Of a stretch of 64,000 nt of DNA, positions 1 to 64,000 are shown in pieces. This DNA comes from Bacteroidales bacterium (GTDB taxonomy: Bacteria > Bacteroidota > Bacteroidia > Bacteroidales > FEN-979): NCBI GenBank assembly GCA_028706295.1, contig JAQWBQ010000002.1, positions 1-64,000 of the forward strand. Direction: 5' to 3'. Numbering within the stretch: position 1 is the stretch's first letter; each line of letters opens with the position of its first letter. The notes beneath the pieces are model-generated. The model worked only from the letters and a program-made list of their open reading frames with translations. It searched no databases and was not told where the DNA came from. The position numbers were made by a program, and so were the translations under genes.

Positions 1-293
1 GGAAGAACCGGAGCCAGACCGTCCGGGATGACTTCAAATCCGGGAATCATATCGGTGAATTCAGCAACATTTGGAGTCGTCGGAGCCAGCAGGGGAACAA
101 GATATTCAAATGGAGTGTCCAACTTCGCATCTTCAAATTCTGCTTCACGCGGCGTGACCGGTGAAAGTTCGAACGTGCTGGTAGTGCGTGCCGATTCACG
201 GTTCAAAGAGGATGAGTCGGAATCTGCAAAGGCGCCAAAAGCCAGGTTGAGATTGATTCCCAGTACAACAAGAATTATGGTGAGTGTTTTCAT
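1..293 (-). CDS. Hypothetical secreted protein, 3' end truncated by window edge
   Basis: Reverse-strand reading from ATG at 293 gives MKTLTIILVVLGINLNLAFGAFADSDSSSLNRESARTTSTFELSP... (signal peptide) open to the window edge; TACCTTTG promoter element upstream. Not in ORF track because it has no stop in the window. Confidence 0.7.
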   Translation of the reverse strand, partial: MKTLTIILVVLGINLNLAFGAFADSDSSSLNRESARTTSTFELSPVTPREAEFEDAKLDTPFEYLVPLLAPTTPNVAEFTDMIPGFEVIPDGLAPVL

Positions 294-421
294 CTTTTTT
301 CGATTTATTTTCTGTAGTTTTCATTTTGATTCATACGACGATGCCATTTTCATTTCGTGACAACCTTCTGAATCAATTAACAATTATTTAACAAATGATT
401 GATATATAATTAAATGTACTG

Positions 422-429
422 CAAAGGTA
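422..429 (-). promoter_or_regulatory. Putative Bacteroidetes -7 element (TACCTTTG) for the CDS at 1-293
   Basis: CAAAGGTA on + strand = TACCTTTG on - strand, matches TAnnTTTG; about 130 bp upstream of the start, AT-rich flank. Confidence 0.5.
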
Positions 430-546
430 AAAATTAATTTAGATTCAATTAAAATAAAATCGTTTAAAACGACTTCATTCCCGACGAAATACGGAAAAAC
501 GTCGATGAAAATCTAATTAATTATGAATCAAGATTATAAGAGAAAA

Positions 547-2733
547 CTATAAATAGTCTTCAAAATACTGGACCATTTTTTTGTTCAGGTGAACACGGTC
601 TTTCCCGCGAACATTGTGCTCGTGCCCCGGATACAGAAAGAAGTCGACCGGTTTACCTTCGTCAACGCACTTTTTCAGGAATACCAGCGAATTTTGCGGG
701 ACCACGGTCTCATCCTGATCGTCGTGAATAATCAGAACCTTTCCGGTAAGATCTTTGACATAGTTGATCAAAGCCGCATTCCTGTAACCCTCCGGATTAT
801 CCTGTGGCATATCCATGTAACGCTCCCCATACATGATTTCGTAATATTTCCAATCAACGACCGGCCCCCCGCAAACGGCAACCCTGAAGGTTCCCGGATT
901 TTTTAACATCATGGTCAGGGTCATGAATCCGCCGTAACTCCATCCATTGATACCTATCCGTGTGGAATCGACATAGGGCAGGGATTTCAGAAATTCAACA
1001 CCGGCCATCTGGTCTTCGAGTTCAGCGACACCCAGATTCCTGAAAATTGCCTGTTCAAAATCGTTTCCCCTGTTCGAAGTACCCCGGTTATCGAGGGTAA
1101 ATACAAGAAAGCCTCTGGTGGCAAGGTAGTTCAGGAAAAGGCCGCCCCCTCCGAGCCATGAATTGGTGACCATCTGCGAATGTGGTCCGCCGTAAACATA
1201 GATGATCACGGGATATTTTTTTGTCGAATCAAAATCGACGGGCTTGATGAGCCGGCTGTACAATGGAATTTGATTCCGGTTTGAGATGGTGAAAATGGTA
1301 GTCGTTCCCAATTTGTAATCTTTCAATGGATTTTCAGCCGACAGGAGGATCTCTGTTTTATTTTTCCGGATATTCTTCAGCACAATCTTCCGCGGTGTCG
1401 TCAGATTGCTGTAGGTGTCGATAATGTGCAGTCCGTCATCCGAAATTTTGGGATTATGGATTCCCGGTTCGGGTGTTTCCATTTGTATTTGGTCTGATGT
1501 CAGGTTGAGAGAAAAAAGCTGATTGTCAATCGGATGCTCCCGGTTAGCAAGGAAATAAACAGATTTTAGTGATCCGTTATGTGATAAAAGTTGTGTAACC
1601 TCCCATGGACCTGAAGTCAGTTGTTTTATCAATGTTCCATCCGAACTGTAAAGATAGAGGTGATTAAAACCGTCGCGGCGGCTTTGCCATATAAACCGGG
1701 ATGGATCCTTACCAATAAAACAAGGACCGTTCAGGGGTTCCACATACTTCTGACTGGTCTCCTCGAAGAGGGTCTTAACCAGGCGACCGGTACGGCAATC
1801 ATATGCGTTTAATTGCATGTGATTCTGATCCCGGTTCAAAACGGCAATATAAATCCTTTTTTCATCGGGGCTCCAGGTAACATTGGTCAGGTACTCGATG
1901 GTATCGGGAGCAAGGGTACGGGAATTCTCCTTCTGAAACGGAATCATAACGGTATCGGTGTGAAGATAAATAACCGCTCCCGTTCGCAGGTTCATCACGC
2001 CAAGGGTCACCTTATGACTTTCCGACCCGGCCATGGGATATTTGACAGGTTTTACCGTCGCAATCCGGGTTGTGATGTCCACCAGGGGATAACTTGCAAC
2101 ACCTCTTTCGTCCATCCGGTAAAAGGCCAGATAATTGCCTTTCGGTGACCAAAAAGTCCCCTTTGAGATTCCAAATTCGTTCCGGTGCACACGGCCCGAA
2201 CCGAAAAGTATGGCGGGAGCGGGATCTGCCTCAACCCGGACTTCCTTTCCGTTTTGGGAATAATAAAGGGCATTATCGATGGTGTAAGCCACCCGGCGTG
2301 TTGAATCGAAAATATCAATGTTCTCTGCTTTTTCGTTCCATTCATTTTCCACCCGGGCCGTACGATCAGATAAATCGCAACCGATAATATGATTCTTGTG
2401 GATGAAATAAAATCCGGTAATATCCCTGAATGTCAGCGAAGGGAACCGCAGCAGGGTATCCTGACGGATTGACAACAGCATCCTGTTCATTTCGCGAAGG
2501 CGCATTACCGTATCCCGGACTGTATGTTCGGCGCTTCCCGTGATGATGGCATCGCGGGTAACATACGCGAAATGGGTTGACCCCGGAATCCATTGCAGTT
2601 GGCTCAGATTGGCGGGACTCAACCTGGGATTCAGGTTGGTTGCATCTTCGATGGTGAGGAGTCTGGACTGTGCCGGCAGAAAAAAAGGAAAAACTGCAAG
2701 AAGCAGGAGTGAAATCAGTTTTTTGGAGTTCAT
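547..2733 (-). CDS. S9 family peptidase, dipeptidyl peptidase IV-like
   Basis: 728 aa with signal peptide; N-terminal DPPIV beta-propeller; catalytic GWSYGG, DDQDETV and GHEHNV motifs. Confidence 0.92.
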   Translation of the reverse strand: MNSKKLISLLLLAVFPFFLPAQSRLLTIEDATNLNPRLSPANLSQLQWIPGSTHFAYVTRDAIITGSAEHTVRDTVMRLREMNRMLLSIRQDTLLRFPSLTFRDITGFYFIHKNHIIGCDLSDRTARVENEWNEKAENIDIFDSTRRVAYTIDNALYYSQNGKEVRVEADPAPAILFGSGRVHRNEFGISKGTFWSPKGNYLAFYRMDERGVASYPLVDITTRIATVKPVKYPMAGSESHKVTLGVMNLRTGAVIYLHTDTVMIPFQKENSRTLAPDTIEYLTNVTWSPDEKRIYIAVLNRDQNHMQLNAYDCRTGRLVKTLFEETSQKYVEPLNGPCFIGKDPSRFIWQSRRDGFNHLYLYSSDGTLIKQLTSGPWEVTQLLSHNGSLKSVYFLANREHPIDNQLFSLNLTSDQIQMETPEPGIHNPKISDDGLHIIDTYSNLTTPRKIVLKNIRKNKTEILLSAENPLKDYKLGTTTIFTISNRNQIPLYSRLIKPVDFDSTKKYPVIIYVYGGPHSQMVTNSWLGGGGLFLNYLATRGFLVFTLDNRGTSNRGNDFEQAIFRNLGVAELEDQMAGVEFLKSLPYVDSTRIGINGWSYGGFMTLTMMLKNPGTFRVAVCGGPVVDWKYYEIMYGERYMDMPQDNPEGYRNAALINYVKDLTGKVLIIHDDQDETVVPQNSLVFLKKCVDEGKPVDFFLYPGHEHNVRGKDRVHLNKKMVQYFEDYL

Positions 2734-2802
2734 AAAAATGGGGAATGCGAATGGTTATAGTTTCTGAATTTGAATGGTAAGGCAGGTTTTCAACGACGGA
2801 CT

Positions 2803-3786
2803 TTATTTGATATTATTACCGGATCCCTTGCCGAATATAGCTTGTGCGATCTGCCGGATGTTTTCGGAAATGCCGACACTGAAATAGTGTAAAACCGGGA
2901 CCCCGAAAGTGATCAGTTCTTCTGATTGCCTGATACTCCATTCAATGCCTGCCTTAAAAGCATCTTCATTGGTTTTACAGGCAAGGATGATTCTGACCAG
3001 TTCTTCGGGGATATCAATATAAAATACCTGGGGTAGAAGGTTTATTTCCCTGATGGTGCATATAGGTTTAAGTCCGGGAATGATCGGGATATCGATCCCT
3101 GTTTTCCGGCAGGACTCCACGAAATCAAAATATTTTCTGTTATCAAAGAACATCTGTGTGATGATGAAGTCGGCTCCGGCATCCACCTTGCTTTTCAGAT
3201 ATTTCAGATCATAATGCAGGTTTGGCGATTCAATATGTTTTTCCGGATACCCCGCAACGCCTACACAAAAATTGGTTTTAAATGTGTTCAGCAATTCATC
3301 GTCCAGATAAATTCCCTTGTTCATGTTTGTTATCTGGCGAACCAGGGAGTCGGCGTAGGAATGTCCGTCCTTTTCCGGAATGAAAGTACGCTGGTTTTTC
3401 GGAGCATCGCCTCTCAATGCAAGGATATTGTCTATTCCCAGATAATGGAAATCAATGAGCGCATACTCTGTCTCTTCTTTAGTGAACCCTCCGCAAATGA
3501 TATGAGGCACCACTTCGACCGACGGATATTTATATTTGATGGCTGCAGATATGGCAACGGTTCCCGGGCGTTTCCGGATAGTCTTTTTCTCAAGCAGACC
3601 ATTTTCACGTTTCTTGTAGATCACTTCCTCCTGATGGTATGTCACATTGATGAATGAAGGATGGTACTCTATCAGGGGATCGATGGTCCTGTAAACATTG
3701 CTGATGCTGTTTCCCCTGAGCGGAGGCAGTAACTCAAAAGAAAACAGGGTTTGATCAGCTTTTTTTATAAGATCAATTACTTTCAT
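2803..3786 (-). CDS. metF: 5,10-methylenetetrahydrofolate reductase
   Basis: 327 aa; FSFELLPPLRG, ALRGD, FIITQMFFD, IIPGLKPI motifs of the MTHFR family; overlaps metH by 4 nt. Confidence 0.92.
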   Translation of the reverse strand: MKVIDLIKKADQTLFSFELLPPLRGNSISNVYRTIDPLIEYHPSFINVTYHQEEVIYKKRENGLLEKKTIRKRPGTVAISAAIKYKYPSVEVVPHIICGGFTKEETEYALIDFHYLGIDNILALRGDAPKNQRTFIPEKDGHSYADSLVRQITNMNKGIYLDDELLNTFKTNFCVGVAGYPEKHIESPNLHYDLKYLKSKVDAGADFIITQMFFDNRKYFDFVESCRKTGIDIPIIPGLKPICTIREINLLPQVFYIDIPEELVRIILACKTNEDAFKAGIEWSIRQSEELITFGVPVLHYFSVGISENIRQIAQAIFGKGSGNNIK

Positions 3787-6700
3787 GTTCTGTAGTTCAG
3801 GTTATTGCTCAGGAGGCTCTCTGCACGTTCGATCGTGATCCCCTTGCGACGGGCATAATCGGTAATCTGATCTTTCCCGATGCGGCCCACATTAAAATAC
3901 CGGGAGCCGGGATATGAAAAATAGTAACCGCTGACCGATGCGCCTGGATACATGGCAAAGTTCTCGGTCAGTTTTATACCGGCCTGGTTTGAGACATCAA
4001 GAAGGTCAAACAGTGTGATTTTTTCCGAATGTTCTGGACAGGCCGGATATCCCGGGGCGGGTCTTATTCCCACATATTCTTCCCGGATCAGTGCCGGTAT
4101 ATCGAAGTTTTCTTCTTTTGCGTATCCCCAGAATTCTGTCCTGACCCGTTGATGGATCAGTTCGGCGAATGCTTCAGCGAGCCGGTCGGCAAGTATCTTA
4201 ATCATGATGGCATGATAGTCATCCAGTTCCTGTTCATAATATTCTACCCATTCTTCAACACCCAGGCCGGCGGTAACAGCGAAAAACCCCATATAATCCG
4301 TAACACCTGAATCCTTTGGCGCCACGAAATCGGCAAGGCAAAGGTTGGGATCTCCGGGTTCCTTATGTTGCTGACTCCTGAGAAACCGGAAAGTGGCAAT
4401 CACGCGCGACCGGTCAGTATCCTGATAAACTTCTATATCATCGCCGGTTGAATTGCAGGGATATAATCCGATCACTCCCCGCGCAAAGAGCATCTTTTTT
4501 GAGATGATGTCGCCGATCATTTGTTTTGCATCCGCTAAAAGTTTCTTTGCTTCCCTGCCTTTTACAGGATCGGTGAGGATGGCCGGGTATTTTCCGTTGA
4601 GCTTCCACGCATGAAAGAAAAAAGTCCAGTCAATGTACCCGCTGATCTCTTCAAGCGGATAATCGGGAAATATTTTATTACCGATCCATTGCGGTTTACA
4701 GATCCGCCGGTTTTTCCAATCGGTTTTGAGTCGGTTCTTCCGCGCTTCACAAATTGATATGTAACCGGGATCCTCCTTTTTTTCATGGGCGTTTCGAAGT
4801 TCGTTGTAACGTGCTTTTAGTTGTTCCTGAAACGATCCCCCGTTCCCTTTTCCCAGCAGATTCGCAATAATTCCGGCAGCCCTGGAGGCATCTTTAACAT
4901 GGACAACAGCGTGCGGATAGTAAGGGTCGATTTTAACTGCAGTATGAATTTCAGAAGTGGTTGCGCCTCCGATCAGGAGTGGAATGTTGAGATGATTCCG
5001 ATCCATCTCTTTGGCAACATGCACCATTTCTTCGAGTGAAGGGGTTATCAATCCGCTCAGTCCGATGATATCGGCTTTATGTTGTATTGCTGCTTCGAGG
5101 ATCCTGGCAGCGGGTACCATGACGCCAAGGTCAATGACTTCATAATTGTTGCATGCCAACACAACTCCGACAATATTTTTTCCGATATCATGAACATCTC
5201 CTTTTACCGTCGCCAGAATTACCCTGCCTTTCCGGCTGATATGGTTTTTTTGCGCAGCCCTTTCCGATTCGAGCAAGGGAGCCAGTCGGGCCACTGCTTT
5301 CTTCATTACACGGGCGCTTCTTACAACCTGTGGAAGGAACATTTTCCCGTTGCCGAACAGTTCGCCCACCTGGTTCATTCCCTCCATCAGGGGACCCTCA
5401 ATAATCTGTAAAGCAGACTCAAAATGGGTCAGCGTTTCATCGATATCCGAATCAATGAACTCCGGGATACCATGAACCATGGCATGGGTCAGCCTTTCGG
5501 CTGGCTGAAAAGATCGCCAACCCTTGCCCGGATCCTCCTTTTTATAGGTTTCTTTGATTTGATCTGTAAAGGCAACCAGCCGTCCGGTGGCATCCTTTCT
5601 TCTGTTCAGAATTACATCTTCGATCAGCCGGAGTAGATCGGAAGGGATTTCATCGTACACAGGCAAAGCGCCTGCATTGACGATACCCATGTCAAGTCCG
5701 GCTTTAACTGCATGAAACAAAAATGCCGAGTGGATCGCTTCACGCAGGGCGTCATTGCCCCGGAATGAAAATGAAAGGTTGCTGATTCCGCCGCTCGTCC
5801 GGGTGAAAGGAAGATTGCTTTTGATCCAGCTCACGGCCCGGAGGTAATCAACGGCATAATTATTATGATCCTCGATCCCCGTTGCAACTGTCAGAATGTT
5901 AGGATCAAAGATGATATCTTCCGGGGGGAAATGGATCCGGTGCAACAGGAGATCGTAAGCACGTTTGGCAATGGCAATTCTACGCTCAAAGGTCGTCGCC
6001 TGCCCCTCCTCGTCGAACGCCATGATGACCGCGGCTGCCCCGAACCGTCTCAAAATGGCTGCATGCTCCAGGAATTGTTCTTCTCCCTCCTTCAGGCTTA
6101 TGCTGTTCACGACGGGTTTTCCCTGGATGCATTTTAACCCGGCGTGGATGACATTAAACCGGGAAGAATCGATCATGATCGGGACCCGGGCAACTTCAGG
6201 ATCAGAAGCTACCATGTTCAGAAATCCGGTCATTGCTTTTTCGCCATCCAACATTGCCTCATCCATACTGATATCAAGGATTTGTGCACCGTTTTCAACC
6301 TGCTGGCGGGCTACCGACAAGGCTTCTTCATACTGTTCCTCTTTGATCAGCCGGGCAAATTTTCTGGATCCGCTGACGTTGGTTCGTTCTCCTATATTTA
6401 TAAAGTTACTGCCATTAAAAATCGTGAGGGGTTCCAGCCCGCTTAAACGGAGTTCATGCTTTTTCCGGGGTACTTCGCGGGGTTTGGCATGGTCCGACAA
6501 TTCCACGAATTTCCGGATATGGTCGGGCGTGGTTCCGCAGCAACCCCCAACCAGGTTCAGATACCCGTTTTCGAGAAAATCTTTAACATGACGGGCCATT
6601 TCATCGGGCGATTGGGTATACTGGCCAAACTGGTCGGGAAGTCCGGCATTGGGATACGCAATCACCGGGAAGGGTGCTTTTTCAGAGAGTTCCTCGAGAT

Positions 6701-7490
6701 GAGGCCGCAACTCTTCGGCTCCGAGGGAACAATTCAAACCCACCGCGAAAAGATCGAAATGAGATACAGCGTTCAAAAATGCTTCGAGGGTTTGCCCCGA
6801 CAGGGTCCGGCCTGAGTTGTCGGAAAGGGTTACTGAAGCAATGACCGGAATCTTGCTATGCTTTTTTCCAAAAGTATGGCTACGGGAGCCGATCTCATCG
6901 AAAGCGGCAATCAGAGCTGCTTTGGCATTCAGGGTGTCGAAGATGGTCTCGACCATGATAAGATCCACGCCGCCATCGAGTAATCCCCGGACCTGTTCCC
7001 GGTAGGCATCGTAAAGCTGGTCGAAAGTCACTGCCCTGAATGCCGGATTCTGAACATCTGGCGACAAGGATGCGGTCTTATTGGTCGGGCCAACAGAGCC
7101 GGCAACCCACCTGGGTTTATCGTTTGGGTATTCTGTGAAAAGCCCAACCGCTTTACGGGCCAGCTTCGCCGCGGCAAAATTCATCTCATACACCAGATCT
7201 TCCAAATGATAATCACTTTGAGAGATCCGGTTGGCATTGAAGGTATCGGTTTCAATTATATCCGCGCCGGCATCCAGATATGCTTCATGAACCGACTGAA
7301 TGAGATCGGGTTGGGTCAGAACCAACAGATCATTATTGCCCGAGAGGCTATAGGGAAACTCTTTAAACCGTTCGCCCCGATACTGGGATTCGCCGGGCTT
7401 GTGATGCTGGATCATGGTTCCCATAGCTCCATCCAGCACTAAAATCCTGTAATTGACCTCCTTGTATATATCGGGCGTCATGAAAGTCAC
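3783..7490 (-). CDS. metH: Cobalamin-dependent methionine synthase
   Basis: 1235 aa; homocysteine-binding domain (VGGCCGTTPDHI), pterin-binding domain (NIGERTNVSGS), B12-binding DVHDIGKNIVG, C-terminal AdoMet activation domain. Confidence 0.97.
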   Translation of the reverse strand: MTFMTPDIYKEVNYRILVLDGAMGTMIQHHKPGESQYRGERFKEFPYSLSGNNDLLVLTQPDLIQSVHEAYLDAGADIIETDTFNANRISQSDYHLEDLVYEMNFAAAKLARKAVGLFTEYPNDKPRWVAGSVGPTNKTASLSPDVQNPAFRAVTFDQLYDAYREQVRGLLDGGVDLIMVETIFDTLNAKAALIAAFDEIGSRSHTFGKKHSKIPVIASVTLSDNSGRTLSGQTLEAFLNAVSHFDLFAVGLNCSLGAEELRPHLEELSEKAPFPVIAYPNAGLPDQFGQYTQSPDEMARHVKDFLENGYLNLVGGCCGTTPDHIRKFVELSDHAKPREVPRKKHELRLSGLEPLTIFNGSNFINIGERTNVSGSRKFARLIKEEQYEEALSVARQQVENGAQILDISMDEAMLDGEKAMTGFLNMVASDPEVARVPIMIDSSRFNVIHAGLKCIQGKPVVNSISLKEGEEQFLEHAAILRRFGAAAVIMAFDEEGQATTFERRIAIAKRAYDLLLHRIHFPPEDIIFDPNILTVATGIEDHNNYAVDYLRAVSWIKSNLPFTRTSGGISNLSFSFRGNDALREAIHSAFLFHAVKAGLDMGIVNAGALPVYDEIPSDLLRLIEDVILNRRKDATGRLVAFTDQIKETYKKEDPGKGWRSFQPAERLTHAMVHGIPEFIDSDIDETLTHFESALQIIEGPLMEGMNQVGELFGNGKMFLPQVVRSARVMKKAVARLAPLLESERAAQKNHISRKGRVILATVKGDVHDIGKNIVGVVLACNNYEVIDLGVMVPAARILEAAIQHKADIIGLSGLITPSLEEMVHVAKEMDRNHLNIPLLIGGATTSEIHTAVKIDPYYPHAVVHVKDASRAAGIIANLLGKGNGGSFQEQLKARYNELRNAHEKKEDPGYISICEARKNRLKTDWKNRRICKPQWIGNKIFPDYPLEEISGYIDWTFFFHAWKLNGKYPAILTDPVKGREAKKLLADAKQMIGDIISKKMLFARGVIGLYPCNSTGDDIEVYQDTDRSRVIATFRFLRSQQHKEPGDPNLCLADFVAPKDSGVTDYMGFFAVTAGLGVEEWVEYYEQELDDYHAIMIKILADRLAEAFAELIHQRVRTEFWGYAKEENFDIPALIREEYVGIRPAPGYPACPEHSEKITLFDLLDVSNQAGIKLTENFAMYPGASVSGYYFSYPGSRYFNVGRIGKDQITDYARRKGITIERAESLLSNNLNYRT

Positions 7491-7492
7491 TG

Positions 7493-8131
7493 TTAATAAG
7501 CCAAAACCAGCATCCAGCCATCAAAGATCCGGTAATGAAGCGTATGATGTGTGATAATTCCTTCGTGCGAAAGGGTGGCCTGGCATGTCTGATCCGGATT
7601 GCAAAGATAATCAAATGAATGAATGAAGATATCTGTCCGGAAGTCGATGGCCGGTGATCCGAAAATTTTAAAGAGGGCCTCTTTACCACCCCAGTAAATA
7701 TGAAGTTTTTCAAGTTGAAAGGGTTCCGAAACTGCCATGAGTTCATCTTCACGGAGAAACCGTTCTTTTACCTTTAAAATCCGGGATCGGATTTGCTCCA
7801 CGTCAATGCCGACCCGGTAGCGTTTGGAGCAGGCAGCAGCGGCCCAGACTCCGGAGTGTGACAGGGAAATATTGCAACAGTCTGATGGCAGATAGGGTTT
7901 CCCGTTTGCATCGTAACAGATACGGAGATCATTTTGCCCGGTCATGGTTTTGATCAGGAGTCTGGTACCCAGCCACTGTTTTTGCCTTCCGGGATGTTTA
8001 AAAGATTGAATTACAGCAAAGTCTTCTGGTGAGGGTGACAGTAGTTCCAGAAGGGTCTGGTAAGTTTCCGTGATGTGCCACAGACCCACTTCGATACCGT
8101 CACAGAATTTTTTTTCCTGAATTAAAGGCAT
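7493..8131 (-). CDS. 4'-phosphopantetheinyl transferase superfamily protein
   Basis: GIDVEQI...VKERFL...WGGKEALFKIFG motifs; ATG at 8131 (MPLIQEKKF) preferred over the TTG at 8167. Confidence 0.85.
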   Translation of the reverse strand: MPLIQEKKFCDGIEVGLWHITETYQTLLELLSPSPEDFAVIQSFKHPGRQKQWLGTRLLIKTMTGQNDLRICYDANGKPYLPSDCCNISLSHSGVWAAAACSKRYRVGIDVEQIRSRILKVKERFLREDELMAVSEPFQLEKLHIYWGGKEALFKIFGSPAIDFRTDIFIHSFDYLCNPDQTCQATLSHEGIITHHTLHYRIFDGWMLVLAY

Positions 8132-8164
8132 GAAAAAGAAGCGATTTCTTTTGTACAGGAGCCG

Positions 8165-8172
8165 CAAAGTTA
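8165..8172 (-). promoter_or_regulatory. Putative -7 element TAACTTTG upstream of PPTase-metH-metF
   Basis: CAAAGTTA on + strand; matches TAnnTTTG; about 35 bp upstream of ATG 8131. Confidence 0.45.
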
Positions 8173-8205
8173 GTATATATCATCGTCAGGTATCAGGAAT
8201 TTATC

Positions 8206-8213
8206 TATTTTTG
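8206..8213 (+). promoter_or_regulatory. Putative -7 element TATTTTTG upstream of ahcY
   Basis: Matches TAnnTTTG, 25 bp before ATG 8239. Confidence 0.45.
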
Positions 8214-8238
8214 CAGGCTGATTTTAAAACATATCATT

Positions 8239-9660
8239 ATGGGAACAGCAGTGTTGTCGAAAGAATTGACTTATAAAGTTGCAGATGTTAAGCTTGCCGA
8301 CTGGGGACGGAAAGAAATTGAGATGGCCGAGAAAGAGATGCCCGGATTGATGGCCATCAGAAAAAAGTACAGCCAGGAAAAACCTTTGAAAGGGGCGCGG
8401 ATCAGCGGATCGTTGCACATGACCATACAGACTGCCGTGCTTATTGAAACCCTGGTTGAGCTTGGGGCTGATGTAAGATGGGCAAGTTGCAATATATTTT
8501 CTACTCAGGATCACGCTGCTGCAGCCATTGCAGTTAAAGGAATCCCGGTTTTTGCATGGAAAGGGGAGACACTCGATGAATACTGGTGGTGTACCGGTAT
8601 GGCACTGAGTTTCCCGGGCGGACAGGGCCCTACCCTGGTTGTCGATGACGGTGGGGATGCCACCATGATGATCCATAAAGGCTATGAGGCGGAAAATGAC
8701 CCCGGATTGTTGAATACCGTTGCAGGTAATGACGATGAAAATGCATTTTACCATCAACTACAGCAAATCTATGTTGAGGATAAGACAAGGTGGCACCGGA
8801 CGGTTGCTTCCTGGAAAGGTGTATCCGAAGAGACTACCACCGGGGTTCATCGCCTCTATCAGATGAAGGAAAAGGGATCGTTGTTGGTACCGGCGATTAA
8901 CGTCAATGATTCGGTAACAAAATCCAAATTTGATAATCTTTACGGTTGCCGCGAGTCACTGGCCGATGGTATTAAGCGGGCTACGGATGTGATGATTGCA
9001 GGGAAAGTGGTTGTAGTTCTGGGATATGGCGATGTGGGGAAGGGATGTGCGAAATCGATGAAATCATACGGAGCCCGTGTTATTGTGACAGAGATCGATC
9101 CGATATGCGCACTGCAGGCTGCCATGGAGGGATTCGAAGTGAGCACCCTGGAGGATGCCCTGCAGGAGGGAAATATTTTTGTCACAACAACCGGGAATAA
9201 AGATGTCATAACAGCTGTGCATCTTTCCAAAATGAGAGATGAAGCCATAGTATGTAACATTGGCCATTTTGACAACGAGATACAGGTCAGCCAGTTAAAT
9301 CAGTGGCCCGGAATCAGAAAGATCAATATCAAACCCCAGGTCGATAAATATGTCTATCCGGAAGGTAAGATAATTTACCTTCTTGCCGAGGGGAGACTGG
9401 TAAACCTGGGATGCGCCACAGGCCACCCCTCTTTTGTCATGTCGAATTCATTTACCAATCAAACCCTCGCCCAGCTCGAACTTTGGAAAAATAATTATGC
9501 CATAGATGTTTACCGTTTGCCAAAAAGACTCGATGAAGAGGTTGCACGGCTGCATCTGGAGCAATTGGGAGTCAAATTAACGAAGCTTACTCCCGAACAG
9601 GCCGATTATTTAGGCGTTCCAGCTGAAGGACCTTACAAACCGGAACATTACAGATACTAG
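8239..9660 (+). CDS. ahcY: Adenosylhomocysteinase
   Basis: 473 aa; [38 protein letters not shown]-binding motif, C-terminal PYKPEHYRY signature. Confidence 0.97.
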
Positions 9661-9712
9661 GCTGGACAATGGACAATTGAAAATGGAAGATCCTTCAATT
9701 CTTTAATTCACA

Positions 9713-9756
9713 CATTCACTCAATCACTCATTCGCTCATTCACTCATTCACTCAAT
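9713..9756. repeat. Octameric tandem repeat (CATTCACT)x~5.5
   Basis: cattcact caatcact cattcgct cattcact cattcact caat in the intergenic region after ahcY. Confidence 0.85.
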
Positions 9757-9784
9757 AAAATTTTCCTGCGCACATTCCCCGTTA

Positions 9785-10222
9785 TTAATTGGAAATGTAA
9801 AGCATGGTGCCATCGTACATAGTGGTGTACTGTTTTAACGGGTAGCGCGATGGTCCCTCGTAGGGAGTCCCGTCGGTCATAATGAATTTCGAATTGCATA
9901 CCGGGCAATAACAGGTAATACCGGAAGCCTCGACCCGGATCTGAGCTCCGCTGGAAGTAGGATCGTATGGGCAGGCTCGTTCGAATGCAACGAACTCATT
10001 GACAGATTTCCTGAAGATCAGAATCCCGTTATATCCACCGTTCACTGTTTCCCAACCATTTACGGTATTCAGATGGATATACTTGGTTCCGTTGGGATCG
10101 AGTGCAATGCTGACATACACATAAGGTATCTCAGGTGCGTCTTCCTCTTTCTTACAGGAAGACGGGATTAATAATAACTGGAACAGCATGCTGATCGTCA
10201 GCAGTCGGATCACACTTTTCAT
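9785..10222 (-). CDS. Rieske-fold-like lipoprotein with altered ligand motifs
   Basis: Lipobox-like IPSSC; ACPYDP...CYCPVCNSKF...GPSRYPLKQY aligns with Rieske C-x-H/C-x-x-H segments and the GPAxxPLxxY tail. Confidence 0.7.
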   Translation of the reverse strand: MKSVIRLLTISMLFQLLLIPSSCKKEEDAPEIPYVYVSIALDPNGTKYIHLNTVNGWETVNGGYNGILIFRKSVNEFVAFERACPYDPTSSGAQIRVEASGITCYCPVCNSKFIMTDGTPYEGPSRYPLKQYTTMYDGTMLYISN

Positions 10223-10311
10223 GTTCAGGTCAACGGTGCAACAAATATCCGATTTTTAACGTTACTTTGTATAAGAATATTATCGTACCCGTTATAAAAC
10301 AGGTTCACAAT

Positions 10312-10575
10312 ATGCGTTTGGAAATCCGCCGGTGGGCTTTGACCCTGACGATTCTTTTTTTTGTTTGTCCGTTACTGTTTTCCGGTTTACCTCCCCAGGA
10401 GTCAAAAGTGAATCAGCGAAGGATCGAGAAGGAACGCGAAAAGAAAAAAAAGGAGGCCGTGAAGAAATATGAACAGGCGGTAAAAAGGCACCAAAAAATG
10501 CAGTCAAAAGATACCAAATCCCGGATGAAACAGACCCGGAAAGAGTCCAGAAAGAATACTCCCCTGAAACCTTAA
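10312..10575 (+). CDS. Small lysine-rich protein with N-terminal signal/TM segment
   Basis: 87 aa from ATG 10312: MRLEIRRWALTLTILFFVCPLLFSGLP... then very basic KEREKKKKEAVKKYEQAVKRHQKMQSKDTKSRMKQ. Confidence 0.6.
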   Translation: MRLEIRRWALTLTILFFVCPLLFSGLPPQESKVNQRRIEKEREKKKKEAVKKYEQAVKRHQKMQSKDTKSRMKQTRKESRKNTPLKP

Positions 10576-10769
10576 AAAAAAGGTGGCTTAGCCTTATTTT
10601 TAGGCACTTTACCGATTATTTATTTCATTTTGTATAAAAGACTTCAGGCTAATTTAGAATGGTTATATATTTGAATAGCCAACTAAAAATTTTGAATTAT
10701 ATTTTAAATAATTATTACTTTTACCGCCTTTTCTAAGCGCAATAATAATCTAACATAAAATTGTATGGT

Positions 10770-13700
10770 ATGTTAAGAAATTTACTACTTACTATTGGAT
10801 TAGTACTGGCAACAAGCTTGTTGGTATTCTCACAATCCGGATCTGGTACTCTTAAGGGAAAGATCATTGACAAGCAGACAAAAGAGCCAATTTCCTTTGC
10901 CAATGTTGTCGCTGAGGTTGGGGGTGTTCAGGTTGGCGGATCCACATCCGATTTTGACGGTAATTTTCAGATCAAGCCGGTCCCCGCGGGGAAGGTCGAC
11001 CTGAAGGCAAGTTTTGTGGGTTACAAACCGTTTATGATCCGCGGGATCATCATTTTCTCTGAAAAGATAACCTTCCAGGATGTTGAGCTCGAAGCATCCA
11101 CCACCAATCTTCAGGAGATTGAAGTAGTCGATTACAAAGTGCCTTTGATCTCGAAGGACCAGACTACTTCGGGGGGAACCGTAACCTCGGAGGAAATTTC
11201 GAAAATGGCCAATAAATCTGCCACCGCAGTAGCCACAACGGTCGGAGGGGTTACCACCGATGCCAACGGGAATATCACGAGTATGCGTGGTCAAAGATCA
11301 TCAGGTACCGTTTATTACATCGACGGTATGCGTGTTACCGGGAACAATGCTCTGCCTCAAAGCGCTATTGAGCAGGTTGAAGTGATCCTGGGTGGTACAC
11401 CGGCTGCTTATGGTGATGCCACGGGTGGTATTATTAATGTTACTACCAAGGGGCCTTCAAAGGATTTCTCCGGCGGAATCGACCTCCAGACTTCCCAGTA
11501 TCTGGATGCCTTCGGATACAACCGTGTTGGTCTGAACTTTACCGGTCCCGTTGTTTCCAAAAAAGATACTGTAAGGGGAACCAAGACCCCGATCATGGGA
11601 TTTTTCATTGCCGGCGACTTCATTTATCAGAAAGACGGCGCTCCGGCAGCCTTTGCCAATTATAAAGTCACCGACGATGTTCAGGATTACCTGAACCTGA
11701 CTCCGCTCCGGTTGTATGGCCAGAATAATTCGGTGTTCTACAACTCCGAATTCATCACGTATAATCAGATGGAGCGGACAAAAACGACCCTGAATTCAGC
11801 CGGAACCAACATTAATGTATCAGGCAAACTCGATTTCCGGGTCTCCCCGACCATCAACGTGTCGGTGGGAGGAACTTTTGCATGGTATGATTCACGGAAT
11901 TTCAGTTTCGCCAGCTCCCTGATGAACTGGCAGAACAACTCACATTCAAATGGTTATACCTGGCGTGTTAACGGAAGGTTCACACAGAGGTTCCCGACAG
12001 CTGCCGAAAGTAAGAGTTTCGTAAAAAATATTTATTACTCCATCGGGGCCGACTTCACCCGTTCATTTGCTAAAACCGAAGATGCCGAACATCAGAAAAA
12101 CTATTTCCAATATGGTTATATCGGCAGTTTTGCCACCCAGACTACCCGCGCTTACACTCCCGAGCTTGCTTATGACTCTGTTATACAAAAATGGGCCCAC
12201 CTTCAGAATGGTACCCGCGATACCGTGGTGATCTTTAAACCTTCAGATATCAATCCTTCATCAGCCAATTGGACTACACAGTACTACGGTTTCTTTGATG
12301 ATCCCGAAGGACATTATCAAAACCTTGATGAAATTATCTCGGGTCGCGGTCTGATCAACGGAATGGAACCGGCTGCACCTTATAACCTGTTCAACGGCGT
12401 TGGGAACCGTCCCGATTCCTATTCTGAAAGCACCAGCGATCAGCTTGCCGTCAATGCCTCCTTCGCGGCCGACTTCGGCAACCATGAAATCCAGTTGGGG
12501 TTACAATATCAGCAACGAAAAAGTTCAGGCTTTGGGATAGCCGGCAGAAGTTTGTGGGGAATCATGCGCGGTTTGACAAACGCCCAGCTTAAAGACCTTG
12601 ACCTGGCCAACCCCCACCCGGTTTACCGTGACGGAGTATTCATGGATACCATTAATTATGCACGTAAATATGTGCAAACCCTGCAGCGTACCTTTGATAT
12701 AAATCTTCGTAAGAAACTCGGTCTGCCTGTCGACGGGGTCGATTATATCGATATCGATTCCTATAGTTTTGCCGAGAATTCAATTAATTATTACGACGCC
12801 GACATGAACCTGCATACATCCCATGTTACCGGCGATCTTTTTACCCTCGATATGTTCGATGCCGATGAATTATTCTTCAATGGTGACCCTATTGTTAACT
12901 ATTATGGTTATGATTACACCGGTAAAAAACTCTCGAGCAACCCGAGTTTTGAGGATTTCTTCAATCAGAAAGATGCGGATGGGAATTTTACCAGGGCCAT
13001 CGGATCGTATCAGCCCATTTACATGGCCGGGTATATTCAGGATAAATTCGCTTTTAAAGACCTGATTTTCAATATCGGGGTCCGGGTTGACCGTTTCGAC
13101 GCCAACCAGATGATCTTAAAGGATCCTTACCTTTTTTACGAGGCAAAAACAGTCGGAGAGGTTAAAGACATAAACGGTCAGATTGTTTCTCACCCAACAA
13201 GCATGGGCAGCGATTATGTGGTTTATGTTGATGACGGGAACAATCCTTCTGCCATCACCGGTTATAGAAACGGTAATGTCTGGTACAACTCCGAAGGTAG
13301 TGTGATCACTGACCCGGAATCTGTGCTTGACAGAGGAAACGGGGTTATGCCTTACCTGGTGCCAAACCAGTCAAAAACGCTTTCTCCCAACGTTTTCAAG
13401 GATTATGAGCCTCAAACCAACTGGATGCCCCGTATTTCATTCTCCTTCCCGATCTCTGACGATGCTTTGTTCTATGCACATTATGATATCTTGACTCAAC
13501 GGCCTTCATCAGCAGAGGTTCAGATTGATCCTGTTTCTTATTATTATCTTGGAGTGACCGGAGCCACGGGTACCATCAACAATCCCGCTCTGAAACCCGA
13601 AAGGACCATTGACTATGAACTGGGATTCCAGCAGAAAATCAACAATGCCTCTTCGCTGAAATTATCCGTGTTTTATCGTGAAATGCGTGATCAGATCCAG

Positions 13701-14483
13701 CAGTACCGCCTGACCGGCGCCTACCCCAAAACATACTATTCGTATACCAATATCGACTTCGGTACCGTTAAGGGATTGACCCTTACGTATGACTTACGGC
13801 GTTCGGGAAATGCCCGCGTCCGTTTTAATTATACCCTGCAATTTGCCGACGGTACCGGTTCAGATGCCAATGCCGCTTCAACCATTATCCGTTCCGATCA
13901 GCCCAACCTGCGTACGTTGAACCCGCTGAACTTCGACCGCCGTCACCAGTTCAACATCAGCCTCGACTATCGCTGGGGCTCCGGCAAAGACTATAACGGA
14001 CCCGTGATCAAACGCAAAAAAAGCGGAAAATCACCTGTACAGATCCTTTCGAACTTTGGAGCCAACATTACCCTCACCGGAGGTTCGGGAACACCGTACA
14101 CAAAGACCAGCAAGATCCTGTATCAGGGAGCCATGGGCCCCATCAAGGGAAGTATCAACGGCGCCCGCCTTCCCTGGCAGTTCCTGATCAATGCCCGGGT
14201 TGACAAAGACTTTAATTTCATGCTGACCAAGAAAAAGATGGGCACCTTCAATGTCTATTTCGAATTTACCAACCTGTTAAATACCATGAATGTGACGGCA
14301 GTTTATCCCTATACCGGTACTGCCAACGACGATGGATACCTCTCCGCTCCCGAATGGCAAAATGCCATCAGTCAGCAGGTCAATGAACAGTCCTTCAGGG
14401 ATCTTTATACGATCTCGATGGACAATCCATACCGTTATAGCGCTCCGCGGACAATCCGTTTAGGTGTTATGTTTAATTTCTAA
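10770..14483 (+). CDS. TonB-dependent receptor with carboxypeptidase-regulatory-like N-terminal domain
   Basis: Signal peptide, GTLKGKIIDKQTKEPISFANV domain, plug (SMRGQRSSGTVYYIDGMRV, AYGDATGGIINVTTKG), large barrel ending IRLGVMFNF. ATG 10770 preferred over TTG 10761. Confidence 0.93.
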   Translation: MLRNLLLTIGLVLATSLLVFSQSGSGTLKGKIIDKQTKEPISFANVVAEVGGVQVGGSTSDFDGNFQIKPVPAGKVDLKASFVGYKPFMIRGIIIFSEKITFQDVELEASTTNLQEIEVVDYKVPLISKDQTTSGGTVTSEEISKMANKSATAVATTVGGVTTDANGNITSMRGQRSSGTVYYIDGMRVTGNNALPQSAIEQVEVILGGTPAAYGDATGGIINVTTKGPSKDFSGGIDLQTSQYLDAFGYNRVGLNFTGPVVSKKDTVRGTKTPIMGFFIAGDFIYQKDGAPAAFANYKVTDDVQDYLNLTPLRLYGQNNSVFYNSEFITYNQMERTKTTLNSAGTNINVSGKLDFRVSPTINVSVGGTFAWYDSRNFSFASSLMNWQNNSHSNGYTWRVNGRFTQRFPTAAESKSFVKNIYYSIGADFTRSFAKTEDAEHQKNYFQYGYIGSFATQTTRAYTPELAYDSVIQKWAHLQNGTRDTVVIFKPSDINPSSANWTTQYYGFFDDPEGHYQNLDEIISGRGLINGMEPAAPYNLFNGVGNRPDSYSESTSDQLAVNASFAADFGNHEIQLGLQYQQRKSSGFGIAGRSLWGIMRGLTNAQLKDLDLANPHPVYRDGVFMDTINYARKYVQTLQRTFDINLRKKLGLPVDGVDYIDIDSYSFAENSINYYDADMNLHTSHVTGDLFTLDMFDADELFFNGDPIVNYYGYDYTGKKLSSNPSFEDFFNQKDADGNFTRAIGSYQPIYMAGYIQDKFAFKDLIFNIGVRVDRFDANQMILKDPYLFYEAKTVGEVKDINGQIVSHPTSMGSDYVVYVDDGNNPSAITGYRNGNVWYNSEGSVITDPESVLDRGNGVMPYLVPNQSKTLSPNVFKDYEPQTNWMPRISFSFPISDDALFYAHYDILTQRPSSAEVQIDPVSYYYLGVTGATGTINNPALKPERTIDYELGFQQKINNASSLKLSVFYREMRDQIQQYRLTGAYPKTYYSYTNIDFGTVKGLTLTYDLRRSGNARVRFNYTLQFADGTGSDANAASTIIRSDQPNLRTLNPLNFDRRHQFNISLDYRWGSGKDYNGPVIKRKKSGKSPVQILSNFGANITLTGGSGTPYTKTSKILYQGAMGPIKGSINGARLPWQFLINARVDKDFNFMLTKKKMGTFNVYFEFTNLLNTMNVTAVYPYTGTANDDGYLSAPEWQNAISQQVNEQSFRDLYTISMDNPYRYSAPRTIRLGVMFNF

Positions 14484-14539
14484 TGTATTTAACCATGTCC
14501 ATAAGAAGAAATACCCGTCTATCATTAAATAATGCAACT

Positions 14540-17500
14540 ATGAAAAATATACATCGCCTCTTAGTGATTGCGCTCAGCTTGATGGTGGTTACAAGTGTTG
14601 TTCGTGCCGAGGAAGTGCACGTAGCAAGTGGAAAGAGCACCAATACCCTGAAGGAAACTGCAGCCGGTTGCGCCTCCGGCTCCACTTATAAATATCTTGA
14701 TATCAATAACGTCAGAACCCTTTGTTATTCCTATGGTAACGGGTGGTTCCTCGAAAATGCCGAGTATGAAATTCCAAAGGGATCCAAGAAAACTTCCATG
14801 TTCTCCTTCTCCCTCTGGATTGGTGGTATCGATATCAATAACAACTTAAAACTGGCGGCTTACAGGTACGGACAAGGTACCGGGAACCCTTCGCATGTTA
14901 AAAACGATTTCTGGCCGGGACCTCTTACTGTTGATGGCACTGCAGCCATTGATGCCGAAACCTGCGCCCAATACGATAAACTGTTCCCAATGACCCGTGC
15001 TGAGGTGCAGGAATTCCTGGCCTGGTGGGACAATCAGGCTGAATATCCTGATTATTCCATTCCCAAGTCAATCCTCGATTGGCCTGCACACGGAAACAAA
15101 TCAAAGGGACAGGCTTACTATCTCGCTCCTTTCATGGATATCAATAACGACGGGGTATATGATCCGCGTCAGGGCGATTATCCTTACTATGACCTGGCTA
15201 ATAAACTCTGTCCGAAATATCTGAAACCCGGTGAGCTGATAGCCCGTGCAAAAATCAAGAACGGCGGACCGACCGATACCATGGGTATTCTGGTCGACCA
15301 GGTACTGAAAGGCGACCAGACCCTCTGGAGCGTTTACAATGACAAGGGTAATTATCACTCTGAAACAACCGGCGACCCGATCGGTATGGAGATACGGGCC
15401 CAATATTTTGCCTTTGCCACAAACGACGAAATCAACAACATGACCTTTTACTCCTACGAACTGATTAACCGGTCGACTTACACCCTCACCGGGACCTATT
15501 TCAGCCAATGGGTTGATCCGGATTTGGGATATGCCAACGATGACTACGTGGGTTGTGATGTAAACCGTGGTCTTGGGTATTGCTATAACGGAACTCCTAT
15601 TGACGGAACCGGTCAGACTTATGCTTACGGCGCCCATCCACCTGCCGTAGGCGTCGACTTTTTCCAGGGTCCCTACCTTGACCCGGACGGATTTGATAAT
15701 CCCGCCTACAAGGGCTCCAGCGAAAAAGGACCATCCTTTAAAGGAAGTTGCGACATTGTAGGACTTAACGGAACTGAGATAACCATGCGTTATGGCCCCG
15801 GTGAAATTTACGAAGGTAACTTCCTGGTAAAATCTGATGCCATCAACGGAATTAATTTTGGTGACGGGATAAAAGATAATGAGCGTTTCGGGATGCGCCG
15901 TTTCGTTTACCATAATAACAGTAATGCCGGGGTCCCGTCGTATATGACCGACCCTTCTTATGCTCCTGAATATTATCTGTTCCTCCGCGGTATCTGGAAA
16001 GACAATTCAAAGATGATTTACAGCGGGAATGCACACTACTCAGCAGGTGGTCTCGGACCTGAATGCGACTTCATGTTTCCGGGTCTGACCGACCTTTGCG
16101 ACTGGGGAACCGCCGGACAACCTCCGGTAGGAGAAAAATACTGGACTGAAGTCACAGCAAAGAACAATCCCCAGGACCGTCGGTTTATGCAATCGGCAGG
16201 TCCGTTTACCTTGATGCCGGGAGCCTGTAACTACATTACCGTTGGTATTCCCTGGGCCCGGTCCATTACAGGAACCGCTGAAGAATCAGTCCGGCTCCTG
16301 CAGATTGTTGACGATAAATGTCAGCAATTGTTCGATAACTGCTTTGCCGTGTTAAATGGTCCCAATGCTCCGGATCTGACTATTGAAGAGATGGATAAAC
16401 AGCTCATTGTATATATTTCCAACAGAAAAACCAATGATGCCGGTAATAATTTCGGAGAGAAGTATCAGGAATTTGACCCGACCATCCCCAACCCGGACAC
16501 GCTTCCGCACAACAAACGTAATGACTCGTTGTACCATTTTGAAGGGTACCAGATTTACCAGTTGAAAGATGCCACTGTTTCAGCTGCCGATATCGGAGAT
16601 GAGAGCAAAGTAAGGCTGGTTGCCCAGTGTGATGTTGAAAATGGTGTCTCTAAACTTGTGAACTGGACTTATGACCAGAACCTGGGTGGTGAAATCGGTG
16701 AAATAATGGTAGATGGTGAGGATCAGGGAATCCGTCACTCCTTTGTATTTACCAAGGATATGTTTGCAACCGGCGATGAGAATCTGATCAATCACAAACA
16801 GTATTACTATGTCGCGGTGGCATATGCCTATAACCAGTATAAAAAATATATCCAGAATGACCCGACAGCCCTCGACGGGCAGAAGACTCCCTATCTGCAG
16901 GGCCGAAGCAATATCAAGGTCTATACCGGGATTCCGCATATTCCGCTGGGATCCGTAACCAATTCGGTTTATGGACAGGGTCCTATAATCACGCGTATCC
17001 AGGGCCAGGGAAACGGTGGAATGATCCTCGATTTCAGCGAGGCCACCATCCAGGAAATCCTTTCTAAACCTCCCATTGATTCCACCAAAACCAAACTCGG
17101 AGATCCCGATTACCCGATTGCTTACAAACCTACCTATCTTGTAGGGAAAGGACCTCTGCAGGTTAAAGTGATCGATCCGCTGAATGTGGTCCCCGGAGAA
17201 TATACCGTGAAATTTGATTCGATGGTAACTGTAAGCGTCAATAATCCTTTCACCAATACCAAGAAAATCCAGTTTGGGAAATGGACACTTATCAATAATA
17301 GTACACACCAGCAATTCCGGTCGGATACCACCACTATTTATCAATATGAACAGCTATTCCTTGACCTGGGACTTGCGCTCACCATTCAGCAGGTTCCTAA
17401 TGCAGGCGACTCCATCAGAGGAACTGTGACCGCCACGAACGGATTGCTTTATGCATCACCAGCCCTCTTTGAAGATAGTACCAAGGCCTGGCTCACCGGG

Positions 17501-18856
17501 GTCATCGACAGTGATATTCCTCAATCGGCACAGAACTGGGTAAGGTCCGGGACCTATAAAGGTTCAACTGCAGCGTATTATGACTGGAACATGGGCGCCG
17601 GTGATGTCGGACAGCCCTGGGACCCGAATAAGAATTTCCAGAAGATCCAGGCAGGTATCTGGGCTCCTTACCCACTTGCAGCTATCAATGGCGATGAGCT
17701 TTATGGCGGCGCAGCATCGAGTAAAAGATCAAAGTTGCTGTCGACCATGGATAATCTGGCCAGTGTGGATATTGTAATTACGCCCGTCAAGGAACTGTGG
17801 ACCCGTTGCCCGGTTGTAGAACTTTGTCCAAAGACACAACTTGCAGAAGGCGGAGCAAAACTGTTCAATTTCAGAATTCACGCCTCCGTGAACGTTGACG
17901 GAGATACCGGGGTTGTCAGCAGCAATCCGTTATACAATTCGAATTACATCAGTGCAACGGGAATGGGATGGTTCCCGGGGTATGCCATCAATCTTGAAAC
18001 CGGCGAAAGGCTGAACATGATGTTCGGTGAAAATTCCTGGCTGGTTGCCGATAACGGTCGCGACATGATCTGGAACCCAACTTCAAGAGTTTATGACAAC
18101 TCAGGCGTTCCGGTATTCGGAGGCCAGCATTTCGTTTATATCATGGCGAACAGGTCCTACCCGGCAATCTCGGGAATAAAACTTGATTTCCCTGCTTACG
18201 ATGCCGGCGCCTACATCATGTCATCCATGCTGAAGATTCCTTCGACCATTTATAAGGATTACACCTATGGCACTGCAATGTATGTTAATGCGCCATTGGC
18301 TGTTGAAGGCAAAGAATGGTTAAGTAACGCGGTGACAACCAAAATCAGGGTATCGAAACCTTATCAGCGTTATTATTCCTCGCCGTTGCCTGCCGGTTCG
18401 ACTGATACCGTCAACAGGAATTACCCGATGTATATTTTCGATACAAAGACCATTTCGACCTCAAAGGACAACCAGGACAAGGCAACCACCGATCTCGACC
18501 TGATCAATGTAGTACCTAATCCCTATTACGCTTATGACGATTATGAAACCAATCAGCTTGATAATCGGATTAAGATTGTAAATCTTCCGACCAAATGTAC
18601 GGTTACCATTTTTGATATGAGCGGAACGCTGATACGGCAGTTCAATGTCGACAAGTCAGGCATTCCACAACCACGTTCATCAACTGCCGGGCAAGCGACT
18701 GATGCAAAAACTTCAATTGATTGGGATTTGAAGAATTTTGCCGGAATTCCGATTGCCGGGGGTGTCTATCTGATCCACGTTAAGGCCGATGGTCTTGGCG
18801 AACGTACCATAAAATGGTTTGGAATCTTGCGACCTGTTGACTTGAACTCCTTGTAA
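14540..18856 (+). CDS. Very large secreted protein with T9SS C-terminal sorting-like region
   Basis: From ATG 14540: MKNIHRLLVIALSLMVVTSVVRAEE signal peptide; C-terminus VVPNPYYAYDDYE...VTIFDMSGTLIRQF...GIPIAGGVYLIHVKADG resembles CTD-type sorting domains. ORF 14483-18856. Confidence 0.8.
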   Translation: MKNIHRLLVIALSLMVVTSVVRAEEVHVASGKSTNTLKETAAGCASGSTYKYLDINNVRTLCYSYGNGWFLENAEYEIPKGSKKTSMFSFSLWIGGIDINNNLKLAAYRYGQGTGNPSHVKNDFWPGPLTVDGTAAIDAETCAQYDKLFPMTRAEVQEFLAWWDNQAEYPDYSIPKSILDWPAHGNKSKGQAYYLAPFMDINNDGVYDPRQGDYPYYDLANKLCPKYLKPGELIARAKIKNGGPTDTMGILVDQVLKGDQTLWSVYNDKGNYHSETTGDPIGMEIRAQYFAFATNDEINNMTFYSYELINRSTYTLTGTYFSQWVDPDLGYANDDYVGCDVNRGLGYCYNGTPIDGTGQTYAYGAHPPAVGVDFFQGPYLDPDGFDNPAYKGSSEKGPSFKGSCDIVGLNGTEITMRYGPGEIYEGNFLVKSDAINGINFGDGIKDNERFGMRRFVYHNNSNAGVPSYMTDPSYAPEYYLFLRGIWKDNSKMIYSGNAHYSAGGLGPECDFMFPGLTDLCDWGTAGQPPVGEKYWTEVTAKNNPQDRRFMQSAGPFTLMPGACNYITVGIPWARSITGTAEESVRLLQIVDDKCQQLFDNCFAVLNGPNAPDLTIEEMDKQLIVYISNRKTNDAGNNFGEKYQEFDPTIPNPDTLPHNKRNDSLYHFEGYQIYQLKDATVSAADIGDESKVRLVAQCDVENGVSKLVNWTYDQNLGGEIGEIMVDGEDQGIRHSFVFTKDMFATGDENLINHKQYYYVAVAYAYNQYKKYIQNDPTALDGQKTPYLQGRSNIKVYTGIPHIPLGSVTNSVYGQGPIITRIQGQGNGGMILDFSEATIQEILSKPPIDSTKTKLGDPDYPIAYKPTYLVGKGPLQVKVIDPLNVVPGEYTVKFDSMVTVSVNNPFTNTKKIQFGKWTLINNSTHQQFRSDTTTIYQYEQLFLDLGLALTIQQVPNAGDSIRGTVTATNGLLYASPALFEDSTKAWLTGVIDSDIPQSAQNWVRSGTYKGSTAAYYDWNMGAGDVGQPWDPNKNFQKIQAGIWAPYPLAAINGDELYGGAASSKRSKLLSTMDNLASVDIVITPVKELWTRCPVVELCPKTQLAEGGAKLFNFRIHASVNVDGDTGVVSSNPLYNSNYISATGMGWFPGYAINLETGERLNMMFGENSWLVADNGRDMIWNPTSRVYDNSGVPVFGGQHFVYIMANRSYPAISGIKLDFPAYDAGAYIMSSMLKIPSTIYKDYTYGTAMYVNAPLAVEGKEWLSNAVTTKIRVSKPYQRYYSSPLPAGSTDTVNRNYPMYIFDTKTISTSKDNQDKATTDLDLINVVPNPYYAYDDYETNQLDNRIKIVNLPTKCTVTIFDMSGTLIRQFNVDKSGIPQPRSSTAGQATDAKTSIDWDLKNFAGIPIAGGVYLIHVKADGLGERTIKWFGILRPVDLNSL

Positions 18857-18899
18857 TGTCTGATATTTAATGAATAGCAAACAAAAAAATTCCAGGATT

Positions 18900-19976
18900 A
18901 TGAAAAAAATATATAGCTGCTTGGTTGCGATATTTCTGATGGGATTGATTTTAATTCCTTTAGATAAAGTAACAGCTGGTAACAAGGACCGTTCAGGTCA
19001 GGCTGGGGCATCGGAATTGCTGATCAATCCCTGGGCGCGAAGTTCGGGTTGGGGTTCTGTCGGAACGGCCAATACACAGGGACTTGAGGCAATTTTTACC
19101 AATGTCGCCGGTACTGGTTTTACCAAAGGGACCGAGATCATTTTCTCTTACACGAACTGGCTGAGTGGCTCAGGAGTTAATCTGATGGCATTCGGATTAA
19201 GTCAGAAACTGGGTCAGAATGGTGGCGTTCTGACGGCAGCCGTTATGTCGATGAGCTTCGGCGATATCGATATTACCACCGTCAGCTCTCCGGAACCGAT
19301 CCAGGGTACCTTTAGTCCGAATTACATGAACATCAATCTTTCCTATGCCAAGGCGTTCTCCAACAGTATTTATGGAGGGATCACGGTAAAGCTTATTACC
19401 GAGACCATTTCCGACGCCAGCGCTACTGCTATTGCTCTTGATGCGGGTATCCAATACGTGACCGGTGAAAAGGAGCAGATCAAATTCGGGATCGCGTTGA
19501 AAAACGTAGGAGCTCCTATGCGGTTTACCGGGGATGGTCTTTCCTTCCGCGGCGTAATTCCTGGCCATGGAAATGACAATGACCAGTTTACCGTTGAACA
19601 ACGCTCTGCCAAATATGAGCTTCCGGCTACTTTAAGGATCGGCGCCTCTTATGACTTCCTGATCGGCGAAATGCACCGGATCACACTGGCCGGCAACTTT
19701 ACATCAAATTCATTTACCAAAGATCAGTTCACATTGGGACTCGAGTATGCACTGAAGTATTACCTGCAACTAAGAGCGGGTTATACTTACCAGAACGGTA
19801 TTTTTGAGACTGATCTTTCAGAACGCGGAACTGTTTTCACAGGCCCGAGCGCAGGATTCACCGTTTCTGTTCCATTTAACAAGGAAAAGGAAACAGGTAT
19901 TGCGATTGATTATTCATTCCGCGCTACCAATCCCTTCCAGGGAACCCATAGTGTTGGCATTAAACTTAACTTTTAA
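18900..19976 (+). CDS. PorV/PorQ family outer-membrane protein
   Basis: Signal peptide then GASELLINPWARSSGWGSVGTANTQGLEAIFTNVAG, typical PorV/PorQ start; ends TNPFQGTHSVGIKLNF. ATG 18900 preferred. Confidence 0.88.
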   Translation: MKKIYSCLVAIFLMGLILIPLDKVTAGNKDRSGQAGASELLINPWARSSGWGSVGTANTQGLEAIFTNVAGTGFTKGTEIIFSYTNWLSGSGVNLMAFGLSQKLGQNGGVLTAAVMSMSFGDIDITTVSSPEPIQGTFSPNYMNINLSYAKAFSNSIYGGITVKLITETISDASATAIALDAGIQYVTGEKEQIKFGIALKNVGAPMRFTGDGLSFRGVIPGHGNDNDQFTVEQRSAKYELPATLRIGASYDFLIGEMHRITLAGNFTSNSFTKDQFTLGLEYALKYYLQLRAGYTYQNGIFETDLSERGTVFTGPSAGFTVSVPFNKEKETGIAIDYSFRATNPFQGTHSVGIKLNF

Positions 19977-20010
19977 TCATAGGATTTAAAGTTTATCTTA
20001 TTTTCTTTTT

Positions 20011-20042
20011 GGCAAAAGGACCCTTTCATAGGGTCTTTTGCC
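20011..20042 (+). terminator. Hairpin terminator-like inverted repeat between the PorV-like gene and greA
   Basis: GGCAAAAGGACCCT-ttcat-AGGGTCTTTTGCC, one bulged base, flanked by T-rich sequence. Confidence 0.6.
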
Positions 20043-20071
20043 TTATTATATTAACACAAAAAATCTCTGAA

Positions 20072-20554
20072 ATGTCTGATATAAAATATTATACTTCTGA
20101 AGGACTGGAGAAGCTTAAAGAAGAACTAAGTCATCTTACAACTGTCGAAAGACCAGCGATATCACGACAAATTGCTGATGCGAGAGACAAAGGCGACCTT
20201 TCGGAGAATGCCGAATATGCTGCGGCTAAAGAGGCTCAGTCGATGCTCGAATTGAAGATCTCCAAACTTCAGGAGGTAATAAGCAATGCCAGGCTGATTG
20301 ATGAACGAAAACTTGATAACTCGAAAGTTTTGATTTTTTCAACCGTGACCATTAAGAATACCCAGAATGGTTCCATGGTTTCTTATACCCTTGTTCCTGA
20401 AAACGAAGCAAATATAAAAACCGGTAAGCTCTCAGTCAGTTCACCCATTGCCAAGGGACTACTTGGAAAAAGTATCGGAGAACATGTCGAAATTATTGTT
20501 CCGGCCGGAAAGATCACTTTTCAGATTGTTGAAATTTCACGTCAAAACCAATAA
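20072..20554 (+). CDS. greA: Transcription elongation factor GreA
   Basis: MSDIKYYTSEGLEKLKEELSHL... RDKGDLSENAEYAAAKEAQ signature. Longer ORF start at 20009 overlaps the hairpin and is rejected. Confidence 0.95.
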   Translation: MSDIKYYTSEGLEKLKEELSHLTTVERPAISRQIADARDKGDLSENAEYAAAKEAQSMLELKISKLQEVISNARLIDERKLDNSKVLIFSTVTIKNTQNGSMVSYTLVPENEANIKTGKLSVSSPIAKGLLGKSIGEHVEIIVPAGKITFQIVEISRQNQ

Positions 20555-20556
20555 CT

Positions 20557-20955
20557 ATGCCTACCATCTTTACCCGGATTGTCCTTGGCGAAATACCTTG
20601 TTACAAGGTAGCTGAAGATGATCATTACCTGGCATTTTTAGATATAAACCCGTTACAGGAAGGACATACACTCGTCATTCCCAAAACAGAGATTGATTAT
20701 ATACTCAGCCTCGATGATTCACTGCATGCTGGATTGTGGAATTTTGCGAAAAAAGTAGGGAAGGCTATCGAAAAAGTAGTGCCCTGCCAGCGGATCGGAA
20801 TCACGGTGATCGGACTTGAAGTTCCCCATGCGCATATTCACCTCATTCCTTTGAAATCAATGTTTGATATGGATTTCAGGAAACCAAAACTCCATTTCAC
20901 TCCGGAGGAGTTTCAACACCTGGCTGACAGGATCCATGCTGAAATAAGGGATTAA
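20557..20955 (+). CDS. HIT family nucleotide-binding protein
   Basis: TIFTRIVLGEIPCYKVAEDD...FLDINPLQEGHTLVIPK...VPHAHIHLIPL (HIT motif HxHxH). Confidence 0.93.
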   Translation: MPTIFTRIVLGEIPCYKVAEDDHYLAFLDINPLQEGHTLVIPKTEIDYILSLDDSLHAGLWNFAKKVGKAIEKVVPCQRIGITVIGLEVPHAHIHLIPLKSMFDMDFRKPKLHFTPEEFQHLADRIHAEIRD

Positions 20956-20999
20956 AAAAAGGTCATATTCCCGGGATCACCCGGTCTGAATCGTACTTT

Positions 21000-22901
21000 T
21001 CAGTAGGCTCTTACATTTCGGCCTTCAATATAGTTAATGAAGGCTTTATTCACGACTTTATTCCCACCCGGGGTCGGGTAATCGCCTGTGAAATACCAAT
21101 CTCCCTTGTGATCCGGAATAGCGTTATGCAGGTCCTCTATAGTCTGGTAAACTATCTGAACCTGTGCCCTGCAATTTGCCGGAGTAAGTAAAGCTGAGAT
21201 TTTTGAAGAGATCCGATCCGGTGAAAAGGGCTGGTAGATTTCCTTTACAAAATTTACGATCTTTTCTTTCGGAAGTTGTTCCTGAAGTTTGGATTTTCGG
21301 TAAACCTCGTTGATGACATGTTCCTGGTTCGTTTCCTTTAACAGTTCAATGGCTGCCTTGAACGCGATGAAATCACTGATCCGGGCCATGTCGATCCCGT
21401 AACAGTCGGGATACCGGATCTGAGGGGCTGAAGAGGCGATCACGATACGCCTGGGCCCCAGCCGGTCTAAAATACGCAGGATGCTTTGTTTGAGCGTTGT
21501 ACCTCTGACAATCGAATCATCGAGAACTACGAGGTTATCGATACCCCTCCTGATACTGCCGTAAGTGATATCGTAAACATGTGCAGCCAGATCATCGCGT
21601 TGTGAATCCTGGGTAATAAAAGTCCGGAGTTTAACGTCTTTAACTGCAACTTTTTCAGCTCTGGGCTTCAGGTTGAAGATTTTATTCAGTGTTTCCCTAT
21701 TAAGGTCATTCCCTGTTTCCAGAATCCTTTCAATTTTTATCTTATCACAAAAGGAACCCACCTCTTCAATAAGGCCGTAATAGGCATCAATTGCTGTATT
21801 TGGAATATATGAGAAAACGGTATTTTCAATATCATGGTCAATGGCGCGAAGAATGGCAGGGGCGAGGAAGTTTCCCAGTTTTTTCCGCTCCCGGTAAATC
21901 TCAAAATCGGTACCGCGTGAAAAGTAGATCCGTTCAAAGGAGCAGGACCTCTTTTCGACCGGTTTATGGATTTGTTTTTCGGTTATTTTACCCTCTTTCT
22001 TGATGATCAGGGCATGCCCCGGCTTTAATTCCGTGATTTGACTTTCGAAAATATTTAAAGCTGTCTGGATAGCCGGCCGTTCGGAAGTAACTACCACAAT
22101 TTCCTCATCGTAATAATAAAATGCGGGACGGATGCCCGATGGATCACGCATAACGAATGCGTCGCCGTGGCCAAACATTCCTGCAATGACATAACCGCCA
22201 TCCCATGTTTTGGCAGCCCGGCGGAGGATTTTCTGTACATTCAGGTTTTTGGCGATGTGATGGGTAATGGATCTCTTTGGATATCCTTTTGATTTAAATT
22301 TCTGGTACAGCTCTTCATTCTCTTCATCCAGAAAGTGACCGATTTTTTCGAGAATGGTGATGGTATCGCTTGTTTCGACCGGGTATTGGCCAAGATCAAT
22401 CAGTTTGTTGAATAATTCATCGACATTGGTCATGTTGAAATTTCCTGCAAGGACCAGGTTCTTGGTCATCCAGTTGTTTTCACGTATCAGCGGATGCAGA
22501 TTCAAAATGTTGTTCTTGCCATAGGTCCCATACCGGAGATGGCCCAGGTACATTTCTCCCAGGATATCGACCTTTTGTTTCAACCATGTAACATCGGTTA
22601 TTCTTTGCGGGTGGCGTTCCTCCAGGTCTTTGATCATCTGACCGACCATATTAAAAATATCCCGGATCGGTCCGTTGGCGTTTGACCGGATACGGTTGAT
22701 AAACCGGTTGCCGGGTTCGAGATTGAACTTAATGGAGGCAATCCCTGCCCCGTCCTGGCCTCTGTTGTGCTGTTTCTGCATCAAAAGATGCAGTTTGTTC
22801 AAACCATAAAATGGTGTTCCGTATTTTGAAAGATAAAACTCGAGAGGTTTCAGAAGGCGTACCAGGGCAATACCACATTCATGATGAATGAAATCGCTCA
22901 T
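21000..22901 (-). CDS. Amidophosphoribosyltransferase-like protein (extended PurF family)
   Basis: 633 aa; ECGI near N-terminus and QHNRGQDGAGIA (class II glutamine amidotransferase), PRPP motif VVLDDSIVRGTT. Confidence 0.85.
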   Translation of the reverse strand: MSDFIHHECGIALVRLLKPLEFYLSKYGTPFYGLNKLHLLMQKQHNRGQDGAGIASIKFNLEPGNRFINRIRSNANGPIRDIFNMVGQMIKDLEERHPQRITDVTWLKQKVDILGEMYLGHLRYGTYGKNNILNLHPLIRENNWMTKNLVLAGNFNMTNVDELFNKLIDLGQYPVETSDTITILEKIGHFLDEENEELYQKFKSKGYPKRSITHHIAKNLNVQKILRRAAKTWDGGYVIAGMFGHGDAFVMRDPSGIRPAFYYYDEEIVVVTSERPAIQTALNIFESQITELKPGHALIIKKEGKITEKQIHKPVEKRSCSFERIYFSRGTDFEIYRERKKLGNFLAPAILRAIDHDIENTVFSYIPNTAIDAYYGLIEEVGSFCDKIKIERILETGNDLNRETLNKIFNLKPRAEKVAVKDVKLRTFITQDSQRDDLAAHVYDITYGSIRRGIDNLVVLDDSIVRGTTLKQSILRILDRLGPRRIVIASSAPQIRYPDCYGIDMARISDFIAFKAAIELLKETNQEHVINEVYRKSKLQEQLPKEKIVNFVKEIYQPFSPDRISSKISALLTPANCRAQVQIVYQTIEDLHNAIPDHKGDWYFTGDYPTPGGNKVVNKAFINYIEGRNVRAY

Positions 22902-22920
22902 GGAGAGAAAAATTGAAGCG

Positions 22921-22928
22921 CAAAGGTA
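22921..22928 (-). promoter_or_regulatory. Putative -7 element TACCTTTG for the PurF-like gene
   Basis: CAAAGGTA on + strand, 20 bp upstream of the start at 22901. Confidence 0.5.
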
Positions 22929-22932
22929 CGAA

Positions 22933-24918
22933 TTATTTATGATTGCAGTTTAGCTCGATCAACCTGCCGGCTTGCTGACTTCCCAGTAGTTGAGCTTTTT
23001 TCCAGTCGTTGCAGGCTCCTTCAGGGTCTTTCAGCATGAATTTCACCGATCCACGACCGACCCACGCATCCGCATAGTCCGGATCAATCCGGATGGCAGC
23101 GTTAAAGTCGGCGATGGCTCCCGAAAGATCATGGAAATACAGAGCCCGGATCATTCCACGGTTGTTATATGCTTTGGAGTAACCGGGATCCAGTTGAATG
23201 GCTGTATCATAATGAGCAACGGCCTCCCGGAACAGCTTTTCTTTGTATAGCCCGTTGGCAGCATCAAATTGGATCCGGGCCTGTTGTTTGTTCTGTTCCC
23301 GGTAATTTCCCGATATCATCTGTGCCCGGAACAAGGCCATGTGCAGTGAATCAATGGTTGGGAAATCGGGTTGGCAATAAAATCCACGAATCCATGATCC
23401 GGCGATTCCGTTCTTTGTCAGACCGGAAATCTCGGGCAAGGTAAACAGGTTTAATTCAGGAATATCTGACCTGTAATTCTGCCGTGCGAAAATCGCGGAA
23501 AACCCATCGGCATAAATAAGTCGCCAGGATTTCATCTCCTTCAACTGCAAGGTCCATGGATAGTATTTCAAATAGTTATAAATGATTAAATCCGGCTCGT
23601 ACCGGGCTATCAGGTGTGGGAGCCCGCCGTCCCAACTTTTCGTTATATCCTGATACAATGATTCCTTCATTACTTCAAGACGTCCGTCGATAAAAACCGG
23701 TTGGGGCAGAACCCACGAAAGCCATCCGCCAAAACCGAGACTGTTCATGACCTTTCCATCCAGATGATGATCAAGCAGGAATCTGGTTGCATCGTACGGT
23801 TGATGACTTGGGTTGATTCCCAGTCCGGTTTTGTTAAAAGATTTGCTTTCAAGGTAAAAGGCATTGGTGATAAGGCGTGGTATCAAAAAGGATGGGATCA
23901 TGATAAGTATCAGGAAAACAGAACCGGAAAGGAATTTTGACCGGTACCGGAATCGTTGCAGGGTCGTGGCAGATAGCCGGTTTACCAGGGGGAAGCTTAC
24001 CAGGACAAAAAGCGGTATGTTTCTGATTGAAGTTATTGCAAGGATTGCAGTACATGAAAGTAGAATCAATTCATGGACACGGGTGGCTGAAAAATTCAAA
24101 ATAACCAGTAGGAGCGTACCCAGAAAAAGCAACAGAAAAAGATAGTCGCGAAACAGGAATTCACGGTTAGCAAAGAACGGGATAAACTCCTGGACATGTT
24201 GGTTAAACAAATTATCGGGGTCGAACCGCGTGAGAAGTTCCCAGGGAAACAACAATCCATTTAATCTATAAGGATTTAAAATGCATATTGTCAATGAAAT
24301 AATGGCCCACAGGAACAAACGCCTGTCAGCTTTTTTGTCTTCAATCCATTTCGCGACTGCATAGACGAAGATAATGAAGATGCCCAGAATAAAAAGCGCA
24401 TGCATATTGCACCAGAAAAGCATGGTGATTGGGAGCAGAAATAGCCTGTCTTTGGTTCGCTGGGTATAGTCATCCAGTATCAGCAGGGTGACCAGTATGA
24501 AAATGAATGTAAACAGTTCAGGTCGAGGGGCTATTCTCGGATCTATAAGTAAGAATGCGATCAGGAACCAGAAAATCGTACTGGGAAGCGGGATGCCCTC
24601 CTTTCGGTTCATGATCAATAGAATAAGAAATATTGTGCATACCAGGATGCATACCAGGATGGAGATCGCCGGATAGCCTCCCCACCTGTAGCATTGGAAG
24701 ATTAATGCCTGAAACAGCCATTGAAGATCAATATAACGATTGGCTGTTACAGAATAAGTACTTAGATCATGGGTGGGTACTTGATGATGCTGCGCGATCC
24801 ATTGGCCATATTTCAGATGAAATCCGAGGTCCGGGTCGGAAAGCTGTCGTAGGGAAAGGATAAAAACAAATCCTGCGACAAGAATCAGTGGGATTAACCA
24901 CTTGTTTGTTGACTTCAT
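22933..24918 (-). CDS. Polytopic membrane protein with C-terminal TPR repeats
   Basis: 661 aa; many hydrophobic helices then AHYDTAIQLDPGYSKAYNNRGMIRAL...ADFNAAIRIDPDYADAWVGRGSV TPR units. Confidence 0.8.
   Translation of the reverse strand: MKSTNKWLIPLILVAGFVFILSLRQLSDPDLGFHLKYGQWIAQHHQVPTHDLSTYSVTANRYIDLQWLFQALIFQCYRWGGYPAISILVCILVCTIFLILLIMNRKEGIPLPSTIFWFLIAFLLIDPRIAPRPELFTFIFILVTLLILDDYTQRTKDRLFLLPITMLFWCNMHALFILGIFIIFVYAVAKWIEDKKADRRLFLWAIISLTICILNPYRLNGLLFPWELLTRFDPDNLFNQHVQEFIPFFANREFLFRDYLFLLLFLGTLLLVILNFSATRVHELILLSCTAILAITSIRNIPLFVLVSFPLVNRLSATTLQRFRYRSKFLSGSVFLILIMIPSFLIPRLITNAFYLESKSFNKTGLGINPSHQPYDATRFLLDHHLDGKVMNSLGFGGWLSWVLPQPVFIDGRLEVMKESLYQDITKSWDGGLPHLIARYEPDLIIYNYLKYYPWTLQLKEMKSWRLIYADGFSAIFARQNYRSDIPELNLFTLPEISGLTKNGIAGSWIRGFYCQPDFPTIDSLHMALFRAQMISGNYREQNKQQARIQFDAANGLYKEKLFREAVAHYDTAIQLDPGYSKAYNNRGMIRALYFHDLSGAIADFNAAIRIDPDYADAWVGRGSVKFMLKDPEGACNDWKKAQLLGSQQAGRLIELNCNHK
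24637..24660. repeat. 12-bp tandem duplication (GCATACCAGGAT)x2 in coding sequence
   Basis: gcataccaggatgcataccaggat; encodes repeated ILVC (SILVCILVCT). Confidence 0.8.
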
Positions 24919-25005
24919 GATCAGAAATGATTACAAATGTACAATCAAAACATTTGTCGGTTAGCCAAATCGGGATTAATTTTGACGAATCGTACATTTC
25001 AGCCG

Positions 25006-26058
25006 ATGATTTCAGCAATCGAATCGATAACTCCGATTTTGTACAAACAGTTTAAAACAATTGTTGATGTAAGGTCCCCTTCTGAGTTCGCCCAGGGTCA
25101 TATCCCGGGATCTCATAACATACCCTTGTTTACCGACGAGGAGCGGTCACAGGTTGGGACTCTTTACACAAAAGTCAACCCGGATGAAGCATTTGCCCAT
25201 GGACTTGACATAGCTATTCCAAAGGTCAAAGAGTATCTCAGGTCTCTCCGGGAAGTTGTATCGCCCGGAGGCAGGATTCTGGTTCATTGCTGGCGTGGCG
25301 GACTGCGCAGCTCGGCAATGGCGGAGGTTTTCAGGAATGCAGGGTTTGAGGTGTTTCTTCTCGGGGGCGGGTACAAGGCATTTCGTCATCACATAAGAGA
25401 ACAACTTTCAGAACTCCGACCGGTTTTTATTCTGGGTGGTTTCACGGGGAGCGGAAAAACTGAGATTCTTCATGCGTTGCAAGAGGAAGGTGAACAGATC
25501 ATTGACCTGGAACGCCTTGCATGTCACAAGGGCAGTGTTTTCGGAGCACTGGGACAACCGGTCCAGCCAACCAACGAACAATTTGAGAACAATCTGGGAG
25601 ACCTTTGGCTGGACCTTGACCCACGGAAACCGTTATGGATTGAAGATGAAAGCCGGATGATCGGAAATGTCACATTACCCGAACCGATTAATGACAAACT
25701 GTGCAGATCTGTGATGATCCGGTTAAAAGTCGATACAGAATTCCGAATAGAGAGACTGGTACATGATTACGCCCTGTTTGACAAATCCGTTTTGGCTGAG
25801 GCTATTCAAAAAATCAGGCTCCGGCTGGGTGGAACCGAGACTAAAATTGCTTTGGATGCACTTTGGGCCGGAGATTTTCAAATTGTTGCCGGGATCACCT
25901 TGAAGTACTATGACAAAGCCTATCAGCACACGCTTGAACGAAGAAAGGATTTGCGGATCTATGACTTTAAAATGGAGCACGGCAATGCCCGCGAAATTGC
26001 AAAAGCGATTAAAAAATTTGTGAAAAAAATTATATTAAGTGAAACCGATATACCTTGA
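25006..26058 (+). CDS. mnmH: tRNA 2-selenouridine synthase
   Basis: Rhodanese domain with VHCWRGGLRSSAMAE, P-loop GGFTGSGKTEIL; C-terminus typical of SelU/YbbB. ATG 25006 preferred. Confidence 0.93.
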   Translation: MISAIESITPILYKQFKTIVDVRSPSEFAQGHIPGSHNIPLFTDEERSQVGTLYTKVNPDEAFAHGLDIAIPKVKEYLRSLREVVSPGGRILVHCWRGGLRSSAMAEVFRNAGFEVFLLGGGYKAFRHHIREQLSELRPVFILGGFTGSGKTEILHALQEEGEQIIDLERLACHKGSVFGALGQPVQPTNEQFENNLGDLWLDLDPRKPLWIEDESRMIGNVTLPEPINDKLCRSVMIRLKVDTEFRIERLVHDYALFDKSVLAEAIQKIRLRLGGTETKIALDALWAGDFQIVAGITLKYYDKAYQHTLERRKDLRIYDFKMEHGNAREIAKAIKKFVKKIILSETDIP

Positions 26059-28252
26059 TTACAATGCCACGACTCCGGTTGACCCACAGGTCATAGCCGC
26101 GATGCAGCCTTACCTCGACTACTTCTTTGGAAATCCGTCGAGTATCCACAGTTATGGGACCGATACCAAAAGAGCAATTGAGGTCGCCCGAAGCCAGGTT
26201 GCCGCGCTTCTTCATGCTGATCCGGATGAGATTATTTTCACCAGCGGGGGCACCGAATCAAACAACCTGGCGATTAAAGGAGTTGCATATGCCTATCGTG
26301 ACCGGGGGAACCATATCATTACCAGTTCCATAGAGCATCCTGCTGTCACGGAGGTATGCCGGTGGCTTGAAAAAAATGGTTTCGATATCACTTTTGTACC
26401 GGTCGACGGCACGGGCAGGATCGATCCTTCAACGATTGAAAAGGCTATCCGCCCCGAAACGATCCTGATATCCATTATGCATGCGAATAATGAGACAGGG
26501 ACCATTCAGCCTGTTGCTGAAATCGGCAGAATTGCACGGGAACGGCATATCCTGTTTCACTCCGATGCTGCCCAGTCGATCGGGAAGATCAGAACGGATG
26601 TAAACGAAATGTCGGTTGACCTCCTTTCGGTCGCTGGTCATAAACTTTACGCCCCCAAAGGCATAGGTGCATTGTACATCAGAAGGGGAATCCGTCTGGA
26701 AAAACTGATGCATGGAGCAGATCACGAATCAAACATCAGACCGGGAACTGAAAATGTCATGCACATAGCCGGTTTGGGTGCGGCTGCCACCCTTTTTACA
26801 GATGCAGGCGGCCAGGATATCCTGCAAGCCCGATCGGAGGAAATAAAACGACTTCGCGATCGACTGCATGAAGGAATTCAGCGTTATATTCCTGAAGTCA
26901 GACTGAACGGTCACCCTGATTATCGTTTGCCTAACACGCTGAGTCTGGGATTCCCGGATATTGATGCAGCCTTACTTTTAAACGAAATGAAAGAAGTCGC
27001 TGCCTCTGCAGGGGCTGCCTGTCATTCCGACCGGAAGGACGTTTCGGGTGTGCTTGCGGCAATGCAGGTGCCTTACCGTTTCGCCATGGGAACCATAAGA
27101 TTTTCGCTGGGAAGGATGACGACCGAAGAGGAAGTTGACCGGGCCATTCTTTTCATCGTTGGTGCTTTTAACCGGTTGAACAGATCCGACAAGCCGGCAG
27201 CAGAAAAGGATGAACAGAATAGCATCAGGTTGACCTCCTACACCCATTCACTGGGATGTGCATGCAAGATCAGGCCCCAGTTATTGGAGAAAATTCTGCA
27301 CCAGATTCCTTCAAACCCCGATGACCATATTTTAGTTGACCAGAAGACTTCTGATGATGCGGCGGTTTACCTTTTTGATGACGACCGTGCCATTGTTCAG
27401 ACTGTTGATCTCATCCCACCGGTTGTGGATGATCCTTATCTGTATGGGGCCATCACAGCCGCAAACGCACTTAGTGATATTTATGCCATGGGTGCTGTGC
27501 CGTTGTTTGCACTAAGCATCGTGGCTTTTCCCGAGTCCCGGATCCCACTTGAGGTTCTTGGAAAAATCCTTCAGGGGGCAAACGACAAACTGGATGAAGC
27601 CGGAATCAGGATCATCGGAGGGCACTCCATTGAAGACCATGAGCCGAAACTGGGATTGGTTATAACCGGTGAAGTACACCCCGGAAAGATAATCCGTAAT
27701 TCGACCCTTAATCCGGGCGATATTTTGTTACTCACAAAACCTTTGGGTACGGGGATCATGACCACGGCATTGAAGCGGGGACTTACAAACCCGGGCGAAA
27801 TGGAGGAAGCAACACGGGTAATGACACAGCTCAACCGCTTGCCTGCCGAGATCATGCGGCAATTTCCGGTAAGCGCCTGTACCGACATCACCGGTTTTGG
27901 TTTGCTGGGGCATCTTAAAGAAATGGTTCTGGCAGCCGGTGTAGAGGTTGTCATTAATTCGGATCTTGTTCCGTTACTGAAATCCGCTCTCCGTTATGCG
28001 GCCGCGGGAATCATTCCGGGTGGAACACAAAACAATTTAGATTTTATCGCGGATATCACGCGATGGCAGGATGGAATTGCCGGGGTCATGAAAACGGTTT
28101 TGGCTGATGCCCAGACCTCCGGAGGGTTGTTGATCGCGGTTCCTGAATCCCGGGCCGATGAATTACTGAAATGCTTACATTCGGCCGGAATACCTGAAGC
28201 CTCGGTGATCGGATTTGTTGTCAAAGGACAACCCGCGATAGAAGTGAGATAG
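26039..28252 (+). CDS. Fused cysteine desulfurase (NifS/IscS-type) - selenide, water dikinase (SelD)
   Basis: GTG start. Residues 1-~380: YLDYNATTPVDP, SVAGHKLYAPKG (PLP Lys), SAGAACHSDRKDVSG (Cys). Residues ~396-737: IRLTSYTHSLGCACKI (SelD Cys/Lys), QKTSDDAAVY, GGHSIEDHEPKLGL, TDITGFGLLGH, DAQTSGGLL. One uninterrupted frame. Confidence 0.94.
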   Translation: MKPIYLDYNATTPVDPQVIAAMQPYLDYFFGNPSSIHSYGTDTKRAIEVARSQVAALLHADPDEIIFTSGGTESNNLAIKGVAYAYRDRGNHIITSSIEHPAVTEVCRWLEKNGFDITFVPVDGTGRIDPSTIEKAIRPETILISIMHANNETGTIQPVAEIGRIARERHILFHSDAAQSIGKIRTDVNEMSVDLLSVAGHKLYAPKGIGALYIRRGIRLEKLMHGADHESNIRPGTENVMHIAGLGAAATLFTDAGGQDILQARSEEIKRLRDRLHEGIQRYIPEVRLNGHPDYRLPNTLSLGFPDIDAALLLNEMKEVAASAGAACHSDRKDVSGVLAAMQVPYRFAMGTIRFSLGRMTTEEEVDRAILFIVGAFNRLNRSDKPAAEKDEQNSIRLTSYTHSLGCACKIRPQLLEKILHQIPSNPDDHILVDQKTSDDAAVYLFDDDRAIVQTVDLIPPVVDDPYLYGAITAANALSDIYAMGAVPLFALSIVAFPESRIPLEVLGKILQGANDKLDEAGIRIIGGHSIEDHEPKLGLVITGEVHPGKIIRNSTLNPGDILLLTKPLGTGIMTTALKRGLTNPGEMEEATRVMTQLNRLPAEIMRQFPVSACTDITGFGLLGHLKEMVLAAGVEVVINSDLVPLLKSALRYAAAGIIPGGTQNNLDFIADITRWQDGIAGVMKTVLADAQTSGGLLIAVPESRADELLKCLHSAGIPEASVIGFVVKGQPAIEVR

Positions 28253-28254
28253 AA

Positions 28255-30045
28255 TCAACGGCCTTTCAATCGTTCGAGCAACTCCTTGTCCATTATTTTC
28301 CCGATCGGATAGATCCCTTTTCTCGAATCGGAATAGGGCGATTTATTGTAAAACCAGTTCAGGATTTGTTGTGGATTGCCGGCAAAGAGGCTGTCGTCCG
28401 CTTTTTTTCTTTCAAATTCGACTTTAAGCTGAGGATCCCGTGCTAACATTTCAGCAGCCATTTTTTCGATAACATAGGATTCTCCGTACTCCTTTTGTTC
28501 CATAATGGCATCAAAAAATCCCCAGTAAACAAGCGATCCATCACCCCGGGGCTCCAGCATCTGTGGTATCACACGACCGGCCTGCTGCCGCACTTCAACA
28601 ATCATGGATCCTTTCGGGAACCAACGGTTTTCAGAAAATTCATCATAATCGATCAGACTCATGGGATGGTGCCCCTCATAAGAATTAGTTTGCCATTTCG
28701 GATTTTTAAACCTGCAGGTTCTGATCGGAAGGATGGTATCCTTTTTCAAGGCGGTCATCTGAATACCGTGGATCCTCAGTTTTTCAATGATATCGCCCCA
28801 CTCGGCGGGAATAATGTAGGCCTGCGGCAATTGAACCTGTATCAGTGGTCGTGTTTTATAAAAGTAGGGCAGTTTGAAAAGAACCGGATTTGTCCCATAC
28901 CGGAACCAATTCCCGTTGGAAAGGGAACTTTTTTCCACCTCATAATCAATTCCTTTAAATTCGACCATAACACTGTCGCTCATGAGTGTTTCGAACTGAA
29001 GTGTAAAAGGTTGGCTGATAAATTGTTCAGAGCGGGTAAAATCATCGGCCTGGTTTACCATTTTTTTCAGATGGTCATGTTGGTTTGCCAGGATTTCAAG
29101 GGTGGCCAATATACAATGATACGTTGCGTTTACCCTTTTTTGATAGGATTTGAGCATGTGGGTCTCAATCAGAATTCCCGGTCGGTTACGCAGTGCAACA
29201 TAACCCTGTGAAAGCATGGGAGGGGCGACCTCCGTAATAAGTCCACTACGGGGATCGTGCCAGTTGCGGAAATCAACGTACGGGAACATGAAATTACCTG
29301 CGGTATCGAGCCGGGAGGTTAAAGCAGGGATAAAAATCCCCGACGCCCATTTGGTCAGCCCCGAATCCATCTCCCCATATATCTCCATCAGGTAGGTGAG
29401 GGTGTACTGATAATCGGCCCCGTCGGTAGTATGGGTATCGATGAAAAAATCGGGCAACCATTTATTGAACAACCTGAGCCATGCCTTCATTTCGGGAGCA
29501 TCCGCCTTCAGGAAATCACGATTCAGGTTCAGGTTGTTGGCAGTGGTGCGCCAGCCCATTTCCCGGGGTCCGTTCTGGTTGATCCGGTTAAAGGGACCGA
29601 AACGTTCATGACCATCGGTGTTGAATATCGGAATGAACAGGATGGATAAGTTATTTAAAAAGCCAATAGGAATTTTTTTCAGGACAAGATCGCGGATAAG
29701 CATAAGTCCGGCATCCTTTCCATCGGGTTCACCGGCATGGATGCAAGCCTCGATCAATACAACGATCCTGCCGCGTTGCCTGATGGCATCGGGATCAGAT
29801 AAACCGTCACGATCAAAAATCATCAGCGGAAGATTCCTTCCCTGGGCGCTTTTCCCAAAGGTTGTCCAGGTTATCGCGGGCGAGGCTGAAGCCAGGTCTT
29901 TACAAAATGCTACGGTTTCATCATACTGGGGAGTCTCAGTACCGCCGGACTTTTCAAACCGGGTAAGCCAACGATCCGTCTGTGGTAACACGCATTGAAT
30001 AAAAGCGGTAAAACAGAGCAGGGTGCATAAAAGTTTTCGCATCAT
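28255..30045 (-). CDS. M14 family zinc carboxypeptidase
   Basis: IHAGEPDGKDAG (HxxE zinc site), FIDTHTTDG, GILIETHMLKSY; N-terminal signal peptide. Confidence 0.88.
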   Translation of the reverse strand: MMRKLLCTLLCFTAFIQCVLPQTDRWLTRFEKSGGTETPQYDETVAFCKDLASASPAITWTTFGKSAQGRNLPLMIFDRDGLSDPDAIRQRGRIVVLIEACIHAGEPDGKDAGLMLIRDLVLKKIPIGFLNNLSILFIPIFNTDGHERFGPFNRINQNGPREMGWRTTANNLNLNRDFLKADAPEMKAWLRLFNKWLPDFFIDTHTTDGADYQYTLTYLMEIYGEMDSGLTKWASGIFIPALTSRLDTAGNFMFPYVDFRNWHDPRSGLITEVAPPMLSQGYVALRNRPGILIETHMLKSYQKRVNATYHCILATLEILANQHDHLKKMVNQADDFTRSEQFISQPFTLQFETLMSDSVMVEFKGIDYEVEKSSLSNGNWFRYGTNPVLFKLPYFYKTRPLIQVQLPQAYIIPAEWGDIIEKLRIHGIQMTALKKDTILPIRTCRFKNPKWQTNSYEGHHPMSLIDYDEFSENRWFPKGSMIVEVRQQAGRVIPQMLEPRGDGSLVYWGFFDAIMEQKEYGESYVIEKMAAEMLARDPQLKVEFERKKADDSLFAGNPQQILNWFYNKSPYSDSRKGIYPIGKIMDKELLERLKGR

Positions 30046-30134
30046 CGATATTTTCGCAGACTCCAAACTTAACAAAAAAACAGATCATATGGAAACATTT
30101 GGAACTGTGTTGCTTCAGGTTGATGAGAAATTCC

Positions 30135-30142
30135 TAACTTTG
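30135..30142 (+). promoter_or_regulatory. Putative -7 element TAACTTTG for TetR-TolC
   Basis: Matches TAnnTTTG, 56 bp before ATG 30198. Confidence 0.4.
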
Positions 30143-30197
30143 CGTTTGGTATCCGCTTACAGAAATACCGGGGTTGACCTTCCAATTATTACAAACA

Positions 30198-30878
30198 ATG
30201 GTTGATTTTAATACCATTCCCGAATCACAGACCTTTTATCCTTCAAGGATAATGGATCCTGTATTGATAGATATTCTGGAACGGGTAAGGGCGCTCTTTT
30301 ATAAAAATGGTGTCCGAAGTGTTTCGATCGATGCCATCTGCAGCAACATCGGGATTTCCAGGAAAAAGCTCCATCTCTATTTCTCAAGTAAAAGTGATTT
30401 GGTTGAGAAGCTGCTGACCCTGGAGCGGCAAAATTTTGAAGAGATTTTTAACAGGAATAATTTCGACGGGGTCAACTCCATTGATATTCTTCTTACCGTT
30501 AGTCTGGAACTGGGGGAACGTTTTTGGGATATAAGTCCATCCATGACTTTTGACCTGGAAAAATATTACCCCGACATATATCACAAACATGTGGAACAGC
30601 GCATCGAGTCGATATATGAAAAAATGGTACTCAACATCAGAAAAGGAATCCGACAGGGAATTTACCGCGACGATCTGAGTGTTGAGCTGGTTGCTCGACT
30701 CTATATCCGCCGGCTTTTGGATCTTCACAACCCGGAGTTTTTCCCCGCCGAAGAATTCTCTTTCCAGACACTCTTCGATGTCATGTTTGATAATTTCATT
30801 CGTGGGATTTCCAACCAGCGGGGTATTGACTATTATGAAAAGCAAAAAAGAAAAGTAAATTTTAAGAAATTCCAGTGA
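30198..30878 (+). CDS. TetR/AcrR family transcriptional regulator
   Basis: N-terminal HTH RVRALFYKNGVRSVSIDAICSNIGISRKKLHLYFSSKSDLVEKLL. Confidence 0.9.
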   Translation: MVDFNTIPESQTFYPSRIMDPVLIDILERVRALFYKNGVRSVSIDAICSNIGISRKKLHLYFSSKSDLVEKLLTLERQNFEEIFNRNNFDGVNSIDILLTVSLELGERFWDISPSMTFDLEKYYPDIYHKHVEQRIESIYEKMVLNIRKGIRQGIYRDDLSVELVARLYIRRLLDLHNPEFFPAEEFSFQTLFDVMFDNFIRGISNQRGIDYYEKQKRKVNFKKFQ

Positions 30879-30882
30879 GTTG

Positions 30883-32253
30883 ATGAAGCCCTCCTTTACG
30901 TTCCTGGTTTTTTTATTCTGCTTTTTTTTATCTGTGCAATCTGTTGCCCAGAGATCAAATATTCCGGGATCTTCCGAGCTGCTGAGAATGTCGCTTGAAC
31001 AGGCACAGGCTTATGCCTTGGAAAACAATTATGACCTGATAAACTCCGCCACGGATGTCGAAATAGCGCGGAAGATGGTTAAGCAAAATACCGCCATCGG
31101 ATTGCCCCAAATCAATGCAGGAGTCGATTATCTGGATTACCTGGTCATTCCCACCCAGATGATCCCGAATTTCTTTACGCAGCCCCCAAACCCTTCTGAG
31201 CTTATTCCGGTGAAATTTGGCGCCACCTACAATATGTCTGTAAAAGGCACCCTCACCCAGTTACTTTACAGCGGCCAGTATCTTGTGGGATTGCAGACTG
31301 CAAAAGCGTACCTGGAAACCTCCAAGCAGAAAAATCTGAAGGATAAAGTCGATGTTAGAGATCTGATCGCCGACATATATTTTCGCTTACTTGTGGTAGA
31401 TGAAGGGATTAAAATTCTTGACTCGACCTATATGGTTGTAAGTAAACTGGTCGAAGAGATCAGGAAAAGTTATAAAGTAGGTATTCTTGAGGATATTGAA
31501 GTGGATCAGGCCGAACTGAACCGATCCAATTTATGGGCTACGCTGACCTATACCAAAAACCAACGAACGCTGGTTTATGCTAATTTGAAATTCATTATCG
31601 GATTGAAAGATAATCAGGAACTGGAGCTTACCGACAACCTGAATTACTTTCTGGCACAGGTAAATCCCAATGAACTTTTAAATCAACAATTTGATTATCA
31701 GTCGAATATTGATTATAAATTATTGAAGAAAGCTGATTATCTGACCCTCATGCAGTACAAGCTTTCCAAAACCACATACCAACCTACCCTCAGCGGATTC
31801 CTTGGTGCATCTACTTCGGCACAACGCAACACCTGGTCCTTCTTTAACTCCAAGGAAGTATGGTACCCCACTGTTAATTTCGGCATTTCACTTCAGATAC
31901 CGATCTGGAGTAGTGGCGGAAGGAAATATGCAGTTGACCAGGCCCGGTTGAATGTGGAAAAAACGAAGGTCACAGATGAAAAGATGAGGGTAGGACTTGA
32001 GTTACAGGTAGCAACTGTGCGGACAGAGTTCAACAATGCCTACACCATTTACAAAAACAAAGAAAAAGGATTTGAGACTGCACTCAGGATCTATGAAAAG
32101 ACGATGGAGAAATACAAGCAGGGAATGGTAGGAAGCACCGACCTTAATCAACGATACCAGCAATTTCTGTCGGCTAACAGCGATTATATGCAGTCCATTT
32201 ATGCCTTGCTGAGTCAGAAGATCAAATTGTCAAAACTACTGGAGAAATTTTAG
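30883..32253 (+). CDS. TolC family outer-membrane efflux protein
   Basis: Signal peptide, LSLEQAQAYALENNYDL-type start, coiled-coil OEP repeats, SGGRKYAVDQARLNVEKTK. Confidence 0.92.
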   Translation: MKPSFTFLVFLFCFFLSVQSVAQRSNIPGSSELLRMSLEQAQAYALENNYDLINSATDVEIARKMVKQNTAIGLPQINAGVDYLDYLVIPTQMIPNFFTQPPNPSELIPVKFGATYNMSVKGTLTQLLYSGQYLVGLQTAKAYLETSKQKNLKDKVDVRDLIADIYFRLLVVDEGIKILDSTYMVVSKLVEEIRKSYKVGILEDIEVDQAELNRSNLWATLTYTKNQRTLVYANLKFIIGLKDNQELELTDNLNYFLAQVNPNELLNQQFDYQSNIDYKLLKKADYLTLMQYKLSKTTYQPTLSGFLGASTSAQRNTWSFFNSKEVWYPTVNFGISLQIPIWSSGGRKYAVDQARLNVEKTKVTDEKMRVGLELQVATVRTEFNNAYTIYKNKEKGFETALRIYEKTMEKYKQGMVGSTDLNQRYQQFLSANSDYMQSIYALLSQKIKLSKLLEKF

Positions 32254-32279
32254 AAATCAACAGCCTGTCTCTGACATTT

Positions 32280-35200
32280 TTACGACCACCAGTTCTTTTT
32301 AGGGTTTGATTTTTTTCTTTTCCACCTGATTTTCATCTTTGTATCAATCAACACCATTGCCGGGACAAATACCAGCGTGAGAAAGGTCGCAAAACTCAAA
32401 CCGAAGATAATAGTCCAGGAAAGCGGACCCCAGAACATTGCATTGTCTCCTCCAAAGTAGATATGGGGATTCAGATGCGTGAACAGGGAAACAAAGTCGA
32501 TATTCATTCCGATTGCAAGCGGAACAAGCCCGAGAATGGTGGCAGTCGCCGTGAGAACAACAGGGGTAATCCTGGTTTTACCGGCCTGAATGATCGCTTC
32601 TTTTGATTTCATTCCCCGTTGCTTCAATTCATCACAGAATTCAACAATAAGGATCCCGTTTCTTACAACAATACCTCCTAAAGCAACAATACCAAGTCCG
32701 GTCATCATAATACTGATCGACATTCCAAAAACTGCAATGCCAAAAAGAACCCCGATTATGCTGAACAGGACTTCACTTAATATGATAAGTGATTTGCTGA
32801 GAGATCCGAACTGGGTGATCAAAATGAAAAAGATCAGACCGATCGCTATGAGCATGGCCTTTGCCAGAAACGCCATCGTATCAGCCTGGTCCTCCTGTTC
32901 TCCGGTAAGGCTGATCTCAATGCCCCGGGGTTTCTCAAATGCGGGGATGGCTTTGTTTATGGCCAGAACAATTTCGTTTGCCGTGTGTCCCGAAAGGACT
33001 TCAGAGGATAGCGTGATCACCCGTTTCAGGTTTTTCCGTTTAATTCCTCCATACGTATCCTTGTACTGAATCGAAGCCACAGACGAAATCGGAATCTGCC
33101 TTAATTGTCCGGAATTCATGTCCCGGTAAGTGATCCTGGAATTGATGATCTGGTTGATATTGGTCCGCTCTTCTTCTGAGAACCTCAGTTGAATCGGGTA
33201 CTCATCTTCTTCCTCTTTGTATTTTGAAATTTCCTTCCCATAGATAGCTGTTCGCATCTCCATCCCGATCTGACCAAGCGACAATCCTTCGCGGTTCGCA
33301 CGAACCCGGTCGATGTTGATAATGATCTCCGGTTTGTTATTTTCGAAATCTGATTTTAATTGTTCGATTCCGGGAATGTTTATGGAATCAAGGTAGGACT
33401 TAAATTTGGTGGCCGTAACGATCAATTCATCCAGATCCTCGCCGGTTATTTCGATGTTGACGGGCTTTCCGGTAGGCGGACCCATCTTATTTTTATCGAC
33501 GGTGACTGTGACCCCGGGAAAGCTCTTCAACTCCTTTCGCATGGAATCCATGTACGTTTGCGTCGAAATTCCCTGCCTGTACCTGCTTTCGACAAAATTT
33601 ACAGTGATCTTGCCTTTGTTTGATGAGACCGACCGGTCGAACATACTTTCACCGGCGCCAAGTCCTACATTGGTGATAACCGACTCAACGATCGGATTCT
33701 TTTCACCAAGAATGGAATGAACTTTCCGCTCTACAAGATGTGTTACAGAATCGGTAACGCGCTGATCAGTCCCTTCCGGGAGTTTGATAAAAACATAGAT
33801 ATATCCCGGTTTGTTGTCGGGAAAAAATCTAACCTGAGGTTTCACCAGTCCGATCATCATAATGGAAGCAAAAAACATGATGATCACACCAATGAGCAGA
33901 TACCATGGGTTTTTACCCTTTAAGGCGATAAGAAGCGTTTTTTCGTACATGTGCATGATCCATGGCCAAAGGTCGTTCTGAAATTTCAGAATAGCCTTTT
34001 TCAGTACGATCCGGTACAGGAGGTTCAGGATTAAAGCCAACATGAAAACATTACCGATTGCAAATCCACCGGCAAGGTAAGATATCAGTGCAAGTACTCC
34101 AAGCAATACACTGATTATCAGCAATCTTTTACGATCAGTCCGGTGATCGGTCTGATCATATTCATGCTTCATGAACGACACGGCAAACACCGGATTGATG
34201 ATATATGCCACGAATAACGAAGCAAAAAGCGTCAATATCAATGTTACGGGAAGGTAATACATGAATTTTCCGACAACCCCGGGCCAGAAAGCCAGTGGGA
34301 AGAACGGGGCGAGTGTGGTCAGGGTACCTGAAAGAATCGGTAGAAAGACTTCACCGGCCGCATGTTTAGCGGCCTTGACAATATCGGTCTCGTATCGGTG
34401 TAAACGATGGGTGTTTTCAATGACCACGATCGCATCATCCACAATGATTCCCAATGCAAAAATGAATCCGAACATTACGATCATATTCATGGTAAAGCCC
34501 AATCCCGGCATGATCAGATAGGCCATGAACATGGAAAGGGGAACCGATAATCCGACGAAAAATGCATTGTTGAACCCCATAAAGAACATCAATACCAGCA
34601 CCACCATAATAAAACCAATTACAATCGTGTTGTTGAGTTCTTCCAGCGTGCTTTTGGTGAATCGTGACTGATCGCCCGTGAGGGTAATGCTGAGATCGGG
34701 TGGATAATAATTCGTTTTCATGTTCTCCATGATCTCTTTGATTTCCCGGGAGGCATTCAGCAGGTTTTCTCCGCTTTTTTTTATGACATTTAACGTGATC
34801 ACATTTTTGCCATCCAACCGGGCAAAGCTTTCCTGCTCTTTGAAGCCATCCCTGACCTCGGCAATATCCTGAATATAAACAATGGCGCCGCTCGAAGATT
34901 TCAGAATGATATTTTTGATTTGTTCAGGCGATTTAAACTGGCCAGCCAGCCTGATGGTGTATTTAGTTCCGAATGATGTGATGGTACCGGCTGAAACCGT
35001 TACATTTTCAGAAGCGACTGCCGATTCGATATCGCGAAAAGAGACACTGGCGGCCTGCATCTTGTACATGTCCACATCAATTTGGATCTCCCGTTCCAGT
35101 GATCCCACGATATCGACCCGGGTGATCTCCTTTAAGGTTTCAATCTTATCCTGTGCATCCTCGGCATATTCCTTCAGGCGCTGCAAGTCATAATCGCCCG

Positions 35201-35663
35201 AAAGGTTGATAAACATGATGGGTACTTCGGAAATATCAACCTCTTTGATATCAGGATCTTTTGGAAGATTGTTCGGCAAGGTGGATTTGGATTTGTCAAC
35301 GGCATCACGGACCCTTTGTTTGGCCTCAGAGACTTCAATTCCGGGATTGAATTCCACCACAATGGAGGAGAAGTCCTGAACCGAATTGCTGGTAATTTCT
35401 TTTACATCGGCAAGTGATTTGCACTGCTTCTCAATCGGACGTGTAACCAGGTTTTCCATATCCTCCGGTGAGGTGCCCGGATACGCGGTATTGATAATAA
35501 TTGTCGGAATTACGATTTCAGGAAACTGCTCCTTGGGGATGTTAAAATAGGACAACAGGCCAAGTGCAGTTATAAATACAGCCAGGACGTAAATACTGGT
35601 CTTGTTGTCGATAGCCCAACTGGTTGCAAAGAACTCTTTGAGCCGGTCAGTTTTTTCTTTCAT
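32280..35663 (-). CDS. RND efflux transporter permease subunit
   Basis: 1127 aa AcrB/MdtBC family: PTIIINTAYPGTSPEDMENLVTRPIE, GIIVDDAIVVIEN, GGIVVRNGILIVEF. Confidence 0.96.
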   Translation of the reverse strand: MKEKTDRLKEFFATSWAIDNKTSIYVLAVFITALGLLSYFNIPKEQFPEIVIPTIIINTAYPGTSPEDMENLVTRPIEKQCKSLADVKEITSNSVQDFSSIVVEFNPGIEVSEAKQRVRDAVDKSKSTLPNNLPKDPDIKEVDISEVPIMFINLSGDYDLQRLKEYAEDAQDKIETLKEITRVDIVGSLEREIQIDVDMYKMQAASVSFRDIESAVASENVTVSAGTITSFGTKYTIRLAGQFKSPEQIKNIILKSSSGAIVYIQDIAEVRDGFKEQESFARLDGKNVITLNVIKKSGENLLNASREIKEIMENMKTNYYPPDLSITLTGDQSRFTKSTLEELNNTIVIGFIMVVLVLMFFMGFNNAFFVGLSVPLSMFMAYLIMPGLGFTMNMIVMFGFIFALGIIVDDAIVVIENTHRLHRYETDIVKAAKHAAGEVFLPILSGTLTTLAPFFPLAFWPGVVGKFMYYLPVTLILTLFASLFVAYIINPVFAVSFMKHEYDQTDHRTDRKRLLIISVLLGVLALISYLAGGFAIGNVFMLALILNLLYRIVLKKAILKFQNDLWPWIMHMYEKTLLIALKGKNPWYLLIGVIIMFFASIMMIGLVKPQVRFFPDNKPGYIYVFIKLPEGTDQRVTDSVTHLVERKVHSILGEKNPIVESVITNVGLGAGESMFDRSVSSNKGKITVNFVESRYRQGISTQTYMDSMRKELKSFPGVTVTVDKNKMGPPTGKPVNIEITGEDLDELIVTATKFKSYLDSINIPGIEQLKSDFENNKPEIIINIDRVRANREGLSLGQIGMEMRTAIYGKEISKYKEEEDEYPIQLRFSEEERTNINQIINSRITYRDMNSGQLRQIPISSVASIQYKDTYGGIKRKNLKRVITLSSEVLSGHTANEIVLAINKAIPAFEKPRGIEISLTGEQEDQADTMAFLAKAMLIAIGLIFFILITQFGSLSKSLIILSEVLFSIIGVLFGIAVFGMSISIMMTGLGIVALGGIVVRNGILIVEFCDELKQRGMKSKEAIIQAGKTRITPVVLTATATILGLVPLAIGMNIDFVSLFTHLNPHIYFGGDNAMFWGPLSWTIIFGLSFATFLTLVFVPAMVLIDTKMKIRWKRKKSNPKKNWWS

Positions 35664-35666
35664 CTT

Positions 35667-36782
35667 CTAAAAGTCAATGAATTGTCCGTCATAAAGATCT
35701 TTGTACCCTGCTGTTATAATCATGTCCCCCTCATTTAATCCGGTAAGAATTTCTGTAAGTCCGTTAAACGATACAAAAGGCGCCACTGCACGTTTTCTGG
35801 CAACCTTTTTTCCGTTCTCAAGTGAGGCGATGAAAACGAACTGACCTTCATTTCTGGAACTCTGGATGAAATTCTGTGGGATTGAAATGGTAGATGGATT
35901 GATATAATCCCTGATTTTAAGGACCGCGATCATATTGGCCCGGAAAGTAATATCGGTCACGGGCAGGGAAACTTCAATAATAAAGGTCCGGTTGGTGGGA
36001 TTGATATATTTACTGGCAAAGGTAACTTTCTGATCAAGCTCCCGGTTTAAATCGGGAAGATACACCTTGACCTGGTCGCCGGGATGCACTTTAGCAGAAT
36101 AGGCTTCTCCGACATCTGCAACCGCTTTGGCCCTCGAAAAATTCACAATCCGGAATGCAGGGATGGGAGAGGAGGAGGATGCCATTTGTCCGACTTTAAT
36201 GGGGATATCTTCAATAGTTCCGTCGATGGGGGCGGTGATCACCGACATCTTGATCTGGTCTTCCAGGGTTGCAATGCCGTTCTGCGCCGATTCCATGTCG
36301 TTCTTAGCTTTAAGGTATTGAATCTCGGAACCGATATTCTGATCCCACAGAATTTTTTGCCGGTTGAAGATGTCCGTAAGAAAGGCCAGTTTGCTTTTCA
36401 GATCGACAAGCTGCTGTTTCATGACTTCGGCATCCAATTCGGCAAGAACTGCTCCTTTGTTCACATAATCACCTTCATGAACTAAAATCTTCGTTACGAC
36501 GCCTCCCTGATTACGCGGGCTGACCCCGATATTGTCGTTGCCATCAATCCGGCCCTGGACCTCGATATAATGTTCAAAAGGTTTTTTACGCAAGGTATCA
36601 ACCAGCACTTTGGTTGCTTCAGATCCTGCGGGATGAAGTTCCTGTTCGAGCTTCAGGATCTCAGCAGTCAGTCGATCGTGTTCCTTTTTAAGTTCCGTTA
36701 GCCGGGCTTGTTTGTCTGTTTGTCTGTTGCCACATGACGCTAGAAAAAAAATGATACCCGTTATGATCAGCATCTTTCTCAT
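35667..36782 (-). CDS. RND efflux periplasmic adaptor (membrane fusion) subunit
   Basis: 371 aa lipoprotein (FLASCGN), biotinyl-lipoyl-like and coiled-coil segments (GDYVNKGAVLAELD, ITAPIDGTIEDIPIKVGQ). Confidence 0.94.
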   Translation of the reverse strand: MRKMLIITGIIFFLASCGNRQTDKQARLTELKKEHDRLTAEILKLEQELHPAGSEATKVLVDTLRKKPFEHYIEVQGRIDGNDNIGVSPRNQGGVVTKILVHEGDYVNKGAVLAELDAEVMKQQLVDLKSKLAFLTDIFNRQKILWDQNIGSEIQYLKAKNDMESAQNGIATLEDQIKMSVITAPIDGTIEDIPIKVGQMASSSSPIPAFRIVNFSRAKAVADVGEAYSAKVHPGDQVKVYLPDLNRELDQKVTFASKYINPTNRTFIIEVSLPVTDITFRANMIAVLKIRDYINPSTISIPQNFIQSSRNEGQFVFIASLENGKKVARKRAVAPFVSFNGLTEILTGLNEGDMIITAGYKDLYDGQFIDF

Positions 36783-37101
36783 GATGAAATTCTGATGTTA
36801 ATGGATGAATATTCAAAATCAATGTTGAATGCGCCAAATATAGTGATTTTCAGGGTTAAAAATCATTCCTGAAGAATTTCGGTTTTGCCCTCTTTTCAAT
36901 ATCTTTGCTAAGTAAATACCAGGTTATTAATTATTCTGATACAGAGCGAAATATTTAACCACTGGTATGCTGGAATGGAAATCTCCATGAATGATAAAGC
37001 ATGGTGTTTGAGACCAATCTGTTTAAATTTGAGGATTAAGATGTTCTCATTTTCAGGCAACTATTTTCTTAAGTTCGTGTCTTTACCTTACTGGTTCCCG
37101 G

Positions 37102-37662
37102 ATGCTCGAGGATGATTCCATACTTGAGGGGTGCATAGCGGGATCACGCAGCGCCCAGAGCGCCCTTTATCGGAAATACAGCCCGGTAATGATGGCGGTA
37201 TGCCTGCGTTATGCCCAAAACAGGGATGAGGCTGAAGATATTTTGCAGGAAGCGTTCCTGAAAATCTTTCAGAATATCAGATCGTTCCGGAAAGAAGGAT
37301 CATTTGAAGGGTGGATGAAGCGGATTATGATCAACCATGCATTAAATTATTTCAGGAAGAATCGCCGAATGCCATTTATCGAAGACCTGGAAGCAATAAA
37401 TGAAAAGGAGGTTATGGAAAACGATGATCAGATTTCGGTTCATGCCCCGGTTTCGGCTGATACCATTATTGCCCTGATCCAGATGCTTCCTCCGGGTTAC
37501 CGTCTTGTATTCAATATGTACGTATTTGAGGAATATAGCCATAAGGAGATTTCTGAGGCTTTATTGATTTCCGAAAATACTTCAAAAACTCAGCTTCTGA
37601 AAGCCAGGAGAATGCTGAGAAAAAAGTTATATGAAAAAAATCTGGTGAAAAATACGCCTTAA
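37102..37662 (+). CDS. ECF RNA polymerase sigma factor (module 1)
   Basis: Region 2 RYAQNRDEAEDILQEAFLKIF, region 4 YSHKEISEALLISENTSKTQLLKARRMLRKKL. Confidence 0.94.
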   Translation: MLEDDSILEGCIAGSRSAQSALYRKYSPVMMAVCLRYAQNRDEAEDILQEAFLKIFQNIRSFRKEGSFEGWMKRIMINHALNYFRKNRRMPFIEDLEAINEKEVMENDDQISVHAPVSADTIIALIQMLPPGYRLVFNMYVFEEYSHKEISEALLISENTSKTQLLKARRMLRKKLYEKNLVKNTP

Positions 37663-37665
37663 TCA

Positions 37666-39111
37666 ATGAATGAAGACCTAAATAAAAAGACTGAATCCGA
37701 CAGTAATCTGGAACAGTTCATGCGGCAATCCCTGGCAGGTCACCGCGTCGAACCCAGTCCGGGTATCTGGAAGGGAATAAGCCGGAAGTTATTATGGCAC
37801 GAAATAAGTCATTTTAATTTTTCAAATGTTACCCGAAAATTGTGGATGCTGGGCGGTACCGGGCTTCTGGTCATCACGGCCGGACTCTATTTTTTATCAT
37901 CCGGATCGGGCAAAACATCCGAAACCAAAACCCTGAAGCCAACTGTGATTTCCACATCACTTCTTTCACCAGATGCCGGAATCCATGAAAAACATACAGC
38001 AGTCCTTGTGACTTCTTCTCACGTTGAAAAACAAATTAGTTCGTTATCTGATAATCGTCATAAGCAACAGAAAACCAATGAAATGGAGAAGGATCCCACG
38101 ACTTCCGATCCTTCCTTACCAATAAAAGGGAGCGCCCTGGACGATCTAAAATCAAATACTGACCATTCCGGTCACCAGGAAGTAGGGACCCTCTTCTCAG
38201 TTCCTGCCGAAAATCAACCCGTTTCGAACCTATATAAAGAAAATACTGACCTTTCCGGCTCTGCCTCCTCTATCGCGGGAATCCTCCGGCTCCCATCCCG
38301 TGGACCGGGTTTGCTTAACATTGCATTAAATCCTGATACCACAGTGATCATTCAAACGCAGGACCACCTTTTCAAAATCCATTTTCCGGGTGGCCCTTCC
38401 GGCGCTTTTTTTTCGGCATCGCTGGGTATTCAACCTGAAATCACCTTCAACCCGGGCGTATCATCTGATTCAAAATTAAATTTCTGGATCAATGGCCGTG
38501 CTTCTGTACATTTTTCCCGTTTTTCGATTTCAACAGGGATCAACGCAGGTTACTTAACCGATGAATGCAAATACCAGATCGAATATATAAGCAGGGACAG
38601 CGTCGGATTTTATACCTCTGTGGTTTCCTATGAAGTAGGCGCCGGTAATAAAATCATCTACAACACGACCACAGAAAATATCTACGACAGTGTTCAGCAT
38701 ATAGCTGATGACCGGACGCGTGCCCGGTACACTTATTTACAGGTTCCGTTGCTTGTCGGATACCGGTTGTTTCAATCCGACCTTTTAAGCCTTACTATTC
38801 ATGCCGGACCCATGGTTTCATTCCTGCTGAATTCCCGCGAACCCGAACCGGAAATCAATTACAGAAGTTTTAAAGTCATAAAAATCGAGAATCAAACCCC
38901 TCAAAGGAACGCTATCAATTGGCAGGTTTGTATAGATCTGAATCTTGAATTCCGGATGAATAAATCGCTGAGTCTCTATGTCGAACCGTCCTGCAGGTAT
39001 TTTCTCAGCGCTCCGACGAAATCCGAAAACAACAGTTCTGAGAAATCCTGGTCAACAGGTCTTGATTTAGGATTGCAGTATAAATTCGGGCAAAACTTCA
39101 AAAAGAAATGA
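37666..39111 (+). CDS. Putative dual-membrane anti-sigma factor: N-terminal cytoplasmic segment, one TM helix, S/T/P-rich linker, C-terminal outer-membrane beta-barrel
   Basis: HRVEPSPGIWKGISRKL, TM LWMLGGTGLLVITAGLYFL, ~150 aa low-complexity linker, then barrel-like GAFFSASLGIQPEITF...YTYLQVPLLVGYRL...TGLDLGLQYKFG. 3 bp after the sigma gene. Confidence 0.75.
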   Translation: MNEDLNKKTESDSNLEQFMRQSLAGHRVEPSPGIWKGISRKLLWHEISHFNFSNVTRKLWMLGGTGLLVITAGLYFLSSGSGKTSETKTLKPTVISTSLLSPDAGIHEKHTAVLVTSSHVEKQISSLSDNRHKQQKTNEMEKDPTTSDPSLPIKGSALDDLKSNTDHSGHQEVGTLFSVPAENQPVSNLYKENTDLSGSASSIAGILRLPSRGPGLLNIALNPDTTVIIQTQDHLFKIHFPGGPSGAFFSASLGIQPEITFNPGVSSDSKLNFWINGRASVHFSRFSISTGINAGYLTDECKYQIEYISRDSVGFYTSVVSYEVGAGNKIIYNTTTENIYDSVQHIADDRTRARYTYLQVPLLVGYRLFQSDLLSLTIHAGPMVSFLLNSREPEPEINYRSFKVIKIENQTPQRNAINWQVCIDLNLEFRMNKSLSLYVEPSCRYFLSAPTKSENNSSEKSWSTGLDLGLQYKFGQNFKKK

Positions 39112-40880
39112 AAAAGATTCTATTCTTGGTCCTGTTGATGGCGTGGTCCTTTGAAGGATTTCTGCAACCCATGGCCGGGGATCAACCAGGCGCTGACTGT
39201 CATGCTGATTTTTCGGCAACACCAGAACCTTCCGATCCAATGACTATTCATTTTCAGGATTTATCAACAGGCCAGATAACCAATTGGCAATGGAGTTTTG
39301 GCGACGGGGTGACATCTTCCGTTCAAAATCCCGTTCATACCTATCCTGCCGGAGGAACCTATTTTGCCTGCCTGACCATATACAACAGCGATCCCGGTTT
39401 GATTTGCCACGACATGATTTGCATTGCAATTACCATCCATGAGCCGGGTCAATGTGTTGCCGACTACCAGTATTCAACCGACAATGCCAACCGGTTGCGA
39501 GTTCTGTTTACCGATAAATCGTCAGGAACCATTGATGGATGGCACTGGGATTTTGGTGATGGTACTGTATCGGGTGAACAGAACCCGACCCATATATTTC
39601 CTGACTATGGGAAGTATAAAGTCTGCCTGACCGCTTATAATATCAGTTCACCATCAACCTGCAGCGACATCAAATGCGATTCGGTCGAGGTCAAAATTAT
39701 CGCTGATTGTCATGCCTCTTTTGATTACGTGCTCGATACCATGAACCAGGCGCCCAACACCTTCGTTTTTAATGACCGGTCGACAGGAAATGCAAATTCT
39801 TTCCAATGGACTTTTGATGATGGAGCAATCGTGAATGGACGAAATGCCGTACATCAATTTTCAACCCAGGGGAATCACAAGGTATGTCAGATAATTAGTC
39901 ACTACGAACAGGGAAATCTATTATGCAGGGACTCCTCCTGTGCCATGGTCCCGACAGCCAGCTACCTGAATCTTGGAGGTCACCTTTTTACAGGAAAATA
40001 CCCGATTAACAATCCGGTCCCTTCCGGAGATACCGGAATAGCTTACATCTACAGACTGACCGGAACTGAATTGAGGCCTTTTGATACCCTGCGTTTTACC
40101 CATCTTGGGTACTTTTCTTTTCCACAAATCCTCACCGGAAAGTACATCATCCGTGCGGAATTATCAGGGGGATCGAAAAATTATAGCAACTATTTTCCCT
40201 CCTATTATCCCGACGACTTTTTGTGGATCGGTTCACAGGGAATTACCTTGGCAGATTCCAATATTTTCAAGGCGAATATTGATATGAAACCGGTAAAAAT
40301 AATCCCGGTCGGATCCGGTATTATCAAAGGTTCAGTCATTCCTGCACTGAACGGTCAAACGAACAATCCGGTACCCGAAACAGAGGTCTTGCTTTATGGG
40401 GGTGATTTGGTACCGCTCTCTTATACTAAAACAGATAATAACGGACATTTTGAATTTACCGGCTTGCCTCTGGATGCCTATTACCTTTATGTCGAGTATC
40501 CCGGAAAATATTCAAGATTTACCGCGGTGTGGATTGATGAACAAAATCCTGTGCAGGAAGCAGTCTGTCTCGAACTTTTCGATCACAATGTTACTGGTAT
40601 TGAAGAAAAGACGGGTGCACAGATCCGGATCACCGGCCTGTTCCCCAATCCGGTTGTGTCCGACCTCCGGGTATCCATCATTGCATTCTTGCCGGGTCAT
40701 CTCAGATACCGGATCATGGATGTGACCGGCATGGTACACTATACTGGAAGTTTGGAATACCGGTCAGGATCACAATTCATTCCTTTGACGACAGGGGATA
40801 TTCCCTATGGGTTGTTTCTGATCGATTTTCAAACGCCGGAAGGGGAACGTATTGCCACCTGTAAACTGGTGAAATACTAA
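39108..40880 (+). CDS. Secreted PKD-domain protein with T9SS type A sorting domain
   Basis: Three PKD repeats (WQWSFGDGVTSSVQNPVHTY; WHWDFGDGTVSGEQNPTHIF; FQWTFDDGAIVNGRNAVHQF), two regulatory-like/Cna-B-like domains, C-terminal GLFPNPVVSDLRV...CKLVKY. ATGA overlap with preceding gene. Confidence 0.9.
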   Translation: MKKILFLVLLMAWSFEGFLQPMAGDQPGADCHADFSATPEPSDPMTIHFQDLSTGQITNWQWSFGDGVTSSVQNPVHTYPAGGTYFACLTIYNSDPGLICHDMICIAITIHEPGQCVADYQYSTDNANRLRVLFTDKSSGTIDGWHWDFGDGTVSGEQNPTHIFPDYGKYKVCLTAYNISSPSTCSDIKCDSVEVKIIADCHASFDYVLDTMNQAPNTFVFNDRSTGNANSFQWTFDDGAIVNGRNAVHQFSTQGNHKVCQIISHYEQGNLLCRDSSCAMVPTASYLNLGGHLFTGKYPINNPVPSGDTGIAYIYRLTGTELRPFDTLRFTHLGYFSFPQILTGKYIIRAELSGGSKNYSNYFPSYYPDDFLWIGSQGITLADSNIFKANIDMKPVKIIPVGSGIIKGSVIPALNGQTNNPVPETEVLLYGGDLVPLSYTKTDNNGHFEFTGLPLDAYYLYVEYPGKYSRFTAVWIDEQNPVQEAVCLELFDHNVTGIEEKTGAQIRITGLFPNPVVSDLRVSIIAFLPGHLRYRIMDVTGMVHYTGSLEYRSGSQFIPLTTGDIPYGLFLIDFQTPEGERIATCKLVKY

Positions 40881-40933
40881 CTTCATTTTTTTTCCGATAA
40901 AATTATTTACTTTTACATTTCATTTCTTCTGAT

Positions 40934-41479
40934 ATGATGGATTCAGATGAGGATCTTGTATCGGGGTGCCTGAAAAAAAACGCCTCCAGTGAATTGGCGC
41001 TTTATAAAAGATTTTCACCAAAAATGTATGGAATATGCTTGCGTTACGCGGGTAATGTAATGGAAGCTGACGAAATCCTGCAGGTCGGATTCATCAGGGT
41101 GTTCAACAATCTTCACAGGTTCCGGTTTGAAGGAGCGCTCGAAGGGTGGATAAAAAAAATCATCGTAAACGCTGCCATAAGTTATTTAACAACTACCCAT
41201 AAACTTCAGAAAGAGGTTGAGCTTAAAGATTTTTACATGGAAGCAACCATTCAGGAAGATGCCCTGTCTAATTTGTCAGAGAAGGATTTATTGAAAATCA
41301 TTCAAAGCATTGCACCTGGTCACCGAACAGTTTTCAATCTTTATTTCATCGAAGGATACGAGCATAAAGAAATCGCTCAGATGCTTGGAATTTCAATCAA
41401 TACATCAAAAACTCAATTATTGAGAGCCAGGCATTCGATCATGCGGAAAATAATAAAAGAAGACCTTTTATCCCATTAG
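40934..41479 (+). CDS. ECF RNA polymerase sigma factor (module 2)
   Basis: RYAGNVMEADEILQVGFIRVFNNLHRF; YEHKEIAQMLGISINTSKTQLLRARHSIMRK; clear paralogue of 37102-37662. Confidence 0.93.
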   Translation: MMDSDEDLVSGCLKKNASSELALYKRFSPKMYGICLRYAGNVMEADEILQVGFIRVFNNLHRFRFEGALEGWIKKIIVNAAISYLTTTHKLQKEVELKDFYMEATIQEDALSNLSEKDLLKIIQSIAPGHRTVFNLYFIEGYEHKEIAQMLGISINTSKTQLLRARHSIMRKIIKEDLLSH

Positions 41480-41493
41480 TTCAATCTAAGACC

Positions 41494-42087
41494 ATGGACC
41501 AGCACGACCAACTGGAACAAAAATGCAAGGCTGCCTTTAACAATTTTGAGGTCGAGCCTCCTGCCCCTGTTTGGGATGCTGTGAACCGGGAATTACACCC
41601 TCCCCGGCGACAGTTCTCTATTTGGGAATATCTGGATCCAACTACCTTTTTTTCCAATCGTAGGGCAAGACTTACTGGAGTTTTTAGTACGGCTGCAGTG
41701 ATCCTGTTTTTCGTAACGGTCTATTTTCTTTCTCTGGATCGGCACATCATCAATGGACATGCTTATACCGGTGACCGGAGGCTTGTTTCCGGCACTGCAA
41801 TTCTTTTTACCGTTCAAGACAAATGTAAGCCCTGGGATTCGGTTCAATTCTATCGAACAGTACCGGTTGATGCCAACGGATATTTTTATTTTAAAGGTGT
41901 TGATGACGGTAGTTACTTATTGAGAATTGAACCCGGACACCAACCGGAAAATACAGACCAATTTATTGCCTCCTGGTTTGATATGCATGGTGATCCTGCC
42001 CAATCGCATGTTATCGTTATAGATGATGAAGATGTCAGGACCGATGTGCATTTAATACGGAAAGATCATCCGCAAACCGGACCCTGA
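41494..42087 (+). CDS. Putative single-pass anti-sigma partner with periplasmic Cna-B/regulatory-like domain
   Basis: FEVEPPAPVWDAVNREL (same motif as the module 1 partner), TM LTGVFSTAAVILFFVTVYFLS, then NGHAYTG...WDSVQFY...NGYFYFKGVDDGSYLLRIEPG. Confidence 0.65.
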   Translation: MDQHDQLEQKCKAAFNNFEVEPPAPVWDAVNRELHPPRRQFSIWEYLDPTTFFSNRRARLTGVFSTAAVILFFVTVYFLSLDRHIINGHAYTGDRRLVSGTAILFTVQDKCKPWDSVQFYRTVPVDANGYFYFKGVDDGSYLLRIEPGHQPENTDQFIASWFDMHGDPAQSHVIVIDDEDVRTDVHLIRKDHPQTGP

Positions 42088-42124
42088 CAATAAAAGGTAT
42101 CTTGCAGGTATCTGATTTCTTTCC

Positions 42125-42574
42125 TTAAATCGTATCTGATTCAAACCACTCGGCATAGGAGGTAGCGGTTTCCCTTAAGCATAAACTGAATAATTTGCAT
42201 TCAGGTGGGAGCAAGACTTTGATTCTTTTTGAAAAATCAATTAAAAGGTTCTCACTGGTGGGTTGGTAGGGAAGATAAAGGATATTGCAAAAAGGATCGA
42301 CAGGAGCATGAGAAATATCCTTTTCAGAATCCTCCTGTAACAACAACGCATGATCAAGCGGATCAATTATAGCTCCCTTGATTAATCTCTTCAGATCTCC
42401 GAAATCCATTACCATTCCGAGCTTAGAACTGTCAGGATCAGTAATCGGAGTTCCGATCACGGTAACTGACAGTTCATAAGAATGGCCATGAATATTTTTA
42501 CAAGGACCATCATATCCCTTTAAAGCGTGAGCAGCCTCAAACCGGAATTCTTTGGTAATCCTGATCTGATCCAT
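42125..42574 (-). CDS. 6-carboxytetrahydropterin synthase (QueD-like)
   Basis: CKNIHGHSYEL (CxxxHGH), LDHALLL, PTSENL, LRETATSYAEW. Confidence 0.88.
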   Translation of the reverse strand: MDQIRITKEFRFEAAHALKGYDGPCKNIHGHSYELSVTVIGTPITDPDSSKLGMVMDFGDLKRLIKGAIIDPLDHALLLQEDSEKDISHAPVDPFCNILYLPYQPTSENLLIDFSKRIKVLLPPECKLFSLCLRETATSYAEWFESDTI

Positions 42575-42738
42575 GGCAGGTAGTGATTATTTGATAAAAG
42601 GATTGATACTTTTATCGGTCGGTTTTGTGCTCTTTCTCATTTTGGGGTGCATGACTGTAACCTGAAATAGCAAAATTATTAAAATTTTAACCCTGATAAT
42701 AAAAACTATTCTTAGGAACAGCCTGCTATAAATAACAA

Positions 42739-43299
42739 TTAAGCCGGCAGTAGGTGTTCGAAAAGTATCTTCATACCAATTCCGATCAATACAAGGCCTC
42801 CGATCCGTTCAGCCCAGGCTGAAGGAATGAAATTTGCTTTTTCTCCTAGTTTTACACCCACGACAGAGACCATGAAAGTTATAATCGAAATGACCGCCGC
42901 TGCCTCCAGAATATTGACTTTGATAAAACCAAAAGAGATCCCTGTGATCAGCGCATCGATGCTTGTGGCCACTGCAAGTGAAAGGATCACACTTATCTTT
43001 CTGATATCGAGCAAATTCTTCTCATGTTCCGCCCTGAAAGACTGGATAATCATCTTAATCCCAATAAAGGTAAGGATGGAAAAGGCAATCCAGTGATCAA
43101 AAGTTTCGACCATCGACTGGAAACTGCTTCCAACTATCCAGCCTGATATCGGCATCAGTCCCTGGAATAATCCAAAGAAGAAGGCCATGATCAGGATGGT
43201 CTTCCAGGTCATCTTCCGGGTAGAACCAAAACTGATCGCAACCGCGAAACAGTCCATTGATAATCCAAGTGAAATCAGCAGAAGCTCGGTGAAATTCAT
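42739..43299 (-). CDS. mntP: Manganese efflux pump MntP
   Basis: LLISLGLSMDCFAVAISFG and ATSIDALITGISFGF repeats; 6 TM helices. Confidence 0.92.
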   Translation of the reverse strand: MNFTELLLISLGLSMDCFAVAISFGSTRKMTWKTILIMAFFFGLFQGLMPISGWIVGSSFQSMVETFDHWIAFSILTFIGIKMIIQSFRAEHEKNLLDIRKISVILSLAVATSIDALITGISFGFIKVNILEAAAVISIITFMVSVVGVKLGEKANFIPSAWAERIGGLVLIGIGMKILFEHLLPA

Positions 43300-43353
43300 T
43301 TCAATATGTTAAACGGATTATCTGCAGGGAATCTGTTAACGGTAATAACGATG

Positions 43354-43809
43354 TCAATGATAAATAAGGTCGACAATTTTTTCGAGCCATATTGCGTCTG
43401 TTTCGTCAAAAGAACTCAATTCTTTACTGTCAACATCCAGTACAGCCGTTATTTCGCCATGATCATTTTTAACCGGAACCACAATTTCTGACCGGGATCG
43501 CGAGTCACAGGCTATATGACCCGGAAACTGATGTACGTCGGGTACAATAATAGTTTTTTTCTGATCGATTCCTGCCCAGCATACGCCCGTATGTTTTTTT
43601 AAAATCTGACAGGCAACTGCACCCTGGTACATTTTCACGATCAGCTCACCCTTATTTAAAAAGTAAAAGCCTGTCCAGAAATAGGAGTCCATTTTATGGT
43701 GAAGAACCGCGATGATGGTTGCCATTCTCGCATCAGGGTCCCCTGTTGCGGTTAGCAATTCGCTGATTTGTAAGAAAATCCTTTGGTATCGTTTCTCTTT
43801 GTTCACCAT
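43354..43809 (-). CDS. msrC: GAF-domain free methionine-(R)-sulfoxide reductase
   Basis: WTGFYFL, QGAVACQIL, GVCWAGIDQKKTIIVPDVHQFPGHIACDSRSRSEIVVP: three conserved Cys of the fRMsr family. Confidence 0.88.
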   Translation of the reverse strand: MVNKEKRYQRIFLQISELLTATGDPDARMATIIAVLHHKMDSYFWTGFYFLNKGELIVKMYQGAVACQILKKHTGVCWAGIDQKKTIIVPDVHQFPGHIACDSRSRSEIVVPVKNDHGEITAVLDVDSKELSSFDETDAIWLEKIVDLIYH

Positions 43810-45182
43810 CAGGCGTGATCAAGGCTCACGGTAAAATGACGCATAATGGGTGCTTCGTTTACGATCTGGTAGCCTTTTGTGATAGTATCGCGGCGATCCC
43901 AAATATTTTTCAGAGCGGCTGCAATAACATCCATATGGTTGTTGGTGTAAACGCGCCGTGGAATTGCCAATCGCATCAATTCAAGTGCGGGGTAACGGTT
44001 TTCGCGGGTCAGGGGATCACGGTCGGCCATGAGTGCCCCGATCTCCACACCCCGGATGCCTGCTTCCAGGTAGAGTTCAATAGCCAGGGTCTGTGCCTGG
44101 AACTCCTCTTTCGGAACCCTATGTAAAAATCGCTTTGCATCTACAAAGACGGCGTGCCCGCCAACAGGTTGCTGAATAGGAATCCCATATGCAATAAGTT
44201 TGTTGCCAAGATACTCAATCTGCTTGATCCGGGTATCCAGGTAGTCGAATTCAGTCCCGTCGTAAAGTCCCTGAGCCAGGGCATTCATATCCCTGCCCGA
44301 CATTCCCCCGTATGTAATGTATCCTTCAAAAATGATGTTAAACACGCTTGCCTGCTCGTGTAACTCCTTACTCCGCATTGCAATAAACCCACCCATGTTG
44401 ACGATGGCATCTTTTTTCGCGCTCATGGTCATCGCGTCGGCATTGCTAAACATCTCTCTGGCGATCTCCCGGATGGTACTGTTCTGAAATTCCGGCTCCC
44501 GCAATTTGATGAAATAGGCATTTTCAGCAAAACGGGCAGCGTCAAACACCACCATTTTACCGTAACGATCAGCCAAAGCCCTTACCTGTCTCAGGTTTTC
44601 AATCGAAACGGGCTGCCCCCCGGAAGTGTTACAGGTAACGGTAATAATGATAAACGGAATCCTGTCATGATGTTCCGCCAGGACATTCTCAAGCTTGTGA
44701 ATATCCACATTACCTTTATAAGGGTGAATCAGTGTGGTGTCGTATGCTTCATCGATGGTGCAGTCAACTGCAACGGCTTTCCTGAATTCAATGTGGCCTT
44801 TCGTGGTATCAAAATGCGCATTTCCGGGTATCATATCGCCTTCCTTGATGAGTACCGAGAACAGGACATTCTCAGCAGCCCTCCCCTGATGGGTCGGCAG
44901 GAAGTACTCAAACCCCAGAATATCTGCGATTGCCTCTTTCATCTTGAAATATGAGGAAGCGCCGGCATAACTTTCATCACCCAGCATCATTGCAGACCAT
45001 TGTTTATCGCTCATCGCCCCGGTACCCGAATCGGTAAGCAAATCAATAAAGACCTGATCACTCCTAAGCCTGAAGAGATTGTATTGGGCCTCTCTGATCC
45101 ACTTTTCACGTTCTGTACGGCTACTTTTCCTGATGGGTTCTACCATCTTGATTTTATAGGATTCCGAAAAAGGCAGTTCCAT
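43809..45182 (-). CDS. tnaA: Tryptophanase
   Basis: LLTDSGTGAMSDKQWSAMMLGDESYAG, MSAKKDAIVNMGGF (PLP Lys), tryptophanase-like GIRGVEIGALMADRDP rather than the VRSMERG of tyrosine phenol-lyase. Confidence 0.88.
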   Translation of the reverse strand: MELPFSESYKIKMVEPIRKSSRTEREKWIREAQYNLFRLRSDQVFIDLLTDSGTGAMSDKQWSAMMLGDESYAGASSYFKMKEAIADILGFEYFLPTHQGRAAENVLFSVLIKEGDMIPGNAHFDTTKGHIEFRKAVAVDCTIDEAYDTTLIHPYKGNVDIHKLENVLAEHHDRIPFIIITVTCNTSGGQPVSIENLRQVRALADRYGKMVVFDAARFAENAYFIKLREPEFQNSTIREIAREMFSNADAMTMSAKKDAIVNMGGFIAMRSKELHEQASVFNIIFEGYITYGGMSGRDMNALAQGLYDGTEFDYLDTRIKQIEYLGNKLIAYGIPIQQPVGGHAVFVDAKRFLHRVPKEEFQAQTLAIELYLEAGIRGVEIGALMADRDPLTRENRYPALELMRLAIPRRVYTNNHMDVIAAALKNIWDRRDTITKGYQIVNEAPIMRHFTVSLDHA

Positions 45183-45202
45183 TTATTATGGTTTTGAATC
45201 AG

Positions 45203-45210
45203 CAAAGGTA
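45203..45210 (-). promoter_or_regulatory. Putative -7 element TACCTTTG for tnaA-msrC
   Basis: CAAAGGTA on + strand, about 20 bp upstream of the tnaA start. Confidence 0.5.
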
Positions 45211-45320
45211 GAATTTTTTTTAACATAACTTTTTTTCACGACTTCTTGTCTGTTTGGTAAAATTCATGTAGGTTTGCCAATTGATAATCAATTGTTAATA
45301 AGATAACAATACTACAAAAA

Positions 45321-45328
45321 AAGGAGGA
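45321..45328 (+). promoter_or_regulatory. Strong Shine-Dalgarno sequence AAGGAGGA upstream of ptb
   Basis: aaggaggaatttctattATG, near-consensus spacing. Confidence 0.75.
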
Positions 45329-45337
45329 ATTTCTATT

Positions 45338-46264
45338 ATGAATACAACAACAGGAATGAGTGGAACGGGTTGTCTGACAAAGCTTACTGACCTTAACGGC
45401 CTGGCTGTGAAATCCGGAAAAAAGAAGTTGGCAGTAGCTGTTGCCCATGATGAACATTGTCTGGAGGCAATCTGTGCGGTTGATAAAATGGGTCTTGTGG
45501 AAGCAATTCTGGTAGGCAATGAAATTAAAATCAAGGATATTGCTGCAAAATTACACCTGGTTATTGACGGAATGCGGATTATTAACGAGGAGGTCGATGC
45601 CAATTCTGTAAAAATAGCGGTGAAAATGGTCCGGAACAAAGAGGCCGATATTCTCATGAAGGGTAATGTTCCGACTGCAACCTTCCTTCGTGGCGTGCTC
45701 GATAAGGAAGTCGGCTTGCGAAAAGGGGATGTACTTTCTCATTTTGCCCTTTTCGAAGTTCCTACCTATCATAAATTGATTGGGTTGACTGATGCCGCGA
45801 TGATCCCTGCCCCGGATTTTAAAACGAAGGTAGCTTTAACTACCAACGCCGTTGAGTTCATGAACAAGCTGGGTTATGTTAAACCGAAAGTGGCCGTTCT
45901 TGCTGCTGTCGAAATGGTTAACGAAGCCATGCCGGCGACCCTAGAGGCAGCCATGCTGTCGAAAATGAGTCAACGCGGACAGATAAAAAATTGTATTATC
46001 GACGGGCCTCTGGCCTATGACAATGCCATAAGTGCTGCAAGCGCAAAGCACAAAGGAATAGTCAGTGAGGTTGCAGGTAATGCCGATCTTCTGGTTGTTC
46101 CTGATATTGAAGCCGGAAATATCCTTTATAAAGCATATGGTTTCTCGGCCAATGCCAAACTCGCGGCGGTGGTTTTAGGTGCTGCCGCTCCGATCGTACT
46201 TACTTCAAGGTCTGATACCGAAGAGTCAAAACAGGCCAGTATTATTATGGCTGCAGCCATATAA
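45338..46264 (+). CDS. ptb: Phosphate butyryltransferase-like (phosphate acetyl/butyryltransferase family)
   Basis: 308 aa; ILMKGNVPTATFLRGVLDKEVGLRKGDVLSH, DGPLAYDNAISAASAKHKGI, AGNADLLVVPDIEAGNILYKA; followed by buk. Confidence 0.9.
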   Translation: MNTTTGMSGTGCLTKLTDLNGLAVKSGKKKLAVAVAHDEHCLEAICAVDKMGLVEAILVGNEIKIKDIAAKLHLVIDGMRIINEEVDANSVKIAVKMVRNKEADILMKGNVPTATFLRGVLDKEVGLRKGDVLSHFALFEVPTYHKLIGLTDAAMIPAPDFKTKVALTTNAVEFMNKLGYVKPKVAVLAAVEMVNEAMPATLEAAMLSKMSQRGQIKNCIIDGPLAYDNAISAASAKHKGIVSEVAGNADLLVVPDIEAGNILYKAYGFSANAKLAAVVLGAAAPIVLTSRSDTEESKQASIIMAAAI

Positions 46265-46265
46265 T

Positions 46266-46297
46266 TTACAATCACATGATTTACGATTTACGATTTT
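46266..46297. repeat. Short AT-rich tandem repeat (ATTTACG-type)
   Basis: ttacaatcacatgatttacgatttacgatttt in the ptb-permease spacer. Confidence 0.6.
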
Positions 46298-46368
46298 AAA
46301 ATGAATTCGTACTTCGTTATTTCAGGCAATTGAAAATAACCTGATGTTCCCTTAAAGCCCTGATCTGA

Positions 46369-47901
46369 ATGTCAAAGGACCTTTTCCTGACAAAATCGCT
46401 TACTGACCTTTTACAGGAAGCAAAGGAGAATAAGACCGGATTAAAAAAAACCCTTACGGGACTTAACCTGACGACACTTGGAATAGGGGCGATCATCGGG
46501 GCAGGGATCTTTGTATTGACCGGTCAGGCAGCCGCACAATATGCAGGACCGGCTATTGTGATCTCCTTTATCATTTCCGGAATCGCCTGTGCCTTCGCCG
46601 GTTTGTGTTATGCCGAATTTGCTTCCATGATTCCCATATCCGGAAGTGCATACACCTATTCCTATGCAACCCTGGGGGAGTTTCTTGCCTGGATCATCGG
46701 ATGGGATCTGATTCTTGAATACCTGTTCGCCGCATCTACCGTGTCGGTGGGTTGGTCGGGTTATATGGTCAGTTTTCTTAAAGATTTCGGGATTAATATT
46801 CCGACTGCTTTTACTGCCGCCTCCGGAACCGTATTGGTTGAAATACCGAAACTGGGATGGCAACAACTCACCGATAACCTGGCGATTTCACTTACAAAAC
46901 AGGGTATTAATGTCGATATATTACCACACGTAACAGCCATTGTGAATCTCCCGGCAATGTTCATTATTGCCTTGCTAACCCTCCTGTTGGTTATCGGTAT
47001 CAGAGAATCTGCAAACTTTAACAACATCATGGTAATTGTGAAAGTAGCGGTAATTATACTTTTTATTGCCATAGGATTTGCTTTCGTCCTATCCGATAAC
47101 TGGACCCCTTTTATTCCGAAGAATACCGGTGAATGGGGGCATTTTGGATGGAGCGGGATACTCCGGGGGGCCGGAGTTATATTTTTCGCATATATTGGGT
47201 TCGATGCGGTTTCCACTGCCGCTCAGGAGGCTAAAAATCCACAACGCGATATGCCCATCGGAATACTGGGTTCGCTGACCGTATCAACGATACTCTATAT
47301 TCTTGTAGCTATCGTCCTGACAGGTATTGTCAGTTATACTACCCTGAATGTCGCCGATCCCGTTGCCGTCGGTGTGGATGCCATGGGAAAAGGTATGTTT
47401 TGGCTTCGTCCGATCGTGAAGATCGCGGCTATCGCGGGACTGAGTTCGGTGATCCTTGTTATGCTCATGGGGCAACCCCGGATTTTCTTCTCCATGTCGA
47501 ATGATGGGTTGTTGCCTCCCGTGTTTTCGAAAGTACATCCGAAATTTAAAACCCCCTATGTAAGTACCTTGCTTACCGGGGGCGCTGCCATCATTTTAGC
47601 CGGGATTCTCCCCATCAGTATCCTGGGCGAACTGGTTTCAATCGGGACCCTTCTTGCTTTTGCAATTGTTTGTGTAAGTATTGTTGTTCTGAGAAAAACC
47701 AGACCCGATATTCCGCGGCCTTTCCGGACCCCTTTCGTTCCCTGGGTTCCGGTATTGGGCGCCCTGATCTGCCTGATCCAGATGGCAGCACTCCCGTTAG
47801 ATACATGGTTGCGGCTGGTGGTATGGATGGCCGTCGGATTTCTGATTTATTTCTCCTACAGCATTCATCATAGCAAACAGCGTAAAAACCATAAACTATA
47901 A
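46369..47901 (+). CDS. APC family amino acid permease
   Basis: 510 aa; GLNLTTLGIGAIIGAGIFVLTGQAA, GIRESANFNNIMVIVKV, FAYIGFDAVSTAAQEAKNPQRDMP. Confidence 0.95.
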   Translation: MSKDLFLTKSLTDLLQEAKENKTGLKKTLTGLNLTTLGIGAIIGAGIFVLTGQAAAQYAGPAIVISFIISGIACAFAGLCYAEFASMIPISGSAYTYSYATLGEFLAWIIGWDLILEYLFAASTVSVGWSGYMVSFLKDFGINIPTAFTAASGTVLVEIPKLGWQQLTDNLAISLTKQGINVDILPHVTAIVNLPAMFIIALLTLLLVIGIRESANFNNIMVIVKVAVIILFIAIGFAFVLSDNWTPFIPKNTGEWGHFGWSGILRGAGVIFFAYIGFDAVSTAAQEAKNPQRDMPIGILGSLTVSTILYILVAIVLTGIVSYTTLNVADPVAVGVDAMGKGMFWLRPIVKIAAIAGLSSVILVMLMGQPRIFFSMSNDGLLPPVFSKVHPKFKTPYVSTLLTGGAAIILAGILPISILGELVSIGTLLAFAIVCVSIVVLRKTRPDIPRPFRTPFVPWVPVLGALICLIQMAALPLDTWLRLVVWMAVGFLIYFSYSIHHSKQRKNHKL

Positions 47902-47916
47902 ACAGAGGACGTCAGT

Positions 47917-48993
47917 ATGGAAAAGATCAGAATTCTTGCCATCAATCCAGGATCTACTTCAACAAAAATTGCCGTATACCAAAATACGGAACCGATCTTT
48001 TTAAAAAATATAAAGCATACTACTGAAGAACTTGCACCATTCTCCAAGATAACCGATCAGTTTGAATTCAGAAAAGAGATCATTCTTCAACAACTGAAAG
48101 AAGCAGATATCCATATTGAAAGTCTGAATGCCGTCGTGGGCAGGGGAGGGCTGGTTAAACCTATTCCCTCCGGGGTTTATGAAGTTAACGATGCCATGAT
48201 TGCCGATCTCCGAAATAGTCCGGTCGGAGAACATGCGAGTAGCCTCGGCGGACTGATCGCGCACAACCTGGTACAATCCCTGCCCGGCGTGAAAGCATTC
48301 ATTGCCGATCCGGTTGTAGTTGACGAACTCTGCGGGTTGGCCCGAATTTCAGGCCATCCTTTGTTCAACAGGATTTCAATCTTTCATGCCCTGAATCAAA
48401 AAGCTGTAGCCCGCGAATTCGCAAAATCAATCCGGGCAAAATACGAAGATCTTAACCTGATCGTGGTTCATCTGGGAGGCGGAATTTCTGTTGGCGCCCA
48501 CCAGAAAGGAAGTGTTGTCGATGTAAACCAGGCACTGAGCGGTGAAGGACCGTTCAGCCCCGAACGAAGCGGGACTTTACCGGTCGATCAACTGGTAAAA
48601 GTCTGTTTTAGCGGGAACTACACCCAGAAACAGGTGCTGCGGATGATAACCGGTGAAGGTGGACTGGTGGCTTACCTTGGAACAAACAATGCCTATGAGG
48701 TTGAGAAAATGGTTGAATCGGGCAATGAACATGCAAAATTGATCTATCGGGCGATGGCCTATCAGGTCGCAAAATGCGTGGGTGAAATGTTTGTAGTCCT
48801 TCAGTGTGAAGTCGATGCGATCCTGATCACGGGCGGAATAGCGTTCGATAAAACATTCGTCAGCTGGATCCAGGAAAGAATTCACAAAATTGCCCCGGTT
48901 CATGTATATCCTGGTGAAGATGAGATGCGGGCGCTTGCCATCAACGCACTCATGGTTCTGAAAGGGGAGCTGGCAGTTAAGGTTTATGTCTGA
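47917..48993 (+). CDS. buk: Butyrate kinase
   Basis: RILAINPGSTSTKIAVYQN, GRGGLVKPIPSGVYEV, VVHLGGGISVGAHQKGSVVDVNQAL, GEGPFSPERSGTLP. Confidence 0.96.
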   Translation: MEKIRILAINPGSTSTKIAVYQNTEPIFLKNIKHTTEELAPFSKITDQFEFRKEIILQQLKEADIHIESLNAVVGRGGLVKPIPSGVYEVNDAMIADLRNSPVGEHASSLGGLIAHNLVQSLPGVKAFIADPVVVDELCGLARISGHPLFNRISIFHALNQKAVAREFAKSIRAKYEDLNLIVVHLGGGISVGAHQKGSVVDVNQALSGEGPFSPERSGTLPVDQLVKVCFSGNYTQKQVLRMITGEGGLVAYLGTNNAYEVEKMVESGNEHAKLIYRAMAYQVAKCVGEMFVVLQCEVDAILITGGIAFDKTFVSWIQERIHKIAPVHVYPGEDEMRALAINALMVLKGELAVKVYV

Positions 48994-49009
48994 CCGTTTG
49001 TCTCCTCTC

Positions 49010-49660
49010 TTAACCGAGAGATTTTAGAATTGCCTTGACAATATTATCGGTGCCAATCGCTATCTGATCAATGGTTGCATCGAGCATATAGCAGGGGGTT
49101 GTAAAGAGATGAAGCTGTTCGTCGATCACCACCGCTCCATGGTCGGTCCTTACAGCTTTATTTCCCATTTTTTCAATGAAACCAGCTGATGCCGGATCCT
49201 TACCGGTTGTTAGTTTTGTTCCCTTAAATAATTTTGCCAGAATGACGGGTGCAATGCACATGGCGCCAATGGGTTTCCCTACATCGACCATGGATCTGAC
49301 CGCTTTTTCCACCCATGGGTCAACAGAACACCGGTCACCTTCGAAAGCCCACGTGCAGAGGTTCTTGGCACAACCAAACCCGCCCGGGAAGATAAGCGCA
49401 TCGAAATCGGCGGCTTTGAATTCGTTCAGGGCTTTGATATTTCCCCGGGCAATCCTGGCAGATTCGACCAGTACGTTTCGGGTCTCGGCCATTTCAGCGC
49501 CTGTCAAATGATTCACCACATGGTGTTGCCGGATATCGGGAGCGAAACACTGATAGGAGGCGCCTGCTTTATCGATAGCCAACAGGGTGAGGACGGCTTC
49601 ATGAATCTCGGCGCCGTCATATACGCCGCATCCGGCCAGAATTACTGCAAATTTTTTCAT
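49010..49660 (-). CDS. elbB: Isoprenoid biosynthesis glyoxalase ElbB-like
   Basis: 216 aa; FAVILAGCGVYDGAEIHEAVLTLLAIDKAG, ALIFPGGFGCAKNLCTWAFEG, PIGAMCIAPV. Confidence 0.92.
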   Translation of the reverse strand: MKKFAVILAGCGVYDGAEIHEAVLTLLAIDKAGASYQCFAPDIRQHHVVNHLTGAEMAETRNVLVESARIARGNIKALNEFKAADFDALIFPGGFGCAKNLCTWAFEGDRCSVDPWVEKAVRSMVDVGKPIGAMCIAPVILAKLFKGTKLTTGKDPASAGFIEKMGNKAVRTDHGAVVIDEQLHLFTTPCYMLDATIDQIAIGTDNIVKAILKSLG

Positions 49661-49782
49661 AGGACGCTGGTATTAAAATTATTTAGAAGAAGGTTATGAA
49701 TATTCAAAAGTACACATTTATTTAGGTTGAACACATCTCCGAAGGTTCAGGTCATGCGAAAACCCATCACTTTTTACTCATT

Positions 49783-50307
49783 TTATTTTCCCCGGAGTTT
49801 GTACCCGATTGGTTCTATCGGTTCATTTTTCTTCTGAATCAGTTCCCTGATTGCCCTGAAAACTTGTTGGATCTGATCGTCATGGTTCATAACAGTTCTT
49901 TCGAGTTCTTCAATTTTTAAAGATAGTTCACGATGTGTTTCAAGAAATCGACGAAGCTGTGCAAATACCCTCATGATGGCAATGTTTACATGGATTGCTT
50001 TTTTCGATTTAAGGACAGATGAAAGCATTGCCACACCTTGTTCGGTGAAGGCAAATGGCTTGTACCGGGAGCCGCCCCAACTTGAGGTCACAAATTGTGA
50101 CCTCAAGTTGCAGGTTTCATCCGGGTTCAGGATAAACAGGAAGTCGGAGGGAAACCTGTCATTGTTCCTTCTTACTGCTTGTTTTAGCACTTTTGTTGGA
50201 ATTTCATATAACCTTGCCAAATCTGAATCAAGTATTATCTTTTCCCCTCGGATTAGATGAATCAAGCCGGAAATGTTTTCTGTTTTTTCGTGTAGGATTT
50301 CTTCCAT
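49783..50307 (-). CDS. ORF6N domain protein (phage-type DNA-binding)
   Basis: IHLIRGEKIILDSDLARLYEIPTKVLKQAVRRNNDRFPSDFLF, NLRSQFVTSSWGGSRYKPFAFTEQGVAMLSSVL. Confidence 0.9.
   Translation of the reverse strand: MEEILHEKTENISGLIHLIRGEKIILDSDLARLYEIPTKVLKQAVRRNNDRFPSDFLFILNPDETCNLRSQFVTSSWGGSRYKPFAFTEQGVAMLSSVLKSKKAIHVNIAIMRVFAQLRRFLETHRELSLKIEELERTVMNHDDQIQQVFRAIRELIQKKNEPIEPIGYKLRGK
50079..50109. repeat. 31-bp palindrome (15-nt perfect arms, 1-nt centre) inside the ORF6N gene
   Basis: AACTTGAGGTCACAA-A-TTGTGACCTCAAGTT; on the coding strand encodes NLRSQFVTSS. Confidence 0.95.
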
Positions 50308-50416
50308 GACTTTTTAATGTTAATCGGCATATTGATGAAATGTAAGTTGGAATAACTGAAAATTATCTGCCTTTGCTTGAAGGACGCAGGATAAATAAGT
50401 ATTTGGATTTATTCGC

Positions 50417-50424
50417 TACCTTTG
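50417..50424 (+). promoter_or_regulatory. Putative -7 element TACCTTTG for the sugar-biosynthesis operon
   Basis: attcgcTACCTTTGtgccg, 62 bp before ATG 50486. Confidence 0.5.
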
Positions 50425-50485
50425 TGCCGTGAGTGGAAATCTCATTCATTCCACTGCCAAATTAAACTAATACAAATCCGACAGC

Positions 50486-51616
50486 ATGAAAAAAATCCAG
50501 ATGGTCGACCTGCGCAGTCAGTATTTAAACATTAAACAGGAGATCGACAAGGGAATCCAGGATGTGGTTGATTCCTGCGCATTTATCAACGGTCCTGCCG
50601 TTCAGGAATTTCAGAAGGAACTGGAAAAATACCTTGAGGTAAAGCATGTGATCCCATGTGCCAACGGTACTGATGCTCTGCAAGTTTCCATGATGGCCCT
50701 CGGCCTGCAACCGGGCGACGAGGTTATAACTTCATCGTTTACCTTTATTGCAACAGCCGAAGTGATAGCTTTACTGAAGCTAACCCCGGTATTGGTCGAT
50801 GTCGATCCCGACACTTTCAACATCGATCCAAAAGCCATTGAACGGGCTATTACATCTAAAACAAAAGCCATTGTTCCGGTTCACCTGTTCGGCCAGGCGG
50901 CCCCCATGGAAGAGATCATGGAGATTGCACGCAAAAACAACCTTTTTGTGGTAGAGGATAATTGCCAGGCCATCGGTGCCGACTATATTTTTAATGACGG
51001 AAGTCGTAAAAAAGCAGGGACCATCGGTCACATCGGATGTACCTCCTTTTTCCCTTCAAAAAACCTGGGTTGTTACGGTGATGGCGGAGCCATTTTCACC
51101 AATGACGATGATCTTGCGAAACAAATGCGTTCGGTGGTAAACCACGGCATGACCGTCAGGTATTACCATGATCACATCGGCGTCAACTCGAGGCTCGACA
51201 GTATTCAGGCGGCAGTTTTAAGGGTCAAGCTCGGACATTTGAATGAATATGCTGAACGGAGGCGTTTTGCCGCAACATTTTATGATAAAGCATTTGCAGG
51301 TCATCCAAAACTGAAGACTCCCGTCAGATACGCCAAATCGAATCACGTATTTCATCAGTACACGCTGGTAACCAACCAGGTTGACCGGAAAGCGCTTATC
51401 GATTTTCTTATGTCAAAGGGAATCCCGGCTATGATCTATTATCCCGTTCCGCTGCATATGCAGAAAGCCTACCTCGACCCCCGTTACAAACACGGTGATT
51501 TCCCTGTCACGGAGCAGCTTTGCCAACATGTTTTCTCCCTGCCGATGCACACGGAACTGGATGATGAACAACTGGAATTTATTACCCGGAATGTTCTCGA
51601 ATTTTTAAAAGATTAA
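50486..51616 (+). CDS. DegT/DnrJ/EryC1/StrS sugar aminotransferase (WbpE-like)
   Basis: [71 protein letters not shown] (PLP Lys). Confidence 0.94.
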
Positions 51617-51617
51617 A

Positions 51618-52202
51618 ATGGATACGGAATATTTTGCCCACGAAACCGCGGTAATCGACCCGGGGTGTAAAATCGGAAAGGGCACTAAAATATGGCATTT
51701 TACCCATGTGATGAAAGATTGCGAGATTGGCGAAAATTGCAATATCGGCCAAAACGTTGTGGTGTCACCGGGCGTCGTCTTGGGCCGCAACGTGAAAGTT
51801 CAGAATAACGTGTCGATTTATACCGGTGTGATCTGTGAAGATGATGTCTTTCTGGGGCCTTCCATGGTATTTACGAATGTGATAAATCCCCGGAGCCATA
51901 TTTTACGCCGCGATCAATACCAACAGACACTTGTCAGACATGGTGCATCCATTGGGGCAAATGCCACGATCGTTTGCGGTAATGAGATCGGGGCCTTTGC
52001 CTTTATCGGCGCCGGGGCTGTCGTGACAAAAAATGTTGACTCCTATGCCCTCGTAGTCGGCAATCCCGGACGGCAGGTGGGCTGGATGAGTGAGTACGGA
52101 CACCGTTTGTATTTTGATCAGGACGGCATTGCTGTTTGTCCTGAAAGTAAAGTCAGGTACAGCCTTTCAAAAGAAGGGCAGGTATCGAAACTGGAAGAAT
52201 AA
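51618..52202 (+). CDS. Left-handed beta-helix sugar N-acetyltransferase (WbpD-like)
   Basis: Hexapeptide repeats; [45 protein letters not shown]. Confidence 0.9.
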
Positions 52203-52213
52203 TACATCCTGCA

Positions 52214-53194
52214 ATGAACAAACCTCTGAACTTTGCATTGATCGGAGCGGCAGGCTACATAGCCCCGCGTCACATGAAAGCCATACGGGAAACGGGAAAC
52301 CATTTGGTTTGTGCCCTCGACCCCTACGATGGCGTAGGTATCATGGACAGTTATTTTCCCGAATGCGATTTTTTTATCGAGCCGGAACGATTTGACCGGC
52401 ACCTTGACAAACTTCGCAGAATGTCGTCAAATAAAAAGCGACTCGATGACGTAAAGGTCGATTATGTCAGTATCTGTTCGCCTAATTACATGCATGATTC
52501 ACATATCCGGCTGGCATTAAGGAATAATGCACACGCCATTTGTGAGAAACCGATCGTTTTAAATCCCTGGAACCTCGACGCCCTTCGGGAAATTGAAAAG
52601 GAATCAGGGAAAAAGGTCTTTACCATTCTGCAGCTCAGGCTTCATCCCTCAATTCAAAAACTGTTCTCAGAGGTAAAGAAAGGTCCTGAGGATAAAGTGT
52701 ACCATCTCGATCTGACTTACATTACCTCCCGGGGAAACTGGTATTACCGTTCCTGGAAAGGAGATATCTCGAAGTCAGGAGGAATCGCGACCAACATCGG
52801 AGTTCATTTCTTTGATATGCTGACCTGGATTTTTGGTCCGGCCCGTGAAAACGTGGTTCATGTTTTAAAAGAAAACAAAGCTGCCGGCCTTCTGAGCCTG
52901 GAAAAAGCAAATATCCGATGGTTTCTCAGTATCGACTACAATGATATCCCGGAGGAGATCCGTAAAACTGGGAAAAGGACCTATCGTTCACTGACCCTTG
53001 GCGACCAGCAAATCGAGTTTAGTGATGGTTTTACCGACCTTCATACCGAATCTTACCGGAATATCATCGACGGCCATGGATTCGGAATAAATGATGCCCG
53101 GCAAAGCGTCAACATCGTTTATAAGATCAGAAATCAGGTGCCTGTGGGTCTGAAAGGTGATTATCATCCCATTTTAAAAACGGTTACTATTTAA
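52214..53194 (+). CDS. Gfo/Idh/MocA oxidoreductase (WbpB-like)
   Basis: FALIGAAGYIAPRHMKAIRETGNHLVCALDPYDGVGIMDSYFP; ICEKPIVLNPWNLD. Confidence 0.92.
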   Translation: MNKPLNFALIGAAGYIAPRHMKAIRETGNHLVCALDPYDGVGIMDSYFPECDFFIEPERFDRHLDKLRRMSSNKKRLDDVKVDYVSICSPNYMHDSHIRLALRNNAHAICEKPIVLNPWNLDALREIEKESGKKVFTILQLRLHPSIQKLFSEVKKGPEDKVYHLDLTYITSRGNWYYRSWKGDISKSGGIATNIGVHFFDMLTWIFGPARENVVHVLKENKAAGLLSLEKANIRWFLSIDYNDIPEEIRKTGKRTYRSLTLGDQQIEFSDGFTDLHTESYRNIIDGHGFGINDARQSVNIVYKIRNQVPVGLKGDYHPILKTVTI

Positions 53195-53259
53195 TTCCTG
53201 AAAAATAGGATTATATTCGTGCCATGAAACGGTAACTCCTTTAATTTGGATGATCCATG

Positions 53260-53285
53260 ATCAGGGTACCGCGATATGCCCTGAT
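53260..53285. repeat. Short inverted repeat upstream of galE
   Basis: ATCAGGG-taccgcgatatg-CCCTGAT, 7-bp perfect arms. Confidence 0.5.
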
Positions 53286-53351
53286 ACCGGGTTTTGCAAA
53301 GGGGTAAAAGGTTATAACAGCTATTTCATTGGATCATAAAAAAATTTACTG

Positions 53352-54374
53352 ATGAAAATTTTAGTTACCGGAGGCACCGGATACATTGGATCCCACACCG
53401 CAGTTGAACTGCAGGAAAAAGGACACGAGGTCATCATTGTAGATGATCTTTCAAATTCTCTTATTGAAGTTGTGGATAATATCGGTCGCATTACCGGCAG
53501 GAAACCTGAGTTTGAGAAATTTGACCTGACAGATCCTGTAAAAACCGCTGAGTTTTTCAGAATCCACCATGATATTCAGGCGGTCATACACTTTGCAGCA
53601 TTCAAAGCAGTGGGTGAATCTGTTGAAAAACCGTTGATGTACTACCGTAACAACATTACTTCGCTGATCAATATTTTACAGGGTATGCTGGATAATGATA
53701 TCCGGGATATTGTCTTTTCCTCCTCGTGCACGGTTTACGGACAGCCTGCCCGGTTGCCTGCAAGCGAGGATACCCCCATACAGAAAGCCATCTCTCCCTA
53801 TGGAAATACAAAGCAAATTTCGGAGGAGATCATTTCAGATACTTGTGCAATTTCCAATCTCCGTTCGATCCTGCTGCGTTATTTCAATCCCATCGGAGCT
53901 CATGATACAGCACTGATTGGTGAACTTCCGCTTGGAGTCCCCAATTGCCTGATGCCCTATATAACGCAGACAGCCATCGGCAAACGTCCCTACCTCAGGG
54001 TATGGGGAAACGATTATAACACGCCCGACGGTACTGCCATACGCGATTACATTCATGTGGTGGATCTGGCAAAGGCACATGTAATTGCAGTCGAACGCCT
54101 GGTTGAAAACAGGGTAAGGAAGAATGTAGAGGTTTTCAACCTGGGTACCGGCAACGGATTCTCGGTGTTGGAAGTGATACGATCATTTGAAAGATCCACC
54201 GGAGTGAAACTGAATTATGAGATTAAAGAACGCCGCCCGGGCGATGTCGAACAGGTTTGGGCCGATACCCGGTTTGCGAACGAGGAACTTGGCTGGAAGG
54301 CAGAAAAAACACTCGACGAAATGACCCTGTCGGCCTGGCGCTGGGAACAAGCACTTGCAAATAAAAAAATATAG
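53352..54374 (+). CDS. galE: UDP-glucose 4-epimerase
   Basis: VTGGTGYIGSHTAVELQEKGHEVIIVDDLSNS; GTAIRDYIHVVDLAKAH. Confidence 0.95.
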   Translation: MKILVTGGTGYIGSHTAVELQEKGHEVIIVDDLSNSLIEVVDNIGRITGRKPEFEKFDLTDPVKTAEFFRIHHDIQAVIHFAAFKAVGESVEKPLMYYRNNITSLINILQGMLDNDIRDIVFSSSCTVYGQPARLPASEDTPIQKAISPYGNTKQISEEIISDTCAISNLRSILLRYFNPIGAHDTALIGELPLGVPNCLMPYITQTAIGKRPYLRVWGNDYNTPDGTAIRDYIHVVDLAKAHVIAVERLVENRVRKNVEVFNLGTGNGFSVLEVIRSFERSTGVKLNYEIKERRPGDVEQVWADTRFANEELGWKAEKTLDEMTLSAWRWEQALANKKI

Positions 54375-54406
54375 CGTTTTTCGTAAATCCAACAAATTTT
54401 GAATAT

Positions 54407-55456
54407 ATGAAGACAATCCTCATCACCGGAGGCGCTGGTTTTATCGGCTCTCATCTTGTACGCAGGTTTGTGAAAAAGTACCCCGAATATAAAATTGTCA
54501 ATCTGGATAATCTGACTTATGCAGGAAATCTTGCAAACCTTCGGGACATCGAAAACGAACCCAATTACGAATTCGTGAAAGCTGATATCACCGCGGGTGA
54601 ATTAATGAAAACCCTGTTCAAAAAATATCGTTTTGACGGGGTTATTCACCTGGCGGCCGAATCGCATGTCGACCGGAGCATTGCCAGCCCCATGGAGTTT
54701 ATTTATGCAAATATTGTCGGAACAGTGAACCTGTTAAATGCTGCCCGAATGTGCTGGGAGGACCCCGTTGGGAAACGGTTTTATCACATTTCGACCGACG
54801 AAGTTTACGGTTCACTGGGATCTGAAGGATTTTTCTATGAAACCACACCCTATGACCCGAGAAGTCCCTATTCGGCTTCGAAAGCCAGCTCCGACCATCT
54901 GGTCCGGGCTTATTACCATACCTACAAGCTACCCGTCGTTATTTCCAACTGCTCCAACAATTACGGTCCATTCCAGTTTCCTGAAAAGCTTATCCCCCTA
55001 TCGATTCATAATATCAGGAACAACAAGCTGATTCCTGTTTACGGAAAAGGTGAAAACATCCGTGACTGGCTGTATGTTGAAGATCATGCGATCGCCATTG
55101 ATTTGATATTCCACGAAGGGACAAACGGTGAAACCTATAATATCGGCGGGCACAATGAATGGAAAAATATTGATCTGATCAGACTTTTATGTGAGATCAT
55201 GGACCGGAAACTGCATCGGGAGGCCGGAACTTCTGAAAATCTGATCACTTTTATTAAGGACAGAGCCGGACATGACCTGCGATATGCGATTGATTCGGGT
55301 AAAATCCAAAAAGAACTTGGCTGGAAACCCAGTCTTCAATTCAGAGAAGGACTTGAAAAAACGGTCGATTGGTATCTGGCCAATGAAGACTGGATGAAAA
55401 ACGTCACATCTGGCGATTACCAGAAATACTACGAGAACCAGTATGTGAAAAGGTAA
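54407..55456 (+). CDS. rfbB: dTDP-glucose 4,6-dehydratase
   Basis: ITGGAGFIGSHLVRRFVKKYP; HLAAESHVDRSI; STDEVYGSLG; PYSASKASSDHLVRAY. Confidence 0.95.
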   Translation: MKTILITGGAGFIGSHLVRRFVKKYPEYKIVNLDNLTYAGNLANLRDIENEPNYEFVKADITAGELMKTLFKKYRFDGVIHLAAESHVDRSIASPMEFIYANIVGTVNLLNAARMCWEDPVGKRFYHISTDEVYGSLGSEGFFYETTPYDPRSPYSASKASSDHLVRAYYHTYKLPVVISNCSNNYGPFQFPEKLIPLSIHNIRNNKLIPVYGKGENIRDWLYVEDHAIAIDLIFHEGTNGETYNIGGHNEWKNIDLIRLLCEIMDRKLHREAGTSENLITFIKDRAGHDLRYAIDSGKIQKELGWKPSLQFREGLEKTVDWYLANEDWMKNVTSGDYQKYYENQYVKR

Positions 55457-55460
55457 GTTA

Positions 55461-56336
55461 TCAGGCTCCGCTTACGGTAATATCTTTCCCGATCTTTAAG
55501 ATCAGACCCTGGAGCACACTCCCCGGGCCAACTTCTGTAAAATGACGGGCCCCGTCTGCGATCATCTTCTGCGTACTCTGAGTCCAAAGAACGGGGGCAG
55601 TTAACTGTGCCACAAGGTTCTTTTTAATGGATTCAGGATCCGTAACAGGGAGCCCGGTGGCATTCTGGTAAATGGGACAAACCGGTTTGTTTACAGGAGT
55701 GGCATTGATCGCTTCAGCAAGCTCAATCCGTGCAGGTTCCATGAGTGGTGAATGAAATGCGCCCCCGACTTTTAATGGTAATGCGCGGCGGGCGCCTGCG
55801 GCTTTCAGTTTTTCACAGGCGATTTCGATTCCCTTTATACTTCCTGAAATCACAAGTTGGCCGGGAGTGTTATAATTAGCCGGAACCACGATTTCATCAA
55901 TGCTTTTACATATTTCTTCCACCTTCGTATCATCAAGCCCGATAATGGCTGCCATGCCTGAAGGTTCTTTTTCACATGCACTTTGCATTGCGCGCGCCCG
56001 GGTTGCCACAAGTCGTAATCCGTTGTCAAATGAAATCGACTTTGATGCAACAAGCGCACTGAACTCTCCCAGCGAATGGCCTGCTACCATATCGGGTTTA
56101 AACCCTTCACCCAGAGTCATAGCCAGAATGACAGAATGAAGAAAAATTGCAGGCTGGGTTACCCGGGTTTGCCTCAAATCCTCATCGGTACCACTGAACA
56201 TTAAATCTGTTATTCTGAAACCCAGAATATCGTTTGCTTTTTCAAACATTTCCCGGGCTAATGGTGAATTATCGTAAAGTTCTTTTCCCATACCGACAAA
56301 CTGAGCGCCCTGTCCCGGAAATACATATGCTACCAT
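55461..56336 (-). CDS. fabD: Malonyl CoA-acyl carrier protein transacylase
   Basis: VFPGQGAQFVGMGKELY; AGHSLGEFSAL catalytic Ser motif; GAFHSPLM. Confidence 0.96.
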   Translation of the reverse strand: MVAYVFPGQGAQFVGMGKELYDNSPLAREMFEKANDILGFRITDLMFSGTDEDLRQTRVTQPAIFLHSVILAMTLGEGFKPDMVAGHSLGEFSALVASKSISFDNGLRLVATRARAMQSACEKEPSGMAAIIGLDDTKVEEICKSIDEIVVPANYNTPGQLVISGSIKGIEIACEKLKAAGARRALPLKVGGAFHSPLMEPARIELAEAINATPVNKPVCPIYQNATGLPVTDPESIKKNLVAQLTAPVLWTQSTQKMIADGARHFTEVGPGSVLQGLILKIGKDITVSGA

Positions 56337-56426
56337 ACTATTCTCAATGATAAAATGAAAACTCGTTAATAACTAAACAAAATAACCATAATGATTGAGC
56401 CGTACACGACCCGGCGATTCAGACCA

Positions 56427-57158
56427 TTATTTCCGGTCACCTAAAAACCGTAACAAAAAAATGAAAAGATTGATAAAGTCCAAATATAGTGTCAGGGCAC
56501 CCAGAATACTCAGCTTCTGTGCATTGGCATCGCCGTATTCACCTGCCCCGCTGCCGATGTTCTTGAGCCGCTGAACATCGTAAGCGGTCAGTCCGGTAAA
56601 AATTAGTACCCCGATGATGCTGATGACATAATCCATGGTTTCACTTTTCAAAAAGAGATTGATTAGCATTGCCACTATAATCCCGATAAGCCCCATCATC
56701 ATGATCGAACCAAACCGTGTAAGATCGGTCTTTGTCGTATATCCGGTTATGGCCATAATGCCGAACATCACGGCTGCAACGGCAAAAGTTTTAAAAACGG
56801 AGGCGGCGGTATAGACCAGCAAGACAAAACTCAGGCTCATTCCCATCAAAACAGAGAACGAGAGAAAAAGAAGTGTCAAAATGGCAGGTGATAGCCGTTG
56901 AAATCCAAACGACATAAGCAGGACAAATCCGATGGGGGCAAGGGTCACAATCCAGCCCAAGCCGGTCATTCCTCCGGTTTCAAAATTGAAGAGACTCTGT
57001 ATCAGCTTCATGTCTGATGCAAAAAAGTATGCTGTCACAGCAGTGACGATCATTGCCAACGACATCCAGCCAAAGACCCGGGTCATAAAGGTTTTCGCAA
57101 CAACGGTGGTTGGGGTACCCGAAGTGGCGAAATATTGGTTATTTGATTGTTCAAACAT
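56427..57158 (-). CDS. Bax inhibitor-1/YccA family membrane protein
   Basis: FMTRVFGWMSLAMIVTAVTAYF; 7 TM; LTAYDVQRLKNIG; SILGALTLYLDFINLFIFLLRFLG. Confidence 0.94.
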   Translation of the reverse strand: MFEQSNNQYFATSGTPTTVVAKTFMTRVFGWMSLAMIVTAVTAYFFASDMKLIQSLFNFETGGMTGLGWIVTLAPIGFVLLMSFGFQRLSPAILTLLFLSFSVLMGMSLSFVLLVYTAASVFKTFAVAAVMFGIMAITGYTTKTDLTRFGSIMMMGLIGIIVAMLINLFLKSETMDYVISIIGVLIFTGLTAYDVQRLKNIGSGAGEYGDANAQKLSILGALTLYLDFINLFIFLLRFLGDRK

Positions 57159-57242
57159 GGTTTATTCTCCTTCTTTTTAATGTATTAGGTATCTGGGATA
57201 ATCTATTAGCGATTGGGTGTTAAGTTGCATTTATATTCAATT

Positions 57243-57278
57243 ATCCATTGTTAATTGTCAATTGTCCATTGTGCATTG
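57243..57278. repeat. Intergenic ATTGTCAATTGTCCATTG-type repeat
   Basis: atccattgttaattgtcaattgtccattgtgcattg; a reverse-complement related copy (ggacaatggacaattga) lies at 9663-9680. Confidence 0.7.
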
Positions 57279-57280
57279 AT

Positions 57281-57910
57281 TTAGTGCAGTTTGGTGCCAA
57301 TGAGATGCAGAAACTCCGCCCGTGTCTTATCACGTTCAAAGGCGCCGACAAAATCCGAAGTTGTCGTGACAGAGTTTTGTTTCTGAACACCCCGCATGGC
57401 CATACACAAATGCTGTGCCTCGATGACCACTGCCACTCCCAATGGTTTCAGGGTTTCATAGATAGCATCTTTGATCTGCATGGTCAGCCGTTCCTGTACC
57501 TGCAGCCGGCGGGCATAAATCTCAACTACCCGGGCAATTTTACTCAGCCCTGTGATATATTTATCGGGGATATAGGCAACATGGGCTTTTCCGATAAAGG
57601 GAACAAGGTGGTGCTCACACAAAGAATAGATCTCAATATCCTTCACAATCACCATTTCCCGGTAATCTTCCCTGAATTTGGCTGAGCTGAGTATTTGTCG
57701 GGGATCCAATTCATATCCCTGCGTGAAATACTGGATTGCCTTGGCTACCCTGTGCGGGGTTTTCAAAAGACCTTCACGGTCGGGATTTTCACCGATCAAC
57801 CGTAAAATTTCCCGGTAATGAATGGCTAATTCATCCGTGGCTGCAGTATTGTACTCTTCCAGTTTTTCGTAGTTTTTTTTATTCTCTTCCGCCATAATTT
57901 TGGGTTTCAA
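57281..57910 (-). CDS. folE: GTP cyclohydrolase I
   Basis: [51 protein letters not shown]. Confidence 0.95.
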
Positions 57911-58333
57911 TCAAGTGCCAAAATATTCAACAATATTGTTTTCCGACTGTTCCAACCGGATGCAATGAAGGATACCGCCCAGATTCCTGACATCCTGTTC
58001 AAGTTCATTCCAGATCCCGATCGCCACATTTTCGCTGGTGGGCACCTTTCCTTTCAGAAAATCCACTTCAAGGTTCAGATTCCGATGGTCAATGCGCCTG
58101 AGAATCTTCTCTTCGATCAATTTACTGACCTGACGCAGATGAATGATCAAACCGGTTTTTGGATCTACATGTCCTTTAATGGTTACGTACAGGATGTAGT
58201 TATGGCCGTGCCAGTTCGGATTGGAACATTTCCCGAATACCCGGTCGTTCTCTTCATCGGAGAATTCGGGTAGAAACAGCCTGTGTGCAGCGCTGAAATG
58301 CTCCCTCCGGGTGATATAGACCAATTCATTCAT
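57911..58333 (-). CDS. 6-pyruvoyl-tetrahydropterin synthase family protein
   Basis: FSAAHRL...FGKCSNPNWHGHNYILYVTIKG; MDHRNL-type motif (IDHRNLNLEVDFL); PTSENVAIGIW. Confidence 0.9.
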   Translation of the reverse strand: MNELVYITRREHFSAAHRLFLPEFSDEENDRVFGKCSNPNWHGHNYILYVTIKGHVDPKTGLIIHLRQVSKLIEEKILRRIDHRNLNLEVDFLKGKVPTSENVAIGIWNELEQDVRNLGGILHCIRLEQSENNIVEYFGT

Positions 58334-58343
58334 TGTTACGGGA

Positions 58344-58351
58344 CAAAAGTA
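58344..58351 (-). promoter_or_regulatory. Putative -7 element TACTTTTG for PTPS-folE
   Basis: CAAAAGTA on + strand, just upstream of the start at 58333. Confidence 0.4.
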
Positions 58352-58362
58352 CCATTTTTTTT

Positions 58363-59391
58363 CTATTTGAACAGGTTAAAGCGCGTTCCCACCCAAATCC
58401 TCACCTGCGAAACATCATAATCGAAAAGGGTATTGCTGAGCCGGTCGGGAATCTGGTTAAAGGCAGTCTGTATCGCTCCCCCGATAAACCATACATCAGA
58501 ATTGTAGCCTGCTGCAATGTGCCCCCCCAATTTGAACGAAAATTCAAAATCATACCAGGTATTCGTCGCATTTTTAAAGGTATAGAATTGTGCTGCAACT
58601 CCGGGAAAAACGGTGCCCGAGATATAAAAATTCCGCAGAAATACCCAGGTATAATTATATCCGGGTGACAAACCCAGGGAATAAAATTCACCGCTGGTGA
58701 CCAATTTTGAACCAGGAATATTGTACTGCCGGATCAGCTCTTCGGGAATGATACCCTGATCGGATGATATCCGGTAATATAAAAAGGATGGGCGAACCAG
58801 AAAGCTCCCGGCACTTTTCTTCTGCCGTTCAGTCTGAATAAATGCAGCCCGTATCGAAAAATGTTCCGGATTGTAAATCCAATAACCCGATAAGCCAAGC
58901 GAAAAGGTTGACATATCCGGTATCAGATAATAACTTCCATCATCCTTTTTAGGAGTACGAATATAGAAACCGGTATACTTTTGAAAGAAAGCCTCCCCGG
59001 CAATTCTCCGGCCAAAAGCATTCACACGCAAATCGAGTGAGGAGGTTGATCCATAGGTTTGTTCATCCAGTACCGAGAAAATGTTTTCCATCGACAACCC
59101 CAGCCCAAACCACTTGTAGAATCCGGCAATCCCGAATCGAAAGTTGACATTGGGCCGGTAAATTATTTTTTCAATATTCCCCGGATTGCTCATGATCTCA
59201 GCATCCTGAAACAAGACAAAAAACCTCCCCGTCAACAGGTGCGTATAATCTGAAATATAAGAGCTGTCGGGCTTTACTTTAAAGTGTCTGAAAAAAGAGG
59301 TCTCTTGTTGACTTCTTCCTGAAGATGAAATAAAAAGAAATACCAGAATGCTGAGGCTGAGAAATCCGTTTCGGGCAGGCATGCCATTCAT
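58363..59391 (-). CDS. DUF4421-like outer-membrane beta-barrel protein
   Basis: Signal peptide; KPDSSYISDYTHLLTGRFFVLFQDAE...IIYRPNVNFRFGIAGFYKWFGLGLSM; alternating beta-strands ending VRIWVGTRFNLF. Confidence 0.65.
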   Translation of the reverse strand: MNGMPARNGFLSLSILVFLFISSSGRSQQETSFFRHFKVKPDSSYISDYTHLLTGRFFVLFQDAEIMSNPGNIEKIIYRPNVNFRFGIAGFYKWFGLGLSMENIFSVLDEQTYGSTSSLDLRVNAFGRRIAGEAFFQKYTGFYIRTPKKDDGSYYLIPDMSTFSLGLSGYWIYNPEHFSIRAAFIQTERQKKSAGSFLVRPSFLYYRISSDQGIIPEELIRQYNIPGSKLVTSGEFYSLGLSPGYNYTWVFLRNFYISGTVFPGVAAQFYTFKNATNTWYDFEFSFKLGGHIAAGYNSDVWFIGGAIQTAFNQIPDRLSNTLFDYDVSQVRIWVGTRFNLFK

Positions 59392-59792
59392 TCGTGTGCA
59401 GACGATCCTTTGGGAATCCGCGTGATCCGGATGATCCAGACCACTTCAAAAATCATATAGACCAGGTAAAGTATAAAAAAGGCAATCATAAACGGGACGG
59501 CATCAGGCCTGTTCCATAATATGTATCCGACCATAATAGCGATAAAGAGTACAAGCTTTACCAGGATGGTAAGAAGAAATGTGTTGACGAAACGGATGAA
59601 TTTTTTTAAAAGGGTCCGTGAAAGAACCATAAATGAAATCATCGTTGTGGCCATGAAGAACAGTAAAAGGAACGGAAGTGTGGGCGACAGGTACGAGCGC
59701 GGGATCATAAATCGCGCGATAACCATGATCACTCCAAGGATAGCTGAGAAAATTAACAGCCGTCTCAGAAATTCAGTATTTAATGATTTCAT
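59388..59792 (-). CDS. Small membrane protein, AtpI-like
   Basis: 134 aa, 4 predicted TM helices; position next to an AtpZ-like gene; ATGA overlap with the DUF4421-like gene. Confidence 0.5.
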   Translation of the reverse strand: MKSLNTEFLRRLLIFSAILGVIMVIARFMIPRSYLSPTLPFLLLFFMATTMISFMVLSRTLLKKFIRFVNTFLLTILVKLVLFIAIMVGYILWNRPDAVPFMIAFFILYLVYMIFEVVWIIRITRIPKGSSAHE

Positions 59793-59826
59793 TTTACAAA
59801 AATATAAAAACCCGGAATTGGGATCG

Positions 59827-60036
59827 TTACTTCTTCAGTAAATCTTTGACAACAAAATAGATGGAAATTATTACTCCCGAAATAGAAAATACAACGGTAA
59901 AGATGGGCTTTGAATGAAGATATTGGTCAAGTTTAAATCCACCGAAAACACTTATCAGAATGATGACCAGCATCTGAAAAGCCATCCCGGAATAACGGGC
60001 GTAACTGTTAAGGTTTTTCTTTGGGTCGGTTGTCAT
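59827..60036 (-). CDS. AtpZ/AtpI family protein
   Basis: MTTDPKKNLNSYARYSGMAFQMLVIILISVFGGFKLDQYLHSKPIFTVVFSISGVIISIYFVVKDLLKK; two TM helices. ATG 60036 preferred. Confidence 0.8.
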   Translation of the reverse strand: MTTDPKKNLNSYARYSGMAFQMLVIILISVFGGFKLDQYLHSKPIFTVVFSISGVIISIYFVVKDLLKK

Positions 60037-60412
60037 GAATCGGAATGCCGGTACTGGCATCTTTTAATGAAGGCTGCTCCATGGCACAGGTCCCGGAAAA
60101 TCGGGCCCCGGGCTCAATTGCGAGTTTTCCTGTAACGATATCACCGCTGAACCGGGCGGTCTCCTTTAAGGTGAGTAATTCTGTGACTTTGACGTTGGCT
60201 TTTACTTCACCGGAAAAATCGGCATTTTGACATTGAATCTCCCCGTCAATTTTACCGGTTGGTCCGACGACGATCTTACCCTTGCATTGAATGGTACCGC
60301 TAAGCGTGCCATCAATCCTGAAATCACCATTGACCTGGATTTCGCCGTTGACCAATGCACCGGGTCCTAAAATATTGATGGAGGGCATTTCCGGCTCTCT
60401 GTTTTTTGACAT
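60008..60412 (-). CDS. Bactofilin / polymer-forming cytoskeletal protein
   Basis: GALVNGEIQVNGDFRIDGTLSGTIQCKGKIVVGPTGKIDGEIQCQNADFSGEVKANVKVTELLTLKETARFSGDI. Confidence 0.92.
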   Translation of the reverse strand: MSKNREPEMPSINILGPGALVNGEIQVNGDFRIDGTLSGTIQCKGKIVVGPTGKIDGEIQCQNADFSGEVKANVKVTELLTLKETARFSGDIVTGKLAIEPGARFSGTCAMEQPSLKDASTGIPIHDNRPKEKP

Positions 60413-60418
60413 GTCCGT

Positions 60419-63097
60419 TTATTTTTTAATAGGATAATTCTTTTCAAAGAAGCGAAGATACTGTGGAATATCTTTGTTTTTATACAGAACGGGGTAATTT
60501 TCAACGGAAATCACAAAATCGTAATAGGTGCCTGCGTTCTCCAACCGGGTAAAGATATATTTGCTGTCGCGGATCCCAATCAGGTAATTCATCGCTTTAT
60601 CACTGTTGTCAAAATTGTTTATAGTGATCATTTGGCGCCTTTCATCCAGCAGGATGCTGTTGATCATCAACTGATCCAGATCGTGAAATTTAGTGTTATA
60701 ATCTGAGATTTTGATTTTCAACGCGTCAACATCGACAAGATCCCCATCGACGATGATAACAAAAAAATGAAGTGCGTTGGGATCAAATTTGTACAGTTTT
60801 GATGAAAGGTCAATTTTTGCAGAAGAATCGGGCGATGCGCCGGTAACCGTAGAGCCCGGTTGGGCTCCCAGAAATGCCAGCACATTCTCAGCCAGGGGCT
60901 TCACTTTACTGCGGGGATAATCTTTGATGACTTTGTTGATGGCAACCACCATCGAATCGACTACCTCAATTTTTCCAAGTGCAAGTGCCCTCAAATAATC
61001 AAATTTTGGCATAAAGGCCGTATCGGTCGGAAATTTCGTGTGTGCAATGTCGGTGTTGTTGATGACCATGTAGTATTGCTGGTTCTGAAACGCTTTGTAA
61101 GTATCATTATAGAGGACTGAAGCCTCTGATTTCCGTGCATGGATCTCTTTGTAAAAATTCGGATTGATCAGTAATTTGGCATAATCACTTTCAGGATAAT
61201 TGGAGATGATCTGGTTTTTATACTGATCGCTTTTAGGCTGATTCTGAAGGTGTTGATATAGGATACACAATTCATACAGGGTCTGAACCTTATATTTATT
61301 ATCCGGATACCGTTCCAGAAGTTGTTCAAATGTCTCGGTCGAATTCCCGTAATCACCCAAACCTTCCACATAAATAAATCCTGCCTTATAAAAAGCGTCA
61401 ACGATCTGATCATCGGATGCTTTAATCTTATCTTTGGTCAGTGGTAAATCTTTGAGGTAAAAAGCGCGATCCTTGGGATCAGTCGATTTCGCCAGTAATT
61501 TGGCCGAAATTTTAGAGGTATCGCCGGGGATTAAACTTAAGGTGTCGGGTGCTCCGGCCGGTTCATTTGAGAAAGCAACAAGGGTTTTATCGGTCAGGAA
61601 CCAATTATCTTCAAATTTTCTTCGGCCCCACTTTCTGACAAAGGTGGAAAACCCACTCGACAAGGTAGTCGGATTATAAAAGTACCACCGGCCTTCCTTT
61701 GAGCCACTTGAAAGTGATTCCTGTTGATTCATCTGACCAAATACATTCTTGTTTTCCTGGCGTTCCATCTCCTCCATTTTCTTTTTCATCTCCTCCGCCA
61801 CGAGCTGTGCAATGATCTGATCGATAATCTTGTTGCGTTCACTTTCCGTCATATTGGCAAGTTTCCGGAGGCTGTCCTGCGTACTGATGATCTGTAAATT
61901 CGAAACGAGATCAGTAAGGGTAGCCGTTCGGCGTGAAAGATCCTTGTAATTCGGATAATCCTTTGGCAGAAACTGCAACGTACTGTCGTAATAGGCTTGC
62001 GCCATCTGGTAGTTTTTTCTTCCAAAAAAAATGTCAGCCAGTTCCAGGGATGAAATGGCTTTCTGGTAGTTATTTGTCCGGCTGGCAGTAACTGATTTTC
62101 TATAGAAACCAATGGCAGTGGCAGTGTCGGAATCTTTGATTGCGATGTGGGCAAGCGCATAATAGATCTGGTCCTGAAAATCTTTGTTTTTATCATCCTT
62201 CAGCATTCTTGTCATCTTTTTGATGATAAACTCGCGGTTGCCGCTTTTAGCATCATAACACTGGGCCAGATTTATTTTGGCATTGAACTCCATTTCATAC
62301 GAAGGAGCTTTTTTTACTACATAGGTGTACATCTTTGAAGCCTCGGCAAGATCTCCGTTTTGCTGATATATCTGTCCAAGGATAAATCTGCATCTTGTAC
62401 TCACTGCTCCCGACTGTTTTAATTCAAGGGCTCTGAGAAGATATGGAACGGCAGTGTTATAATTTTTTTGCAGAATGTAGGATTGGGCGTACACCAGGTT
62501 TACCTCAGTTTCATAGGAATCGGGCGCTTCGCCTTTGTTGATTTTACTTAGAAGCATGTCGAGCATGGGTTCAGCCCGGGTAAAATCGCCCAACTGAACG
62601 TTCGATTTGGCCTGCCAGAGCATCGCTTCGTACTTAATCTCATTATCATTGTAAGTCTTGATGACAAACTCGAAGGTTCTCCGCGCCATCGGATAATCCT
62701 GCTTGTAGAAGTAGCTTTTACCGATCAGGAGGTAAGCATCGTCAATCCACCTTACATATTCCTTCCGGTTAAAGGTCATCGAATGCTTGTTGATCGCCTT
62801 TGAAGCCTTTTTTATCGCTATGTCGGTATATTGAGAAAGTTTTCCGGCACTGGTGCGGTCGCCATAGTTAAATACCGGCAGAACGAGTGCATAATTGTCC
62901 TTAATACTCAATTCATAATCCTTCAACCCGGTACGAAGGTTATCCATTCCATTCCAGTATACGTTGTAATGGGAGGTAAGATTATGATAAGTTCTGCGGA
63001 CAAAAGTGTTTTTCTTGGTTGAACAACCACCTGAAACCAACAATCCTGAAATAAAAAGAATCCCTGCAATCCGGGAATAAAACAAGTTCGCTTTCAA
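60419..63097 (-). CDS. T9SS/gliding lipoprotein PorW/SprE-like, TPR-rich
   Basis: 892 aa; lipobox LVSGGCSTKKNTFVRRTYHNLTSHYNVYWNG typical of SprE/PorW; multiple TPR units. Confidence 0.85.
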   Translation of the reverse strand: MKANLFYSRIAGILFISGLLVSGGCSTKKNTFVRRTYHNLTSHYNVYWNGMDNLRTGLKDYELSIKDNYALVLPVFNYGDRTSAGKLSQYTDIAIKKASKAINKHSMTFNRKEYVRWIDDAYLLIGKSYFYKQDYPMARRTFEFVIKTYNDNEIKYEAMLWQAKSNVQLGDFTRAEPMLDMLLSKINKGEAPDSYETEVNLVYAQSYILQKNYNTAVPYLLRALELKQSGAVSTRCRFILGQIYQQNGDLAEASKMYTYVVKKAPSYEMEFNAKINLAQCYDAKSGNREFIIKKMTRMLKDDKNKDFQDQIYYALAHIAIKDSDTATAIGFYRKSVTASRTNNYQKAISSLELADIFFGRKNYQMAQAYYDSTLQFLPKDYPNYKDLSRRTATLTDLVSNLQIISTQDSLRKLANMTESERNKIIDQIIAQLVAEEMKKKMEEMERQENKNVFGQMNQQESLSSGSKEGRWYFYNPTTLSSGFSTFVRKWGRRKFEDNWFLTDKTLVAFSNEPAGAPDTLSLIPGDTSKISAKLLAKSTDPKDRAFYLKDLPLTKDKIKASDDQIVDAFYKAGFIYVEGLGDYGNSTETFEQLLERYPDNKYKVQTLYELCILYQHLQNQPKSDQYKNQIISNYPESDYAKLLINPNFYKEIHARKSEASVLYNDTYKAFQNQQYYMVINNTDIAHTKFPTDTAFMPKFDYLRALALGKIEVVDSMVVAINKVIKDYPRSKVKPLAENVLAFLGAQPGSTVTGASPDSSAKIDLSSKLYKFDPNALHFFVIIVDGDLVDVDALKIKISDYNTKFHDLDQLMINSILLDERRQMITINNFDNSDKAMNYLIGIRDSKYIFTRLENAGTYYDFVISVENYPVLYKNKDIPQYLRFFEKNYPIKK

Positions 63098-63138
63098 ATT
63101 TACCTGGTACTAATAAATAGTTATTAACTATAATTTTA

Positions 63139-63146
63139 CAAAAATA
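63139..63146 (-). promoter_or_regulatory. Putative -7 element TATTTTTG for the PorW/SprE-like gene
   Basis: CAAAAATA on + strand, about 42 bp upstream of start 63097. Confidence 0.35.
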
Positions 63147-63338
63147 TTTTAATTTTTTGAATTGGCCCCGGTCGTTTCCAAGATTTCTCTTCCCGAATGA
63201 AGACTGGCCGAAAAACCCACCCGGGCAGCTCCCATGCTTTACTCCTGAGTCGCTCCTCGCCAAAATGAATCGCATTTTGTGCAGCACCAGTATAATTTTC
63301 CGATATTTGTACCGTTTTCAGAATCAGTCCACCTGTAG

Positions 63339-64000
63339 ATGAGCCCTCCAAAAACGGAAAAAAAAGTATCATGGACCAGGAAATGGCGGAACAAGTATCG
63401 GCTGGTCTTTATGACCGATGATACCCTTGAAGAGCGGTTTACTTTCCGACTGTCGCGGATGAATGTTTTTATTGCTCTGGGTACCTTGGCCATTATCCTC
63501 ATTTTCCTGACTTCCATATTGATTGCCTTCACACCGCTGCGGGAATACATACCGGGTTATACAAACGTTGGCCTGACAAAAAGGCTTTACAAACTTCAAA
63601 TGAAGACCGATTCGATCGAACGCGATCTGATCCGGAAAGAGCAATTTCTGAACAACCTTAGGGATGTAATCAATGGTAAAGATTTCGTGCCCGGCCAGAT
63701 TCCGACAAAGGATACTATGCGCCGTTACAAGGATATCAAACTGAAGCGATCGCCCGAGGATTCTTTGCTGCGTCTCGACATGGAAAATCAGACCCGTTAC
63801 AGCCTTTATAAAATGGAAAGCAAGGAAAGCCCGGCCATGAAAAAAACAAATATCGGAAGTATGGTGTTTTTTACTCCGGTCAAGGGCATTATTACCAACA
63901 AGTTTGACCCTGCCCGTAACCATCTTGGGATTGATGTGGTTTCGAAACAAAATGAAGCAGTCAAGGCAGTACTTGACGGGACGGTCATTCTGGCGGCCTG
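63339..64000 (+). CDS. M23 family metallopeptidase (truncated by window end)
   Basis: ATG 63339: MSPPKTEKKVSWTRKWRNKYRLVFMTDDTLEERFTFRLSRMNVFIALGTLAIILIFLTSILIAFTPLREY...FFTPVKGIITNKFDPARNHLGIDVVSKQNEAVKAVLDGTVILAA; TM plus start of LytM domain. Not in ORF track. Confidence 0.88.
   Translation, partial: MSPPKTEKKVSWTRKWRNKYRLVFMTDDTLEERFTFRLSRMNVFIALGTLAIILIFLTSILIAFTPLREYIPGYTNVGLTKRLYKLQMKTDSIERDLIRKEQFLNNLRDVINGKDFVPGQIPTKDTMRRYKDIKLKRSPEDSLLRLDMENQTRYSLYKMESKESPAMKKTNIGSMVFFTPVKGIITNKFDPARNHLGIDVVSKQNEAVKAVLDGTVILAA

Follow-up and report, generated by a model that had tools for sequence, protein, structure and literature searches.

The window considered here, the whole stretch of 64,000 nucleotides that was analysed, belongs to a 4.0 Mb Bacteroidales assembly of 149 contigs and 95.6% completeness. 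Five genes follow one another in the order sigma1, partner1, PKD protein, sigma2 and partner2, and these genes and all features of the window described below lie on the forward (+) strand. Module 1 begins with sigma1 (37102–37662), an ECF sigma factor with matches to Sigma70_r2 (1.9e-18) and Sigma70_r4_2 (5e-15). The partner1 gene (37666–39111) starts 3 bp past the end of sigma1 and encodes an anti-sigma head recognised by a head profile, a transmembrane segment, a long linker and a C-terminal outer-membrane barrel (PF13568, E 2.5e-10, residues 259–478); with an ECF sigma gene adjoining, this protein is Dma-like by plan. The third gene (39108–40880) encodes the secreted PKD protein, in which Pfam finds three PKD repeats and, at residues 417–481, a CarboxypepD_reg domain. 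Two of its regions are used below: D1 (residues 284–402; 39957–40313) and D2, of generic CarboxypepD_reg type (residues 403–500; 40314–40607). The protein ends in a putative T9SS-type tail, for which TIGR04183 gives a weak match in the window (14.8 bits against a cut-off of 23) and scores of 35.5, 38.5 and 20.5 bits in three orthologues.

Module 2 follows the PKD gene after a gap of 53 bp, in which no terminator was seen. The sequence-only reading of this DNA had placed sigma2 at 40934–41479 and partner2 at 41494–42087, and both positions are correct. Sigma2 scores above the cut-offs of Sigma70_r2 (7.7e-14), Sigma70_r4_2 (1.3e-12) and TIGR02937 (82.5 bits versus 42.9), having regions 2 and 4 but lacking region 3, as expected of an ECF sigma factor, an assignment also borne out by the tree described below; TIGR02985 stays under its cut-off for both sigma1 and sigma2. 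Partner2, of 197 aa, comprises a predicted cytoplasmic anti-sigma head (residues 1–54; 41494–41655) recognised by the head profile and containing helices 6–19 and 24–34, a transmembrane helix (residues 55–80; 41656–41733) that opens with the basic NRRAR, and a periplasmic domain (residues 81–197; 41734–42084). Its AlphaFold model (mean pLDDT 86.9) shows a pair of short helices at the N-terminus, a single transmembrane helix and a beta sandwich at residues 84–189, in agreement with the earlier description of a single-pass protein that carries no barrel.

A domain shared by partner2 and the secreted PKD protein

From an alignment by eye, it had been proposed that the sensor of module 2 and the secreted product of module 1 share a domain. 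The profile-profile comparison suggested at that time has now been run with hhalign, and it puts the similarity on firmer ground than the alignment could: with profiles built from 24–26 homologues per family, the partner2 domain and D1 align over 106 columns with a probability of 99.1 and E 1.1e-18. The family formed by residues 81–197 of partner2 and 284–402 of the PKD protein is termed DOM here. As a negative control, D2 aligns with the partner2 domain over 42 columns of common core only (89%), and D1 with D2 at 1%. The partner2–D1 score is 90.6, whereas 100 column shuffles reach 18.7 at most and the reversed profile scores 12.8; PKD-repeat and barrel profiles remain at noise level. Among single-sequence pairs with the partner2 domain, D1 was matched in 578 of 650 and D2 in 73 of 624, while BLASTP of partner2 against the PKD protein gave E 5e-5 to residues 289–367 and 7e-5 to residues 442–488, a short piece of D2. 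Moreover, a profile of either the partner2 domain or D1 recovers the other one in nearly all relatives. The D2 control and the shuffles rule out a generic CarboxypepD_reg explanation of the similarity; judged by these profiles, the partner2 DOM and D1 are homologous over their full length and represent a specific domain.

The partner2 DOM reaches 16.9 bits against PF13620 (CarboxypepD_reg), short of the gathering score of 32.3, and PF13620 matches 5 of 31 DOM members even at E 0.01. No Pfam family covers DOM well, any single model matching at most 5 of the 31 members at that threshold. The predicted fold of the partner2 DOM is prealbumin-like, with Foldseek matches to transthyretin-like and CnaB/pilin domains, and D1–D2 returned SdrD/CnaB-type domains.

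A profile search located DOM at three places in the source genome: partner2, D1 and a PKD-prime protein on contig C148, which comes after its own sigma and barrel anti-sigma. All three copies are found in ECF-sigma/anti-sigma loci; the genome has 19 Sigma70_r2 places, and at the other sigma loci examined none of the genes near the sigma gave a match to a barrel, head or DOM profile. DOM is present in 91 of 159 relatives and, phylum-wide, in 14 of 396 genomes at E 1e-8. In the sampled neighbourhoods of relatives, 97 of 112 secreted DOM genes have an ECF sigma gene at most four genes ahead of them, which is not a random-sample rate because the sample was picked by score and holds many orthologues; a barrel/head gene precedes 100 of the same 112, and 8 of the 15 without a preceding sigma are cut by the edge of the fetched stretch. 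All 27 partner2 genes in the relatives sampled follow an ECF sigma. DOM occurs almost only in sigma-linked proteins, and it is common to all such sigma/barrel/DOM triads rather than special to the pair of modules in the window.

Other observations concern the genome and its relatives more broadly. A 608-aa protein at L103:6938–8761 carries three DOM matches with no sigma nearby. Against its three DOM copies, the source genome encodes at least about 150 T9SS sorting tails; for 4 Mb, this is a very large secretome. The nearest named records in a search with the D1 alignment are Bacteroidales or Bacteroidetes MAGs, several of them from lakes; the closest, with 97% over D1, bears the title Alphaproteobacteria, which is probably a mislabelling. 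Two distant relatives carry the label Lentimicrobium.

Ancestry and distribution of module 2

In a quick tree, the sigma2 clade (30 rows, support 96) sits inside a clade (support 95) whose other members are sigma factors of complete sigma/barrel/DOM triads, drawn from ten further families of the order. The partner2 head profile likewise matches the barrel anti-sigma heads of the sister triads at 99.1%, versus 96.5% for the partner1 head. The sequence-only reading had called sigma2 a paralogue and given partner2 the same N-terminal motif as partner1: the motif is indeed common to both heads, but in the tree sigma1 is further from sigma2 than are the sigmas of other triads. The DOM of partner2 compares with DOMs of other triads at 99.2 and 99.4% and with the neighbour's D1 at 99.1%, and in the DOM tree it forms a clade of its own that does not nest within the D1 clade. 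Its grouping with the sister triads, with PKD2 (a second secreted DOM protein) or with D1 gave p-AU values of 0.85, 0.87 and 0.24, and none of these groupings is rejected. These sequence comparisons lend no support to an origin of the partner2 DOM in the D1 of its neighbour. Because sigma2 and the partner2 head are closest to complete triads of other families, the best reading of module 2 is that of a reduced triad, with DOM fused to the anti-sigma in place of the barrel.

Partner2 resembles Dma proteins in its head, which is predicted to bind the product of the adjoining ECF sigma gene. Two defining features are missing: there is no long disordered tether after the transmembrane helix, the first beta strand starting 4 residues past it, and no C-terminal outer-membrane beta-barrel, the protein matching no OMP family and ending in the beta sandwich. 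For this reason partner2 is not filed as Dma, though it may well function in the manner of a shortened Dma.

The locus is syntenic among relatives, flanked by an RND/MFP pair and by QueD-MntP-GAF-TnaA-Ptb, which makes gain and loss readable. Module 1 occurs without module 2 in several genomes, and the co-occurrence check on the two modules found module 2 standing without module 1 at the locus in nine sampled genomes; two of these, G007 and G010, yielded no DOM gene other than partner2, so that the input of sigma2 there cannot be a DOM cargo. This presence and absence rules out a dependence of module 2 on module 1. The sequence-only reading had suggested competition, mimicry or co-polymerisation of sensor and product as the signalling principle; since module 2 persists without module 1 and, in two genomes, without any other DOM gene, none of these can be obligatory. 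Nor is a private relation of this sensor to this product supported, given that the DOMs of other triads are as close, that the partner2 DOM forms its own clade and that module 2 outlives module 1.

The distribution of PKD2 is opposite to that of partner2. Among 37 tabulated genomes, PKD2 is present in all 10 without partner2 and in 5 of the 27 with it (22 lack it; Fisher 8.6e-6). This pattern is a lead only, because it rests on three independent changes (sign test p 0.25), and G028, outside the table, appears to lack both proteins. The loci displaying the pattern are L064, L066, L081, L082, L084, L087, L088, L124, L125 and L129. Two further arrangements were observed: G005 and G011 keep sigma2 with partner2 missing (L082:4013–4546 and L084:5239–5763), a sigma without its anti-sigma thus seeming to be tolerated, and G039 contains two separate sigma2/partner2 modules (L073 and L116).

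A candidate promoter element ahead of sigma1

A candidate ECF-type promoter, AGGCAACTATTTTCTTAAGTTCGTGTCT, lies at 37055–37082, about 46 bp 5' of sigma1, with the form AGGCAAC-N17-GTCT. It is conserved in syntenic relatives: all 24 syntenic regions 5' of sigma1 contain the GGCAAC half, mostly 43–47 bp before the start, and 23 of them have the full spacing. The window holds a single match, where 0.05 are expected. Of the other barrel-linked sigmas, 38 of 57 are also preceded by the GGCAAC half, and the element is found ahead of PKD-prime sigmas and directly 5' of some DOM genes, including one with no sigma nearby (L129). A TGCAAC version precedes 11 of 12 sister-clade sigmas (0.04 expected). 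The strict pattern gave 64 matches in 1.57 Mb, and one mononucleotide shuffle gave 8. Most of the 64 lie ahead of sigma genes and several of the remainder ahead of DOM genes. On this pattern of conservation, the element is likely an autoregulatory element and a regulon marker.

An ECF-type element is absent 5' of sigma2 in the window and in most relatives, and autoregulation of sigma2 is therefore not seen; the element is kept ahead of sigma2 in 5 of 6 g4 copies. A pattern search of the source genome gave 11 matches versus 6 in a backward control, so that most are chance, and only those ahead of sigma1 (C34) and on C81 look convincing. The latter, AGGCAACTTTCTTTCAAAAATATTGTCT at C81:7059–7086 (L235), is a good match 87 bp 5' of a gene for a secreted-looking protein of 1454 aa, a possible further target of sigma1.

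Signalling models and known systems

It is judged moderately probable that module 2 pairs an ECF sigma factor with an inner-membrane anti-sigma descended from a Dma-like triad, with DOM replacing tether and barrel and serving in the periplasm as the input domain. Knowledge of the Dma family (PMC13088901) and fusion logic suggest that the cytoplasmic head of partner2 would hold sigma2. The likeliest input would be a periplasmic or outer-membrane handler of DOM cargo, either the barrel of the Dma-like partner or the secretion machinery, because DOM otherwise occurs on the type IX secretion cargo of sigma/barrel triads. Engagement of DOM, loss of engagement or cleavage would then release sigma2. 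Since the gap after the PKD gene is short and free of a visible terminator, the simplest reading is that sigma1 drives module 2, probably expressing the sensor together with the DOM cargo.

Other readings have to be weighed against this one. Partner2 could act as a periplasmic decoy of type IX cargo, its DOM competing for a handler with the DOM of either the secreted neighbour or PKD2, both competitors being bound by it, so that sigma2, freed according to cargo occupancy, would report unsaturated or jammed export; such a decoy would provide direct feedback from product export to transcription. The specific domain common to partner2 and D1, the head-to-tail genes with no terminator seen between them and the opposite distribution of PKD2 are all consistent with it. 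However, the PKD2 pattern comes down to three changes and a genome that appears to lack both proteins, module 2 persists without module 1 and in two genomes without any other DOM gene, and other DOMs are closer than the neighbour's D1, which leaves this reading unlikely. Direct binding of the partner2 DOM to the cargo DOM, the co-polymerisation imagined earlier, appears more improbable still: the fold matches do include pilin-type CnaB domains, but a prealbumin fold match is generic and genomes with a single DOM copy exist. It is also possible that DOM is a folded periplasmic plug acquired from a neighbouring gene, with no role linked to the cargo, and that partner2 actually responds to membrane or proteolytic stress. 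The generic fold, the long independent evolution of the partner2 clade and the two genomes in which partner2 is the only DOM gene would fit such a plug; the near confinement of DOM to sigma-linked proteins and the conserved DOM positions kept across partner2 argue against it, and it is considered doubtful.

FecR/TonB cell-surface signalling combines an ECF sigma factor with a single-pass anti-sigma bearing a periplasmic domain. Module 2 shares this layout, but neither partner1 nor partner2 matches a FecR domain with Pfam and further models. The CarboxypepD_reg/prealbumin-like superfamily (PF13620, PF17210) resembles DOM in fold, whereas the DOM copies of the window fall below the Pfam cut-offs and share full-length features missing from the CarboxypepD_reg-type domain. 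In Porphyromonas gingivalis, the PorA-PorXY-SigP pathway likewise links a protein with a T9SS tail (CTD) to an ECF sigma (PMC7712824). That route runs through a two-component system, with no described anti-sigma carrying a cargo domain, and the domain of PorA is similar to the mannose-binding domain of FimH (PMC7712824), not to DOM.

Although the sequence-only reading knew of no described system with this arrangement, module 1 is built much like the Das/Dma systems, and the arrangement has in them a described parent (PMC13088901). The Dma plan consists of an ECF sigma, an anti-sigma with head, transmembrane segment, long linker and C-terminal barrel, and then a third operon gene (PMC13088901); module 1 and the other triads follow the same gene and domain plan, a likeness by plan. 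They differ in the third gene, here a PKD-DOM protein with a putative T9SS tail and in the Dma2 operon DUF4943 (PMC13088901), and partner2 differs in having DOM instead of tether and barrel. What is new, as read from the genomes, is a predicted anti-sigma of an uncultured Bacteroidales group with a domain that otherwise occurs almost only in secreted proteins and that replaces the outer-membrane sensor.

The promoter element permits regulon prediction in a large uncultured group. By gene-fusion logic, since the barrel has been swapped for DOM, the barrel anti-sigma and the DOM protein of the triads probably act together. The DOM protein would thus be a concrete ligand candidate for the barrel, making testable what Dma-type anti-sigmas sense.
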